Source: a virus
Length of the DNA stretch: 58,578 nucleotides
IMG/VR virus record: IMGVR_UViG_3300026521_000072
Span: 1 to 58,578 of that record
Direction: 5' to 3' (one strand)
The notes under the pieces are model-generated. The model saw only the letters and a program-made list of their open reading frames with translations, was not told where the DNA came from and made no database searches. How positions within the stretch are numbered: the stretch's first letter is position 1; every line of letters starts with the position of its first letter. Below, piece by piece: positions 1-58,578 of the stretch. The position numbers and the translations under genes are program-made.

Positions 1-16
1 TTTTAAAAGATTATTA

Positions 17-364
17 ATGGAAGTTTTTGAGTTTGAAAAAGAACCAAATGAAATTTTGAGAGTTGCAAGAGAAGGAAACAATATCATACTCCGTCACAGA
101 TATAGAGAAGATATAATCATCAACATCTATGAATTAGCACATAAGTGTAAAGAATGGGCTTGGAAAACAGAGAATGTTAGGTTAGAGACTGGAAGAATGT
201 ATGGACTTACAACAGAAGCACATAATTGTCGTATTGATGTGTATAATGGTCATAAATTCTATTTTGATGGACGGTGGAAGGATTTTACAGCAAATACAGA
301 ACCAGAAGCAATCTTCAAAGCTTGTATTTGGATTTATAAAGAAACTAAAAACCTTAAGAATTAA
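17..364 (+). CDS. Hypothetical protein, 115 aa
   Basis: Unrecognised small soluble protein rich in charged and aromatic residues, with no signal peptide or membrane segment. The ATG at 17 is the first start in the frame; the ribosome binding site is weak (AAAAGA about 7 nt upstream). Its stop codon lies inside a terminator-like hairpin, so it probably closes a transcription unit that begins left of the window. The motif HNCRIDVYNG and a late W-rich segment suggest a folded domain, but I cannot assign a family. Confidence 0.6.
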   Translation: MEVFEFEKEPNEILRVAREGNNIILRHRYREDIIINIYELAHKCKEWAWKTENVRLETGRMYGLTTEAHNCRIDVYNGHKFYFDGRWKDFTANTEPEAIFKACIWIYKETKNLKN

Positions 365-377
365 TTAAGGGCTTTTT
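352..377 (+). terminator. Rho-independent terminator overlapping the stop codon
   Basis: The arms CCTTAA (352-357) and TTAAGG (365-370) can pair across a 7-nt loop and are followed by GCTTTTT. The stop codon of the preceding gene (362-364) lies in the loop. Stem is short and AT-rich, so strength is uncertain. Confidence 0.5.
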
Positions 378-417
378 AGTTGTAATTTTTCTATAAAATG
401 AAAAAGGAAAATATATC

Positions 418-1026
418 ATGACAAAAGAACAAGTAGAGAAACATGGGGAAGTTATTAAATGGTTTGTTGACAATCCAGATAAAGGGGTTTGGACAAAAAG
501 ATTTAATAGTGATGATGACGATTGGACATTAATTGCTGAACCTAGTTGGTTGACTAATTGGCAATATATACAAAACGATGAAAAAGCTGAGTTACGTAAA
601 CAAGTAGCAGATGGTGCAATATTGCAATATTACGATAATGGTAAATGGAAAGATGCTACACACATTAGTGCAACATTTAGTGAATGTAAGTTAGAAAATT
701 TACGTATTAAACCACAATTTAAAGTGGGTAGTTGGGTAGTTAATATAAAGTATAAAATTATTTTTCAAGCTACAAAAGAATGGGTAATTAAACGTCCAAA
801 CGGTAATACCCATTTTACAGGTAAAGACGAAGATTTCATATCTTGGGAGCCTAAAAAAGATGAATTATGTATATTTTGGAACAATCACACACCTAATGAA
901 TATATTATAGCTCACTATACACATGTAGTAAATATAACTGATGCTAGTATGTATAGTAAGGCTTATTGGGATAATGTTGCTCCACTTGAGTTTATTAAAA
1001 CATTAAAGGAAAACCGTACTAAATAA
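418..1026 (+). CDS. Hypothetical protein, 202 aa
   Basis: Protein of unknown function rich in tryptophan, with recurrent short W-containing stretches (KWKD, SWVV, ISWEP), which suggests repeated small beta modules. A good Shine-Dalgarno (AAAGGAAAA) precedes the ATG at 418. It sits between a terminator-like hairpin and a gap of about 200 nt, so it may be transcribed alone. No catalytic motif or membrane segment is visible. Confidence 0.6.
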   Translation: MTKEQVEKHGEVIKWFVDNPDKGVWTKRFNSDDDDWTLIAEPSWLTNWQYIQNDEKAELRKQVADGAILQYYDNGKWKDATHISATFSECKLENLRIKPQFKVGSWVVNIKYKIIFQATKEWVIKRPNGNTHFTGKDEDFISWEPKKDELCIFWNNHTPNEYIIAHYTHVVNITDASMYSKAYWDNVAPLEFIKTLKENRTK

Positions 1027-1242
1027 CATATTTAATGCTTTAATAGATAAAGTAAAATTATAGTAACTCATTTTTTAAAGCATGGTTAGCTTATTTATCT
1101 ATTTTAAGCATAAATATAGATATACTTGTAGATATTGCAGCTTTTATTAACTTTAATTTATCTTCATGGTTTATACATCTAAATATTATATTATTACCAT
1201 TATCTTATGACTACTATTTACACATATAAAAAGGAAAGTAAA

Positions 1243-1428
1243 ATGACTGTCAAAAAAGCTATTAAGAAACTTAAAATAATTAAGAAGAAATACGGAAATA
1301 TAGATATTGGTTATATAGAATCAGGATTAGGTAATTACGGTCAAAGCAATATCAAATTTCTTGTCAAAGACTGTCAAAGATATTGGCAAGATTATGAAGA
1401 AAAAATTGTAATTATGGAGCAGAAATGA
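1243..1428 (+). CDS. Small conserved phage protein, 61 aa
   Basis: A basic N-terminus (MTVKKAIKKLK) followed by KYGNIDIGY resembles small phage proteins that start MTVKELIEKL, whose function is unknown. An ATG further upstream at 1207 is open, but the ATG at 1243 has the better ribosome binding site (AAAAGGAAAGTAAA), so I use it. The stop TGA overlaps the ATG of thyX (ATGA), pointing to translational coupling. The 1027-1242 gap upstream holds no supported gene. Confidence 0.6.
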   Translation: MTVKKAIKKLKIIKKKYGNIDIGYIESGLGNYGQSNIKFLVKDCQRYWQDYEEKIVIMEQK

Positions 1429-2297
1429 ATACTAAAACAGTAGCAGGTATTGAATATTCACTACCACAAGTATATTTATTACAGGAAACAGGTATCGGTA
1501 CAGCAGAATATGCAGCTCGTACAGCATATGATAGCTTCGATAAAAGTGAAAATACTATAGTAAAAACTATAAATGAAGAAGTTAATGCAGAAGCAAGTCC
1601 AGTAATGATAAAAGAGGCTTATTCGGATATGCTAAACAATATTGAACACTCAGATTTACTTGACTCTTTAGCTTGGGTACATCATCATCATAGTGTTCTT
1701 GAACATGCTAACCTTACATACCTTATCAAAGGTACAAATCGTGGTACACTTCAAGAACATGCTCGTCACCGTATTCAAGCTATCACAGTACAATCAACTC
1801 GTTATACTATGTCGCCTATTATTAATGCTTTTGTAGCTACTATGCATAAAGGTGGGTTACCTGAATTTACAAATATACTTGATAAATTAGATTTTTTAAC
1901 TATTACAGATTTTGCAGCTAACTTAGAGATAAAGCATATTTGGGAAAAACTAGATTTACAACTAATGGAGTTAGGTGAAGAAGAGTTCTTAAAATTGGCA
2001 TTATCTAAATCAAACTTAAAAATATATAATGACTGTTTAAATACACATACAACAGAAGAAATGTATGATTTACTACAAAGAGGTAAATCTAAACGTAATG
2101 TTGGAGACAATTTTAAATGGATTGTTACAGATAATTGGAAAGTAGATATGGTTGTCACTTTCAATTTAAGAAGTTTGAAAAACTACTTTACTCTGCGTGA
2201 GAGCGGTGCGGCATATTTTCAGATACGATGGCTTGCTCAGGAGATGATGAAGGTTACTCCAAAAAAATATCTTGATTTAATTGTAAAGAATAAGTAA
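1425..2297 (+). CDS. thyX: Flavin-dependent thymidylate synthase ThyX
   Basis: ThyX methylates dUMP to dTMP using FAD, NADPH and methylenetetrahydrofolate, replacing the ThyA route. The signature RHR-x7-S is present as R114-H115-R116 with S124 (RHRIQAITVQS), and WVHHHHSVLEHAN upstream fits the FAD-binding histidine region. The C-terminal half (AAYFQIRWLAQEMM) also matches the family. At 290 aa it is a little longer than typical bacterial ThyX (about 220-250 aa), with extra sequence in the middle. The start overlaps the preceding stop as ATGA. With nrdA/nrdB and the MazG-like protein it forms the phage's nucleotide supply set. Confidence 0.92.
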   Translation: MNTKTVAGIEYSLPQVYLLQETGIGTAEYAARTAYDSFDKSENTIVKTINEEVNAEASPVMIKEAYSDMLNNIEHSDLLDSLAWVHHHHSVLEHANLTYLIKGTNRGTLQEHARHRIQAITVQSTRYTMSPIINAFVATMHKGGLPEFTNILDKLDFLTITDFAANLEIKHIWEKLDLQLMELGEEEFLKLALSKSNLKIYNDCLNTHTTEEMYDLLQRGKSKRNVGDNFKWIVTDNWKVDMVVTFNLRSLKNYFTLRESGAAYFQIRWLAQEMMKVTPKKYLDLIVKNK

Positions 2298-2530
2298 TGT
2301 TTAAATTTAAATACGCATGTGAATACTGCGAATATGAAATTCTAGCTCTTCTAACAGAAGTATCCGAAGTTTGTCCAGTTTATAATGATACTGGAAATAC
2401 AAGGCCAAATATTGAAATATATAAATGTACTGATTGTATACATTACATAAATAATGATGAATGTAATCTTGCGTTAGGGTACAGCATTAATGACATAAAA
2501 TGCCCAAAAACATGTAATAGTAATATGTAG
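2297..2530 (+). CDS. Small cysteine-rich protein, 77 aa, probable zinc binder
   Basis: Nine or so cysteines in 77 residues include CEYC, CTDC and CPKTC spacing, suggesting one or two zinc sites, although no named zinc-finger family is recognised. It starts directly at the thyX stop (TAATG overlap), so the two are translationally coupled. Function unknown. Confidence 0.6.
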   Translation: MFKFKYACEYCEYEILALLTEVSEVCPVYNDTGNTRPNIEIYKCTDCIHYINNDECNLALGYSINDIKCPKTCNSNM

Positions 2531-2594
2531 AATAGCTATAAATTTTTTGTAAAAAGTATACAAATAAGACAGACATAAAAAAAAAAGGAAAATT

Positions 2595-2793
2595 ATGAAA
2601 CTAACAACAGCTAAAACAGTGATTAAAACAAATATCAATTCACAAATTAAAGGCAAACCTACACAACCATTAGTTATTGCAGGTAGTCCAGGTCTTGGTA
2701 AAACTCGTACTATTGAAACAATTACTCGTGATTTATCGTTAGGCCTTGTTCATTATAGTGTGCCTGAGCTTACATCGGAACTTTTAAGCGGGT
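2595..2793 (+). CDS. MoxR-type AAA+ ATPase, exon 1 (N4 gp24-like)
   Basis: First exon of an AAA+ ATPase of the MoxR type. It carries Walker A as GSPGLGKT at residues 30-37 and ends in the sequence SELLSGL. Unspliced, the frame runs only a few codons into the intron and stops at 2816. Joining T2793 to T4527 restores the reading SGL-PSFIDAP without a break and gives a 379-aa protein. Upstream is a good ribosome binding site (AAAAGGAAAATT) after an A-run. In N4-like phages this ATPase pairs with a VWA/metallopeptidase protein, which is also present here, as in MoxR-VWA chaperone pairs. Confidence 0.85.
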
Positions 2794-3086
2794 TAACAAC
2801 ACTTACGTATGCCTAATATTTAATTTACTATGATGAAAATAAACAAATGATAGTAGTAAATTAATGAAGGAAAACGTATTTAAGTTACAGCCCCTTCATA
2901 CCGTGAGGTATGTCGAATAATCTCTCTAATTGCTGGAAACTCCTTAGAGCCTTAACACCACAATATATCAGAAATGAGTATATGAAGGTTTGAAAAGTTA
3001 AGGATTGGACAATCAGCAGCGAAAGAAGGTATTTAATAGTCGATTAATACTGATTATGGTATACTCTTATATATAAAGGAGACCAT

Positions 3087-3644
3087 ATGAAAGTATACAA
3101 TTACACATACATTGAAGACAAAGAGTATTTTAAAATATTAGTAACTAGGTTAGATGATACTTCCTACTTAAAAGAAATTCTAGTAGATAATTCTATTAAA
3201 GAATTAGTTAAAGAAAGAAATATCAGGATAGTAAAGTCAGGGTACGCTGTATTAAGAGGTAAAGGATGTTTCTTTTTACATCACTTAGTACTAGGGCATA
3301 CAAGTAATATGTCCACAGTAGTGGATCATATAAACGGTAATAGACTTGACAATCGAAAATCTAATTTGCGAGTACTACCACAAGCAGATAATGCTAACAA
3401 CAGAACTAAAAATTCTCGATGTAATACAGGAGTTGTAGGGATAGCTAAAAGAAGTAAAGGTAATTATAATTACTTCAGAGCTACCGTCAGTGATAGGGTT
3501 ACTATTGTAGAAAATAGTAAAGCTAAGTCACAAACAAAAAGATATTCTAGACAATTCAATATTAATAAACTCGGTGAAGACGAAGCTATGAAACAAGCAA
3601 AAGCTTGGTTAAAGCAGAAACGTACTGAGTTTGGTTATGTGTAA
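3087..3644 (+). CDS. Intron-encoded HNH homing endonuclease, 185 aa
   Basis: HNH endonuclease with the pattern VDHINGNRLDNRKSNLR, where the His and the spaced Asn residues form the beta-beta-alpha metal site. The following RTKNSRCNTGVVGI segment leads into an AP2-like DNA-binding domain, a common pairing in phage HNH proteins. It lies in the P6 extension of the group I intron and would cut an intronless MoxR allele, starting intron homing. The start ATG has a good ribosome binding site (AAAGGAGA). Confidence 0.88.
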   Translation: MKVYNYTYIEDKEYFKILVTRLDDTSYLKEILVDNSIKELVKERNIRIVKSGYAVLRGKGCFFLHHLVLGHTSNMSTVVDHINGNRLDNRKSNLRVLPQADNANNRTKNSRCNTGVVGIAKRSKGNYNYFRATVSDRVTIVENSKAKSQTKRYSRQFNINKLGEDEAMKQAKAWLKQKRTEFGYV

Positions 3645-3776
3645 AGAGATTATTAAACCGGACCCGTTCAACGACTAGTCGAAAGACGTAGAGTTCAAGT
3701 GAACTCGAAATGGGAGAAATCTTGATTTATTTATAAAATTCTGATATACTGTTAAAAATTCACAAGGAAATTAAGT

Positions 3777-4445
3777 ATGCCAGAAAAAGAAATACATGAA
3801 CAACAACCAGAAATATGGAAAGCACTAAAATCTCCTTATAATGTGAAATATTCTGTATCTAATAAAGGTCGTCTTAGGGTAAAAACTAAAAATGGCTATA
3901 AATATAGAACAGGTTCTTTAACATCTAATTATACACACACTAAATATGTTAAGGTGACTGTTTCACATAAAGGTAAAAGTAAAACATTAATGATGCATAG
4001 GTTAGTTGCAGAGGCATTTATACCAAACCCTGATAATAAACCTATGGTTAACCATAAAGATTTAGATGGTTCTAACAACAAAGTAGAAAATTTAAAATGG
4101 GTAACAGCTTCTGAAAATATGCAACATTCGGCTGATAATAGAGATAACAAACAAAAAGAATTAGCAGAAGCTAACAGATTACGCACAGTATTTAATAATA
4201 AATTTTTAGAAAATAAAGATTTAATTGGTACAGTACTAACTGGGAGAACTCTAATAGGGATTTGTTATCTACCTAGTAAAGCTATAGAATGGCATGGCAT
4301 GTTTGCGTGTCATAAATGTTTAAAAGAGTTTAGTGCACCTTTATTACAATCATTTAGTAGACATGATAAAGGTGCTACTCAATATTGTAATAATTGTTCA
4401 AGTAAAGAAAAAGTTAAAAATATAAATAGAATTAATCAAGATTAA
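3777..4445 (+). CDS. Intron-encoded NUMOD4-HNH homing endonuclease, 222 aa
   Basis: The N-terminus EIWKAL...YSVSNKGRLRV is a NUMOD4 DNA-binding module; it is followed by an HNH domain MVNHKDLDGSNNKVENLKWV. The C-terminal third has two CxxC pairs (CHKC, CNNC), a likely zinc ribbon. The ORF lies in P8 of the same intron as the first HNH gene, between the two P7 strands, so the intron core is interrupted twice. It has its own ribosome binding site (AAGGAAATTAAGT). Confidence 0.88.
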   Translation: MPEKEIHEQQPEIWKALKSPYNVKYSVSNKGRLRVKTKNGYKYRTGSLTSNYTHTKYVKVTVSHKGKSKTLMMHRLVAEAFIPNPDNKPMVNHKDLDGSNNKVENLKWVTASENMQHSADNRDNKQKELAEANRLRTVFNNKFLENKDLIGTVLTGRTLIGICYLPSKAIEWHGMFACHKCLKEFSAPLLQSFSRHDKGATQYCNNCSSKEKVKNINRINQD

Positions 4446-4526
4446 GATATAGTCTCGTCTGCATAGAAATATGTAGCAGTCTTTAATTAGACGGCATGGA
4501 AGTAACGACTCTATGTGAAGATAACG

Positions 4527-5467
4527 TACCAAGCTTCATTGATGCACCAGATATGGCTAAGTACAGTAAAACCAACTCCACTTTAGCACAAGCTACTGAT
4601 TGGACTGTACCAATGATGTTACTTGAAGCTAATCGTTTAGCTGAACAAAACGGAGGTTGTGTGCTATTTCTCGACGACCTTCACATGATTAATATGTCTG
4701 TAGCACCATACCTATATGGCCTTCTTGAAGAACGTGCTTTAGGCTCATATAAGCTCGATTCTCGTGTAGCTATTGTATGTGCAATGAATAATTCTGATGA
4801 AGCAGGTTTTAATGGTATGCAATCTCCTATTAAGGACCGTTGTTCTATCTTACCAATCGAATTTGATTTTGATTCATGGTATGATTCTCACGGTAAGTAT
4901 CTTAACTACTTTGTATCATCATTCATCAAGCTTCATCCACAGTACATCCAAGAAGATGAATCTACTGCAATCGAACAGTTCTTAACTCCACGTTCATGTA
5001 CATATTTAGGTTATGAACTTAATGAATATGATTTTAATTTCATTCTTGAAAATGCTATGGAATTAGCTAAAATGAAAATGTCTGAAACAGCAGCAATTGC
5101 CTTTACTAAACATATAGAATATTTAAATAAAATTGATTTTAGCTCTATTGTAGCTAAACGTGAAATTATTGATATCAGTAAATTAAAACCCATTGACGAA
5201 ATTCTATATGCTTATATTATAAATTATATTGAAACAGAAGATGATGCAAAATTTTTACTTGATTTAATAGAAGCTAATATCGATCAAGCTTCATTTTTAG
5301 GGTTTTTAACAGGTGAATTGTATACTAAATTTCAATTACAACAAGCAGGTAAACCTATTACTAAAGGGGTAAAAGCAATTTTACAAACACTCCTTGAACC
5401 ACAAAACACTAAACTAAAAATGAAAAGTAGAGAAAAAATATATGAGTATATTATAGAATTTATGTAG
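4527..5467 (+). CDS. MoxR-type AAA+ ATPase, exon 2
   Basis: Second exon, contributing about 312 of 379 residues. It supplies Walker B (CVLFLDDLHM), sensor 1 (IVCAMNNSD) and an arginine-finger-like SPIKDRC. An ATG at 4496 gives an open frame that begins inside the intron; I do not regard it as the true start because the protein would lack Walker A. The product probably acts with the VWA/metallopeptidase protein encoded at 6082 as a remodelling complex. Its biological role in N4-like phages is not established. Confidence 0.85.
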
Positions 5468-5476
5468 AAGTGAATA

Positions 5477-5665
5477 ATGAAACCAATAGTATTTACTGAG
5501 CAAATTATTGATTGTAGTCTAATTGATAAACAACATATGTACGGTTCTCGTCGTCTTGGAGTACATACATCACAATCAGATTATGATTTGTTTTTCCATA
5601 GTAGCGAAATTGCTACTATTGGTTTAGATATTTTTCAATTAAAAAAAAAAAAGAAAAAAAGTTAA
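5477..5665 (+). CDS. Nucleotidyltransferase-like protein, 5' part before an A12 tract
   Basis: The peptide contains MYGSRRLGVHTSQSDYDLF, the GS-x-SDYD signature of the nucleotidyltransferase superfamily, and then runs into a lysine tract encoded by A12-G-A7 (5641-5660) and stops. The fold continues in another frame from 5659 onwards (KLINNSNYLSSKPLYG...). A -1 shift within the A-run would give a 178-aa protein ending at 6012, close to what a minimal phage nucleotidyltransferase needs. Slippage during transcription or translation, or a miscounted homopolymer in the assembly, would all explain it. Confidence 0.7.
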   Translation: MKPIVFTEQIIDCSLIDKQHMYGSRRLGVHTSQSDYDLFFHSSEIATIGLDIFQLKKKKKKS

Positions 5666-6012
5666 TAAATAACAGTAATTATCTTTCAAGTAAACCTTTA
5701 TACGGTACAGTTAAATTAATAAAAAACATGAAAACAGTAAATAAATATAGAACAGCTGATATACTTATATTTTCTGATAAACGTGATATTGAAATAATGA
5801 ATAAAGCATTAAATTATCTTGAAAATGGCGCAACACTATTGTATGATAAAAGTTTACGTATTAATGTGTATAATTATGCATTACAACATTTTGGTTTTTT
5901 ACCGATAAATGATAAAACATACCTTATGTATACTAAAAAAGTATTTGACTTAATAGGTACTATAAAAAAATCTAATGATATACATATTAATAGTAATTTT
6001 GAAGTAATATAG
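5659..6012 (+). CDS. Nucleotidyltransferase-like protein, 3' part (shifted -1)
   Basis: Open from about 5659 in the -1 frame relative to the 5' part, with no stop until 6012. The first ATG is at 5728, but 23 codons upstream of it read as ordinary protein (NNSNYLSSKPLYGTVKLI), so the segment looks like the continuation of the nucleotidyltransferase and not an independent gene. No ribosome binding site is seen before 5728, which supports that view. Confidence 0.6.
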   Translation, partial: KLINNSNYLSSKPLYGTVKLIKNMKTVNKYRTADILIFSDKRDIEIMNKALNYLENGATLLYDKSLRINVYNYALQHFGFLPINDKTYLMYTKKVFDLIGTIKKSNDIHINSNFEVI

Positions 6013-6081
6013 GTATAAAAGTATTATATATCACATCAATATAGTAAGTATAGTCAATATAAATAAAGAAAAGGATTCTTT

Positions 6082-7500
6082 GTGGAAGAATATCAGTATA
6101 AAATAACTAAATACGTTTATAAAGAAATAGTAAAAGAATTTAATGAAATCTATGGACAAGATAAAACAGCTCCATTAGCTACAGGTATATTTCTTAAACT
6201 TCCTATTGAAGTACGTCTCGTAAAACAAGATAAAATAGATTATAGCGATCTAATGAAAGCTTTTAGTGCGTATACAAAACTAGGAAATGAAACGAGTGTG
6301 TACTTTGATTTTTTCTACTCATCTGAAAACGATTTACCAGAATTATTTAAACTAATAGAAACTAATAAAACTTTCTGGGCTTATGTATATCAGCATGAAG
6401 TATTACATATTTTACTTAAACATGTTACTAAACCTTTTCAGTCTCGTATGTTACGTATAGTAAAAGAAATTAAACCAGATATGGATGAATATACAGCACA
6501 TCATTTTATAAATAATGCTGAAGACTACTTCATTAATTATTCTATTAAAGACTTAACCGAATCGTGTAATTCAATTGGATTACAAATGTTATTAGATAAA
6601 GGCTTATATAATTATGATTATCATAATAGTCAACTATCTGATATTCAAATATTAAAAGATTTACTACAAAATAGTAAAGTACAAATACAACCGATAAACG
6701 AATCTTACGAATTAATTGTAACGACTAATAGTAAAGACAATAGCACTGTAATTATCAAACCAACTGATATAAATAACACAGAAAGCAGTGATACTAAAGA
6801 TAAAGTTGAAGGTATTGATTCACAATTAATAGATTTAGCACAATCAATTAATTCAACTATTCAGTCACAAGCTAAAGGCTCTAAATCAGCTACAATGACT
6901 AACAAACTATTTGAATCGATTCAAGTATCAACTGATTGGTTCAAAAAGCTCAAAACATCATTCAAACGTGACGTATATTATATGACTCACGATTATTACA
7001 CTAAGTGGACTAATCTTAATAACAAGTACCGTCAAATATTCAAATCACCAAAGAAATATTACCTTGACTCTAAGCTAGAGATTATTTTATCTATTGACCA
7101 ATCAGGAAGTATGCCACAAGACAGTCTACAAAAGCTACTATACATCCTTGAACAAGAAGGTAGTAAAATATCTAAGCTTACTGTTCTTATTCATGATGTA
7201 GGTATCTCTAAAGAATTTATACTTGAGTCTGACTACAATATCACTACTAATCCGCAATTCAAAGCGGCATTAGCAACTCGTTATCAATCAGGTGGTACAT
7301 CTCATGACGCAGTATTTGAATGGTTACAAAACAACGTAAAAGACCCGACTAAGACAATCTATATCTCATTCAGCGACAACTATAGTGATATTGAAACTTC
7401 ATTTTTCGATTATCCTATTATGCGCAAATTGAAATCATACTTAGTATGCCCGGTAAACAATCCAATGAAAGTACCAGTAATAAACATTACAATGGAGTAA
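6082..7500 (+). CDS. Metallopeptidase-like/VWA-domain protein, 472 aa (N4 gp25-like)
   Basis: The N-terminal half has a zinc-site motif QHEVLHILLKH at about H105-H109, matching the putative metallopeptidase domain (DUF2201). The C-terminal half has a VWA-like domain with a MIDAS motif DQSGS at 339-343 and a later GGTSHD. Translation starts at GTG 6082, preceded by AAAGGA. In many bacteria and N4-like phages such proteins are encoded beside a MoxR ATPase, as here, and the pair is thought to act in assembly or remodelling of partner proteins. The target is unknown. Confidence 0.82.
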   Translation: MEEYQYKITKYVYKEIVKEFNEIYGQDKTAPLATGIFLKLPIEVRLVKQDKIDYSDLMKAFSAYTKLGNETSVYFDFFYSSENDLPELFKLIETNKTFWAYVYQHEVLHILLKHVTKPFQSRMLRIVKEIKPDMDEYTAHHFINNAEDYFINYSIKDLTESCNSIGLQMLLDKGLYNYDYHNSQLSDIQILKDLLQNSKVQIQPINESYELIVTTNSKDNSTVIIKPTDINNTESSDTKDKVEGIDSQLIDLAQSINSTIQSQAKGSKSATMTNKLFESIQVSTDWFKKLKTSFKRDVYYMTHDYYTKWTNLNNKYRQIFKSPKKYYLDSKLEIILSIDQSGSMPQDSLQKLLYILEQEGSKISKLTVLIHDVGISKEFILESDYNITTNPQFKAALATRYQSGGTSHDAVFEWLQNNVKDPTKTIYISFSDNYSDIETSFFDYPIMRKLKSYLVCPVNNPMKVPVINITME

Positions 7501-7606
7501 TAGCGCAAATTCATATAAACGAACTAGTAGAAACTATAAAATTGTGCAATAAAAATATAAATCTAATTAATAAAAAAAAACAAATTAATTTATAACATCA
7601 TCGATT

Positions 7607-7765
7607 ATGCTTACTGATAAATCATTAATACTGTTTAGTTATTATACTTTATTAAATAAAACTTTTCTCTATATAACAAGTAGTTATAGTATTAAAAAAT
7701 TAATGCTTAATAATGATCTTATTAACCAAATTTGGGAAAACATAGAATTTAAACAACCACAATAA
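7607..7765 (+). CDS. Possible small protein, 52 aa
   Basis: An open frame from ATG 7607 to TAA 7763-7765 encodes a peptide that reads plausibly (ends LINQIWENIEFKQPQ). There is no clear ribosome binding site. A second short open stretch lies upstream (7503-7590) in another frame and ends after an A9 tract (7572-7580), so the 7501-7780 interval may hold a decayed gene. Low support. Confidence 0.3.
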   Translation: MLTDKSLILFSYYTLLNKTFLYITSSYSIKKLMLNNDLINQIWENIEFKQPQ

Positions 7766-7780
7766 ATTAAAGGATAAACA

Positions 7781-8563
7781 ATGGCATTTGGATTAGGAAA
7801 TGAAATTAATAAATCAATCATTACAAACAAAGAAGTATATGGTAACGTATCAGAGAAATACATTAATACATCAACTGAGGACATTATCACAGAACTGAAC
7901 AAGTACATGGTAGTTAAACCAGTAGGTTTCGCAGCTAGTAACGTACGTAAACTTGATAAGCAGAACAAACAAAAGCATGTGATTATGCTCGAACCTGAAG
8001 ATGCACAAATGCCAGAAGGTACTTTGCGTCTTGTATTATTCAATTCTCTTGATCGTTCTACTGGTATTCGTATCTACCTCGGTTATTATCGTGACGCTTG
8101 TGCTAACGACTGTGTGTTTGGTGACGATATTATGCAACCAATTCGTATAAAGCATACTTACCGTAACTGGCAATCAGTAATCGCTAAAGTAGCAGACGAA
8201 TATCAATCAGCTAAATATCGTACTGAACAAACTATCGATCAGATGATGAACAAATATCTATCATATGGCCAACAAGGCTTACTCACAGAGCAAATCGCAG
8301 ACATTATCAACAAAGATATCACTGGACGTATTATTGACCCGTTACAACTAAATGTAGCACACCGTATTGAAGATACGGGTAAAGACGTTTGGCATACTTA
8401 TCAACGTATTCAATATAATGTAATGAACGGCGGTATTGAGCGTATTGTTAATCATGATAAAGAACAGTTAGTAAGTAAAACGCATAAAGTAACCGATCAG
8501 CATAAACAACTCAAATATAATCTTGAAATATATAATAAGTGTAAAGAGTTATTAAAATATTAA
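7781..8563 (+). CDS. Conserved phage protein, DUF932-like, 260 aa
   Basis: The middle of the protein (LVLFNSLDRSTGIRIYLGYY followed by RDACANDCVFG) resembles the core of DUF932 phage/plasmid proteins, which have a similar NS-x-D-G/S...Y-x-ACxNG pattern. The rest is helical and charged. It has a good ribosome binding site (AAAGGATAAACA). It lies between the MoxR/VWA pair and the helicase, so it is part of the replication block. Family assignment is by pattern only. Confidence 0.55.
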   Translation: MAFGLGNEINKSIITNKEVYGNVSEKYINTSTEDIITELNKYMVVKPVGFAASNVRKLDKQNKQKHVIMLEPEDAQMPEGTLRLVLFNSLDRSTGIRIYLGYYRDACANDCVFGDDIMQPIRIKHTYRNWQSVIAKVADEYQSAKYRTEQTIDQMMNKYLSYGQQGLLTEQIADIINKDITGRIIDPLQLNVAHRIEDTGKDVWHTYQRIQYNVMNGGIERIVNHDKEQLVSKTHKVTDQHKQLKYNLEIYNKCKELLKY

Positions 8564-8616
8564 TAATAAAAATATATAATTTACCGTAAAATATAAATAA
8601 CATCTTAAGGAAATAT

Positions 8617-10062
8617 ATGGAATCATTAACATTAGAACAACAAGCTATACCAGAGTATTTAAAGAATAACGATGGTATACTTCTTGTTGACGCTAAAGCA
8701 GGTGTAGGTAAATCGCATACAGCGTATAAAACAGTAGAATACCTTAACCCAAATAAAGTATTATACACTGCGTTTAACAAAGCTATTATTCAAGAAGGTA
8801 AAGAATTATTTCCTTCTAATGTAGAATGTCGTACACTTCATTCATTAGCATTAGCAGCTGTAAAACCTAAACTACCTATAGAAGACTTTACATATACTTG
8901 TATTAAAGAAGACATTAGCTACTTTTATAAAGGTATAATTATTAATGCTATTGATGAGTTTTATCGTTCTTCAAGTACTAACGCATTCGAGTTTGTTTCT
9001 AATTATATTAAAAATAAATTAGCTAATAATGAATTCCTTAAAGAAGAGAATGAACGTAAAAAAATAGAATTCTTATTAACTAGTATAGCTAACAACTATA
9101 TAGATAAAATGATTAATGATGAAATCAATCCAACATTTAACTATCTTCTTAAATGGATGCATGTACTATTAGTAGATGGTGAACTTAATCTTGAATACGA
9201 TCTAGTAATATTTGATGAAATTCAAGATAGTACTGGAGTAGCTTTAGAAATATTTCAACTACTATCAGCACCTAAGAAATTAGGTCTTGGTGACCAACAT
9301 CAATCAATCTACTTATTTATGAATTTAGTAAATGGGTTTGAAGTAATCAAAGATGTACCTATTTTACCAATTACTAAAACATTTCGCTGTAGCACACAAA
9401 TAGCTAAAGAAGTTCAACATTTTGGTAAACAGTACTTAGACAAGCATTTCCATTTCGAAGGTATAGATAATCCTGCACATGATGGTAAAACAGCATATAT
9501 CACAGCAACTAATGCATCTATTATTGGAATCATTAACAACCTTCATCGTGAAGGTAAGGGCTACATTCTAACTCGTCCGATTAAAGAAATTTTTGCAGCA
9601 CCTCTTGCAGTATTAACGGCTAGTAAAGGTAAAGCAGTTTACCATAAAAAGTACAAATTTTTAGAAAACGAATACAAGCAATTTCGTAAATCTCAGTATA
9701 CATCATTCTTTAAATACCTCTCTGTAGAAGTAGCAGAAGAAGAAATCAAATCTACTGTTAAATTACTTCAACAATTTAATCAAAAGCGTATCAATATATT
9801 TGATGTAATGAACGAAGCAAAAGTAGCGAAACGGGATCCACGTATTACAGTAGGTACCGGTTTCAGCCTTAAAGGACTTGGATTTGAAACAGTACATATC
9901 CATCAAGATTTAAACAACTCTCTAATTCGTATCATCGAACAAGGTGGTATTCAATCTAAAGAAGATTTAGTAGCTTTTAAATTGTACTATGTATCATGCA
10001 CAAGAGCAAGATGCAATCTATATAATGCAGAATTGTTAAAAACTATTAATATAACACTATAG
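8617..10062 (+). CDS. SF1 DNA helicase, UvrD/PcrA-like, 481 aa
   Basis: All superfamily 1 signatures are visible: Walker A AGVGKS at 28-33, motif II DEIQD at 200-204, motif III GDQHQSIY, motif IV TFRCST, and motif VI YVSCTRAR near the C-terminus. The size is compact compared with UvrD (about 720 aa). N4-like phages encode one such helicase near the primase and polymerase genes, and this gene probably unwinds DNA during phage replication. Ribosome binding site AAGGAAATAT precedes ATG 8617. Confidence 0.9.
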   Translation: MESLTLEQQAIPEYLKNNDGILLVDAKAGVGKSHTAYKTVEYLNPNKVLYTAFNKAIIQEGKELFPSNVECRTLHSLALAAVKPKLPIEDFTYTCIKEDISYFYKGIIINAIDEFYRSSSTNAFEFVSNYIKNKLANNEFLKEENERKKIEFLLTSIANNYIDKMINDEINPTFNYLLKWMHVLLVDGELNLEYDLVIFDEIQDSTGVALEIFQLLSAPKKLGLGDQHQSIYLFMNLVNGFEVIKDVPILPITKTFRCSTQIAKEVQHFGKQYLDKHFHFEGIDNPAHDGKTAYITATNASIIGIINNLHREGKGYILTRPIKEIFAAPLAVLTASKGKAVYHKKYKFLENEYKQFRKSQYTSFFKYLSVEVAEEEIKSTVKLLQQFNQKRINIFDVMNEAKVAKRDPRITVGTGFSLKGLGFETVHIHQDLNNSLIRIIEQGGIQSKEDLVAFKLYYVSCTRARCNLYNAELLKTINITL

Positions 10063-10070
10063 GATATAAT

Positions 10071-10445
10071 ATGTCACTACAAGAAGTATTATCTACTTTA
10101 CGTAATAACGTACCTAATTATTATCAAGTAAATTTTTATACTAGTTCTGAATTAAAAAATACAATTAGAGTGGTGACAACAACAAATAAAAAACATACAG
10201 AACAAATATTGTCTAAAATTCATAACTTATTAAAATCACTACCTATTAACTATGAAACATTAAAACTTCCATTTAGAGACGAATTCCATTTATTTATTAT
10301 TAATGATAAAGAAGATACAATTCGCTTCTATGAAACAACTCTGTATTACCAAATGAAGCAATTAAAAGCTATTAAAGACCAAGAGCTGCCTTTAATGGAA
10401 GAAATGCTCAATATAGTCAAACTTATAAAACAATTAAAGGAGTAA
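10071..10445 (+). CDS. Hypothetical protein, 124 aa
   Basis: Unrecognised protein, mixed alpha/beta in the first 90 residues and then a charged, probably coiled helix (QMKQLKAIKDQELPLMEEML). It is tightly packed between helicase and primase-like genes (8 nt and 1 nt gaps), so it is likely co-translated with replication proteins. Confidence 0.65.
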   Translation: MSLQEVLSTLRNNVPNYYQVNFYTSSELKNTIRVVTTTNKKHTEQILSKIHNLLKSLPINYETLKLPFRDEFHLFIINDKEDTIRFYETTLYYQMKQLKAIKDQELPLMEEMLNIVKLIKQLKE

Positions 10446-10446
10446 T

Positions 10447-12657
10447 ATGTCTCAATCGACACTAGACATCACACGCAACTACTTAACCGAACGAGGAGCG
10501 TTTACTCCTACTATCCACGAAGTAGTAGATGTAACTATGCAAACAATCAGCGGAGATATACCGACACATTTAAAATTATCTATTACTTTATCTGAACTTA
10601 TTACTCTTACTTCACATTTACGTAAAAATATTAAATTATATGATGGAACTATTGTACCTTGCAATGCTATTTCTATTGCTCTAGCTGCTAGTGGTGTAAG
10701 TAAAGATTCGTCTATGAATAAAGTACGTAGAGCACTTCAACCTGCATATGATTTACTTCATACTAAACGTAAACGTATTGCACGTGAACAAGCAGAACAA
10801 GCAGCATTAGATGATGGACAATCTTCTGAAGAATGGATTAACTACTACGAATCACCACCAGCTCTACAAGTAGGCCTCGGCACAGTAGAAGGTATGGTTA
10901 AACATTTTTCAATGCTTGAAGAGAGTGAATTAGGTTCAGCATCGATTAATGCGTCTGAAATCGGTTCTGAACTTCAGTCTAATCAATCATTTCTTGATAT
11001 TATTAAAACATTAGCTATTGGGTTTGACCTTGGTAAAGTACCTATTAAATTAGTTAAAGCAGTAGAAAACCGTGTTGGAGCTATTAATTCACTACCTATT
11101 AATGCCTTAATGTTTGGTTCTGAAGATGGTATTCTATACGATAATGCTATTAAAAATAAGTTTAAACTAATGTTTAATACTCAACTAGCTAGACGTACTA
11201 TCTTCAGTTTTAGTAGAGAAAAGCCTAAACCACGTGAATATAAATCTGTAAATGATGTTTTACAGTATCACGAAATTCAACGTACTAATAGTAAAACTGC
11301 ACAATCAAATATTGAACAGTATTTAATGGAGATGGTTGAATTTACAACTACTGAGCCATTAACTTTATCAAAAAAAGCACAAGCAGCTTTTGACGTATAT
11401 CTTGAATATAATAACAATTTAGCAGAAACTATAAGTCATCAATTACCAATTAGTAAATTATCTCGTAAACATAAACAATGGTTAGCTCTCAAACTATCTG
11501 GTAATTACGCTATTCTTGACGGTGAAACAGAAATTAATGAACAGAATTATATTCTAGCTATTAACACTATTGAAGAACTAGCAAATGATTTAGTCGATTT
11601 TGAACGTGAATTAATTAAAGAAATGTACGAACAATTTGCAGATTACTGTAAACTAAATATCAACGATGAAGAACGTTTATACTTATCAATACATGAACTA
11701 CGCAAACTAGGCTATATCCCAGCAGTATCTAACTATTTACCAAAAGTAGATGAACTTACCCATTTAGCTAGTATGTATGATGCAGAAGGTGTATATACTA
11801 GATGTGATGACGGTATCTGTTACGAACCTATTATCAATAATGATGAGTGTGGACTATCACTTTTACCTTTTAAACGAAATGAAACAGAATCCGATACTGA
11901 ATTTAAACAACGTATGGCTAAATCTTGTGATAAAGGTTATAAATTCTACGAATCTGATTTTAAATCACTATCAGAAGTACTAACTAAGTATGCTGCATAT
12001 TCTCCATTTTTGTTTCGTAATGGTAAACGCTCTAAAGCTAATCTTGAAGGTAAAACTAAATGGATAGTATTAGATGTAGATAACTCAACTATTACAGATG
12101 AAGAAGCTCATCTGTTGTTATCTGATATTAACCACCATATAGCTCGTACAAGTGACTCAACTAATCCGTTTAAATTTCGCATATTAATTGAATTGGATAT
12201 GCAAATAGATGTATCAGCAGATAATTGGAAATATTTTATTGAATCTATTAATAACGAGTTAGGTATTGAATCTGATATACTATCTAAAGCACAAATTTAT
12301 TTTGCGTATAATACAGAAACAGTATTATCAGTGACTGATGCTTCTCCATTATCAGCTAAACACCATGTAATAAACGCATCACAACATAAACGAGTTGAAC
12401 GTCCAACAGCTTTACCAAAAAAGCAGAAGGAAGCGGCTCTTAACGACAAACGAGAAACATTCGCATATGCATACGAAGCTTTAGATGGTGAAGGCTCTAG
12501 AGCACTTATTAAAGCTGCTTATCATGCACGAGATCTAGGAGCGGATACTGATTTTATTATACACTTAGTTGAAGATATAAATAACTATTGGACTGTACCT
12601 TTAAACAGCGACAGGTTACAACAAACAATAATTTCTCAAATATTAAGATGGAACTAG
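10447..12657 (+). CDS. Primase-like protein, 736 aa (N4 gp42-like)
   Basis: Large replication protein. Around residues 535-620 it has WIVLDVDNSTIT, then FKFRILIELD and KAQIYFAY, a spacing that recalls the catalytic Asp pair and later strands of archaeo-eukaryotic primases (PrimPol). The N-terminal 450 residues are mainly helical with no recognised domain; the last 80 residues could be a helical PriCT-type module. Position between helicase and polymerase agrees with the putative primase gene of N4. The AEP assignment is an inference. Confidence 0.55.
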   Translation: MSQSTLDITRNYLTERGAFTPTIHEVVDVTMQTISGDIPTHLKLSITLSELITLTSHLRKNIKLYDGTIVPCNAISIALAASGVSKDSSMNKVRRALQPAYDLLHTKRKRIAREQAEQAALDDGQSSEEWINYYESPPALQVGLGTVEGMVKHFSMLEESELGSASINASEIGSELQSNQSFLDIIKTLAIGFDLGKVPIKLVKAVENRVGAINSLPINALMFGSEDGILYDNAIKNKFKLMFNTQLARRTIFSFSREKPKPREYKSVNDVLQYHEIQRTNSKTAQSNIEQYLMEMVEFTTTEPLTLSKKAQAAFDVYLEYNNNLAETISHQLPISKLSRKHKQWLALKLSGNYAILDGETEINEQNYILAINTIEELANDLVDFERELIKEMYEQFADYCKLNINDEERLYLSIHELRKLGYIPAVSNYLPKVDELTHLASMYDAEGVYTRCDDGICYEPIINNDECGLSLLPFKRNETESDTEFKQRMAKSCDKGYKFYESDFKSLSEVLTKYAAYSPFLFRNGKRSKANLEGKTKWIVLDVDNSTITDEEAHLLLSDINHHIARTSDSTNPFKFRILIELDMQIDVSADNWKYFIESINNELGIESDILSKAQIYFAYNTETVLSVTDASPLSAKHHVINASQHKRVERPTALPKKQKEAALNDKRETFAYAYEALDGEGSRALIKAAYHARDLGADTDFIIHLVEDINNYWTVPLNSDRLQQTIISQILRWN

Positions 12658-12660
12658 AAC

Positions 12661-12996
12661 ATGGATGTAGTACATTTATATCATGTAAGTAACCCACTTT
12701 ATAGAGAGAGTATAATCAAAGAAGGGTTAGTACCAGGAGTAGGACCAAGTTATAAAGCTCACTATGATACTGGTACTGATACAGCACTAACACCTAAGGT
12801 ATTTGTATGTACACATAATAAATATGACTCTACATATAATGATGATAGATGGTTAATAACTTTACCTATTAAAGTATACAATAAGCTAGAATTCAAATTA
12901 GATAAAGATGTACTAGGTGTTTTATATACAACTCAAATAATAAATAACGAATACTTAAAATTAATATATTTAGGTACAGGTTTATCTATAATATAA
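12661..12996 (+). CDS. Possible ADP-ribosyltransferase-fold protein, 111 aa
   Basis: The N-terminus LYHVSNPLYRESIIKEGLVP has the H-x-S plus I-x-x-GL-x-P pattern seen in small ART-fold proteins (KptA/Tpt1-like and related toxins), followed by PKVFVCTHNKY, the place where a conserved second strand would lie. A catalytic Glu is not obvious. It starts 3 nt after the primase-like gene. If active it could modify host or phage macromolecules; function is not proven. Confidence 0.45.
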   Translation: MDVVHLYHVSNPLYRESIIKEGLVPGVGPSYKAHYDTGTDTALTPKVFVCTHNKYDSTYNDDRWLITLPIKVYNKLEFKLDKDVLGVLYTTQIINNEYLKLIYLGTGLSII

Positions 12997-13004
12997 GGAT
13001 AACA

Positions 13005-13223
13005 ATGACTGATGAACAATATACAATAACGCTACAAATAGGAAATGCTATTAAAGCAAAGAACGAACTATTAATATCTCATATATTTCTAACAGACAGT
13101 GAAAAATGTGAACTTATCAATAAATTAATTACATTTGAGAATAGTCATATTATTGCTAACTGTTTTAATGATGACAGTGTAGCATATTCATTATATCAAG
13201 AATTAAAGACTAAATATGAATAA
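13005..13223 (+). CDS. Hypothetical protein, 72 aa
   Basis: Small helical, acidic protein with no recognised family. It has a ribosome binding site (AAGGATAACA) and overlaps the next gene by 8 nt, so both belong to the same mRNA. Confidence 0.55.
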   Translation: MTDEQYTITLQIGNAIKAKNELLISHIFLTDSEKCELINKLITFENSHIIANCFNDDSVAYSLYQELKTKYE

Positions 13224-13788
13224 TTATAATTTAATAGTTAAACAAGACCAGTATCCTGAATCACCTCGTAAATGGGACAACTTAGGTACATTCATTATGC
13301 AGCATAGAAGATGTGAATTTGGAGACAGACTTTTTGAAACTGATGATAATAGTGTATCATTTAAAGAAGATTTTAAACACCACCTTAACTATGTTGAAGA
13401 TTGTTCTATTAATAACGTAATCTACTTACCTGTGTATATGTATGACCATTCAGGTATAACTGTATCAACAACACCTTTTAGCTGTAATTGGGATAGCGGA
13501 CAGATAGGGTACATTTATGCAACTAAAGAAAAAATACGCAATGAATACAATGTTAAACGCATATCAAATAAACTAAAAAACACAGCACTATCAGTACTTG
13601 AATCTGAAATAAAACTATTAGATAATTACCTAACAGGTAATATGTATTGTTACGAACTATATAAAGATAACAATCTAATAGATTCATGCTGTGGCTTCTA
13701 CGGTAACGATTTTAAAGAACAGATGAAAGAAGGTTTACCTAAAAAAATACATAAACTATTAGAACAGACGGAGGTAACTTATGAATAA
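13216..13788 (+). CDS. Conserved phage hypothetical protein, 190 aa
   Basis: The segment PVYMYDHSGITVSTTPFSCN followed by WDSGQIGYIYATKEKIR is a strongly recurring block in a family of phage proteins of unknown function. The C-terminal part has cysteines (SCCGFYG) and a helical tail. It overlaps the preceding gene by 8 nt. No biochemical role is known to me. Confidence 0.7.
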   Translation: MNNYNLIVKQDQYPESPRKWDNLGTFIMQHRRCEFGDRLFETDDNSVSFKEDFKHHLNYVEDCSINNVIYLPVYMYDHSGITVSTTPFSCNWDSGQIGYIYATKEKIRNEYNVKRISNKLKNTALSVLESEIKLLDNYLTGNMYCYELYKDNNLIDSCCGFYGNDFKEQMKEGLPKKIHKLLEQTEVTYE

Positions 13789-13793
13789 TTATT

Positions 13794-14264
13794 ATGAAGA
13801 TGGAAAGACTAATGATTAACACTCTATCATACCAAGAAAATTACTGGGTAGGGCCGGACGGTAAACACGTTCATTCCCATTCAGATTTACCAGATAACTG
13901 TACAGACATAGTCTATCTATTACAATTTGAATCTGGTCGTAAGTATATTGGAAAAAAATCAGTACGTTCTATTCGAAAGAAAAAACCTACTAAAACTCAA
14001 TTAGCTATTCGTAAAAATTACTCTCGTAAAGAGCTCACTAATCTGCCTTTTATTAAGTATACAGGCTCATCCAAAGAAAATGAAAATGAAGTAGTTATAG
14101 CTAAGTATATTCTTTACTACTGCTCTAACAAACGTACAGCAACTTATTTAGAAATGGCAGAGATGGTGTTACGAGAAGTACTATTTACAGACGAATATAC
14201 AAATAAGAATATTAGTGGTCGTTTTTACGATAATAGTTTAGATGGGTTGATAGAGGAGTTTTAA
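13794..14264 (+). CDS. GIY-YIG-like nuclease domain protein, 156 aa
   Basis: DIVYLLQFESGRKYIGKKS matches the start of a GIY-YIG nuclease fold (first Tyr plus KYIGKKS, where YIG is the second half of the motif). Later residues (YLEMAEMVLREVLF) suit the helix carrying the conserved Glu. It may be a phage seg-like endonuclease. A good GGAGG lies 20 nt upstream before a 12-codon ATG leader at 13781 in another frame, so the exact start is uncertain. Confidence 0.55.
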   Translation: MKMERLMINTLSYQENYWVGPDGKHVHSHSDLPDNCTDIVYLLQFESGRKYIGKKSVRSIRKKKPTKTQLAIRKNYSRKELTNLPFIKYTGSSKENENEVVIAKYILYYCSNKRTATYLEMAEMVLREVLFTDEYTNKNISGRFYDNSLDGLIEEF

Positions 14265-14761
14265 TGGCAAATTGGAGTAATTGTGAAATAAGTATTCAAT
14301 GTTATGATATTTTTGCCTTAAAATTTATCAATACTAAAATACAACGAAATACACAAGATGAGTATTTTCATTCTACTATCACAGAGAGTGAAATGGTAAT
14401 AGACGACTATTTTATAGATAATAGTGTTATTTATATTAATGGACAAGGTAGATGGTCAGGGCCAGAAAGTTATTTTAGAAAACTGGCACTAGAATACCCT
14501 AATTTAATTGAACAATTAGTATATACAGATAGTGAAGGGGGCTCTAACTATTTCACTAAATTTATTATCCAAAACGGCGAAATAGTAGAAGAAATTGATA
14601 CAGAACACTTTTCACCAGAAGCTGTACGAGAATACGGATTCGACTATTTTGAGTATCAATATGATATTTGGTGTGACGATGATACAGATATTGAAGAGAA
14701 ACAAGATATATACGATGTCTTTTTAGAAGCAGATATAAATTTAAATAAGGATGTAATATGA
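14264..14761 (+). CDS. Api92-like (DUF1281) ferredoxin-fold protein, 165 aa
   Basis: Starts MANWSNCEISI and contains GRWSGP and YTDSEGGSNYF, which fit the Api92-like family (ferredoxin-like domain, DUF1281) found in many phages and plasmids, of unknown function. The C-terminal 50 residues are acidic. The start overlaps the preceding stop (TAATG) and the stop overlaps the next ATG. Confidence 0.6.
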   Translation: MANWSNCEISIQCYDIFALKFINTKIQRNTQDEYFHSTITESEMVIDDYFIDNSVIYINGQGRWSGPESYFRKLALEYPNLIEQLVYTDSEGGSNYFTKFIIQNGEIVEEIDTEHFSPEAVREYGFDYFEYQYDIWCDDDTDIEEKQDIYDVFLEADINLNKDVI

Positions 14762-15258
14762 AAGAAATTACAGTAACATTAACAGGTAATAAAGCGTTAG
14801 ACTATATAGATAACCAACATACTGATTATAAATCAATGTATGAAAGTCTAATAGAAAAAAATAAAGTACTTTTAGAACGTAATCAGGAAATAACAGTTAA
14901 AAACATAAATTTACAAAAAGAGTTAGAATGCTATAAAATTAATAAACATATTCATATAGTAAAAAACTGTAACAGTGATAACAAAGATGTTCAACAAACA
15001 GTAAATTTAGTAAATGATACAACAACAACAAAAATCATTGAGACTAATCCTATTAAGTTTCCAGCAACTAAAAATTCAAAAAAGAATGGTACTAGGTGGA
15101 AAAATTGGGAACTTGCACATATTGAAACAACTAGTATTGGAGATAGTTTTTCTAACCTTCGTATTAAACTTCACGACCGCTCTGAAGCAGCTATCCGTTC
15201 TAAGTTAAACGAATATGGTGTAGGTGTGCGCAATGATAAAATTATTAAACTAAAGTAG
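14758..15258 (+). CDS. Coiled-coil protein with SANT/Myb-like C-terminal domain, 166 aa
   Basis: The N-terminal 65 residues form a probable coiled coil (YESLIEKNKVLLERNQEI). The C-terminal 55 residues (RWKNWELAHIETTSIGDSF then RSEAAIRSKLNEYG) have the tryptophan spacing and RS-x-x-AIRSKL signature of small SANT/Myb-like or helix-turn-helix DNA-binding modules seen in phage proteins. It may be a regulator or DNA-organising protein. Confidence 0.55.
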   Translation: MKEITVTLTGNKALDYIDNQHTDYKSMYESLIEKNKVLLERNQEITVKNINLQKELECYKINKHIHIVKNCNSDNKDVQQTVNLVNDTTTTKIIETNPIKFPATKNSKKNGTRWKNWELAHIETTSIGDSFSNLRIKLHDRSEAAIRSKLNEYGVGVRNDKIIKLK

Positions 15259-15263
15259 ATACC

Positions 15264-15839
15264 ATGGAAGCGTGTAAATCACAATATGCTTATACAACAC
15301 TTGTTGAAAATTACATAAAACATAATGTAAATAATACAATATACGAAGAAAAGCACAGTAGTACAGCAAATAATAGACTGTCTTTTTCTGGTAGTCATCT
15401 ATATAGTTATAATACATGTATAGCTAATTTTACAACTATAGGTAGTAAACAGTGGTGTTTTATTACTAATGAGTATTATAGTAGTACAACTAGTAGACAA
15501 ATAGGACAACTTACAGTACAACTTACAAACTGGGATGTATCTTTTGTAAAGACATCTAGTATATTTACAAACGCAATCGGTTCAGTATTTGATGAAAAAT
15601 ATGATAAACTTATTATAATATATAAGTCATTACATACTAAACGCAATATGCAAAAATATAAAAACCAAATAGAGGACATTATTAAGTTCTTCCGTACAGA
15701 AACAGATTTTTATCCAAACGAAGTAAAACCTTATCTAGATAATATAAATAAACTTCCTAATATACCTAAAGAAATGAACTCTTTTACACGTACTGCATTC
15801 AAATCAGAACTTAAACGAATAGGATTATTAGATGATTGA
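15264..15839 (+). CDS. Hypothetical protein, 191 aa
   Basis: Unrecognised protein with a Ser/Thr/Asn-rich first half and a basic helical second half. It overlaps the next gene by 8 nt. No motif, signal peptide or membrane segment is seen. Confidence 0.6.
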   Translation: MEACKSQYAYTTLVENYIKHNVNNTIYEEKHSSTANNRLSFSGSHLYSYNTCIANFTTIGSKQWCFITNEYYSSTTSRQIGQLTVQLTNWDVSFVKTSSIFTNAIGSVFDEKYDKLIIIYKSLHTKRNMQKYKNQIEDIIKFFRTETDFYPNEVKPYLDNINKLPNIPKEMNSFTRTAFKSELKRIGLLDD

Positions 15840-16314
15840 GATTGAAATAAACGTAAAAGAACTGTTAGATACTGAAGAAGTAGAAGATTTCTATAGTACT
15901 ATCTTTACTACCAAAGAAAAATTTGCACATAAAGTTAACCCAGATAACCCTACTAAGGCTGATTTATTAAATGAAGCAATTTACAATGATGAGTATTACT
16001 CTAATACATTAATTTGCTACCTTTCTGGAGCTACTTCGTCATTCATATGTGATATAGATAGTTTTATTATATATGCTAGCAACACTTATGATAGAGAAGA
16101 GGTATATAATGAACATGTAAAAAGTATGGTAGAAGAACGTATACATGATACTATAGGTAAAGATGGAATATGGTTAAAGTACTACATAGATGAAGATAGT
16201 ATTATAGATGACTATAAAGAAGATTTAACCTACGCTGATGTGTTATCTTGTGATGGTGCAGAATATGAATGTAAAATTGATGGTATAACGTTTTATGTAT
16301 ATAGGGTTTATTAA
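15832..16314 (+). CDS. Hypothetical acidic protein, 160 aa
   Basis: Acidic protein, 25-30 percent Asp/Glu by eye, of unknown function. Its stop codon overlaps the start of the DNA polymerase exonuclease gene (TTAATGA), so its translation is coupled to that of the polymerase. Confidence 0.6.
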   Translation: MIEIEINVKELLDTEEVEDFYSTIFTTKEKFAHKVNPDNPTKADLLNEAIYNDEYYSNTLICYLSGATSSFICDIDSFIIYASNTYDREEVYNEHVKSMVEERIHDTIGKDGIWLKYYIDEDSIIDDYKEDLTYADVLSCDGAEYECKIDGITFYVYRVY

Positions 16315-16988
16315 TGATAAAAGTAAATTATGAAGTAGCTAGTACTACTTTTAAAATACAAACTTTTTTAGAAAAATTATCTTCTTACGATATTATTTCA
16401 TTTGATACAGAAACTCAATCTATCTATACCAAAGAAGAACGTAAACAAGCAGATAAACTAGTGCAATTATGGAAAAAAGATAAACAAGCAGAAGCTGAAT
16501 ATCCTCGTAATGAACAGAAACTGATACGACAAATAGCTAAATCTTCTGGTCTATCTTACCCAGAACTAGTTAAAGTAACACATTTTATATTTGGAGTATC
16601 TGAGTCATTTAGTTATATAGTAATTTGCTATGACATACAGACAGAACTACTAATATGGAATTGGCTAAATAACTATAAAGGTAAAATAGTGATACATAAC
16701 GCACTATTCGACCTAAAAATAGATTACCATCGTACAGGCAAGTTACCTAAAAACTATGATGATACACAGTTAATGGCTAAAGTACTACTTAATGATGCTG
16801 ATGAGTTTGAAGGAAAAACAGGACTTAAACATCTTATGGGTTCGTATTATGACCCTAAATGGACAATGTTAGATGAAGATGGGTATGATGTAGTTGACTA
16901 CAAGAATGAAGCATTTCTACGCTATTGTGCGATAGATGGCTGTAGCTGTTATTTACTTCATACCTTACTTATAAAAAAGGACAATTAA
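16314..16988 (+). CDS. DNA polymerase 3'-5' exonuclease subunit (split family A polymerase)
   Basis: Proofreading domain of a family A polymerase as a stand-alone gene of 224 aa. Exo I is DTE at D31-E33; exo II is in IVIHNALFDLKID; exo III is YCAID near residue 210. Together with the 628-aa polymerase gene at 17375 it totals 852 residues, very near the single 872-aa N4 DNA polymerase, so an ancestral gene has been cut between its two domains. Two small genes lie in the cut. Confidence 0.88.
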   Translation: MIKVNYEVASTTFKIQTFLEKLSSYDIISFDTETQSIYTKEERKQADKLVQLWKKDKQAEAEYPRNEQKLIRQIAKSSGLSYPELVKVTHFIFGVSESFSYIVICYDIQTELLIWNWLNNYKGKIVIHNALFDLKIDYHRTGKLPKNYDDTQLMAKVLLNDADEFEGKTGLKHLMGSYYDPKWTMLDEDGYDVVDYKNEAFLRYCAIDGCSCYLLHTLLIKKDN

Positions 16989-17140
16989 TGAAAATAGAAA
17001 TGCCGATACTAGATTATATTTGGTTACAAAGAGTTTTAGCACAGTTACAAGTATCAATAGATGATAATGCACCAGATTGGCTAGAAGAGCAAGCTACAGA
17101 TATAATACAAATGTTAGATAATTTAATAGTAAATAAATAA
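16988..17140 (+). CDS. Small protein, 50 aa, inside the split polymerase locus
   Basis: Open frame from ATG 16988, which overlaps the stop of the exonuclease gene (TAATG), to TAA 17138-17140. The peptide (LDYIWLQRVLAQLQ...NAPDWLEEQ) looks like a helical hairpin. Function unknown; coupling to the exonuclease suggests it is expressed. Confidence 0.5.
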   Translation: MKIEMPILDYIWLQRVLAQLQVSIDDNAPDWLEEQATDIIQMLDNLIVNK

Positions 17141-17144
17141 ATAA

Positions 17145-17375
17145 ATGTATTCATATGCAACTAAAAATGGAAAAGTACTAGATTGGAAATTTAAAAAGAT
17201 AAAATATGGCTATGAAGCTTCATTAGATAATAAAGCTAAATTAGGTCAGATATTTAAATTTAAAGATTATTGGATAGCTATTTCTTATGTACAACCAAAA
17301 TACAGGGTTTCTGGATTTAAGTATAGATATTTAGCTATGGGATATTTAATAAAATTATATGATAAGGATAACTAA
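17145..17375 (+). CDS. Hypothetical protein, 76 aa
   Basis: Basic beta-rich small protein with many aromatic residues (KYRVSGFKYRYLAMGYL). The ribosome binding site is weak. Its stop overlaps the polymerase start (TAATG). It lies in the gap that separates the two halves of the DNA polymerase; whether it joins the polymerase complex is unknown. Confidence 0.5.
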   Translation: MYSYATKNGKVLDWKFKKIKYGYEASLDNKAKLGQIFKFKDYWIAISYVQPKYRVSGFKYRYLAMGYLIKLYDKDN

Positions 17376-19261
17376 TGTCATTAATGCGACCGTGGCAATA
17401 TTTACCAATTCCAATGCCAAATGAATATGACCCAGCTGAAAAAGAGCCATTATGGTTCTATAATAACATTGGTAAACATTTAGTAGAAGACTTTATTAAA
17501 ATGATGTGTAATGGACTGCTTATTGATGATGAGAAAGTAGAAACATTACGTAGTGTATTAGATAGTAACCTAAATATAGTTAAACACACATTAACTAATA
17601 ATGCTCTAATTAAGCAATTTCTTGAACAAGAATTTAAAGAAAGTAAAACCAACTTAATCAAGGAACAGCAATCTAAGTTTCGTACTATTGACTATTACTT
17701 AAAACCTTATAAACATTCTGATATGACATATCGTACGTACTTAGTTAATGAAATACTAAAAATGGAAGGGTTATCATCCGATATTCGTACTAAATGGACT
17801 ATGAATGATTTAAAAAAGTATAATAAAATCAATCATCTAGCAATATTCGATAGTATCATAGATAAATCTATTGACCCAAATCATCAAACTGTACAAACAG
17901 CTATGCAGAAATTAGCACAAGAAAAACTAGACATTTATAATAAGTCTAAAATGTTAAAAGTAGATGAAGCCAACATCGAGACTTTAGTAGGTGAGTTTAA
18001 CCCAGGTAGTAGTGTACAAAAGTATAAATTGCTGACAGATATGCTTGGATATGAATCCGGTAAAGAGAGCAAAACGTATTTAGACTATCGTAAGCAGCTA
18101 TCATATGGCAAAACACCCACAGATAAAAATGGTAAACCTAAGCGTGAACCTAATCAATGGAGTTGGGGACGTGACCAATTAGAAGATTTATTAAAAACAT
18201 TGCCAGAAGAAAATAATAAAGACCTTATAGAACTATTACAAGCATTAGTAGATTATTCATTTAGTTCTATTATACGCACTAACTTTATAGAAGCATTTGA
18301 TTCATTTACTATAGATAACTATCTACACGGTAACATAAAACTGCTAGGGGCAGTATCAGGTCGTAATACATCTAATGCACCGAACATGTTAAATATGCCT
18401 TCTACTAAGTCTAAATTTGCTAAGCCGGTTAAAGAGTGTTTTATAGCACCAGAAGGCTACTTAGTGTTTCAAGCAGACTTTTCAGCTTTAGAGGAAGTAT
18501 GTTTAGCTAATCTATCTAAAGATAAAAACAAATTAGCAATATTTCAAGATGGGTTAGATTCTCACTGTTTTAATAGTTACGGTTACTATAAAGATGAAAT
18601 CGAAGCTATATTACCACGCAATAATAATGAGTCTACTAATGACTACATTAAACGGTATAAACAAGAAGTTGATAATATACCTGAATTAAAAGCAATACGT
18701 CAACGTTCAAAACCTGTTTCATTTAAACTCAATTATCTTGGAATGCCCGACATAGATAAAGGCGGTGTTATTACGCCAGAGATGTACAACAGATTTTGGA
18801 ACGAGTTATACAAGGATGTTAAAGTATTCTTAGATGAAATGATAGTCAACCATAAACGAAATGGCTACACCCACCTCGGTCTTGGTTTTCGTATCTACAG
18901 CTCAAATATTGATAAGCATTTTCGAACCATCTGGAATGCATATGCAGGCCAGTTTTGGAGTATATTATCACTAATAACAGTAAATGAAATGCACTATAGA
19001 ATTAACGAAGAAAACTTATCTGATGATATTATTTTTAATTCAACCATATATGATGCCTGCTATGGTTACGTAAAAAAAGACGCTAAAACCGTTAAATGGT
19101 TAAATGATAACTTAATAGAAGTAATGACTAAAGACTGGTTAGAGAAACAACCTATCAAAAACCAGGCTGATATGGAACTTGGTAAATCGTGGAAAGCAGA
19201 AATAACCATACCAAACAATGCTTCGTTAAAAGATATAGAACAAATATTAAAGGATTTATAA
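17375..19261 (+). CDS. DNA polymerase family A, polymerase subunit
   Basis: Replicative polymerase domain, 628 aa, without an exonuclease region. Motif A is FQADFSALEEV with catalytic D368; motif B is RQRSKPVSFKLNYLG (R, K, F, Y spacing of the O helix); motif C is STIYDACYGYV with D560, where YD replaces the usual HD, as I recall for N4-type enzymes. GRNTSNAPNMLNMP precedes motif A as in this family. It should act with the exonuclease subunit encoded at 16314. Confidence 0.92.
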   Translation: MSLMRPWQYLPIPMPNEYDPAEKEPLWFYNNIGKHLVEDFIKMMCNGLLIDDEKVETLRSVLDSNLNIVKHTLTNNALIKQFLEQEFKESKTNLIKEQQSKFRTIDYYLKPYKHSDMTYRTYLVNEILKMEGLSSDIRTKWTMNDLKKYNKINHLAIFDSIIDKSIDPNHQTVQTAMQKLAQEKLDIYNKSKMLKVDEANIETLVGEFNPGSSVQKYKLLTDMLGYESGKESKTYLDYRKQLSYGKTPTDKNGKPKREPNQWSWGRDQLEDLLKTLPEENNKDLIELLQALVDYSFSSIIRTNFIEAFDSFTIDNYLHGNIKLLGAVSGRNTSNAPNMLNMPSTKSKFAKPVKECFIAPEGYLVFQADFSALEEVCLANLSKDKNKLAIFQDGLDSHCFNSYGYYKDEIEAILPRNNNESTNDYIKRYKQEVDNIPELKAIRQRSKPVSFKLNYLGMPDIDKGGVITPEMYNRFWNELYKDVKVFLDEMIVNHKRNGYTHLGLGFRIYSSNIDKHFRTIWNAYAGQFWSILSLITVNEMHYRINEENLSDDIIFNSTIYDACYGYVKKDAKTVKWLNDNLIEVMTKDWLEKQPIKNQADMELGKSWKAEITIPNNASLKDIEQILKDL

Positions 19262-19599
19262 TGAGTTACTATAGTAATATCTACATTAAATGTAAAAAAG
19301 AAAAAGCATTTGAATTTAAACATTTTTTAGATACTTATAAAACAACGTATAATACAGATTTATGTACTAGTGAAGAGTTTTATACTACTGACAACTACTT
19401 ATATCTAATACTATATGATTGGAAATTTTATGATAGCTATTCAAATGTTAAAGCAATTATAAATTTTGTAGATAGTACTAAAATGAAGGGGCATATAGGA
19501 ATGCTAATTATAGGAGAAGATTACCTAACAGATGAATATGGTGATTGTTATGAATTAAATCTATATCCAACAGTAATAGCAGAAGGAATGGATGAATGA
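19261..19599 (+). CDS. Hypothetical protein, 112 aa
   Basis: Begins at the ATG overlapping the polymerase stop (TAATG). A longer frame opens upstream at 19189 inside the polymerase gene, but the coupled start at 19261 is more likely. The peptide is aromatic-rich with a hydrophobic segment HIGMLIIG; no family recognised. Confidence 0.6.
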   Translation: MSYYSNIYIKCKKEKAFEFKHFLDTYKTTYNTDLCTSEEFYTTDNYLYLILYDWKFYDSYSNVKAIINFVDSTKMKGHIGMLIIGEDYLTDEYGDCYELNLYPTVIAEGMDE

Positions 19600-19835
19600 A
19601 AATATTTTTAGTCTCACAAAATGAAAATAATGATTATGATACATATGATTCATTTGTATGCTATGCAAAATCAAAAGAACAGGCACGTAATATGTTACCG
19701 TCTAAATTTGCAAAATGGGGAACAAGTTTTAGTACATGGGCATCATCATCGAATAAAGTTAATGTAAAATATTTAGGTAAAACTAAAAAAGACGTAAAAG
19801 CAGGAGTAATCTTAGCTTCATTTAATGCAGGATAA
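19596..19835 (+). CDS. Small conserved phage protein, 79 aa
   Basis: Starts MKIFLVSQNENNDYDTYDSF and then VCYAKSKEQARNMLPS, a pattern I associate with a small phage protein family that has the sequence A-x-x-x-x-ARNMHP; function unknown. Overlaps the preceding stop by ATGA. Confidence 0.6.
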   Translation: MKIFLVSQNENNDYDTYDSFVCYAKSKEQARNMLPSKFAKWGTSFSTWASSSNKVNVKYLGKTKKDVKAGVILASFNAG

Positions 19836-19839
19836 TAGT

Positions 19840-20031
19840 ATGACATTACAAATTAAAAACATTCAGTACTTTGAATGGAAAGTACCAGAGGAATTATATA
19901 AAGATTTAAAATCAGATGATTATAATAAACTGCAACAACTTATTGATGAGTATTTTGTATCAAATGATTTATCATCAGTAAAACAAATATCTGATGATTA
20001 CTATGAGTTAGAGCAATCTTATGAAAACTAA
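19840..20031 (+). CDS. Hypothetical protein, 63 aa
   Basis: Small acidic protein starting MTLQIKNIQYFEWKVPEELY. I prefer ATG 19840 over ATG 19825 because GCAGGATAATAGT provides a ribosome binding site for it. Unknown function. Confidence 0.5.
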   Translation: MTLQIKNIQYFEWKVPEELYKDLKSDDYNKLQQLIDEYFVSNDLSSVKQISDDYYELEQSYEN

Positions 20032-20221
20032 ACAAGAACGTATACAATAATGTATAAATGGTGAATCTTTTTGGGTATGTTTTGAATGTGCTAATAAATA
20101 TAGCAAAAATCAACCATATCAGTACCCGTATACTGCACATAACAATGAATGTTACATATGTAACCAACATAAGATGATAGGGCCAAGTAGAAAATTATTT
20201 GGTTACTACAAACCAATATAA
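20021..20221 (+). pseudogene. Zinc-ribbon-like small ORF interrupted by an in-frame TAA
   Basis: From ATG 20021 nine codons (MKTKQERIQ) are followed by TAA at 20048-20050; the same frame then continues for 56 codons to a TAA at 20219-20221. The downstream part has CFEC and CYIC pairs about 26 residues apart, an evident zinc ribbon, plus an upstream Cys directly after the stop. No alternative ATG, GTG or TTG gives that part. A single-base change of a CAA, AAA or GAA codon explains it; readthrough is possible but unsupported. Confidence 0.5.
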
Positions 20222-20231
20222 AGGATATTGA

Positions 20232-20477
20232 ATGACATATCAAAAAACATGTGATATACGAATTGATTGTTACTCTAAAGATGCTTTCTTTAATAACAAA
20301 AAGAAAACGTATGACACTTCAATTAATTTAAATTTAAACAAATTTATAGGTACTAAAAACTCTTTTTCAAATCAAAAAATAGAATTGATGGTAGATGATA
20401 AAAAATACTATGTACCTTTATACGATTTACAACAAGCACTTAAAATGCTTAAAAATATACATAACGCAGGAGATTAA
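20232..20477 (+). CDS. Hypothetical protein, 81 aa
   Basis: Basic small protein with the late segment DDKKYYVPLYDLQQALKML; the preceding ribosome binding site is AAAGGATATTGA. No family recognised. Confidence 0.55.
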   Translation: MTYQKTCDIRIDCYSKDAFFNNKKKTYDTSINLNLNKFIGTKNSFSNQKIELMVDDKKYYVPLYDLQQALKMLKNIHNAGD

Positions 20478-20478
20478 A

Positions 20479-20661
20479 ATGGTAATCAAATTAACACTTA
20501 AACAAAAAACAAAACTTAAGAAAGTTACATGTATGAATGTAAAATTCATTACATTTGAAAAACAGTATTTAGTAGTTACTTACGATACTATGGTAAAAAA
20601 TGAAAAATCACAACATGATTATTATCGTTTAAATACAGTATTAGCTGTTGAGGAGCATTAA
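20479..20661 (+). CDS. Hypothetical protein, 60 aa
   Basis: I start at ATG 20479, which has the ribosome binding site GCAGGAGATTAAA; an earlier ATG at 20395 lies inside the upstream gene and lacks one. Basic N-terminus, beta-rich remainder. Function unknown. Confidence 0.5.
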   Translation: MVIKLTLKQKTKLKKVTCMNVKFITFEKQYLVVTYDTMVKNEKSQHDYYRLNTVLAVEEH

Positions 20662-21480
20662 ATGAATAAACAAAAAACTAAAGAATACTTAACATATTTC
20701 GACGGTAGACATGAATTACCGGATAATGCCTTCCGTATTAGTGCATCTAGTTTTAGTAGTTTTATTAGTACACCATGGAACTACTATAGACAACAAGTAT
20801 TAGGTTTTGACCAATTCTCTGGGAACACGGCAAGTACGATTGGGACTATTATTCACGCAGTAGCTGCTCTTAAAGCAGAAGGTTTAGAACCTGATTTAGA
20901 GGAAATAGAACAATATATTACCAACCAAAAAGACAACATAGATATAGATACATATATAGTTGAACAGTCTTGGAAATCTATGGCTATGAAGCTAGTAAAC
21001 GATTATGTACTGCCTAATCAGAAATCCTATACGTCAGTAGAAGAATTTGTTACCTACGATTTAGGTGACAATATTTATGTAGGTGGTTCTATCGATGCTA
21101 TCCAAACTAATTCTATGATTGTAGACTACAAAACATACAACTCATCTACCAAACCTAAAGCTATTCCATCATATTACAAACAACAACTATTAGTATATGC
21201 TTGGGTACTTAAACAGTTAGATAGACCTATGGAACGTATTAGGTTAGTATATATCTCTAGAGAGCAAGATACTCGTCGTATAAGCGAAAAAACTGGTAAA
21301 CCGATAGGTAAGCTTACATTACCTGAGTTAACTGTCCTAACAGAAGATATACAACAATCAGATTTAGATTTTATTGAATCACAAATTATGTTATGTAAAG
21401 AAACTTTATTAGCTACTGAACAATACCCACATTTACGACATATAATTTGGCACGATATGCGCATTAAAAACGAAACTTAG
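20662..21480 (+). CDS. PD-(D/E)XK nuclease, Cas4/RecB-like, 272 aa (N4 gp43-like)
   Basis: Nuclease of the PD-(D/E)XK superfamily. The active site is GGSIDAI (D145) followed by IVDYKT (D155, K157), and the QQLLVYAW helix gives the QxxxY motif typical of Cas4/RecB-type exonucleases; an early conserved His (GTIIHAVAAL) completes the set. In N4-like phages this gene stands before the RecA-like ATPase and SSB, as here, and probably works in replication or recombination. Confidence 0.85.
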   Translation: MNKQKTKEYLTYFDGRHELPDNAFRISASSFSSFISTPWNYYRQQVLGFDQFSGNTASTIGTIIHAVAALKAEGLEPDLEEIEQYITNQKDNIDIDTYIVEQSWKSMAMKLVNDYVLPNQKSYTSVEEFVTYDLGDNIYVGGSIDAIQTNSMIVDYKTYNSSTKPKAIPSYYKQQLLVYAWVLKQLDRPMERIRLVYISREQDTRRISEKTGKPIGKLTLPELTVLTEDIQQSDLDFIESQIMLCKETLLATEQYPHLRHIIWHDMRIKNET

Positions 21481-21481
21481 C

Positions 21482-21841
21482 ATGATATACCCAGTAAATT
21501 CATTTGATTTAGAAGTACACTTTAAAGATGAACCTTCTAATACATTTAAATTTCCTTGTTTAGTAAGAGGTATGCGTAGTCGTATTAGTCGTAAAAGACC
21601 TATTAGCTACACTTTACATTTATCAACACCTACTAGATTAGATTTTGATAACTTAGCTAAGAATTTAGATACTATGCAATATTCTTTAGACATAACTAAT
21701 CGTAAACCTATAACTATAGAAATAAATGGAACTTATATTAATTGTATAGATACAGATAAGTGCTTCTTTGCCATCAAATTATCACCTTATTACTATAATG
21801 GTGTACTATATAAAAATTTAAAGGGTATAGATGAAAACTAA
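21482..21841 (+). CDS. Hypothetical protein, 119 aa
   Basis: Unrecognised beta-rich protein with a basic block RGMRSRISRKRP. Overlaps the next gene by 11 nt. Confidence 0.55.
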   Translation: MIYPVNSFDLEVHFKDEPSNTFKFPCLVRGMRSRISRKRPISYTLHLSTPTRLDFDNLAKNLDTMQYSLDITNRKPITIEINGTYINCIDTDKCFFAIKLSPYYYNGVLYKNLKGIDEN

Positions 21842-22109
21842 CTTTACTGCATATCGTAAATACAAACTTACTGATGACTTATCTATTAGATATTTCTATC
21901 AATTTGAAACTAAACCTGAGTATACAGATAAGTGGGTAATTAAGAGCCATGAACGCAAAGAATACTCTATCATATCCCAATATACTGCTGAACTTATTTT
22001 AGAGTCTCATGGACTTAGTATGCACGATTATAAGCATATAGCAGGGTTAGTTGATAGTTGTGGTATATATTCTAAATATACATTAGCATCTATACCTATT
22101 GAGTTGTAA
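21831..22109 (+). CDS. Hypothetical protein, 92 aa
   Basis: Unrecognised small protein, no motif. Its stop codon (22107-22109) lies within the first helix of the structured RNA element starting at 22106, so termination of translation and RNA folding may interact. Confidence 0.55.
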   Translation: MKTNFTAYRKYKLTDDLSIRYFYQFETKPEYTDKWVIKSHERKEYSIISQYTAELILESHGLSMHDYKHIAGLVDSCGIYSKYTLASIPIEL

Positions 22110-22321
22110 CGCTCACTCTGGTAAGCCATACACACAATACTATTCAGTATTCAAGAACCTGTCAACCTTCACTACATTCAGGTCAGACGTCGGTAACTCT
22201 TTTTACTTCACTGCGTTTCGTAAAAACAGCTTTGCCGGGTCTGCCTTTCAGGTGACAGAACCTTTCATACTTCATACGTGTATGTGATGGCTACCATCCT
22301 TTCGCAGACGAGTGAGCTTAC
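22106..22321 (+). ncRNA. Candidate structured RNA A, rod-like, about 216 nt
   Basis: Six or more nested helices can be read on the plus strand: GTAA/TTAC (22106/22318), GCTCACTC/GAGTGAGC (22111/22310), GGTAaGCC+ATACAC with GTGTAT+GGCTACC (22120/22278), CTGTCaACC/GGTGACAG (22159/22251), AGGtCAGAC/GTCTGCCT (22180/22239), CGG/CCG (22191/22235) and CTcTTTTTAC/GTAAAAAcAG (22197/22220). All are in proper nested order. The G+C is visibly higher than in neighbouring genes, and frames here are short. No known RNA family is recognised. Confidence 0.7.
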
Positions 22322-22404
22322 GTACTTGTATTTATTATATTCTTATATAGATGATTTTTTAATTTTAGCCACAAACATCGATAATAAGGGGTTTAAGGTG
22401 AGTT

Positions 22405-22455
22405 TTATTACATTCGTGTTACAACACCTTTACATTCATGGGACGAATGTAATAA
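22405..22455 (+). promoter_or_regulatory. 13-bp perfect hairpin in the leader of the RepL-like gene
   Basis: TTATTACATTCGT (22405-22417) and ACGAATGTAATAA (22443-22455) are exact complements with a 25-nt loop, ending 17 nt before the ATG at 22473. A competing helix AAGGTG (22395) with CACCTT (22425) is possible, which would suit a leader switch. No U-run follows, so it is not an intrinsic terminator. Confidence 0.5.
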
Positions 22456-22472
22456 CTATAAAGGTATTGTAA

Positions 22473-22904
22473 ATGGAAATTGTTACTAAACAACGTATTA
22501 TATCAGAAAAAATCTTAAACAAAGATACAGGGCAGTTAGAAGATATAATATTTACTGAACAACATAAATCAAAGAAAATAAGAGGTGGGTTCAATCTTAT
22601 GTATCACAAATCCTATGAAGAAGTAACAGAACAAGTAATAAAATCTAATAAAGATGTGAGATTGTTTAATTGGATAACTAATCAATTTACCTATGCACGT
22701 ATAGAAGTACCCTTGGTATATTCACAATGTGATATAGAAGTATCACAGCCTCAATTTTCTAGGATGATTAAACAGCTATTAGAGTTAAACTATATTAAAC
22801 GAATATCACGTGGTATATATCGTCTCAATCCGTTTGTGTATGTACCATTTCGTGCCAATGCTGAGGAATTGCAACACGAATGGGACGAACTATCTAAACA
22901 ATAA
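22473..22904 (+). CDS. RepL-like winged-helix replication/regulatory protein, 143 aa
   Basis: The region GGFNLMYHKSYEEV...FNWITNQF and then VSQPQFSRMIKQLLELNYIK resembles the winged helix of RepL-type plasmid initiators and related phage proteins, ending in RISRGIYRLNPFVYVP, a typical wing and NP motif. It is flanked on both sides by strongly structured noncoding segments, which could be its binding targets or its own leader and trailer. Confidence 0.6.
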   Translation: MEIVTKQRIISEKILNKDTGQLEDIIFTEQHKSKKIRGGFNLMYHKSYEEVTEQVIKSNKDVRLFNWITNQFTYARIEVPLVYSQCDIEVSQPQFSRMIKQLLELNYIKRISRGIYRLNPFVYVPFRANAEELQHEWDELSKQ

Positions 22905-22923
22905 TCGCATCTACTACTTATGT

Positions 22924-23027
22924 ATAAGCACGTGCGGGTGACAAGCTACACAATCTGACGAGGTGCGACATAGGAGCACATGTCTGAGTCAGTTGTGTAG
23001 TGTAGGCACATAGCTACGTGCGTTTAT
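22924..23027 (+). ncRNA. Candidate structured RNA B, about 104 nt
   Basis: Nested helices: ATAA/TTAT (22924/23024), GCACGT/ACGTGC (22928/23016), CTACACAA/TTGTGTAG (22946/22993), CTGAC/GTCAG (22955/22988) and GACAT/ATGTC (22967/22980) with an 8-nt apical loop. The interval 22905-23082 has no gene. The lack of a tRNA T-arm and anticodon arm excludes a tRNA. Role unknown. Confidence 0.6.
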
Positions 23028-23124
23028 CAGCATAGCTGTATTGTTAGCCTAGCGCAGCTTTGAGAATCTACAAAGGATTATAATGAAATACGATATAGAT
23101 ATAAAATATCAGAAAAACTAGGAT

Positions 23125-23337
23125 ATGCAGCGTGCAATACCAATATTACAAGTTATTATTATAAAAATAAATAATTTACATATACCTATAGATACTTCAA
23201 ATAAGTATATGTTAGAATTACCTAATTCTCTGTATGTCAGTAGAATAGATACTAAAGAGTATATAATACATACAATTAAAAATGAACATGCAACATTATT
23301 AGATAAACTAATTTTTATAGCTAAAGCAGCACAATAA
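23125..23337 (+). CDS. Hypothetical protein, 70 aa
   Basis: Small protein whose C-terminus LLDKLIFIAKAAQ is nearly the same as LDKLLFLAKAQA at the end of the protein encoded at 24465, so the two may be paralogs flanking the RecA-like gene. Ribosome binding site is poor (CTAGGAT directly before ATG); a 12-codon ORF at 23083 with a better site ends 5 nt upstream and may couple translation. Confidence 0.45.
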   Translation: MQRAIPILQVIIIKINNLHIPIDTSNKYMLELPNSLYVSRIDTKEYIIHTIKNEHATLLDKLIFIAKAAQ

Positions 23338-23345
23338 CAATAAAG

Positions 23346-23466
23346 CTATAAGTCATATGTAGCTGTATCAGAATAATTTTCACATATACTACCCCCTTCT
23401 AAAGACATATTTGAACTATTTATTCTACAAATTTCAATTTCTGATACAGCGACCTATGGCTTATAG
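23346..23466 (+). ncRNA. Candidate structured RNA C: long hairpin with C-rich loop
   Basis: Two 28-nt arms, 23346-23373 and 23439-23466, pair almost throughout: CTATAAG/CTTATAG at the base, CATA/TATG in the middle and GCTGTATCAGAA/TTCTGATACAGC (12 perfect pairs) at the top. The 65-nt loop contains ACCCCCTTCT, which is 6 of 7 complementary to the AAGGAGG ribosome binding site at 23482-23488. No U-run follows. The interval carries no ORF of note. Confidence 0.6.
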
Positions 23467-23492
23467 TCATATAAACAATACAAGGAGGCAAT

Positions 23493-23717
23493 ACGCCAAC
23501 ATGGAAAAATAGATATGTAAATATCGAGCAACAAGTAGGAGACGGTTATTGGGCTAAACGTAAAACAAAATACAGATGGAAACTTGTAAAAGCAGACAGA
23601 TGTCCAAATAGACCGTTAAAACACGATGTAGTTCAAGCAATCGGACCACAATCTGAAAAACGCAGAAAACTACTAGAAAAAAGGATGATCAATGCCCAAC
23701 AAAAAAGAAGCAGTTAA
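23493..23717 (+). CDS. Small basic protein, 74 aa, apparent ACG start
   Basis: An open frame encodes a convincing basic peptide (TWKNRYVNIEQQVGDGYWAK...). It is preceded by AAGGAGG (23482-23488), one of the strongest ribosome binding sites in the window, but the only codon at the right distance is ACG 23493; no ATG, GTG or TTG lies between the upstream stop and TGG 23502. The ATG at 23501 is out of frame and reaches a stop after three codons. The end overlaps the RecA-like gene by 26 nt. Rare start use or a start-codon mutation are both possible. Confidence 0.45.
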   Translation, partial: TPTWKNRYVNIEQQVGDGYWAKRKTKYRWKLVKADRCPNRPLKHDVVQAIGPQSEKRRKLLEKRMINAQQKRSS

Positions 23718-24477
23718 ATTACTGATTAATGGGGAAAGCGGCGTAGGTAAAACTGAACTACTACGCTCTCTTGGTAAAGAAACATTTGTAATATCAAGAG
23801 ACTCAAAGAAATTTGCACTACCATTACCACACATGTTAGTAGATACGTATTATGATATGGATACTTTACTATATGGAGGAAAAATACAGACCGAAGAAGG
23901 TGAAGAGTACATAGAAGGAGTAGTAGATAAATTAGAAAAATACGTTGAACGCTTTGGAGAATACCCAGAAAACGTAGTAATCGATACAGTATCACAAATA
24001 ACTATGGACATTATTGAATCAGCATCAGACATTCCAACAGCATGGGGAGAACAAGGCGCATTCATTACTAAAGAGCTAGCTACATTTACTAAGTTTATTC
24101 ATGAGTATTTAGAGCTAAATAATGTAACAGTAATCTTGCTCAATCATGTAATTCCTGAAAAGGAAGATGGTAAACTGACAGGAGCATACACACAATTTGG
24201 ACAAGGAAAATTTCTTAGTAAAGGAGGATTCTACAGTACAACAAACGAAGCTATAACCTTAGTTGTTGAAAGTTCTAATCGTGTAATATATACGAGTAAT
24301 ATAAAAAAATTAGCTCGTACAATGCTAACAAATATGCCAGAAAAATGGTATGTAGAAAACATAAAGAATCCAGAAAAAAGCAAAAAGCTTAAAGATGGAG
24401 AGACATACTTTGTACTCAGCGAATACCTCGATCTTCTAAGAGACTTCCAAACAGTATCAGAAGAATGGTCAATCTAA
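23692..24477 (+). CDS. RecA/Sak4-like ATPase, 261 aa (N4 gp44-like)
   Basis: P-loop ATPase with Walker A GESGVGKT at 14-21 and Walker B ENVVIDTVSQ; LNHVIPEKEDGK and the following loop fit phage RecA-core proteins of the Sak4 type. Its place between the PD-(D/E)XK nuclease and SSB is the N4 arrangement. It probably acts in single-strand annealing or recombination-linked replication. Start ATG 23692 overlaps the small basic ORF. Confidence 0.78.
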   Translation: MPNKKEAVKLLINGESGVGKTELLRSLGKETFVISRDSKKFALPLPHMLVDTYYDMDTLLYGGKIQTEEGEEYIEGVVDKLEKYVERFGEYPENVVIDTVSQITMDIIESASDIPTAWGEQGAFITKELATFTKFIHEYLELNNVTVILLNHVIPEKEDGKLTGAYTQFGQGKFLSKGGFYSTTNEAITLVVESSNRVIYTSNIKKLARTMLTNMPEKWYVENIKNPEKSKKLKDGETYFVLSEYLDLLRDFQTVSEEWSI

Positions 24478-24725
24478 CTGCTGAGATAGATAGTCACATA
24501 ATTAATTTTAGCTATGAGACATATTTTGTGGCAGATATTTTAGGTAGAAAAGTACATATATCAATACATTCTATAGATTATATAAATATAGATACGCTGC
24601 CACAAGCAAAAATTGATACTAATATGTTAATATCTTTAGACTGGGATCATAAAATAGTTGAAAAACTTATAGAAGAAAACTCTAACTTAGATAAACTTCT
24701 ATTTTTAGCTAAAGCACAAGCATAG
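24465..24725 (+). CDS. Hypothetical protein, 86 aa
   Basis: Beta-rich start and a helical end LIEENSNLDKLLFLAKAQA that matches the end of the protein encoded at 23125. Overlaps the RecA-like gene by 13 nt and is followed directly by a hairpin at 24729. Unknown function. Confidence 0.55.
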   Translation: MVNLTAEIDSHIINFSYETYFVADILGRKVHISIHSIDYINIDTLPQAKIDTNMLISLDWDHKIVEKLIEENSNLDKLLFLAKAQA

Positions 24726-24728
24726 TTT

Positions 24729-24751
24729 AAGTATACTCCGTGTATACTTTT
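24729..24751 (+). terminator. Terminator-like hairpin before the SSB gene
   Basis: AAGTATAC (24729-24736) pairs with GTATACTT (24742-24749) across a TCCGT loop, followed by TT only. It begins 4 nt after a stop codon and may separate the RecA-like unit from SSB expression, or stabilise the mRNA end. Weak U-tract lowers confidence in termination. Confidence 0.45.
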
Positions 24752-24813
24752 AACCCTAAAACAGGATGTCCACCTAACCAGAATTTATAAATCAACCATA
24801 AAGGAATTTAAAC

Positions 24814-25503
24814 ATGGCATTATTTTCAACAAAAAGAGACGCTGCAGCAGTAGCAGAAACAAGCGGAGGAAACTCTAAGTATATTAACAAACCTGGTATT
24901 TACGACGTAGAAGTATTAGCAGCATTCGTATCACAGAAAGCTGGTAGTGAATCTCTAGTAGTTGACTTCTTTATCGAGAAAGACGAACAACAACAACCAC
25001 TATATGGTAATTTACGTATTACTAATAACGATGGTAAAGAAAACAAAATTGGAGCAGCTACTTTCAACAAACTATTAGTTATTCTTGATGAAGATGAAGC
25101 AGCTGATCCAGAAGAAGCAACACTGCCAATTGGTAAAGACGGTGCGGATAAAGACGTAGCTGTCATCACTAATCTAACTGACTTTTCTATTAAAGTATGG
25201 GTAGCTATTGAGTATGGTAAGTACAACGGTAATATTACCGAAAAGAAAATTATTCGTAATTTTTATCGTGCAGCAGATGGTGCTTCAGCAGAAGAAATTG
25301 TAAATGAAGCAGAACCAGGTAAACAATACACTAAAGACCTTGAATACCTAGAAAATTCTGATAGTAAAGGTTACGTATACAAAGATGGTGTAACAGCTGA
25401 AGAAGTACAGCAATGGATTGCAGATGGTCGTCCTAAAGGAAGTGCAGGTTCTACAGCTACAGCGTCAAAACCAAATTTTACAAAACGTAGATTCGGTAAA
25501 TAG
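24814..25503 (+). CDS. Single-stranded DNA-binding protein, 229 aa (N4 gp45-like)
   Basis: The sequence GIYDVEVLAAFVSQKAGSESL then VVDFFIEKDEQ resembles phage single-strand binding proteins of the DUF669 type, with a Ser/Ala/Thr-rich linker and a basic C-terminus TKRRFGK. Size is near that of N4 SSB (about 265 aa). In N4 the SSB also activates host RNA polymerase at late promoters, which fits the sigma70-like boxes seen upstream of late genes here. A good ribosome binding site AAAGGAATTTAAAC precedes ATG 24814. Confidence 0.7.
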   Translation: MALFSTKRDAAAVAETSGGNSKYINKPGIYDVEVLAAFVSQKAGSESLVVDFFIEKDEQQQPLYGNLRITNNDGKENKIGAATFNKLLVILDEDEAADPEEATLPIGKDGADKDVAVITNLTDFSIKVWVAIEYGKYNGNITEKKIIRNFYRAADGASAEEIVNEAEPGKQYTKDLEYLENSDSKGYVYKDGVTAEEVQQWIADGRPKGSAGSTATASKPNFTKRRFGK

Positions 25504-25519
25504 TTTTTATTTATACTTA

Positions 25520-25672
25520 AGTGCTCTATTCATCTTCATCAGAGCACTATAATCAAACTGTTAAGATGCGATAGTTTAGCCTCACTAGCGTTAATACAAA
25601 CGAGGTTTTTACAAACGACGTACCTATCTGTATAAAGACAGCTAAAGCAGCAATACATGACGTACGTCTTTT
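25520..25672 (+). promoter_or_regulatory. Structured intergenic region with two terminator-like hairpins
   Basis: AGTGCTCT/AGAGCACT (25520-25527 with 25541-25548) forms an 8-bp stem just after the SSB stop. Further on GACGTAC (25617-25623) pairs exactly with GTACGTC (25662-25668) and TTTT follows. CCTC/GAGG (25580/25602) before TTTTT is a third, weak hairpin. The 25504-25694 stretch has no gene; it probably ends SSB transcription and forms the leader of the histone-like and nrd genes. Confidence 0.45.
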
Positions 25673-25694
25673 AATAAACATAAAAGGAAATTAA

Positions 25695-25871
25695 ATGGAA
25701 ACATTAAAAGAATATAAACAACTAATTGAAAAAGTACTAGAGGAGATTGAAGCATACGAGAATAAGCCTACAAAAGCATGTTCACTTCGTATTCGTAAAT
25801 TATCTAATCAAATCGGTAAAGATGGTGTACAATTACGTGCAACATTAGTTCAAGCTGATAAGGCTTCTTAA
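25695..25871 (+). CDS. Histone H1-like small protein, 58 aa
   Basis: The peptide (EKVLEEIEAYENKPTKACSL then RIRKLSNQIGKDGVQLRATL, ending VQADKAS) resembles the short helical N-terminal domain of chlamydial Hc1-type proteins, where KPTKA and RIRK recur. It lacks a long lysine/alanine tail. Good ribosome binding site (AAAAGGAAATTAA). Its TAA overlaps the nrdA ATG (TAATG), so expression is coupled to nucleotide reduction. Assignment is by resemblance only. Confidence 0.5.
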   Translation: METLKEYKQLIEKVLEEIEAYENKPTKACSLRIRKLSNQIGKDGVQLRATLVQADKAS

Positions 25872-28111
25872 TGCAAAACATAACGGTTACAAAGGCTAAC
25901 GGCTCTACGGAACCGTTAGATATATCGAAAATCCATGCACATCTAACATCAGCTGCAGAAGGTAAGTATGACCATCTAATTAGTTCAATCGAACTAGCAG
26001 CTAAGTTACATTTTTATGATAAAATCCCTACTTCATACATTAATGATGTGATTATTAAAACAGCTAAAGATATGGCAACTATAAGAGATATAGGGTATGA
26101 TGTTATTGCTAAAAACCTTATGATATATAAAATCTACAAACAAGTAGGTAACTCTTCTACTCCTAGCAGTTTACTAGAAATCTTAACAGAAGGCTGTAAT
26201 AAAGGAGTTTATTCACCGGCATTACTTAATTCTTTCACTTTAGATGAACTTAATAAACTTGATAATGAGATAGACTATACTCGTGATTTTAATTTCACTT
26301 CTGCTGGTATTGAGTTCTTACAGTTACGCTATATGAAACAATTTAATAGTAAACTAATCGAACTACCACAACATATGTTTATGCTTATAGCTATGGATAT
26401 ATTTCGTGATTATCATAAAAATCGTATACATTATATCAAATTAATGTATCACAAATTATCAACTTTTGAAATTACACTACCTTCACCAGAAATGGACGCA
26501 CTACGTACAGTATCAACTGACTATGCATCATGTGTATTGATAAAGACAGGAGATTCACTTGATTCATGGGTAGAAGCTTCTAAATCATTAGTTTTACATA
26601 CAGCAGCATCTGCAGGTATAGGTAACGACATATCAGCTATAGCATCTATTGGTGACTTAGTTAAGAAGGGTTCTATTACACATGGAGGTAAAATACCTGT
26701 GTTAAAGTCTATTGATGCAGATATTCAAAAAGCAGTACAAAACGGTAGACGTGGTTCTGCAACACCTTTCATCAATTTCTTTGACCCAGAAATAATAACT
26801 ATATTAGCTATTAAATCACCCCGTACATCTATAGAAAAACGTATTAATGACCTTTCTTATGGTATAAAATTACGTGAATTAGTATATGAACGTGCAGCAA
26901 ATGATGATGTGATTACATTATTTTCTACTCGTGATTCTTTAGAACTTTATGAAATATTTCATTCAGGTACGGCAGAAGAATTTAGCACATTATATAAACA
27001 ATGTGAAGAACAATTTCCATCAAATCAACGTATTTCAGCAAAGAAACTTATAGAATTACTGAATACAGAAATGTTTGAAAATAGTGCTTATTATGTACTA
27101 AATATAGATGAAGTAAATGCTAACTCACCTTATACAGAAACAATATATCAATCAAATATCTGTATGGAGGAAGTATCACCTACTAAAGATCTATCTTGTA
27201 AACGTACACATGAACCTGATATAGCTATTTGTGTACTAGGTAACGTAAATCAAGGTAAAGTATCGATAGATAAGTTACCTGAAACTGTAGATATATTACT
27301 GCGTGCACAAACACATATTATGACACGACAAAAACACCCTACTACTCAAGCACAAGCTTATGTAGAACAGTATAGAAGTGTAGGTTTAGGTTTTTCTAAC
27401 CATGCTTATTGGTTAGCTAAACAAAATCTTAAATACGGTGCTAAAGAAGCTCTTGAACTACATGATGAGTGGATGGAGTATTTTCAGTACTACTTAATAA
27501 AGTCATCTACTGACATTGCTGAAGAAACATCACCAGCACCTAGATTTTTCACACATTCAACATACGCTAAGGGTGTTATGCCTATAAACCGTTATAATAA
27601 ACATGTAGACGAATTAGTTCCATTTAAAATTAGACTAGATTGGGAAAGTTTAAAACATCGTGTACAAACAGTAGGTATGGCTAACGTAGCTTTATCAATG
27701 GTACCTCCAGCTGAATCTTCAGCAGGACCTTCTAACCAAACTAACGGATTAGAACCTGTTAAAGATTTCATTACATTTAAAGAAAATAAAACATCTGTAA
27801 TGAAACAGTTTGCTCCAGAAGTGAATAAGCTAGCTCATAGATATGAATTAGCTTACGAAACTAAAGATATGACTAAACGTTATTTAATGCATGTAGCAGT
27901 AACACAAAAATGGATTGATAAATCAATTAGTACAAATAGATTTTACAATCCTGAGCTGTTTAAAAACTCTAAGGTACCTCTTAAATTATTAATTGAAGAT
28001 ATGTATTTTGCTAAATATTATGGAGTAAAGTCTTTATACTACACTAATACTAGAGTACCAGATGTAGAAGATCAAAAACAACAATGTGAAGGAGGCGGCT
28101 GTGAAGTATAG
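25871..28111 (+). CDS. nrdA: Ribonucleoside-diphosphate reductase class Ia, alpha subunit
   Basis: Large subunit that reduces NDPs to dNDPs. An ATP-cone is visible at the N-terminus (VTKANGSTEPLDISKIHAHL). Active-site cysteines are in YASCVLI, NICMEE and IAICVLG; the radical-transfer tyrosine pair is in KSLYYTNTR; the C-terminus ends CEGGGCEV, the swinging thiol pair. At 746 aa it matches the E. coli enzyme (761 aa). Next to nrdB, as in many N4-like and T4-like phages. Confidence 0.95.
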   Translation: MQNITVTKANGSTEPLDISKIHAHLTSAAEGKYDHLISSIELAAKLHFYDKIPTSYINDVIIKTAKDMATIRDIGYDVIAKNLMIYKIYKQVGNSSTPSSLLEILTEGCNKGVYSPALLNSFTLDELNKLDNEIDYTRDFNFTSAGIEFLQLRYMKQFNSKLIELPQHMFMLIAMDIFRDYHKNRIHYIKLMYHKLSTFEITLPSPEMDALRTVSTDYASCVLIKTGDSLDSWVEASKSLVLHTAASAGIGNDISAIASIGDLVKKGSITHGGKIPVLKSIDADIQKAVQNGRRGSATPFINFFDPEIITILAIKSPRTSIEKRINDLSYGIKLRELVYERAANDDVITLFSTRDSLELYEIFHSGTAEEFSTLYKQCEEQFPSNQRISAKKLIELLNTEMFENSAYYVLNIDEVNANSPYTETIYQSNICMEEVSPTKDLSCKRTHEPDIAICVLGNVNQGKVSIDKLPETVDILLRAQTHIMTRQKHPTTQAQAYVEQYRSVGLGFSNHAYWLAKQNLKYGAKEALELHDEWMEYFQYYLIKSSTDIAEETSPAPRFFTHSTYAKGVMPINRYNKHVDELVPFKIRLDWESLKHRVQTVGMANVALSMVPPAESSAGPSNQTNGLEPVKDFITFKENKTSVMKQFAPEVNKLAHRYELAYETKDMTKRYLMHVAVTQKWIDKSISTNRFYNPELFKNSKVPLKLLIEDMYFAKYYGVKSLYYTNTRVPDVEDQKQQCEGGGCEV

Positions 28112-29204
28112 TACATTTTCAACCGAAAATATTGAGTTTACAAATGAGCCATTATTCTTAGGTAAAGGGAGAAATGTAGCTAGATTGGATTTACCTATTG
28201 AGCAAGAAATACAAAAGCGTACAGATAAGGCGTTAGGACTTATGTGGTTTAAAACTGACTTCTCTTACAAAAAAGATGGTGAAGATTACGCAGTAATGGC
28301 ACAACCACTTAAAACACTATTTGATAAAAACCTTAAATTTCAAACAGTAGGAGATAGCGTAGCAGCTAGGTCTGTAAGTGAAGTATTTGGCCCTATAACT
28401 ACCAACCCTCAATTAGAGGAATGGTGGTTTCAGCATGCTTTTTATGAAGGAGTTATTCATTCACCTACATATGCAGAAATCCTTAAAAGTTTACCAGTAG
28501 ATGCTAAAGAAGTATTCGATGATATTATTATAAATGACCATATTATTGAACGTGGATTAGCAATAGCTAACGTATTTGATGATACTATAGCATGGAATAG
28601 TAAAATGGTGCTACAAACTTCAGATTATGATGAGTACAGTCATATGAAATCAATCGCACTTTCACTGTATGCTTTAAACATTCTTGAAGCTGTGTTCTTT
28701 AAATCTTCATTTGTAACTACTTTTGCATTCGCTGAAAACCATATAATGGAAAGCTCAGCTAAAGCTATTACTAAAATTTCTATGGATGAAATTATGCATT
28801 ATCAGATGACAGTGTATGTAATTAAACGTCTTAAAACTGATACTGAGTGGGCAGCAGCATTTGCAGAAGTAGAAGACCAAGCAGTAGCTATGTATCAACA
28901 AGCATATAACACAGATTTAGAGTGGATTGATTATTGTTATTCTGAGAATGAACATGTACCGTTATTAGGTGTAAGTAATTCTATTCTTAAACAGTATGTA
29001 CAATATAATATGTATAATGTAATGACAAATGTTAAATTACCTCATATAGTAAAACGTACTAAAAATCCTTGTATTTGGGTTGATAAGTACTCTAATTTAT
29101 CTAATGTACAAGTAGCTATGAAAGAGACAGATAGTGCTAACTACTTATTAGGTAAATTAGATACAGAAGCTTCTAATGAAGACTATAGAAAGTTTTTATT
29201 ATGA
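28101..29204 (+). CDS. nrdB: Ribonucleoside-diphosphate reductase class Ia, beta subunit
   Basis: Diiron/tyrosyl radical subunit. Ligands are visible: D in GDSVAARS, E and H in FYEGVIHSPTY with the radical Tyr at its end, E in LNILEAVFF, and E and H in FAENHIMESS...DEIMHY. I start at GTG 28101, which follows AGGAGG by 5 nt and gives VKYSTFST, matching the E. coli start MAYTTFSQ; a GTG at 28086 is also in frame but worse placed. The gene overlaps the end of nrdA by 11 nt. Confidence 0.95.
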   Translation: MKYSTFSTENIEFTNEPLFLGKGRNVARLDLPIEQEIQKRTDKALGLMWFKTDFSYKKDGEDYAVMAQPLKTLFDKNLKFQTVGDSVAARSVSEVFGPITTNPQLEEWWFQHAFYEGVIHSPTYAEILKSLPVDAKEVFDDIIINDHIIERGLAIANVFDDTIAWNSKMVLQTSDYDEYSHMKSIALSLYALNILEAVFFKSSFVTTFAFAENHIMESSAKAITKISMDEIMHYQMTVYVIKRLKTDTEWAAAFAEVEDQAVAMYQQAYNTDLEWIDYCYSENEHVPLLGVSNSILKQYVQYNMYNVMTNVKLPHIVKRTKNPCIWVDKYSNLSNVQVAMKETDSANYLLGKLDTEASNEDYRKFLL

Positions 29205-29413
29205 CGCTTAAACAAACATTACAAACATTACAAACATTAACATTATTAAATGAATGTAAAATACACCCTAAGTACTATAAACAAGTTGAACGTATTATGC
29301 TGCAAGAAGCTACTACGCACAATATAAAAGAAGCATCTGAGCTTCTCAGCACTATTGAATCAAATTTAAATAACTATGAGACTAAGTGTATGTATCATAC
29401 AAAGGACAGTTAA
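29201..29413 (+). CDS. Hypothetical protein, 70 aa
   Basis: Small helical protein with a Leu/Thr/Gln repeat (LKQTLQTLQTLTLLN) at the N-terminus. Starts at the nrdB stop (ATGA) and its own stop overlaps the next ATG. Unknown function. Confidence 0.55.
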   Translation: MTLKQTLQTLQTLTLLNECKIHPKYYKQVERIMLQEATTHNIKEASELLSTIESNLNNYETKCMYHTKDS

Positions 29414-29589
29414 TGACTGAATATGAAATCAGACAGAAGATTGAACAATATCGAGTATCAGATGCTCCAGTACACATTAAAGAGGCTGCTATCCGAGAAC
29501 TAGAGAAGAAATTATCTTCTAGTGTAGAAATAGCTTATAACATGTATTTGGAAGCTCTTCCAGATACATCAGACATAGGAGAAAATTAA
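29413..29589 (+). CDS. Hypothetical protein, 58 aa
   Basis: Starts at ATG 29413 (TAATG overlap, AAAGGACAGTTA site); an in-frame ATG at 29386 lies inside the previous gene. Helical, charged peptide with no family recognised. Confidence 0.5.
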   Translation: MTEYEIRQKIEQYRVSDAPVHIKEAAIRELEKKLSSSVEIAYNMYLEALPDTSDIGEN

Positions 29590-29591
29590 TA

Positions 29592-30056
29592 ATGAAATTT
29601 AAAAAATTTAAACAAAAAGTAAGAGAGTTAGAGAAGTCTTTACCAGAAAACATAACAAACAAATTATCTACTGAAACTCTTAAAGAAGTACCAAAAGATT
29701 ATAGAGTACTCTATATTGTTTCGCTTAAAAAAGTAATAAGTGAACTATCTTTAGAACATAGTGTAACAGAAGATAAATCAGAAACAGATAGAATTTTAGC
29801 TGAACGTGGTGCTAACTACGGTAAGTTTACTAACCATGCTAAGTTATCGCAAACGTTAAAAACAGCATTTGATAATCATGTACGTGAGTACGGACAACCA
29901 GAACTATTTACAAACACGATGAATGAAGCCATTGAGATGGTATTTCATAAATTAGCTCGTATCGCAAATGGAAATCCTACATATAAAGATAACTATGTTG
30001 ACATTATTGGTTATACACAACTAGTTTTAGATGAACTTAACGGTATAGAACGTTAG
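29592..30056 (+). CDS. DUF6378-like phage protein, 154 aa
   Basis: The C-terminal part has ILAERGANYGKFTNHAKLSQ and KLARIANGNPTYKDNYVDII, the conserved frame of the DUF6378 phage family of unknown function. The N-terminal 65 residues are a helical, basic extension. Lies in the same operon as nrdB and the MazG-like gene, so a link to nucleotide metabolism is possible. Confidence 0.6.
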   Translation: MKFKKFKQKVRELEKSLPENITNKLSTETLKEVPKDYRVLYIVSLKKVISELSLEHSVTEDKSETDRILAERGANYGKFTNHAKLSQTLKTAFDNHVREYGQPELFTNTMNEAIEMVFHKLARIANGNPTYKDNYVDIIGYTQLVLDELNGIER

Positions 30057-30057
30057 T

Positions 30058-30267
30058 ATGGACTATCTATCATTACATTTTTTACTATATATTGGTAGAT
30101 GGTTATTATCCGCATTTGTTATGATGTTGCCTTTATACATACTGGTACATTATAAATGCTGTACTAACACTAAATATATGGAATATATTCACTTAGTGTT
30201 AATACAACTTATAGGAGCTTTTATATTCTATAAACTAGATTACTATATTTTTAAAGGAACACATTAA
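30058..30267 (+). CDS. Small membrane protein, 69 aa
   Basis: Two hydrophobic segments (LLSAFVMMLPLYILV and LVLIQLIGAFIFY) are long enough to cross the membrane. Stop overlaps the next ATG (TTAATG). Role unknown; a small rightward membrane protein in this place could affect the host envelope. Confidence 0.55.
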   Translation: MDYLSLHFLLYIGRWLLSAFVMMLPLYILVHYKCCTNTKYMEYIHLVLIQLIGAFIFYKLDYYIFKGTH

Positions 30268-30407
30268 TGCAACGATTTCTTAGTTTACTTGCTATTATTA
30301 TACTAATTACAGCAGCAGCATGTGCAATAACACACCATACAGATTACGCTATACTGGGTATTATCATATACTTAAGTATGTTACAACTAAAATACGAGGA
30401 TAGTTAA
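30267..30407 (+). CDS. Small membrane protein or lipoprotein, 46 aa
   Basis: The start MQRFLSLLAIIILITAAACA has the form of a signal peptide with a lipobox-like ITAAAC, then a second hydrophobic stretch ILGIIIYLSML. It is coupled to the preceding membrane protein (TAATG). Too short for further assignment. Confidence 0.5.
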   Translation: MQRFLSLLAIIILITAAACAITHHTDYAILGIIIYLSMLQLKYEDS

Positions 30408-30438
30408 ATGGACATCCATACAATCACAAAGGAACAAT

Positions 30439-30828
30439 ATGAGTAAACCATTAGTAGATATTATGAATTTAAATCTAGATAGATATGGTAAAAATTTCGA
30501 TTTAGAGAAGTTTAAAAAAACATTTTATGAAGAAGTAGATGAAATGTTTAGAGGTATCGAAAATAACGATATCAATGAAACTATAGATGGGGCAAACGAT
30601 GCTATCGTAGTTCTCGCAGGACTTATAACACAACACGGCTATAATCCTGAATTGACTCTTAAACAAGTAGTTAAAGAGATTAAGTCTAGAGAACAATCAA
30701 AAGAACAACGTAAAAGATGGAAAGAAAACCCTAAATTACAAGATGTAGAAAAGTGGGAAAAAGATAGAACACAAGACCCATCTACACTATATAAAGCAGA
30801 TTTTAGTACATGTAGACTTGGTAACTAA
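30439..30828 (+). CDS. MazG-like NTP pyrophosphohydrolase, 129 aa
   Basis: All-alpha NTP pyrophosphatase pattern: EEVDE at 31-35 and ETIDGANDAI about 15 residues later supply the E-x-x-E and E-x-x-D metal ligands. The enzyme would hydrolyse non-canonical or excess NTPs, or a derived alarmone. It is the last rightward gene before the convergent junction and has a ribosome binding site (AAAGGAACAAT) after a 12-codon leader ORF at 30408. Confidence 0.72.
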   Translation: MSKPLVDIMNLNLDRYGKNFDLEKFKKTFYEEVDEMFRGIENNDINETIDGANDAIVVLAGLITQHGYNPELTLKQVVKEIKSREQSKEQRKRWKENPKLQDVEKWEKDRTQDPSTLYKADFSTCRLGN

Positions 30829-30853
30829 ATACTATACAAGTACATTGAAAAAT

Positions 30854-30880
30854 AAATTTTATTATAGTATAATAAAATTT
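30854..30880 (+). terminator. Perfect 12-bp palindrome with 3-nt loop at the convergent junction
   Basis: AAATTTTATTAT (30854-30865) and ATAATAAAATTT (30869-30880) pair completely around loop AGT. It lies 26 nt after the last rightward stop, so a bidirectional terminator is the simplest reading, though the stem has no G or C. A hairpin with a 3-nt loop and a central purine also recalls N4 early vRNAP promoters, but those are shorter and more GC-rich. Confidence 0.4.
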
Positions 30881-30914
30881 AGTTCCTACACATAATATAA
30901 AGGGTCGGCTGCTT

Positions 30915-31239
30915 TAGTAGAGCGAAGACAACTGTTAGATACTACTAATATCGTGAACAGTGACTGAAGGTAAGTATCACTTCAAACGGTAGAGTGCCAT
31001 AAATATCAAATCTCTACCATTTAATAGAAATAGCCAAGTGTCCAAGGTTTTGTTAGTTCTGAACCAGCGTAGCAAATCAGACTATAGACGAGGGATAATG
31101 CGTCAATAATGGACTATTTCTATATTTACTACATGTACAGTTAACATAATCGGAATGATGTTAATCCTCAAGTACAGGCGAGGTCAAAACTACATTGTCC
31201 AGAATAGTAATATTGGTTCAAATCCCATCTTCTCTACTA
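30915..31239 (+). ncRNA. Candidate structured RNA D, about 325 nt, closed by long-range pairing
   Basis: The ends pair over 12 bp: TAGTAGAG-cg-AAGA (30915-30928) with TCTT-CTCTACTA (31228-31239). Inside are GGTAGAG/CTCTACC (30988/31012), ATAGAAATAGCC with GGaCTATTTCTAT (31024/31111), TGTAC/GTACA (31134/31172) around TTAACAT/ATGTTAA (31141/31158), and a possible pseudoknot of ACTGTT/AACAGT with GATAC/GTATC near the 5' end. The 3' part contains GGTTCAAATCC, like a tRNA or tmRNA T-arm. No known family fits; it fills the gene-free gap between the two convergent operons. Confidence 0.55.
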
Positions 31240-34200
31240 TTAGTACCCATCTATCAAGTGTGTAATCGGTACATCAGCTGCACCACTTATCAAACTTTCA
31301 GTATTATCTAACCAACTAAACGGATTTAATCTCTTACCCCATCTAAATATAATTGAACTATCTAACACATCATTAGGGATATCTAAGTATTTTTTACCTA
31401 AGCTATCCATCACTACTTTAGTAGTATTAGTTTTTAATAGTTTTAGATTAACTCTTTGTATATTAGCAAAATATTTCCAGAACGCTTCTGGCCCCATCTT
31501 ATCTAACCATTGAACTACTTTACTATTTATTACTTTACTGTAGTTTATAAAATTATCAGTAACTTCTCTTAAAGCTTTTTCCTTACTTACTCCATTTTCT
31601 ATAGCATTCCAATAAATAGCAGCTCTAAAGTGGAAATCACTTTCTTGTGTTACATGCAACAATAGCTGTCCTAATGCACTTTTCCTAGTTAAAAACGCAG
31701 TATTTACTACTTCTTTTATAGTCTTATTGTTACCAATTACGCTATCTTCTAACTTCTTTTCTACCCAATTTACAATTTTATTACTATCTTCTTCTAAATT
31801 TATATCTTCAACAATTGTCTGATACAACCCTTCTTCTAATAAAGGTATTAATGGATTATCTTTTATTTCAGCAGCTAAATCAGCTAGTTTTTTACGCACT
31901 TTATCTCGTTCAGCACCTTCAAGCATATCTACTTTACGTTCTAAGTTTCTACGTTTTTTCTCATCTTCTTTCCACTTATCTAAGTTTCGTTTACTTATCA
32001 ATAAATACTTAACTGCTTTATTTATAGGCATACCACTAAACCACAGAAATTTAGCATTACTCACTATATTACCTATTATAGTTCTAGGTAATTTTATAAC
32101 TACCATACTTTTAGCAATAGCTATAATATCTGCAAAGCCTTGTTCAATTAGTCTAACTTTATGTTGAATACTCAGAGGCAGTCTTTTTATAAGCGAAGAG
32201 TTACTAACCATTGCCTGGTTATACCCAAACAATTGTTTCATTAAATCTTTACGTATATATATTTCTCTACGCTCTTTAGGGTTTTTCACACCTTTAGCTA
32301 GATCTTCTTTTTTATTCATCTCAACTATATATGCTCTAGTTTTAGGAGGTAGCAAACCCCATAACTCCTCTCCTTCTGTTTTAGGCATAAATCGTGCAAC
32401 ATCAGCTTCTCCTACTTTACCTTTTAACTCTGCAGTCGTAAGCCTATTTTCAGTAGCATACACTCTTATAAATTCATTATCTAATAACTCTTTAGCTAAA
32501 TTTTCATCTTTGATACTTTTTAAAGTTTCTTTAGTATCTCGTATTATAATATCAATTAACTCCTCATTATTCGTGTCAGTATACACTTGTGTATCTTTTT
32601 GCCCAAAGCTTCTAGCTAATAAGTCTGTACCTCTTTTTTCTAAATCTATATGGGTCTCCATCTCAGATAGAGTAGGCTCATACCTAAAGTCAATTACCCT
32701 CCCATACTCATTATATATAGGGTACATATTATTATAGTTACTATGCTTAGCTGCATGTCTAATTGCTTCACGAATTTTATTGTTTATGCGTTCATTAGAT
32801 AAATGCTCGTTCTCTACTCTTACTTTTTCACTTAATGTCAAACCCTTAATAGTTAATCTTTGCAAACCTATTGCACCATCAACTCTTTTAGTTAACCCCA
32901 CATTGTCATTTACGTACAAACCATACAGCATTTTACCAGTATCTCCACTATCCTTTCTCATAGTACGAATTAGTCTATAACCTAGATTTTCCATTTTATT
33001 ACTAGTAGCTTTATCAAATGGAGCAAATATTAACTCTTTACTATAGTCGGTATTCTCCTTCATTTGTCCTTTAACCATTTCCTGTAACTTACCATTAAGC
33101 TCCCAATCACTTTTAGTAGCTACTTGTACACCTTTACTGTTTACTAAATAGTTTGTAACACCTTCTACATCTAAGTCTATTAGCTCTACCATACGCTCTT
33201 TATACTCAGAGTCTATGTCCTTTAAAGCGTATAATGTAATCAGTCTATCAATCATATTTTCAATCTTAACTACGTTATACTCTGCAACTAACTCTCCTCC
33301 GTCTGGAAACGCTAGGACACTACCAAAGTTTCTAGCGATATTATGAGCATTGCTGCGTAATCCTTTTTTAGTAAGCATGTACTTAGCTACACTTTTAGCA
33401 TTACGTACCATAGCATTACCCAGTACGTAGTTGCCATGTTTAATAGATTTTATACTTTTTTCTAATTTATTTATTTCTTTATCTAGTATATTACTATCTG
33501 TTAAGTATTTTCTTAACACTTTAGCATCGGTACTAACGGCTTGAAAGTCTGTACGCATAATAACTCTGTTTAAAGCGTGGTTGTATTTTAAGTTTTTATT
33601 AGCGTACATGTCTATGTTCTTAAACCCTGTTTGAATATCTCTTAAAGCTCCTTTGAAATGCATATCTCTCATACGGTCTAAATGACTTTTGAATTTCATA
33701 GTTATATCTGTTATCTGTACTAAAGTTTTTCTACCTGCCGTAAAATCCGCTATTAAGTCTTTTAAGAACTCATAGTACTTACCATACATTTTTTTAAGTA
33801 GATAATCTAATTGAATTCTGATTTTTAAGTACTCATCACTGTTATAGTCACCTATAATTGTATAGAGTCTAGTTATAGCTGGAAACATTTTAGCAATATG
33901 CCATGTCTTACCTAGCACACCACTATTACGAGCAAGTTCTGCTTCTTTATTTATGTACGTTAACAGTTTATGGACTCTAGTTAGCTCTGCTTCTTTATAC
34001 TTATGTTTATCTGTTTTATTATCTATAACACTAAAACGCTCTAGTACATTATCCACAACCTCTTTTACCGCTTTATCTACTTCTTTAGATACTTTATCTA
34101 AACCTTCATTAAACTTTTCGTCAATAACTATACCGATGTGTTCTTTAGCTTTATTGCCGTATTTGTTATTAACTTCTCCAAGTGCTATACTTAACCTTAG

Positions 34201-35418
34201 TAGCTCAGTCTCTATGTCTTTACCACGATTTCTCATGTGCGTTAAATCAAACACTAATTTATTCAATTTGTTTAATAGACCATAGAAAGTTTTACTGAGC
34301 CAAGAAGCACTGTCAGGTACTTTTATTTTTCTGTATTCTAATGGGGTGTTTTGCAGAGCTTTTTTTACATGCTTGTTAGTTAAACCATAAACTATAAATT
34401 CTTGTAAACGTCTATCAGCATCTTTATTTGTAAAATCATCTAACTTTCCGGTAAATATGTAATCATACATACTTTTTGCTTTAGCGGTTTCTTCTTTAGT
34501 GTAAGGGCCTTCTCCTTCAGGTAGCAAATCTTTGTAAGTCATTCTACTTTTAGCTACTGTATAAAGTCTTCGTAAATCATCCTTTACATCTTGCCCCAGC
34601 ACACCAAGCGATTTATGAAACAGTACATCTAAGTATGCATGTGTAATTTCATGTACTAACGCTTCCTCGTTACCCATTAGAAATCTATTATTCGCTTTTT
34701 CTGCTAGGTCACTTGGAAGTATACGTACCTTACTCCCTTTTACATTCGGATTGAAGGATGCTGCAGGCTCTGATAGTACATTAAGCATACTCTTGCTTAC
34801 ATCTATTTTTAAGGCACCAATCTCTTTAACTAGTCTATACATTCTCTTTGTAAGTTTTCGTAGATGTTCTGTATGCTCAGTATCCTGTACTACATTAGGA
34901 GCTTTCTCGTCTATACTTACCATCTCAGCATGTATTTGTTTTAAGTTACCACTCATAACGTTTTCACTGCTACCAAACATCTTGTTCATAGCATCTTCGT
35001 CCATATCAACGTTAAATAATGTATCTAAGTCGTCTTCGTGTCTAGGAGAGTTTTTAATAGCATTTTCTATTACATCAGACTGTACGTTACCTACAACTCT
35101 ACTACCAACTTCTTTAAAGTGTAAATCGATGTCACCATCAACAGTGTAAAATGTTATATTCCCTTTAGCATCAATATTGACTCTATCTATAAGTGTGGAT
35201 TGTCTATCAGAATTACCATTTTCATAGTATTCTACACTACCACTACCTAAACGCATGTCTATATTGATAGCTCTGTTGTGTAGTACAATAGCTTCTCTTC
35301 CTAGAGCATCAAGTTCTTTATCTGAGGTTTGTGGGTATTCCTTTCTAAGATTCTGCTTAACTTCTTTTAAATCTTCATTTGTAAGCATTAAACCCCTAGC
35401 ATATGCAGTACATTTCAT
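31240..35418 (-). CDS. Virion RNA polymerase, C-terminal part, 1392 aa (N4 gp50-like)
   Basis: Third part of a virion RNA polymerase that is one 3,500-aa chain in N4. The protein starts MKCTAYARG, and by eye Cys3 is its only cysteine. A zincin-type motif VHEITH (H256-H260) with E340 in QEFIVYGLTN forms a gluzincin-like metallopeptidase site, as in the polyvalent proteins injected by phages. The remainder is mostly helical and charged. The start lies 2 nt after the stop of the catalytic part (TAA-CA-ATG) with AAAGGA as ribosome binding site. In N4 the C-terminal domain is needed to package the polymerase in the head; I infer the same here. Confidence 0.8.
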   Translation of the reverse strand: MKCTAYARGLMLTNEDLKEVKQNLRKEYPQTSDKELDALGREAIVLHNRAINIDMRLGSGSVEYYENGNSDRQSTLIDRVNIDAKGNITFYTVDGDIDLHFKEVGSRVVGNVQSDVIENAIKNSPRHEDDLDTLFNVDMDEDAMNKMFGSSENVMSGNLKQIHAEMVSIDEKAPNVVQDTEHTEHLRKLTKRMYRLVKEIGALKIDVSKSMLNVLSEPAASFNPNVKGSKVRILPSDLAEKANNRFLMGNEEALVHEITHAYLDVLFHKSLGVLGQDVKDDLRRLYTVAKSRMTYKDLLPEGEGPYTKEETAKAKSMYDYIFTGKLDDFTNKDADRRLQEFIVYGLTNKHVKKALQNTPLEYRKIKVPDSASWLSKTFYGLLNKLNKLVFDLTHMRNRGKDIETELLRLSIALGEVNNKYGNKAKEHIGIVIDEKFNEGLDKVSKEVDKAVKEVVDNVLERFSVIDNKTDKHKYKEAELTRVHKLLTYINKEAELARNSGVLGKTWHIAKMFPAITRLYTIIGDYNSDEYLKIRIQLDYLLKKMYGKYYEFLKDLIADFTAGRKTLVQITDITMKFKSHLDRMRDMHFKGALRDIQTGFKNIDMYANKNLKYNHALNRVIMRTDFQAVSTDAKVLRKYLTDSNILDKEINKLEKSIKSIKHGNYVLGNAMVRNAKSVAKYMLTKKGLRSNAHNIARNFGSVLAFPDGGELVAEYNVVKIENMIDRLITLYALKDIDSEYKERMVELIDLDVEGVTNYLVNSKGVQVATKSDWELNGKLQEMVKGQMKENTDYSKELIFAPFDKATSNKMENLGYRLIRTMRKDSGDTGKMLYGLYVNDNVGLTKRVDGAIGLQRLTIKGLTLSEKVRVENEHLSNERINNKIREAIRHAAKHSNYNNMYPIYNEYGRVIDFRYEPTLSEMETHIDLEKRGTDLLARSFGQKDTQVYTDTNNEELIDIIIRDTKETLKSIKDENLAKELLDNEFIRVYATENRLTTAELKGKVGEADVARFMPKTEGEELWGLLPPKTRAYIVEMNKKEDLAKGVKNPKERREIYIRKDLMKQLFGYNQAMVSNSSLIKRLPLSIQHKVRLIEQGFADIIAIAKSMVVIKLPRTIIGNIVSNAKFLWFSGMPINKAVKYLLISKRNLDKWKEDEKKRRNLERKVDMLEGAERDKVRKKLADLAAEIKDNPLIPLLEEGLYQTIVEDINLEEDSNKIVNWVEKKLEDSVIGNNKTIKEVVNTAFLTRKSALGQLLLHVTQESDFHFRAAIYWNAIENGVSKEKALREVTDNFINYSKVINSKVVQWLDKMGPEAFWKYFANIQRVNLKLLKTNTTKVVMDSLGKKYLDIPNDVLDSSIIFRWGKRLNPFSWLDNTESLISGAADVPITHLIDGY

Positions 35419-35420
35419 TG

Positions 35421-38400
35421 TTATCCTTTACACTTTGTGTTGCTGTTATCTATAACAGTCTTTGTTGCTATTATACCTGTTTCTAGCATAGAATCATCTG
35501 AATTGCTAGAACTATTCTCTACTCGTCTAATCATTATAATCTGGTCTCCAGTATTGCTTATCACTTCAAACCCATATTTACTGTACCAACTTATTAGTTT
35601 CTCTTCATTGGTAGTATCGTCCATAGGAAGCACCTCTAACAGTATATCTTCATTACCGTACTCATTAATTACACGTCCCATGACAGCATCAGCATAACCT
35701 AATCCTCTCTCATTTGAATGTATCATGTTAAGTGTGCGGTATACCTTAGTCTTATCTACATCGTCACCTAAGTAATCATTCCAGTTCAGCATACCGTTTA
35801 TCTTAGCCTTACCTAAGCTAGCATAAGCAACAACTTTATCGTTTTTATACAACTCCACACGTTTTACATTTCTATTTTTATTATTTGGGTCAACAACTAA
35901 CTCTCGTTCTTTTATTTGAGTTTCTAGTGCATCTTCTACTATACTATCTACAGCCTTCACTACGTAGCGAGTATCTACACTCCACAGTTTACCTAACACT
36001 TTCTTTATAGTATTCAGCACGTTGTTTACACTTATGGACTCATTTTGTGGGAACTGTTTAATAAACGCTCTACGTACACTAGGTTCACTACTTAGTACAG
36101 CTACTAACTCAGCTACCTGAGTAAACTCATCCTTTCTACTAAGCACATAGTCTAGTCTTTGACGAAGGATGTTACCCTCTATATCATGTCCAGGGTCAAA
36201 GTCTTTTAAACTCTCTAAACTTTTAGCTAAATACTTATATTGTTTTCTGTGTTTACCGTCTTGTAACCATTTATATGTAATTGCATGTTTAATCTCATGT
36301 GCTACATAAACAGCTCTATCTTTCGGATTAGCTTCTGCTACTATAGTTATGCTATTATTCTCTGGGTCGTACATAAACTCTTCACCAAATTTGATTTTAA
36401 TGCCATATTTCTGTATATACTGGTCATTTAGCTTATCAATCTGCTTAGCTTCTTCATTACTAATCAGCACTTCTGGTAGATAATCATCAGCAGCTTTTAA
36501 ATTTTGCGTGATTTTAAGTTTAGTATTGTCGAGTTTTCTAGTTATACTTTGTATTACATTTTCACTGGTAGTTTTTGTTTCGTATTTAGTAGGTTCGTAC
36601 TCATACTTAGCACTTACTTTATTGCCGTTCTTATCTAGCGTTTCAGCATAGGCATGTTCTACGTACAGTGTCTTGCTAAACAACTTCTCTCTATTAGTTT
36701 CAGATAGTTTTTCAATCCTACTCAGATCAGTTATATATTTCTTAATTTGGTCTGCATACTTTAACTTGCTGCCTGGTTTGCTATACTCCTCATTCAACTC
36801 TTTTAGTATATCTTCTAGCACACCATCTTCTAGCCTACTGTTAGTAAACGTCTTAACCACTGATTGCATAATTTCATGTACTAAGTGATAGTCTTTATTT
36901 AAGTTAATCCAGTGTTTGTTATAGTCTTTAGTACCTTCTATAAACTCATCTATAGAGAAATAGTTAGCATCATGCACTCCGAGTGCTACTCTACTTTTTA
37001 GTACTTCAGCTTGCACACTACCATCAAAGAAGTGTATAGGTACAACTGCACCTGAACTGTATGCCTCAACTAACTTATACAACTCTATGGCACCATGTGT
37101 AAGCCTATTACCGCTACTTTTAGTTCTTAAGCCTGGGCTAGCAATATTACCAAGCAACTCAACGTCACCCTCTTTAGTAGACACCCTCTGACGTTTAGCT
37201 ATTAGAAGTTTAGAAGTTATACCGTCATCAGTCTTAAGCACAGAGTTGAGTACTGGTAGCACATAGGACATTTCCTGTACCAAGGCTTGCATTTCTTTTT
37301 TATTTATAGGAGGTACTAGTCGTGAAGCGCGCTTATACTCAGGGCTATCTTCTTTAACAGCATCATCTACTAATTTTAGCACTTTAGTTTTATGTAGTTC
37401 TTTTATTCTCCTGTCTAGTAATTTTCTAGCAATCCTAAACTGTACTGTAAATAGCTCATTTGTAGTTCTAGTTAGTTCTATGAAGGGTTTATACTTCTTT
37501 GTTAGTACTACTTTTAAAGCGTTACCGAATGTAGGCTGTCCTTCTAATTCTTCATCTGCAGCATATACATAACCGATTAGTGTTGTACGCTCATCAGGGC
37601 TCAGTTGAAACTTACGTAAAGCTTCTAAATTTTTCGGCAAATCTCGCTTCTTGTCAGACTGTAGTACATGCAGAATTTTATTTATTCTATTATACTCATC
37701 ACCCAATTCTCGCTCTATTTCGTAGTCAGGATCTTTCGGGTTGTAGTCAGGACTAGAGTAGTAATTTTTAGCTTTTATGTAGTAGGTATTTATCATGTTA
37801 TATAAATTATCTACCGTTAAGTTAGCTGTAGATTGTATGATTGAATTAATGGCACTACCGTAGTTGAGTACCATAAACGGGTTTTTCATAAAATTACGAC
37901 TAAATCCTCTATCTTCATCATACTTAGGGTCTATAAGTTTTAACACCTCTAAAGGTACATCATAGCTATTTTTACGCAATTCTTTTGTTAGTTCTTTGGC
38001 AGGGTCCTCATAAGAATCTAACGCATCTGTATCATCATTTCTAGCACCATAACTTTTAGAAGCCTCTGTAAACACTCCCATTTTCTCTAGTTCTTTTATT
38101 TGAGCATCTATATTGGAGCCGAATAGGATTGGGATTTGCATGTTTTTAATTGCATACCCAGACGTAATAGCGTCTGTCTCTATACTAGATTCAGTGTAGT
38201 AACTCTCTGCAGTACCTCTACCAGTATAATTCCAGTTTAATAGCTCACTGATACCACTCAATAGATGTTCTGGCTCTCCTAAATTGTATTTACCTTCTTT
38301 AGCTACTTCTAGTAGTATTTTTGCATGCTCTGCATAAGTTTCACTATTTTGGTACTCTTCTAATGTAGCGTATTGTGTAGCTTCGTCTATATCATAACTA

Positions 38401-39914
38401 CTTGATAATTTATCTATAATAATATCTATTTCATTGTTATTAGCTACTAATAGTTTTTCTGCTGTTTGTTTATCTACGCTGACACCGAACGATTGTCCAA
38501 GCATAAGTTTAAATCCGTTTTCGTTACTTTTAGTGACTTCAACTTTTCTATTATACACTGCATACCGGTGTAGTTTCTTATCTTGCCAATTTAGTTTGTT
38601 ACTATCTATCATAAATCTATTATTAGTAATTACTTTCCATCTTGCATACATATCTTTATCTAAACCAAATTCATCGTAAGCTTCTTGTAAGTAGTTGATA
38701 GAATCAGCCAGCATATTGTTCTTACCACGTACAGCTTCTAGCTTAACATCTAACACATCTTCTTCATTTTTATAGCCTAACAATTCTAGTAGTACACCAT
38801 CCTTATGAAGCTTTTGCACAAGCTTGTTAAACCCATTCTTCATACGATACGGCGTACTGCTTTGTTTTATTACAGCATCTTTGTGAGCAGAACTGACTAC
38901 ATCCCCTAACTCACCACTCGGACCTTCATTAACTATTTCACTTCGTTTAGGTACTGCATCACTTTTAGTTGTAAATACTCCATATTTAGTCGGTTCGCCT
39001 ACAACACTGTCATACAATTTTCCTGCACTATCTTTTACAGTCTTGCTACTAACTAGTACTTCTACCCCACCTGCAATGACATACAACGACATATCACCGT
39101 TACGTCCTACTTTGCGTTTATTGTTAAAACTAACTACTTTTATGCCTTTCCTAGTATCATCTATATCAGTCTTTTTTACTGTAAGCATACCAACATTTTC
39201 TAGACCAGCTAAACTAAGCATACCAAGTTCAGCTTTCAATTTAGCTTCTAGTACATGATTGTTGATAAGGTTTGTATCACTGTCAGCTTTAATACCTAGC
39301 AACTTATACGCTTTACTACCTATGGTATTTATACTTCTATTATATAACGTATCAAATCCGTTCAACTTTTCGTACATTTCTGTAGTAATAGTGTCTTTTT
39401 TATCTATTCCTAGTATAGCTCGAACTGTATCAGGATGTCGATGCTCTGCTAAGTCAGATTCAGCATCATTGACTAGCCAATCAGTAGTAGCTATACTTAC
39501 AGCTTTAGCAACTTCATCATTTAGTGTGTAGTGTGTAATCTTACCATACTCATTTTTATGTGCTTTATACAGCAGTCCAATAATACTTTGCCAACCTTCA
39601 GTTATATTATTATTGCCTGTGTACATAGGGTCAATGAGAAAATTATCATAAGTATCTGCTTGAACAACACCTTCTTTAGTTACATAGTTTTCTATCACAT
39701 TTTTTAATGTAAGTGCTATAGTGTCTTGAATTTGAGTTTCTACTAGCTTAGTGGTAGCTTTAGGGTTCGCTTTAAAGTATGTACTAAGTGTTGCATTCAG
39801 TGCTGTGTGATTTCTTATATCGTGTATAACCTTACCAACACCATTTTCATTTTTCAGTTTATATAGTGCTGGTAATACTTTTGATACATCTTTTAACGCT
39901 TCAGTACATTTCAT
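35421..39914 (-). CDS. Virion RNA polymerase, catalytic part, 1497 aa (N4 gp50-like)
   Basis: Single-subunit T7-like RNA polymerase of the N4 virion type. The T/DxxGR-like motif is ITNNRFM near 430; motif A is TDAITSG with D581; motif B is RNFMKNPFMVLNYGS (R673 to Y685); motif C is HFFDGS with D964, matching the unusual FDG of N4. After the polymerase come a zincin motif AHEIKH at 1205-1210 with E1269, and a GNAT-like domain at about 1350-1465 (RGLGYADAVMG, WYSKYGFEVI). Only two cysteines are seen, C3 and C1495. The ATG overlaps the upstream stop as TAATG. It should be injected with the DNA and transcribe early genes. Confidence 0.9.
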   Translation of the reverse strand: MKCTEALKDVSKVLPALYKLKNENGVGKVIHDIRNHTALNATLSTYFKANPKATTKLVETQIQDTIALTLKNVIENYVTKEGVVQADTYDNFLIDPMYTGNNNITEGWQSIIGLLYKAHKNEYGKITHYTLNDEVAKAVSIATTDWLVNDAESDLAEHRHPDTVRAILGIDKKDTITTEMYEKLNGFDTLYNRSINTIGSKAYKLLGIKADSDTNLINNHVLEAKLKAELGMLSLAGLENVGMLTVKKTDIDDTRKGIKVVSFNNKRKVGRNGDMSLYVIAGGVEVLVSSKTVKDSAGKLYDSVVGEPTKYGVFTTKSDAVPKRSEIVNEGPSGELGDVVSSAHKDAVIKQSSTPYRMKNGFNKLVQKLHKDGVLLELLGYKNEEDVLDVKLEAVRGKNNMLADSINYLQEAYDEFGLDKDMYARWKVITNNRFMIDSNKLNWQDKKLHRYAVYNRKVEVTKSNENGFKLMLGQSFGVSVDKQTAEKLLVANNNEIDIIIDKLSSSYDIDEATQYATLEEYQNSETYAEHAKILLEVAKEGKYNLGEPEHLLSGISELLNWNYTGRGTAESYYTESSIETDAITSGYAIKNMQIPILFGSNIDAQIKELEKMGVFTEASKSYGARNDDTDALDSYEDPAKELTKELRKNSYDVPLEVLKLIDPKYDEDRGFSRNFMKNPFMVLNYGSAINSIIQSTANLTVDNLYNMINTYYIKAKNYYSSPDYNPKDPDYEIERELGDEYNRINKILHVLQSDKKRDLPKNLEALRKFQLSPDERTTLIGYVYAADEELEGQPTFGNALKVVLTKKYKPFIELTRTTNELFTVQFRIARKLLDRRIKELHKTKVLKLVDDAVKEDSPEYKRASRLVPPINKKEMQALVQEMSYVLPVLNSVLKTDDGITSKLLIAKRQRVSTKEGDVELLGNIASPGLRTKSSGNRLTHGAIELYKLVEAYSSGAVVPIHFFDGSVQAEVLKSRVALGVHDANYFSIDEFIEGTKDYNKHWINLNKDYHLVHEIMQSVVKTFTNSRLEDGVLEDILKELNEEYSKPGSKLKYADQIKKYITDLSRIEKLSETNREKLFSKTLYVEHAYAETLDKNGNKVSAKYEYEPTKYETKTTSENVIQSITRKLDNTKLKITQNLKAADDYLPEVLISNEEAKQIDKLNDQYIQKYGIKIKFGEEFMYDPENNSITIVAEANPKDRAVYVAHEIKHAITYKWLQDGKHRKQYKYLAKSLESLKDFDPGHDIEGNILRQRLDYVLSRKDEFTQVAELVAVLSSEPSVRRAFIKQFPQNESISVNNVLNTIKKVLGKLWSVDTRYVVKAVDSIVEDALETQIKERELVVDPNNKNRNVKRVELYKNDKVVAYASLGKAKINGMLNWNDYLGDDVDKTKVYRTLNMIHSNERGLGYADAVMGRVINEYGNEDILLEVLPMDDTTNEEKLISWYSKYGFEVISNTGDQIIMIRRVENSSSNSDDSMLETGIIATKTVIDNSNTKCKG

Positions 39915-42900
39915 TATTTACATCCTATTATTTTTTTCAATTTACTAATTATTCTTACATCTAGAGTTTTTAGGCTAGCGGCTATTAAATCTTGTATAAT
40001 TTGCTCATTGCTAATTTCTAAAACTTTTTCTGCTGTTATTGTAGCAGTACTACCCTTAGTTTTACTTAACATCTCCTGTAAGTATTCTAGTTTTTTTGCA
40101 GTAGTTTTTACTTTAGAGAGCCCATTATCTAAGTCATGTACACCTGCTTCTGTAAGTTCTCTATATAACTCATCTATCTTATTCTGGTTATCTAACTCTT
40201 CAATATCTTCGCTACTCATATCTTTATAGCTAGACGTATCAGGCTCGGTAATTGGTTTTTCTGCTTCAGTATTATGTGTAGATTTTTCTATAACATCTTC
40301 AGCAGATTTGTTTTCTATCGGCTCTACGTCACTACTCTTACCACTATCAGGATATTTTAGGTTGTTTATTGATACTGTACCATTTCCAGCTTTTGCTATG
40401 TATTTAGTACCTTTTAGTACTTTATTTACCCTATGCGTTAACCTACTCTTACCGCTCCTAGTAGTAAATTCTGGGTATAACTCTACATATCTATTTAGCA
40501 CCTTATCAACAGCTGCTAAGTATTTAACTACGGCTGTTTGATTACTACCATAACTGTTAATATCCTCATACAATTTTTGTACGTTCTCTGCTAGTAAGTT
40601 TACTTCTTCGAGGAGTTCTGCTTCTTCTCTAGTATACTTTGTAGTTTCTCTCCCTGACTCTTTAACCTTAGTAGTTCTGCTTTTATCGCTTTTAGTTCTT
40701 TCAGTCTGTTCATTTTTTTCTTCTCCTTGTTGTTTTTCATCTACAGTAAACTCTGACTGTGTATCAGTACTACTATCTAGTTTGATATTACCGGCACCAT
40801 CAAACTTATTATTAGTTACTATATCGTATACCTTTTGAAATAGTTCTACTTCTTTTTCTATCTGTTCTATTCCCACATTGGACTGTGGTCCGTGATATTT
40901 ATATACAGCAGGACTACCATCAGAATACTGCCCGTATTGTGCTTCTATAGTACCATCACCTTTTTTCCACTTATTGGCTAGCACTCTTGCAGCTTCAAGC
41001 TTCTGCTCTTGTGTTCTCATAAAGTTTTCTAGCCTACTTTGTAGTGCTTCTTTATTTTTGTAATTTGGGTCTAGCAGAGCCTGTACATACTGATATAAAC
41101 CCATTCTATACTTGCCATAAGTGTCGAAGCCCCCGTACACTTTCATTGTTTGTGTGTCTTTATTTATAGCTTTTTTACCTACATCTAGTGCTACCCCTCT
41201 TTCATCAGCTAGAGGTACCACACCACTTTCAGCTATTAGTTTTTCTACTTGCAGTGCTTTCTTTTTATCAAGCATTTCAGCGGTAGGTTCAGTAGTAGAG
41301 GATAGTTCTTTATCCACCTCAGCTAGTTCTTTTTCTATCTCTTTTATTGGTCTGTTATTATATACAGCACTACTACTATTACGGAATGGTTCTAAATCAT
41401 TAGCTATCGCGCCTATTGTGTTAACTAAATCTGCCTTTAACACTTCTAATTTCGACAATCCCTCTGCTGTCTGCTTTTGCATACTTGCTAGCTCTTCAGC
41501 AGTATAAGGAGTACCATCCTCTTTTATAACAACTTCACCAGTTAGTAGTTTTTCTTCATTATCTTTTAACTGCCTCTCAGCTGCTAGTACTTTTTGCAAC
41601 TCGGCTTCATGTGTCTTAAGATTTCTCTCATATACATCTTTAACTAGAGCTTCATCGTGTCTACTAAGTACACCTTCCTCTCCATTAGTGATTGCTTGTA
41701 CATGCTTGCTAATGTCATTATCAGATAACTTTGAAGCATAAATAGAATCTTTAACTTCATCAGGCATTTCATCTAAATGTTTTTTAATTTCGCTAACATC
41801 TAGTGTGTCAATTTCTTGTAGATTTTTGTATGCGTTATCTATGTCTGCAGCAGAGGTATCAGTTGTGCCAGCATCACTACTACTATCACTTACAACTTTC
41901 GCTTTAACATTACCTATAGCTTCTTTAACTGTATCGTTCTCTTTAGCTGCAGTTTTTATAGTGTTAGCGACAGTTCCAGTTCCTTTAGCACCTGTACCCA
42001 TAACAGCACCGAGGAATGCGCTAAACTTATTTGTATCAGACGTTGCTATGTCTTTTATATTTTTAGTGTTTTCATTTTGTGTAGCCCAGTCTTGACTTAC
42101 CCCTTCTAGATACTCTTGTAAACCTTCCTCTCCACCAGACTTTAGAATGCTTATAGCCTTATTTACAACTCTTTTAGTTGGCTTGAATACTTCTTTAGCA
42201 CCACTCTTAACTACAAACTTTTCTAAATTCAGAACAGCTAGTTGTTCAAGGAATGTCTCAGCTAACTTACTCTTACTCATTCCTTTATTGTTATTCTCTC
42301 TATACTGGTCGTTATATTCTTTAGTTCTGATAGCTGCTAGCCCTAATGTACCTCCTGGTAACATAATAGCTGCCATCTCTCCTGACGATTGTGCAAATAC
42401 TTCTGGAAGCATTTTAAGAGATGTTATTAAAGCTTTTGTGTAGTTACCTTCTTTGAATGCTTTTTCTGCTGTAACCATCTTATCATTATAGTCTTTAATA
42501 GTCTCATCTTTAACCCCAGCATACTTCATAGCAGTGTTTAGGTCTTGTAATTCTTTACTTTTATCGGCAGTACCAAATAAACCTCTATCGGTATCTACGA
42601 CTTTGTCATAACCTTCAACTATATCTCCTAGTACTGTACCTTTAATACTATCTTTTACTGCATTAGTACCTCTAGCCCATATATTGTACAGAGAACCTTG
42701 CACCTCATCTACTAACTCTCCTACATACCCGTCTTTATCACTAGTTTGCATTTCTTTATCGAAATCATCTAGTATAGAACTAACTGTGTTACTTTCTTCT
42801 TCTATATAAGTATTGCCAGGTCTTAGTGCTTGTTCCGCTGTTAAGTCGTGCTTACCGCTAATATCACGCAGAAATTGTACTCTTCTGTTATGGCTACTTA

Positions 42901-43522
42901 TATCTGTGTCAGCTACTTGAACTGGAATGTTTAACGGATTTTGCGAATCACCTAGCATAAGCGGATTGTTAACTACATCGTACTCAATAGGCCCTGGAGT
43001 CCATTCAGTACCGTCAGGGTTTTTAGGTCTACCCATAGCAGTATACAAAGCGTCAAGTTTATCTAACTCACCTCTTGTATAAACTACTTTTTCTTTATCC
43101 GCAAATGGTAAGTCTTCACTTACCCCTATTTGCCTAGCTTGTCTGTTTATACGTTCTTTGTGGTGTGTATCTCCTGCCCATGGAGTACCATCAGTGTTAA
43201 GGTGTGCTACTTCTCTAGAGTCTACCCATCCTGCAGGCCCTTCTATATTAGGAGCTCCGGCTAGTCTAGAATCAGCAGTTTCTCCTTGTATACGGAACGA
43301 ATCACCGTCTATAACTGACTGCAGTTGTGCTTTTCTGAACTGCACATTACTACTTAGCACGTCATTAGCTATCTGTTCACCTAAATTATTGTTGCCGTTT
43401 AATCTTTGTAGTTTTTCTTGTGTTTTGTTTTGTAGGTTCTGTATTTTAGTAGTTGTTGGTGCTGTTGTGCTATTTATCGCATCAGCAACACCGAGGTCAC
43501 CAGCTAAGTCTAAATCAGTCAT
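39914..43522 (-). CDS. Virion RNA polymerase, N-terminal part, 1202 aa (N4 gp50-like)
   Basis: Corresponds to the N-terminal domain of N4 vRNAP: the block GGEEGLQEYLEGVSQDWAT, then TSDTNKFSAFLGAVMGTGA, parallels N4 sequence VEEGVQGATGQLAQ...GVGTQAGLGALYGFG as I recall it. Residues 70-135 (VIDGDSFRI, SRLAGAPNIEGP) resemble the first strands of a thermonuclease (SNase) domain. Hydrophobic segments near 370-400 could insert into membrane, consistent with a role in the ejection channel. Its single cysteine is the penultimate residue (IIGCK). A TGTTATAAT box lies 31 nt upstream. Confidence 0.82.
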   Translation of the reverse strand: MTDLDLAGDLGVADAINSTTAPTTTKIQNLQNKTQEKLQRLNGNNNLGEQIANDVLSSNVQFRKAQLQSVIDGDSFRIQGETADSRLAGAPNIEGPAGWVDSREVAHLNTDGTPWAGDTHHKERINRQARQIGVSEDLPFADKEKVVYTRGELDKLDALYTAMGRPKNPDGTEWTPGPIEYDVVNNPLMLGDSQNPLNIPVQVADTDISSHNRRVQFLRDISGKHDLTAEQALRPGNTYIEEESNTVSSILDDFDKEMQTSDKDGYVGELVDEVQGSLYNIWARGTNAVKDSIKGTVLGDIVEGYDKVVDTDRGLFGTADKSKELQDLNTAMKYAGVKDETIKDYNDKMVTAEKAFKEGNYTKALITSLKMLPEVFAQSSGEMAAIMLPGGTLGLAAIRTKEYNDQYRENNNKGMSKSKLAETFLEQLAVLNLEKFVVKSGAKEVFKPTKRVVNKAISILKSGGEEGLQEYLEGVSQDWATQNENTKNIKDIATSDTNKFSAFLGAVMGTGAKGTGTVANTIKTAAKENDTVKEAIGNVKAKVVSDSSSDAGTTDTSAADIDNAYKNLQEIDTLDVSEIKKHLDEMPDEVKDSIYASKLSDNDISKHVQAITNGEEGVLSRHDEALVKDVYERNLKTHEAELQKVLAAERQLKDNEEKLLTGEVVIKEDGTPYTAEELASMQKQTAEGLSKLEVLKADLVNTIGAIANDLEPFRNSSSAVYNNRPIKEIEKELAEVDKELSSTTEPTAEMLDKKKALQVEKLIAESGVVPLADERGVALDVGKKAINKDTQTMKVYGGFDTYGKYRMGLYQYVQALLDPNYKNKEALQSRLENFMRTQEQKLEAARVLANKWKKGDGTIEAQYGQYSDGSPAVYKYHGPQSNVGIEQIEKEVELFQKVYDIVTNNKFDGAGNIKLDSSTDTQSEFTVDEKQQGEEKNEQTERTKSDKSRTTKVKESGRETTKYTREEAELLEEVNLLAENVQKLYEDINSYGSNQTAVVKYLAAVDKVLNRYVELYPEFTTRSGKSRLTHRVNKVLKGTKYIAKAGNGTVSINNLKYPDSGKSSDVEPIENKSAEDVIEKSTHNTEAEKPITEPDTSSYKDMSSEDIEELDNQNKIDELYRELTEAGVHDLDNGLSKVKTTAKKLEYLQEMLSKTKGSTATITAEKVLEISNEQIIQDLIAASLKTLDVRIISKLKKIIGCK

Positions 43523-43552
43523 ATATTATCCTATACAGTATTTTAGTACCAT

Positions 43553-43561
43553 ATTATAACA
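43553..43561 (-). promoter_or_regulatory. Late promoter, extended -10 TGTTATAAT
   Basis: Reads TGTTATAAT on the minus strand, 31 nt upstream of the N-terminal vRNAP gene start. It matches a sigma70 extended -10 box. A convincing TTGACA is absent, as expected for activator-dependent N4-type late promoters. Confidence 0.55.
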
Positions 43562-43591
43562 TAATAACTTTAAGCTAGTTTTTTAAGTAAG

Positions 43592-45088
43592 CTACTCTAC
43601 ACCAAATAGTCTTTTTATCCAGTTATCAACTGCACGGCCTTGAGGTTCTTTATTTTTATTGTTGTACTGTTTTTTAGCTACTGTATAAGCGTGAATTGAC
43701 GGGTAGTCTTCTAAAGTCATACCAGGTCGGTATTCAGGCATCAGTACCTTTCTTGATACTTTTTTTGGTGCTTTTCTTGATACTTTTCTATTTTCTAGCT
43801 TTACACCTTTTTCCACACTTTCAGCAGGTTTTTCGTTTTTTACATTACGTGTACTAACTTTCTTATACGCACTGTGTTTCGGTGTGGACGGTCTACTGTC
43901 TATACCCAGTATGTCATCTAGTTCTTTGTCTGCAAACTTTCCTAGAGCTTCTCTACGTGAGTTTTCTATGTCAGCTGCTGTTAGCATACGTTTAGGTAGG
44001 TATTTTGAAGCATCTAGTTTTGTAAAGTCTTCACTCCCCTTAGTTGAGCTGCTATAACTACCAGTGGTATTTGTACCTCTACCAGCATATTGTTTAATTA
44101 GGTTTTTAGCTTTAGCTTTCCACTCGTCTACATCTTTTAACTCTAAGTCTGTACCCATACCGAACATCTTATTAGTATGCTCTACACTGGAGTGTAGTAG
44201 ATTACTAGCAACATCTGCAGGTACACCGGCTTGCTGCAATAAAGGTAATGTTCGTTGTATCACATCAGTACTTTCTGGGTTTTTATTTAATGCTCCATAA
44301 TAAGGATCAGTTAACAATTCTTTACTAAGCTGTGCATAACCACTAGCGTTTTTATCTCGCTTACTAGAACTCGCTTTTATACGACTACTCGCCACTTTCG
44401 CACTGTTACTTGCATTAGCTTTATCAATATCAAGTCTCATACTAGCATTTTTGTAAGCTAATTCATTTGCTTGTTTAGCTGCAGCAGTATTAGCGCTTGG
44501 TCTGTCTACTAAGTTTTTAGTTAACTCATCTGCTAATGTTAAAGCTTTATCAGCACTTATACCTTCAGCTCCTGCACGTTGTAGTATATCTTGCCTAGCT
44601 TCACTTTTACTCATAGTGTTACTATCAAATATATTTTGCAATCTAGCATTTTGTACATCAGCATCTTTACCGCCATACATCGCTTCATCGTATGCTTTAG
44701 CTATCTTATCTCCATCACCTTTTTCAGCATCCCAACCATTAGCTGCTATCTTTGCTTCTGCTTTTGCATTAGCTTTATTAAAGGCTTCAGCTATTCTATC
44801 TTGTTGGTTTTCCAATCCTGTACTATTACCTAGGTTAGGGTTCCAAGTGCTAAGCAAATCACGCATACTCTGCTGTTCAGTTTTACCTTCTTCGTAATCT
44901 TTTTGTTTTTGCTTAAACAGTAGTTCAGCACGTTCGTCTGCTTTTGCTTGTCTAGCTTGTTCAAACTGTAGAGCTTTAGCTTTATCTCGTGCTTCCATTA
45001 TACTACTAATACTAGTAGCTACCCGTTGTAAGCTTTCTGTAGGGTCTACTAATCTACCTGTGTTAAAGTCTAATTTAGGAGTACTCAT
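43592..45088 (-). CDS. Internal virion protein candidate, 498 aa
   Basis: Highly charged, helical, Ala/Lys/Asn-rich protein without cysteine, with a basic C-terminal third (SRKAPKKVSRKV). Position directly upstream of the vRNAP genes and its composition suggest a head-internal protein ejected with the polymerase (N4 gp51 region), but no domain is recognised. Confidence 0.6.
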   Translation of the reverse strand: MSTPKLDFNTGRLVDPTESLQRVATSISSIMEARDKAKALQFEQARQAKADERAELLFKQKQKDYEEGKTEQQSMRDLLSTWNPNLGNSTGLENQQDRIAEAFNKANAKAEAKIAANGWDAEKGDGDKIAKAYDEAMYGGKDADVQNARLQNIFDSNTMSKSEARQDILQRAGAEGISADKALTLADELTKNLVDRPSANTAAAKQANELAYKNASMRLDIDKANASNSAKVASSRIKASSSKRDKNASGYAQLSKELLTDPYYGALNKNPESTDVIQRTLPLLQQAGVPADVASNLLHSSVEHTNKMFGMGTDLELKDVDEWKAKAKNLIKQYAGRGTNTTGSYSSSTKGSEDFTKLDASKYLPKRMLTAADIENSRREALGKFADKELDDILGIDSRPSTPKHSAYKKVSTRNVKNEKPAESVEKGVKLENRKVSRKAPKKVSRKVLMPEYRPGMTLEDYPSIHAYTVAKKQYNNKNKEPQGRAVDNWIKRLFGVE

Positions 45089-45102
45089 TATGTAACCTTC
45101 CT

Positions 45103-45618
45103 TTACGCTGTTGCAAATTTAGCGGCTAAACCGTTACTATTAACTACACCATCTTTAGCAGTACTAGCTGCTTTAGGGTTGAACACGTTTAGTATATGTT
45201 GATTATCTGCTCTAGTTTTACGCATAGCATAATCGTTATTAGCATACTGTTGATCCATCAATGCTCTTTGTTTATCTGCTGTTTTTTTGTTATCTAGGTA
45301 ACTCATAAGCCCTAAACCTAACTGTCCTACACCTAGTGCTAAACCACCTACACCACTCATACTAAATGGGTCACTCCCGCTAGTAGTATTACCACCACCG
45401 TTATATAATCCTTTTGATTGTAAGTCTGCAAAGTCTCCGCTATACATAGAATCTACATCAGACACACTCAGTTTGTTAAGGTCTATGCCATTATCAACCG
45501 CATAAGCTGCAAAATCAGGATTACTCAATGCACTAGCTGTATTACCGCTCCATGCTCTAATATTATTTAAATTTGTCGCTGCAGGGTCGACTATATTTGT
45601 TGTAGGTTGTGTCGCCAT
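45103..45618 (-). CDS. Small virion protein with Gly-rich hydrophobic segment, 171 aa
   Basis: A Gly/Leu segment (VGGLALGVGQLGLGLMSYL) in the middle could enter a membrane, flanked by Asn/Ser-rich and charged regions. This recalls small internal or ejection proteins of podoviruses and the N4 gp52 position. It is preceded by a TGGTATAAT box and a ribosome binding site AGGAGATTTAAA. Confidence 0.6.
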   Translation of the reverse strand: MATQPTTNIVDPAATNLNNIRAWSGNTASALSNPDFAAYAVDNGIDLNKLSVSDVDSMYSGDFADLQSKGLYNGGGNTTSGSDPFSMSGVGGLALGVGQLGLGLMSYLDNKKTADKQRALMDQQYANNDYAMRKTRADNQHILNVFNPKAASTAKDGVVNSNGLAAKFATA

Positions 45619-45651
45619 TTTAAATCTCCTATTACTTTAACTATTATTGCC

Positions 45652-45660
45652 ATTATACCA
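45652..45660 (-). promoter_or_regulatory. Late promoter, extended -10 TGGTATAAT
   Basis: Minus-strand TGGTATAAT, 34 nt upstream of the 171-aa virion protein gene. Same form as the boxes before the portal gene and the vRNAP N-terminal gene. Confidence 0.55.
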
Positions 45661-45666
45661 TAACTA

Positions 45667-47532
45667 TCATAAAGCGTCATAGTACTTACTTAAAGTCTCT
45701 CTCATTAGACCTCTAGTAGTCATGTTACTAGGCATACTATCCATTAGCTCGTTCATTTCACAGAATTGGTAACTATCAAACTGCATACGTTTTACCTCTA
45801 TATCTTCGACATGCGCAGGAATTCCTTCACTTTCTGTAGGTGTATTTGCTCCAGCTGGTTTTTGAGTATGCTGCATCCAAGTAGTGTATACCTTAAATCC
45901 TTTACTAAGCCAATCCACTATTGTGTTTAACGCTCTAAGTGGCGATTTTGTTATAACGTTAAAGGCATCCTCAAACATACCGACTACTGAATTAAATGCT
46001 TCATCTATAAAGTCTGATATTGTAGGTTGTACAACTTCTACACTAACTTCATTTACTACTGAACTTGCAACCGTAGTCTCTGCTACATTTGTAGAGGTAG
46101 CAGCAGCAGTAGAAGTGGCGGCAGCATTACTAGCCATACTTCCAGCAGCACTACGAAAAAAGTTAAACCAACCAATAAACATTGTTAAGTATCCTACTAT
46201 CTCGCTAAACTTACCAAGCACTGTCAGTGACCTACCAAATGCTATAGCCATACCGTACTCACCGTTTTTTGATAGATACTTCCCTACCCCTGCCATCACT
46301 AGCGTACCTACTGTAAGTGTTAGCGATAGTCCACCGAAGAATGCTAGTGCAGAACCTTCCGCCATACCCATTAACACTCCAGCAGCAGGCGCAAAGTATA
46401 CAGCTAAAATTATGACAATAAACATAAACACTACAGCTATAACACACTTCCAACCTTTGCAATCCTCTTGTTCATATCCTACATCTATAGCCTTTAGTAT
46501 CATAGTACTGAAGTCAGCAGGTTTCAGCTCTCCTGCTGCGTCTTTTCTTATATACTGAGTCTTATACTCATCTTCATCATCATTAATAAATCCGTTAGTG
46601 TTACTGTAGGTAGCTAGCAACTCTCCAGGAAGTACAGGGTTATACTCTCTCAGTAGATTTTGTAACTGTCTTGCAAAGCTGTAAGGGTCTTTAGGGTTAC
46701 TGAGAGCTATATTTTTTATTTCAGTAACATATTCAGAATCCTCTATATCTACCGCATTAACCTTTCTTTTAAATTTATAGCTAATCGTAGCTCGTATCGT
46801 ATAATCCCGATACTCTAGGTAGTTGTAGCTGTAGAATTTTTCTTGACCATCCGTCCTAGGGTTCACTTCTACTACACTTCTACTAACTACTTTTGAACTA
46901 CTTTCAAATAACTCGTCATCGGTGTCCATTAGGGAAGCAAACGTGACGGGACAAGGCTTAGTGTCAAATGTCATCATACTAGTTTGGTATACAGGTTTTT
47001 CTCCTACTTTTTGTAACTCCTCATCTTCAGGCACAATCTCTTCAGGGTTATACATACTGTTATAACCACTCTCTACTAACTTAATTATTTGCTCATTAGT
47101 TATGTGATTACTGGCTGTTATTTTTGTACTAGAGAATTCCTGTGTGTACTGTATTCGTACTTCATACTCTTTTCCTAGCTCAGAATTATTATCTATATAC
47201 TCTGCTACTTGATGGTTAGTTAGTTCAAGTGTAGTATCATCTACTTTAAAGGGTTTTAGGTAGAACCAGGCAGAATCTACATGTTGCCAGTTTTGTGTAA
47301 ACAACTCATTATACGACGTACCTATCAGTTTATATAGCTCTTTATAAGTGCTGTTATAAGGTAGTACTCCGCCCATATATATTATGAGTTTATCAAATAC
47401 TTCAACATCTTCATCAGTATCAGCATCATGTATTATCTTAGTAGGCCAATAACGCATGATAGTATTTTTTATTTTTAAGTTGCGGACATACATGTTCTGT
47501 TTCGGTGTATATATGTCCAGTGTTAAATACAT
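45667..47532 (-). CDS. Structural protein with membrane segments, 621 aa
   Basis: About 360 residues of mixed, probably beta-rich sequence are followed by strongly hydrophobic segments (CVIAVVFMFIVIILAVYFAP, ALAFFGGLSLTLTVGTLV, IVGYLTMFIGWFNFF), then an Ala/Thr-rich linker and a helical end. The architecture suits a tail or ejection protein that inserts into the host envelope. Found in the N4 gp53/gp54 neighbourhood; exact homolog not certain. Confidence 0.6.
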   Translation of the reverse strand: MYLTLDIYTPKQNMYVRNLKIKNTIMRYWPTKIIHDADTDEDVEVFDKLIIYMGGVLPYNSTYKELYKLIGTSYNELFTQNWQHVDSAWFYLKPFKVDDTTLELTNHQVAEYIDNNSELGKEYEVRIQYTQEFSSTKITASNHITNEQIIKLVESGYNSMYNPEEIVPEDEELQKVGEKPVYQTSMMTFDTKPCPVTFASLMDTDDELFESSSKVVSRSVVEVNPRTDGQEKFYSYNYLEYRDYTIRATISYKFKRKVNAVDIEDSEYVTEIKNIALSNPKDPYSFARQLQNLLREYNPVLPGELLATYSNTNGFINDDEDEYKTQYIRKDAAGELKPADFSTMILKAIDVGYEQEDCKGWKCVIAVVFMFIVIILAVYFAPAAGVLMGMAEGSALAFFGGLSLTLTVGTLVMAGVGKYLSKNGEYGMAIAFGRSLTVLGKFSEIVGYLTMFIGWFNFFRSAAGSMASNAAATSTAAATSTNVAETTVASSVVNEVSVEVVQPTISDFIDEAFNSVVGMFEDAFNVITKSPLRALNTIVDWLSKGFKVYTTWMQHTQKPAGANTPTESEGIPAHVEDIEVKRMQFDSYQFCEMNELMDSMPSNMTTRGLMRETLSKYYDAL

Positions 47533-47541
47533 AAGTATCCT

Positions 47542-49185
47542 TTATTTTTTAAATGCTATTGCTAACATTTTAGTTTCAATGTGTATATTATCCACATCGC
47601 TACCCCTTATAAGTTGCAAATAGTAAGTGTCGTCATGCGGTGAATCTGGGCCAACTAGTGATATGCTGTAGTAAGCTTTGTGGTCATCATCATCGCTTTT
47701 AGGTATATTTACTAAATCCATGGTAGCTATTACAGTACTGCCTCTTAGAAGTTCAAATGTGGCACTAAATACTCCACCAACATCATCCATATATAGATAT
47801 CCTGTACAGTTAGCTGTAACTAGTGTGTAAGCCCCATCAGCATTATCTATATCTCCAATTTTCAGTTTTGCATTGAACTCATAAGTATCATTTATACTTT
47901 TAAAAGCGGTTTGCGTTAAGTCACCGCTATTGATTGTATCTACGTTTAATGTCCCACTATTAATAGTTACAGCTTCAATAGTCGTGCCTTCTATAGTGCC
48001 CCCTTTTATGTAGGAACCTTCTATGTTAGGCTCATCACTTGTACCAGCAGCAGTACTATCTAGTGTGAAACCGTTATCCTCATTGTACATCTTTATCTGA
48101 TTGTTAGCTAAGTCGAAATAAGTAGAAGCATCTTCACTTTCAATCTTACCAGTAGCTATTAAGCTACCGTTTATTGTTGTACTGTCTCCATTTATACCTA
48201 GACCTGCAAAAGATACATTACCAGTAAATTTCAACTTACCAGTTGTTGTGTCTACTTCAATAGGTGAGTAGGCGCTATCTGTAGCCTGTATTTTAAAGGT
48301 ATCAGCTTTAAATGTTAAGTCACTCGTCTTACTTACACCATCATCTATTAACGATGCAGTCCAGCCTACCACCGCTCCGTCACCGTCAGATAGAAACTTA
48401 CTAGCAGTAGCTGTATAGTCACCATCTTCATCTATAGTTATAGTATCTTCACTATCTATACTTACAGTTTGAGTACCCATTGATACTGCTATTTTACCTA
48501 GCTCCCCTGCTCCTGCATTTAGTGTGCCATCATCATTCAAGCCTACAGTGGTATATCCGGTTTTTATTATATCAGCAGTAGCTTCTAATCCTGTATCAGG
48601 GTCGTTTATTGAGCTAGCTAGAGCTGTGGTAGCTGTAGTATTAGCGTTTATACTATCTGCGTATGTTTGTATATTCTCTAGGAACCAACTGCTAGCTACA
48701 TCACCACCAGTACCTGCAAACTCACTGCCTACTGCCTGTTCTGCTATCGCTGTAGCAGAATCTGCATCTACTTTTGTTAGCTGTAAATCACTAATAGCAG
48801 CTATATTATTATCGTTTGATGTTTTAATTGTAGTGTACAGTGCATTTAAATTTTCGTCTGCATTATGCAAGTTTACTATACTTTGGTTTACCCCATCTTC
48901 CATGTTTTGTACATACGTAGTCAAGTCACTGAGTGCCTGACTGAGTGTTACTGTACCATCAACTATCTTAGCAGTAATCGCTTCATCTAACCAGGTAGGT
49001 ATGTTACCTGTCATGCTACCAGTGTACATACCTGTAGATGTGAGTACGTAGTTATTGCCTTGCACATCAACAGTTTTAGTGCCATTAGTAGTAGTATTTA
49101 CTGTATCACTACCAGCTATTGTTAGTACTTTATCAGTAACTACCTCTACACTGTCTGTGTGTACTTCTACATCTACTGCAGCCAT
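47542..49185 (-). CDS. Tail fibre-like protein, 547 aa
   Basis: N-terminal Thr/Asp-rich repeats, a long central helical region, and then GSLIATGKIESEDASTYFDL and NNQIKMYNEDNGFTLDS, which resemble the DUF1983-type region of host-specificity and fibre proteins. GTxEGTTIEAVTINSGTLN gives a beta-helix-like repeat near residue 400. Probably part of the host-binding appendage. Followed 2 nt later on the transcript by no gap, so it shares an mRNA with its neighbours. Confidence 0.6.
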   Translation of the reverse strand: MAAVDVEVHTDSVEVVTDKVLTIAGSDTVNTTTNGTKTVDVQGNNYVLTSTGMYTGSMTGNIPTWLDEAITAKIVDGTVTLSQALSDLTTYVQNMEDGVNQSIVNLHNADENLNALYTTIKTSNDNNIAAISDLQLTKVDADSATAIAEQAVGSEFAGTGGDVASSWFLENIQTYADSINANTTATTALASSINDPDTGLEATADIIKTGYTTVGLNDDGTLNAGAGELGKIAVSMGTQTVSIDSEDTITIDEDGDYTATASKFLSDGDGAVVGWTASLIDDGVSKTSDLTFKADTFKIQATDSAYSPIEVDTTTGKLKFTGNVSFAGLGINGDSTTINGSLIATGKIESEDASTYFDLANNQIKMYNEDNGFTLDSTAAGTSDEPNIEGSYIKGGTIEGTTIEAVTINSGTLNVDTINSGDLTQTAFKSINDTYEFNAKLKIGDIDNADGAYTLVTANCTGYLYMDDVGGVFSATFELLRGSTVIATMDLVNIPKSDDDDHKAYYSISLVGPDSPHDDTYYLQLIRGSDVDNIHIETKMLAIAFKK

Positions 49186-49187
49186 AA

Positions 49188-49553
49188 CTATACTCCTGTA
49201 GGAGCTACCATTATACGCTCAATAAGTACATTTATACTTTCTGTATCGTCTGTGAATGTGACTGTCATACTTGCTTGATACCCAGGTTTAAGATAGTAGC
49301 CATCTTCAGCAGGACCTCTATGGACCGTAAGCTTGCTAGTCTCAGATGCAGGAATACTACCTTTTAGTACACCATTACTCGAATCCAGTACAGTTAGTGG
49401 TGTTGTTGTTACAGCTTCTTGTGTAACTATACCTAAAATAGTTAATGTAGCAGTATCAACATTTTCTAGGTTTTGCGCTAAAAAGCTATCTTTTTCCATA
49501 ACTTTTATAGTGAACTCAAATTCTTTCCCTTTAGGTATAACTAAATCTGTCAT
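49188..49553 (-). CDS. Ig-like/baseplate-upper-like small structural protein, 121 aa
   Basis: The sequence DLVIPKGKEFEFTIKVMEKD...VLKGSIPASETSKL resembles the beta-sandwich of BppU-type N-terminal domains in fibre complexes. It is directly upstream of the fibre-like gene on the transcript, which supports a role as adaptor. Assignment tentative. Confidence 0.5.
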   Translation of the reverse strand: MTDLVIPKGKEFEFTIKVMEKDSFLAQNLENVDTATLTILGIVTQEAVTTTPLTVLDSSNGVLKGSIPASETSKLTVHRGPAEDGYYLKPGYQASMTVTFTDDTESINVLIERIMVAPTGV

Positions 49554-49561
49554 TTTATTCC

Positions 49562-50410
49562 TTAGTCTGTTGTATCATTCAAGTAATCAATTGCTGTACG
49601 CCACTTAGTTACGTCTGCAGAAGTCAGTGCGCCTGGGTCACTAGCGCTAAGAAGTAATCCAATCATATTAGCAGAACTATTTGCAGCGTGTTGTACCTTA
49701 TTATCGTCAAACGCTTCTTTCTGTCTTATAGCTACCTCTTCTTGGCGTTTAGTTAATCCTGGAGTTCCTGGGGCTAAATCTGTAATCGTGTTTATCTTAT
49801 TAGTACTATCATCTACTGTCCAACTAACTACACCGTTTTCTCTGTAGCTTTTAGCTAATGTAGCATACACACTCATTTTAGTTTGTTGCATTTGCTCCCA
49901 TTTTAAACCTTTATCAGCTACAGCAGTGTCTGGTAACTTTACAGTATCTAATGAAGGCAAATTATCTAGAACCACTCCGAAGTCTTTCGACATACTAGCT
50001 TGCTCCATCCAACCTTTGAGTATCATCTCATCTTTTCTAGCATCAAGTAGGCTACCTTCTTTTACAGCATTATCTGTATCCGCTTCAAGTTTAGCTCTTT
50101 GTTGTTGTTTAAGCAGCGTATCTTCACGCATCGCTGTAAGTTCATATGGACCGTCACGATTCTCTTTAGCTATAGCTACAGCATTGGACATAGCTGTGTC
50201 TGTAACTGCTCCAACCATTTGAGTAAGCATACCACTTAATATAGTAGCTTTCTCTGGATCTGTCATATTACTGTCTTTGAAGAACGCCTCCATAGTCTCT
50301 TTAGCATGTATATATATGCTATCTTGACTCATAGAGGCAGACATTAAATTTTTATATATATTTATAACGTCTAAATCATTTACTACTTCTTTTTGATATA
50401 TCACTGCCAT
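49562..50410 (-). CDS. Neck/tail structural protein candidate, 282 aa (N4 gp54-like)
   Basis: Helical protein beginning MAVIYQKEVVNDLDVINIYK, with AKLEADTDNAVKEGSL in the middle. Order after the capsid gene and a small gene matches N4 gp54. I see no domain that shows function. Confidence 0.55.
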   Translation of the reverse strand: MAVIYQKEVVNDLDVINIYKNLMSASMSQDSIYIHAKETMEAFFKDSNMTDPEKATILSGMLTQMVGAVTDTAMSNAVAIAKENRDGPYELTAMREDTLLKQQQRAKLEADTDNAVKEGSLLDARKDEMILKGWMEQASMSKDFGVVLDNLPSLDTVKLPDTAVADKGLKWEQMQQTKMSVYATLAKSYRENGVVSWTVDDSTNKINTITDLAPGTPGLTKRQEEVAIRQKEAFDDNKVQHAANSSANMIGLLLSASDPGALTSADVTKWRTAIDYLNDTTD

Positions 50411-50472
50411 TGTTTACCTTTTAATATGTATAATAGAACTGTAAGTAAAATTACAACTCTATATGCATAGTC

Positions 50473-50994
50473 TTATTTGCTTGTATCTATGTCTTCATAA
50501 CTAATAGTGTAGCGTTTACGCATTTCAACTCTACTTAGTTTTGTTACTCTATCTTTTACGTGCATAGGGATTTCTACCTCTTTAAGTACGTTTAGATGAC
50601 CTACCATAACTTCAACTGGCGTGTTCAAAGGTAGGATAATCTGCCCTAGTTCAAACCATTCATTACCACAGTTTACCGTACATGTTGTAGTTTGATTGTT
50701 CTCTCTATTGTCATTATCGATAATTGTTACAACTCTAGTCTCTCTAGCACGTGCTTCAGCTTCTTTAGCTTTCTGGCCGATAGTTTTCTCACCAGATTTC
50801 TGTACTGTTACTTTATCTTTAGTCTTTTTTTCTGCTTCTACTTGTTCTACAGCATCTTCTATTTCTTTTTCAGATGTCTCTTGTTTAGCGTAGTAGCTTT
50901 CAATCTTTTCAGCTAGCTTACTCTCTCCGATATTAGGGCTAAATGTAATACCTAGCTCTGTAGCCTCTTGTTTTAGTTGGTCAAGTTTTGCCAT
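50473..50994 (-). CDS. Head-associated protein, 173 aa (N4 gp55 position)
   Basis: N-terminus LKQEATELGITFSPNIGESK followed by LAEKIESYYAK looks like a HeH/LEM-type helix-extended-loop-helix module. An acidic-basic coiled region follows, and then a beta-rich end (VNCGNEWFELGQIILPLNTP). Could be a head completion or decoration protein. Its leader has TATAAT at 51029-51034. Confidence 0.55.
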   Translation of the reverse strand: MAKLDQLKQEATELGITFSPNIGESKLAEKIESYYAKQETSEKEIEDAVEQVEAEKKTKDKVTVQKSGEKTIGQKAKEAEARARETRVVTIIDNDNRENNQTTTCTVNCGNEWFELGQIILPLNTPVEVMVGHLNVLKEVEIPMHVKDRVTKLSRVEMRKRYTISYEDIDTSK

Positions 50995-51028
50995 TCTAAT
51001 TCCTTTATGGTTTTTTAGTTTACGCTGT

Positions 51029-51034
51029 ATTATA
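51029..51034 (-). promoter_or_regulatory. Late promoter -10 box TATAAT
   Basis: Minus-strand TATAAT, 35 nt upstream of the 173-aa gene, in the 140-nt gap after the capsid gene. No extended TG element. Confidence 0.4.
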
Positions 51035-51101
51035 GCTAATGGAGTCTTACTATAAACTTAAGTGTTCTTTAATATAGGATTTTCTTTAGTGTGAAAGGTA
51101 G

Positions 51102-51123
51102 TATAGCACCCTTCGGTGCTATA
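51102..51123 (-). terminator. Strong hairpin after the major capsid gene
   Basis: On the transcript TATAGCACC pairs with GGTGCTATA around GAAG, 12 nt after the capsid stop. Nine perfect pairs. No U-tract follows, so it may limit read-through or protect the 3' end of capsid mRNA. Confidence 0.6.
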
Positions 51124-51134
51124 AGTGTGGGCTA

Positions 51135-52301
51135 CTATTTACTAGCAGCAACATTGATACAAAGTAGTTTTTCTGGTTCAAGAATAATACCAGCATACCA
51201 CATATTGTATGAGAAGAAACCAGTAGTACCGTAAGGGTTAGCATTCTCTACGTCAGCAGGTGATTTACTGTTAAATTTAATTTTACCTTTACCTTTAAGA
51301 CCAACAGTTGCAAACGCACCTTCAGTTGGGAATAGGATAGGGAATACATCAAATTTACTACCGTCGTTTTGTAGAACACCAGCGTAATCTGAAGGTACAT
51401 CTGCACCAGCACCACGATAAACTACAGCACCCTCCGCTTCGATGAAACGAACTTCATGCATCGCACCAACTTCACCTTCAGCAATGTTAGTAGCAGAACC
51501 GTATTTTTCGACTGGACGATATACGAACTCTTTCTCGTAACCAGAACCACGAGTAAGGTTTTCTAAGTCAGACTTAACATCAGCACCGATAATTGCATAG
51601 TATGCTTTAGCTACCGGAGTAGTTCCGATTTTAGTTGAACCAGATACTAATTGAGTGTTTTTCTTAGCACGGTTACGTACAAGTTTACGAACACCTTTAC
51701 GAACTAAATCGTAACTTACTTTCCAGATATCGTCTTCTGAACCATCAGCAGCAATACCATCACAAACTGTAGCTTTACTAGTAGCTGTACCAGAATACAT
51801 TACAGTAGATGTACCAAGCATATCTAACTGAATTAAATCTTCAACTCTTGAGTTAGCTAGTTCACCAAGCTCTTCACGATATTTAGTTTGAATGTAATCT
51901 TCTGAGAACAACTCTACTTCATCAGTATAGTCAATCATCTCACCATAACGTGCAAGTGAAGTTTCCATTGTAACTTTTTGTAGTGAGCGCTTATTAACAG
52001 CACCAGCACCTTCAGCTAATGAAGCATTAGTTAATGCAGCAGAAACAGCAGCAGCATCACGAGCAGTTAAGTAACCTTTTGTCGCAAACTCAGTGTCAGA
52101 CAGGTCTCTATCATACATATGCATGAACTTACTGATTTTAAACGTTTTACCCATTTTAGTAGGCATAGTCTTACGGTCAGCAAACTGTCCGTACACATTT
52201 ACTCTATTTGCAGCTTTAATACCAGCACGGTCATAAAAGTGTGTGATTGTGTTAGCACCCGCAGTTGAGTTTGTTCCATTACCATAAACATTTGTAGCCA
52301 T
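51135..52301 (-). CDS. Major capsid protein, 388 aa (N4 gp56-like)
   Basis: The sequence pattern THFYDRAGIKAANRVNVYGQ, then KTFKISKFMHMYDRDLSD and the ARYGEMIDYTDE region is that of N4-like major capsid proteins; length is near N4 gp56 (401 aa). Codon use is regular and the ribosome binding site strong (AAAGGACAAATAA), in line with high expression. Flanked by hairpins on both sides, and the scaffold gene is directly upstream. Confidence 0.85.
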   Translation of the reverse strand: MATNVYGNGTNSTAGANTITHFYDRAGIKAANRVNVYGQFADRKTMPTKMGKTFKISKFMHMYDRDLSDTEFATKGYLTARDAAAVSAALTNASLAEGAGAVNKRSLQKVTMETSLARYGEMIDYTDEVELFSEDYIQTKYREELGELANSRVEDLIQLDMLGTSTVMYSGTATSKATVCDGIAADGSEDDIWKVSYDLVRKGVRKLVRNRAKKNTQLVSGSTKIGTTPVAKAYYAIIGADVKSDLENLTRGSGYEKEFVYRPVEKYGSATNIAEGEVGAMHEVRFIEAEGAVVYRGAGADVPSDYAGVLQNDGSKFDVFPILFPTEGAFATVGLKGKGKIKFNSKSPADVENANPYGTTGFFSYNMWYAGIILEPEKLLCINVAASK

Positions 52302-52320
52302 TTATTTGTCCTTTAAATAT

Positions 52321-52340
52321 ATACTAGGAAAACCTAGTAT
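52321..52340 (-). promoter_or_regulatory. mRNA hairpin between scaffold and capsid genes
   Basis: ATACTAGG and CCTAGTAT pair perfectly around a 4-nt loop and include the scaffold stop codon (TAG). On the minus-strand transcript there is no U-run after it, so it is more likely an attenuator or processing site that sets the capsid to scaffold ratio. Confidence 0.45.
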
Positions 52341-53518
52341 TTTTCTTGAAGGCTTGCATACCACTTTTCGAAGTCTTCATCAGAATCATCTAAGTAGTCT
52401 GTCTTACCTTTAGTTGTTCCTGCACCTTTTTTAGTAGGTACAGCACGCTTACGTTTTTCGGCCTTTTGCTTTACGGTATCTCTTTTAGCAGCTTCAGCTT
52501 GAACCCTCTGCAGTTCAGCTTCTTTCGCCATTCGAGCTTCCTCAGCCTTAGCCTTAGCAGCTAGCACTTCTTGCTCAGCTTTACTCTGTTCTGCAAAATA
52601 CACTTTAGCAGCTTCCTTATAGTAATCCAGGTCAGTCTTACGACCACCATCATATACTTTTAGTTTAGCAGCGATTGGCTGTACTTTATCATACATACCA
52701 GTTTTCACATCTACATGTAGAGCTTTCACCATCTGTGGGTCTTCTGTAATCATACTCCAAGAAGCTTCATCCCAGTCGTTAGTAAGCACTCTTTGTGTTA
52801 CATTATACTCAGGGTCTACACTAATCTCTTCAATTACATCTTTAAGCGCTAAGGTCTTTTCATCACGACCATAATCCTTTGGTTCATAGTTCACGTTTTC
52901 AGTATCTAAATCGAGGGCATCAATACCTGTTCTTTTTAGTAACTCTCCAATCGCTTCCTTATCACCCTTCAGTACATCAATAGCTAGGTTTATATCATCC
53001 TGGCTAAGTTTAGCTTGTTCAATTGCATCAATAGTCTTACGCCAAGGTTTGATTTGTTGCATTTTCTTAGTATAGTCCATAGCCTGTCCAAATACTGTAG
53101 GAAACTGCGCTTTAATCTCTTCCTCTGTAAACTCGTATTCCATACCGTTTGCTTTAAACTTATGCTTTTGTACTGGTTGTGTATTAGTTTCCTTAGACTC
53201 TTCTTCAGACTTAGCTTGTTCCTCTACTTCAGAGCTGTCTTCGTCAAGTTCAGCATCTTTAGTTTCAGAGTCCTCATCTTCGTTTTCATCTAATTCATCA
53301 TCAACATCAGCATCATCATCGGATTCCTGTTCATCAGGTTGTTCCAAATCTAGTACTTCATCTTCATCATCTACGTCAGTATCTACTAACTCTTCGTCAG
53401 GCTGTTCAGCTACTGTAGGCTCATCGTCAATCTCAGAATTAACTTCATTAGCTTTAGCCTCTTTATAGGCAGCTTCTAAAGCATCATCATCCATGTCGTA
53501 AAGGTCTTCTTCAGTCAT
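52334..53518 (-). CDS. Scaffold-like protein, 394 aa
   Basis: Extremely acidic N-terminal 130 residues (long Asp/Glu runs), then a helical, coiled-coil C-terminal half (AKAKAEEARMAKEAELQRV) and a basic tail (KRKRAVPTKKGAG). This composition and its place directly before the capsid gene are typical of phage scaffolding proteins (N4 gp57 region). Confidence 0.7.
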   Translation of the reverse strand: MTEEDLYDMDDDALEAAYKEAKANEVNSEIDDEPTVAEQPDEELVDTDVDDEDEVLDLEQPDEQESDDDADVDDELDENEDEDSETKDAELDEDSSEVEEQAKSEEESKETNTQPVQKHKFKANGMEYEFTEEEIKAQFPTVFGQAMDYTKKMQQIKPWRKTIDAIEQAKLSQDDINLAIDVLKGDKEAIGELLKRTGIDALDLDTENVNYEPKDYGRDEKTLALKDVIEEISVDPEYNVTQRVLTNDWDEASWSMITEDPQMVKALHVDVKTGMYDKVQPIAAKLKVYDGGRKTDLDYYKEAAKVYFAEQSKAEQEVLAAKAKAEEARMAKEAELQRVQAEAAKRDTVKQKAEKRKRAVPTKKGAGTTKGKTDYLDDSDEDFEKWYASLQEKY

Positions 53519-53521
53519 TTA

Positions 53522-53854
53522 TTACTCCTCAGTCGTTTCTTCATCTTCGAAGTCTTCAACCTCAGCACCTAAACTTTTAATAGTTCCGAAGTAATCCTCT
53601 AACTGACTGATACCTACTAGTTGTTCCATCACAGTAGGACGTAACCCGTTTTGGCGTACATAGTCTGTGGCTAATAAGCTAACACCATTAACTGCTCTAT
53701 CTTTAAAGTAACCTTCTTTAATTACTCTGATGAAGTGTTCGTTCTTTTCTAACGCTTCTAGTGACTCACGCATACTAGTCCAGTATACATTTTCTACTGA
53801 CTCAATAGAAGCTCCGTCTGCTTCTTCAATACTTTTTACTTGGTTAATCATCAT
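53522..53854 (-). CDS. Hypothetical protein, 110 aa, conserved in the capsid cluster position
   Basis: Helical protein ending in an acidic tail (EVEDFEDEETTEE). ATG preceded by AAAGGAATCATATA. Located between portal-linked genes and scaffold; probably a head morphogenesis factor. No domain recognised. Confidence 0.6.
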   Translation of the reverse strand: MMINQVKSIEEADGASIESVENVYWTSMRESLEALEKNEHFIRVIKEGYFKDRAVNGVSLLATDYVRQNGLRPTVMEQLVGISQLEDYFGTIKSLGAEVEDFEDEETTEE

Positions 53855-53910
53855 TATATGATTCCTTTGTGTTTATTTTAGCTCTGACGTGTTATGGTCA
53901 AATCATCGTA

Positions 53911-53916
53911 ATTATA
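53911..53916 (-). promoter_or_regulatory. Late promoter -10 box TATAAT
   Basis: Minus-strand TATAAT, 57 nt upstream of the 110-aa gene in an 85-nt gap; would drive the scaffold and capsid genes. TTAAGTTAAGTT is found upstream where a -35 would lie, with no clear consensus. Confidence 0.4.
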
Positions 53917-53939
53917 TAGTACTTAAACTTAACTTAACC

Positions 53940-54209
53940 TTATTGTAGGCTTAATTCAGCTAATCCTGCGTTCTGGTTAGTACTATTTTGTTGAGTATTA
54001 ATCTGTAGCATAGCTTCGGCTTTAGCAACTACCTCTTCTGGGACACCTTGTTCAATTAACTCTTGTGCTGTCACACCTTGCTTTAGTAGTTCTACAACTT
54101 TTGCTAAAATTTCTTGCATACTCTTGTTATCTGGTCCAACAGCTTCTTGCTCTGCTATCATACCTTCCTGCCCTGCTTGTACACTCTGTTCCGCTAATCC
54201 GTAGTCCAT
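53940..54209 (-). CDS. Small acidic protein, 89 aa
   Basis: Contains VELLKQGVTAQELIEQGVPE, a helix-turn repeat often seen in small phage proteins downstream of portal genes; function unknown. Gln/Asn-rich tail. 2 nt separate it from the upstream gene. Confidence 0.6.
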   Translation of the reverse strand: MDYGLAEQSVQAGQEGMIAEQEAVGPDNKSMQEILAKVVELLKQGVTAQELIEQGVPEEVVAKAEAMLQINTQQNSTNQNAGLAELSLQ

Positions 54210-54211
54210 GT

Positions 54212-54616
54212 TTACACTCCTTGTACTGTTTGAGCAGCTAACCCGTCTCTAGGGGCAATGCTGCCATTATTGATTTTTTCTAATGTTTCTAATTTTCTCA
54301 TATTGTCAATATCCTTAGCATCTACACTATCTACACCATACAGTTCTTTCGCCTTCTGAACCTCTTCATTTGTAATATTTACACCAGGAGGTACAGTTAC
54401 ACCATCACCATAAGCATAACTTTTTTTAAGCGCAGCAGCTAACCCATCATCCACACCTAATGTATGTACATGTTCCAGCTCATTAGCACGTTCAGCTTGC
54501 TTTTGAGCTTCTAGCGTTCTTGCACCTACTTCTGCTAACTTTTGCAACTCTGCTTCTTTAGCCGCAAGGATAGCTCTTGCCTGTTCTGTTCTATCAGCTC
54601 TATCCAGTATTGTCAT
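54212..54616 (-). CDS. Hypothetical coiled-coil protein, 134 aa
   Basis: Charged helical protein (ARAILAAKEAELQKLAEVGA) overlapping the portal stop by ATGA-type coupling (54613-54616). Its place after portal suggests a head or connector role. Confidence 0.6.
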   Translation of the reverse strand: MTILDRADRTEQARAILAAKEAELQKLAEVGARTLEAQKQAERANELEHVHTLGVDDGLAAALKKSYAYGDGVTVPPGVNITNEEVQKAKELYGVDSVDAKDIDNMRKLETLEKINNGSIAPRDGLAAQTVQGV

Positions 54617-56577
54617 TGTATTACTCCTATTTGTTTGTCTCCAGCTTGTTGTTGGTATTGCATACTAAGTAAATTTATCTTAGCTTTTAAGTCTTCCAAC
54701 TCTATTTTGTTTTGATGTTCAATATTACTGTTTTCTTTGATAAATTTCAAGTCAGTCATATCCTTATCGCTAACTAACTTATCCGCTTTTGCGTTTTCAA
54801 CTCTAGCTTTAGCATATTTAAGTTCAGCGTCTATTTTATTTTCGCCTACTTTAGCATACAAATCTTCTATCTGTGCTTGTAGTTTTGTATTCTCTAGTTG
54901 TATACGTTGCATCTCTAACTGTTTTGCTTGTTCTGCTGCAGGATCTTGTTGAGGTTTATAGTTCTCAATCTTATTTGATAGCTCAGGCATTTTATTTAAT
55001 CTAGCTATATCGGATAGAATTATTTGCATTAACTCTGTACCCATACTGTTACCTATAGTCTGTAACAAGAAACTGAGTTGTTGTGCTTTAGCGTTGTTAT
55101 CTTCTACTGTACTAATTGTAATGTCTATATCTATTCTACCCTCTAGGTCATCTCTACGAATAGGTACAAACTTTTTATTAGTCACTCTTACTACTTCTTC
55201 CTCTTCAAGGAACTCAGCATTATAAGCCATCCATTTACGCATTAGTGGTTTCATTAAGTTTTCAGCTAAGTTTCTTACTAAGTTTAACTTACGCATTCCG
55301 GTAGCGTCCATAGCAGCTCTTGCACCAGTAGCTGTACTACCCATACTGCCTGAACTAATCCCTCCACTGAAACTTTTAACCCCTGTCTGACTCTCTATAT
55401 CATTATTCATCAGTTCTAACATATTAAATGCACTGCTAGGGATTTGGTTATAACTGCCTTGCCAGAAATCTGTAGGACTGCCGTTAAACTCAAAGTTTTT
55501 ACCAGCTAGAAATTTCTTTCTATCTGCAACACTTAACGCCCCTTTACGAGTACCTACTTGTCCATTATTAGACCTAGCCATATTATCTATCAAGCCACGA
55601 GTAATAGCTGTTTTAATTTTTTGGTTATCTCCAATATTTTCAGCTAAAGCTTCACCCTCTAGTTGAAAAGGGATAGGAGTAAACGGCACTACTAGAAATG
55701 GAGGTTTTTTATCTGGGTATGGATTATCTTCTAATCTGATAATAATGTTATCACCAGTCCATACACACACGATAGGCTCTGCAATACCATCATCATTGAT
55801 ATCATAATTTCCCCAATACTCATATACAATTATCTTTTTTCTAGCGGCGTCACTAAACTTAAAGTAAGTATCATCTTCCGGTCTATAGTCGTAATCGTCT
55901 TCCATAAGCTTTTTAGCTACTTGTTTGAGGTTTTTGTACCTACCGTCTTTACGTAATGTACTTAAATCTGTTTCATATCTATAGATAACAAACTGGGCTT
56001 TATCTAGGTCACCCATACATGTAGGGTCTACGTATATGTCCTCTCCCCTACATACATGTGCTGTAGGTTTATTTACAAGTACTTTTACACTTTCAACTTC
56101 AGTTACTGTTATATACTGTTCACCAGTAATTTCATCTATCTCGACAGTCTCTACCTCTTCAGTTACAACTTTATCTTCATAATCCCAACCAGTCTGTACT
56201 ACACAAGTACCCTCTGTAGCCAGTACTCTTGCTGCTCTATTAATAAAGTTATACCTGTCAAATTTTCTAGTAAACTGTGTATTTAGTAATAACTCATTTT
56301 GTCTAGCAGCTTCTACATCTTCAAATGTGATAGGATTACATTTTATCACATCCGGAGTACTTAGGAATGGGTCTGTCATACCTGGTATTAACCACTCAAG
56401 CTGTCTCTTTATGTCTTTACTGACTATACGAGATCTACCTTTCTCCTCATTACCGTACGGATGTCCGTAGGTTTCAGCTACCCATTGGTCTCTTTTAGCA
56501 ACCCAGTCTTTCTGGTGTACTTCAGCAGCTTTCTTATCTGATAGTAAATCATCTAGTAATTTTTGTTTGTTTATCAT
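54613..56577 (-). CDS. Portal protein, 654 aa (N4 gp59-like, P22 type)
   Basis: Early block KDWVAKRDQWVAETYGHPYG followed by SRIVSKDIKRQLEWLIPGMT is the typical start of P22/N4-type portals; EGTCVVQTGWDYED and the later GSMGSTATGARAAMDATGMR also fit. The C-terminal 150 residues are a long coiled-coil, similar to the portal barrel, rich in Gln and Lys. N4 gp59 is 763 aa, so this is shorter. TGGTATAAT lies 33 nt upstream. Confidence 0.88.
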   Translation of the reverse strand: MINKQKLLDDLLSDKKAAEVHQKDWVAKRDQWVAETYGHPYGNEEKGRSRIVSKDIKRQLEWLIPGMTDPFLSTPDVIKCNPITFEDVEAARQNELLLNTQFTRKFDRYNFINRAARVLATEGTCVVQTGWDYEDKVVTEEVETVEIDEITGEQYITVTEVESVKVLVNKPTAHVCRGEDIYVDPTCMGDLDKAQFVIYRYETDLSTLRKDGRYKNLKQVAKKLMEDDYDYRPEDDTYFKFSDAARKKIIVYEYWGNYDINDDGIAEPIVCVWTGDNIIIRLEDNPYPDKKPPFLVVPFTPIPFQLEGEALAENIGDNQKIKTAITRGLIDNMARSNNGQVGTRKGALSVADRKKFLAGKNFEFNGSPTDFWQGSYNQIPSSAFNMLELMNNDIESQTGVKSFSGGISSGSMGSTATGARAAMDATGMRKLNLVRNLAENLMKPLMRKWMAYNAEFLEEEEVVRVTNKKFVPIRRDDLEGRIDIDITISTVEDNNAKAQQLSFLLQTIGNSMGTELMQIILSDIARLNKMPELSNKIENYKPQQDPAAEQAKQLEMQRIQLENTKLQAQIEDLYAKVGENKIDAELKYAKARVENAKADKLVSDKDMTDLKFIKENSNIEHQNKIELEDLKAKINLLSMQYQQQAGDKQIGVIQ

Positions 56578-56609
56578 AGCTGGGTATACTCCATATTTTA
56601 TTATTCGTT

Positions 56610-56618
56610 ATTATACCA
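56610..56618 (-). promoter_or_regulatory. Late promoter, extended -10 TGGTATAAT
   Basis: Minus-strand TGGTATAAT 33 nt upstream of the portal start, in the 50-nt gap after the metallophosphoesterase gene. Same form and spacing as at 45652 and 43553. Confidence 0.55.
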
Positions 56619-56627
56619 TAGTTTTAC

Positions 56628-57803
56628 TTAGTTACTCTCTACCATACTGATAGGTACAATTGCTCTATTCACTTCTCCGTACTTTTCATGATAAGTAATA
56701 GCTACTGTTTGTTTATTGCCTCTATAACCAGCTCCTTGCGCCCAAGCATCATTTCTAGTATTGTTACGAAAACTTTCTACTCTTGCTATAGGATTATCTA
56801 TAACGCTATCTTTGTGTACATGTCCAGTAAGCCAGTATCGGTAACTAGTTTTACTGATATCTTTTTTTCTATCGTACACCATAACTTCTGGTAGTTTAGC
56901 CATAGGAGTCGTATGTCCGTGATGAAACCCTAATAAAGTCTCTCCGAATCTAAGATATTTATGTAAGGCTACATTTTCGTCTACTGCAAATCTTGGCTCA
57001 TTTCTGTAGTACGCTTTCAGCATAGCTACTATATAATGACACACTAAATCACTATGATTTCCTGCAACTGTGACATACTTAACCGTCTTATGTTTACGTA
57101 GTAGGCTATCAATCATCTTGATTTTCATATCAACTAACATCTCAAATATCCTAGCATGTCTGGTATCTACGTCTAACTCATGCCCACTCTTAGTTCTATT
57201 TGCATCTGTACTAGAGTGTAAAGTATCTCCTAAGTCAACCAGTACACCAGTTTCGGCAATAGGAGTAGTAGCTAGTAGTATATTATTAGCTTTTATAGTA
57301 TTATTATATACTATTTCAGCGTTAACATTATTACCTGTTTCCTTATCCCAGGAGTACTGCCCTAGGTGTAAATCAGTATTCACGTACACAACCATTAAAG
57401 AAGTTTCAGCAATTACAGGAGGTGTAGCAGCTTCACACCCAATGACAACACTAGCTAACTTTTCTGTGTATCTCTTAATACTTTCTAGCTCATTATTCTC
57501 AACTTTAGTTTTTACCCATTGCATTACTTCAATTTTGTTACCAGTCTCTTCATCAACTTTATATAACGTACTCGTAGCTTTTAGCTCTTGACCGTCTGCA
57601 ATTCTGGTATCCAGTTCGTCTTTCATAGCCAGTTTTTTAGCTCTTCTTAATGTACTTTGTAGTGTACGTTTATTTATACCTAATGCTGCAGCAGTGTCTT
57701 TTATAGTGCCAAGTTTCTTCAGCAACTCTAAACACTCCCGTTGCCTAACACTAATAACAGTGCTAGCTAATAGGTTTTCTATATCATATTCATGTGATGC
57801 CAA
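56628..57803 (-). CDS. Winged-helix plus metallophosphoesterase protein, 391 aa
   Basis: Residues 1-60 (RQRECLELLKKLGTIKDTAA, then ALGINKRTLQSTLRRAKK) are a helix-turn-helix. From about 135 on the calcineurin-like phosphoesterase motifs follow: NTDLHLGQ, DLGDTLHS, VAGNHSD, HHGHTTP and TGHVHKDS, which supply the two-metal site. Such fusions occur in other podoviruses; substrate unknown, possibly nucleic acid or nucleotide. Placed between lysis and portal genes, where many phages have terminase. Confidence 0.85.
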   Translation of the reverse strand: MASHEYDIENLLASTVISVRQRECLELLKKLGTIKDTAAALGINKRTLQSTLRRAKKLAMKDELDTRIADGQELKATSTLYKVDEETGNKIEVMQWVKTKVENNELESIKRYTEKLASVVIGCEAATPPVIAETSLMVVYVNTDLHLGQYSWDKETGNNVNAEIVYNNTIKANNILLATTPIAETGVLVDLGDTLHSSTDANRTKSGHELDVDTRHARIFEMLVDMKIKMIDSLLRKHKTVKYVTVAGNHSDLVCHYIVAMLKAYYRNEPRFAVDENVALHKYLRFGETLLGFHHGHTTPMAKLPEVMVYDRKKDISKTSYRYWLTGHVHKDSVIDNPIARVESFRNNTRNDAWAQGAGYRGNKQTVAITYHEKYGEVNRAIVPISMVESN

Positions 57804-57812
57804 ATTAAACCT

Positions 57813-58247
57813 TTAGTGTTTTTTAATTCCGTAAGTCCAACTTCTAAAATCACCAGAAGTTCCACGTTTAGTATCAATATGTAATCTGGTATCAGTTCCT
57901 GCACCAACCCATTTACTACCTTGCCCAAAACCTGTAAACCCTGCTTGAATTGCACAAGAAAGAAATTTGAAATAGTCTTCTTTAGTTTTAAATGTTTTAT
58001 TTTTAACATCAACTCCAGAAGCACCATCTCCTTTATCTATGTGAGCGCTAGTTTCTTTTCTACCAACTTTGTTTATGCTGTAGTCTTTACACGTTCCACC
58101 TTGCTCAACAAAAACAGGTTTCCCATAAAGATCTCTTGTTTTATCTAGTTTATTTACAGTATCTTGAGAAAGTGTAGCTCCACATCCACATGGACAAGTT
58201 AATACACCTCCTTTAGCTAACTCATTTTTAAAATATTTTGTTTCCAT
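57813..58247 (-). CDS. Endolysin, M15-type peptidase, 144 aa
   Basis: Zinc peptidase of the M15 group: SAHIDKGDGASGVDVKN gives the first His and Asp, and TRLHIDTK gives the last His; W and aromatic residues near the C-terminus fit. A CPCGC segment at the N-terminus may bind another metal. It would cut the peptide cross-links of the cell wall. No signal peptide, so a holin or pinholin elsewhere is needed. Its ATG overlaps the stop of the o-spanin gene. Confidence 0.78.
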   Translation of the reverse strand: METKYFKNELAKGGVLTCPCGCGATLSQDTVNKLDKTRDLYGKPVFVEQGGTCKDYSINKVGRKETSAHIDKGDGASGVDVKNKTFKTKEDYFKFLSCAIQAGFTGFGQGSKWVGAGTDTRLHIDTKRGTSGDFRSWTYGIKKH

Positions 58248-58486
58248 TATTTACATACCTCTTCATTATGTTTCATTTCGACTATACATTCCATCATCGC
58301 ACTAACAACACCGGTATATGTAGTTCTATTAAAGTCGCACTCTGTTTCAGGTACAACACACTTTACAGGAATATATACATCTTGCGTCTTAGTTACATAC
58401 CTTATCTCTGGTTGAGTGCTACAAGCTGTTAATATTAATGTGCTTAATGATATCAAGCTGAGCTTTAATGTCTTTACACTCATCAC
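58247..58486 (-). CDS. Outer-membrane spanin lipoprotein (Rz1-like), 79 aa
   Basis: Signal peptide with lipobox LTAC (SLSTLILTACSTQPEIRYV) indicates lipidation and outer-membrane sorting. Its 5' half overlaps the i-spanin frame at 58419-58578, the embedded Rz/Rz1 arrangement. Four cysteines in the C-terminal half (KCVVPETEC, ECIVEMKH, VCK) could form disulfides. Acts in the last step of lysis with i-spanin. Confidence 0.7.
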   Translation of the reverse strand: MMSVKTLKLSLISLSTLILTACSTQPEIRYVTKTQDVYIPVKCVVPETECDFNRTTYTGVVSAMMECIVEMKHNEEVCK

Positions 58487-58577
58487 TTTGTACCTCTCTT
58501 ATTTTAGTTATAGTTTTATATTTAACCTGCGGTTTCTGACTTTTCCACTTTTTAAGTTCTTTAAGTTTCAACTCATT
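58419..58577 (-). CDS. Inner-membrane spanin (Rz-like), partial at window edge
   Basis: An open frame enters from the right end and stops at TAG (58419-58421). The visible C-terminal 52 residues are a charged, helical stretch (VKYKTITKIREVQSDECKDI). They overlap the o-spanin lipoprotein start in another frame, which is characteristic of Rz/Rz1 pairs. The N-terminal anchor lies outside the window. Confidence 0.6.
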   Translation of the reverse strand, partial: NELKLKELKKWKSQKPQVKYKTITKIREVQSDECKDIKAQLDIIKHININSL

Positions 58578-58578
58578 A

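Follow-up and report, generated by a model that had tools for sequence, protein, structure and literature searches.

To our knowledge, few structured noncoding RNAs have been described in lytic N4-like phages. 6S RNA binds the sigma70 polymerase, and N4-like phages need this polymerase late. For N4 itself, both early/middle and late transcription have been described, and the late genes are transcribed with leftward polarity by the host sigma70 polymerase (PMC4496689). In staphylococcal phages a structured phage RNA, cabRNA, is transcribed from terminase genes (PMC10686824). Here we analysed a 58.6-kb virus record from IMG/VR, an uncultured phage contig that is referred to, at its full length, as the window.

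Judged by its sequence, the contig is an N4-like phage related to Alteromonas phages. The nearest DNA polymerases are those of Alteromonas phages R22Y, PT11-V19 and AD45 (~40% identity), the portal protein is up to 62% identical to that of AD45, and some of the AD45 genes are annotated as N4-like. The layout is N4-like as well, because replication genes run rightward and structural genes leftward, the same as in N4 (PMC4496689); between the left end and 30.8 kb, the larger genes are on the plus strand. ARAGORN found neither tRNA nor tmRNA in the whole window. The region 31240-43522 contains three leftward ORFs of very large size (1392, 1497 and 1202 aa), at a position roughly matching that of the large RNA polymerase gene of PT11-V19. 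A giant virion polymerase may be divided across these ORFs; the counterpart region of AD45 is annotated with a potential frameshift. The relatives used for comparison included L002 (IMGVR_UViG_3300003873_000055), found via the polymerase, and L007, L008, L009 and L012, found via SSB.

A strongly structured noncoding element

The intergenic region between orf92 and a RepL-like gene contains a real, strongly structured noncoding element, a 216-nt rod-like inverted repeat (22106..22321). At the coordinates given in the preliminary description, it folds along one axis into a single self-contained rod, with 74 bp on the plus strand and 78 bp on the minus strand. Minimum free energies are −69.2 kcal/mol (plus) and −82.5 kcal/mol (minus), corresponding to z-scores of −6.37 and −6.80 in 1000 dinucleotide shuffles per strand. 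The rod energy is far outside the shuffled range, with 0 of 1000 shuffles folding as well on either strand, in agreement with the earlier claim that such complementarity would hardly arise by chance. For comparison, the mean z was −0.32 (sd 0.88, minimum −2.55) over 120 randomly placed windows of equal length. In a G+C-corrected scan of the whole window the rod was the top outlier on both strands, although on the plus strand it was almost level by this measure with two coding stretches, whose shuffle z-scores are only −4.0 and −4.5. The other high-scoring stretches, at 30041 and 29016, are coding and weaker, and were set aside.

The plus strand forms 16 nested helices (4, 8, 5, 5, 4, 4, 3, 5, 3, 6, 3, 3, 5, 7, 2 and 7 bp), where at least six in correct order had been claimed, with a mean pair probability of 0.94, and all 74 pairs remain internal to the rod upon refolding with ~600 or 1074 nt of context. 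The two long helices expected at the base are both present, but their extent had to be refined to 4 and 8 bp with one bulged C between them. They are followed on the 3′ side of the plus strand by a 13-nt one-sided bulge (22297-22309). The upstream gene, orf92 (21831-22109), ends where the rod starts, and its stop codon TAA (22107-22109) is indeed inside the first helix. The raised G+C content noted earlier is likewise apparent (0.435 compared with ~0.30 around the rod). The minus strand folds no worse than the plus strand, and wobble pairs (three on plus, six on minus) do not clearly mark either strand.

The sole ORF inside the rod is a 62-aa frame with a TTG start, matching neither Pfam nor PHROG families, so that the description of the rod as having no good ORF stands. 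Its assignment to an unknown family also holds: Rfam 15 returned nothing at the gathering threshold for the window, and permissive thresholds gave only chance-level matches for the rod (best E = 0.58). Phages, plasmids and 11 related records yielded no alignable copy, their BLAST matches being at chance level, and there was no second copy in the rod's own genome record, making it single-copy.

Promoter-like sites and a possible leftward RNA

Just outside the rod, the minus strand carries a sigma70-like promoter (22334..22362, TTAAAA-17-TATAAT, 10 of 12 consensus matches) pointing into it. The predicted start, at about 22325-22328, is a few nucleotides outside the basal helix. Such a promoter occurs in 2.8% of shuffles of the right flank, the strand and edge having been picked after looking. 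In L002, a hairpin upstream of RepL (3633-3746; z −3.8 on plus, −5.7 on minus) likewise has a sigma70-like promoter at its right edge (TTGACT-17-TATAAT, 11 of 12 matches), located on the minus strand and aimed into the hairpin; in a test made after seeing the sites, 0.3% of the shuffles of this flank contained one. The arrangement of promoter and hairpin upstream of RepL is similar in the window and L002.

Because promoters point into hairpins in both genomes, we consider a small RNA, transcribed leftward and divergently from the RepL-like gene, to be the most likely single reading of the rod, with a probability of roughly 0.35. The rod would then be a noncoding element maintained for its structure, and the region a minus-strand small-RNA gene, at which the host sigma70 polymerase would initiate at about 22327. 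The product would be an RNA of ~220 nt running in the same direction as the phage late genes. Its long imperfect duplex might provide stability and a protein- or RNA-binding surface, and the RNA could regulate expression or replication late in infection. Transcription from the 22334..22362 promoter, the ends of the RNA and any function are what we infer here. The extreme fold statistics and self-contained structure are consistent with such an RNA, as are the lower energy and slightly better z-score of the minus strand, the similar strand preference of the L002 hairpin, the 17-nt promoter spacing and position, and the leftward sigma70-driven late transcription of N4 (PMC4496689). Also in its favour, similar sites are found just upstream of some minus-strand late genes in the window (e.g. 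45652 and 51029).

Several observations argue against the leftward RNA. Neither strand has an intrinsic terminator after the rod. The promoter is a consensus match of a kind common in this A+T-rich genome, with 30 such sites on the minus strand of the window and no promoter excess in the wider rod region. The wobble pairs leave no clear minus-strand mark. In addition, the L002 hairpin cannot be aligned with the rod, and it also falls in the leader of a homing-endonuclease-like gene on the minus strand.

Rightward transcription and intergenic hairpins

A cis-acting role is nearly as likely as the leftward RNA, because a rightward message must cross the rod. According to this tentative explanation, the rod would be a duplex in a rightward polycistronic message, either cut by RNase III or blocking exonucleases, and would separate upstream from downstream messages in a manner similar to the intergenic processing sites of T7. 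With the larger plus-strand genes extending to 30.8 kb, rightward transcription would traverse the rod unless it stops first, and the coincidence of the rod start with the orf92 stop codon also favours such a role. Also in line with such a role is another hairpin, 1 kb downstream (23345..23467, plus strand; 29-nt arms, 65-nt loop, z −6.5); six phages retain it, with arms that have been exchanged but still pair.

This separate hairpin and its five structural counterparts all lie between the exonuclease and Sak4-like genes, the counterparts within noncoding stretches of L002 (11400-11472), L007 (4983-5050), L008 (5984-6051), L009 (6855-6923) and L012 (5816-5939). The arms of the six hairpins, compared by hand, are 19-29 nt long and differ in sequence but retain complementarity. 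Their loops are C-rich (ACCTCCTA in four, ATCTCCTA in L009 and ACCCCCTT in the window) and resemble an anti-Shine-Dalgarno sequence; in L002 the 3′ arm takes in AAAGG ahead of the next gene. Read on the plus strand, the six hairpins have nine G-U pairs versus two A-C mismatches, a count inflated by shared ancestry. These comparisons, which are not evidence about the rod itself, suggest that the clade keeps intergenic hairpins and, since the 23345-23467 hairpin is kept in six phages with wobbles favouring the plus strand, plus-strand hairpins seem to be maintained. As an RNA candidate this hairpin may be stronger than the rod, and its retention in six phages suggests several structured elements in the replication module of this phage group. 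The wobble argument, however, comes from a different hairpin with non-independent counts and is not transferable to the rod, whose 216 nt far exceed the length of known RNase III sites.

Nearby in the window, a frame following AAGGAGG (23493-23699) has a match, at 35% over 69 aa, to a small gene that relatives carry. It would begin with ACG; no in-frame ATG, GTG or TTG was seen near the ribosome-binding-like site.

The relatives also contain two conserved noncoding blocks. The first, GTCCTGCTCATGGGACGTTAAAGAACATCCGG..., follows the SSB gene and is 83-87% identical in five phages (L002 14377-14600, L007 7063-7280, L008 7924-8235, L009 9870-10095 and L011 1644-2040); it has no Rfam match. The second, GACTACATGCCATAGTCTATATGAAGGTGG..., follows the exonuclease gene and is 77-84% identical (L002 11227-11390, L009 6598-6760 and L012 5557-5835), with a tRNA-Lys gene (5627-5700) inside it in L012. 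The structured regions conserved downstream of the exonuclease and SSB genes in relatives were considered as counterparts of the rod and rejected, as they did not match it. In L009 (3927-6176) the exonuclease gene is split by ~1.5 kb, setting residues 1-147 and 149-264 apart, probably by an intron or a homing insertion.

The RepL-like cassette and known systems

The gene downstream of the rod (22473..22904, plus strand) encodes a RepL-like winged-helix protein of 143 aa, which scores below the Pfam RepL cut-off (E = 0.003; 17.4 bits against 20.3). L002, the sole IMG/VR relative with a RepL-like gene, encodes a homologue that is 23% identical and exceeds the cut-off (27.3 bits), and the RepL proteins of PT11-V19 and R22Y reach 92-93 bits. 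All of these proteins have NxxTG...GxYxxxP...W in common. PT11-V19 and R22Y, both N4-like, each carry two copies of RepL-type plasmid initiator genes, which in PT11-V19 are close to a phage RNA polymerase gene.

Rightward of the rod come an A+T-rich spacer, a conserved 26-nt element, an inverted repeat and the RepL-like gene. The 26-nt element AATAAGGGGTTTAAGGTGAGTTTTAT (22383..22408, plus strand; blastn E = 0.002 against L002) precedes the RepL start by 88-90 nt, a distance that the window and L002 have in common. Zero chance occurrences are expected in the window, its core is absent from all other viral contigs scanned, and it is possibly a phage promoter. The inverted repeat TTATTACATTCGT...ACGAATGTAATAA in the RepL leader (22406..22456, plus strand; fold z −2.1) is putatively operator-like; small hairpins are found near the equivalent place in L002 (3950-3985) and R22Y (501-566; z −4.6). 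After RepL there is a second, weaker stem-loop (22928..23023; z −2.7 on plus, −3.4 on minus, and −1.65 in a 216-nt window). Farther on, the AGCCTAGCGCAGCTTT motif (23046..23061) is shared with L002 (3835-3850). It was considered as an N4 virion-polymerase hairpin promoter, an idea dropped because the stem has no more than 3 bp and there is no set of matching sites.

In the window the cassette is located between the exonuclease and Sak4-like genes, and in L002 it is upstream of the polymerase gene, beside homing-endonuclease-like genes. Given these different positions, the RepL cassette looks like a mobile module, as judged from two genomes. No cassette beyond L002 emerged from scans of viral contigs, for which the polymerase, the RepL alignment and the exact RepL protein served as queries, or from a polymerase scan of genome contigs. 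Genes at 21482-23337 other than RepL have no match in relatives.

These surroundings bear on an unlikely alternative, in which the rod would act as DNA, a double-stranded or extruded palindrome in the origin or copy-control region of a RepL replicon that is recognized by the RepL-like initiator. The rod does neighbour a RepL-type gene, hairpins and repeats also precede RepL genes on plasmids, the cassette occupies differing positions in two phages as a mobile replicon module would, and both strands of the rod fold about equally. On the other hand, a better candidate for binding the initiator is the smaller inverted repeat immediately ahead of RepL, and it is to this leader repeat, not to the rod, that the counterparts in other phages belong; the rod showed no iterons, and GC skew does not switch at 22 kb in the manner of an origin. 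Somewhat more doubtful is that the rod is a now functionless relic of an inserted MITE-like inverted-repeat element or an inverted duplication, as might be suggested by its imperfect terminal inverted repeats (GTAAcGCTCACTC/GAGTGAGCTTAC) and its position among the unmatched genes of 21482-23337, but the rod is single-copy in the genome and relatives, no target duplication was seen and the helices are ordered along its entire length.

Returning to the preferred leftward RNA, a far-reaching and improbable form of RNA interpretation would be a rod-shaped noncoding phage RNA of a new class, belonging to a mobile RepL-type cassette of N4-like phages, transcribed divergently and late, and controlling replication or the host RNA polymerase, with a sequence that turns over fast while the rod is kept. 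A strong, unassigned rod beside a plasmid-type initiator gene is a concrete and small experimental target.

Among known systems, the RNase III hairpins of the T7 early region are similar to the rod in being imperfect duplexes located between the genes of a rightward phage message, but these sites are far shorter. 6S RNA (RF00013) resembles it in being a rod of ~200 nt that is closed by a long stem and has interrupted helices, but the rod has no Rfam match at any threshold used. RepL plasmid replicons (PF05732) share a RepL-type gene with hairpins upstream; they differ in that the leaders examined have shorter repeats and no 216-nt rod, and the RepL-like protein of the window is below the Pfam cut-off. 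Finally, cabRNA is a structured phage RNA, as the rod may be, but it is transcribed from terminase genes (PMC10686824), whereas the rod is intergenic and replication-linked.
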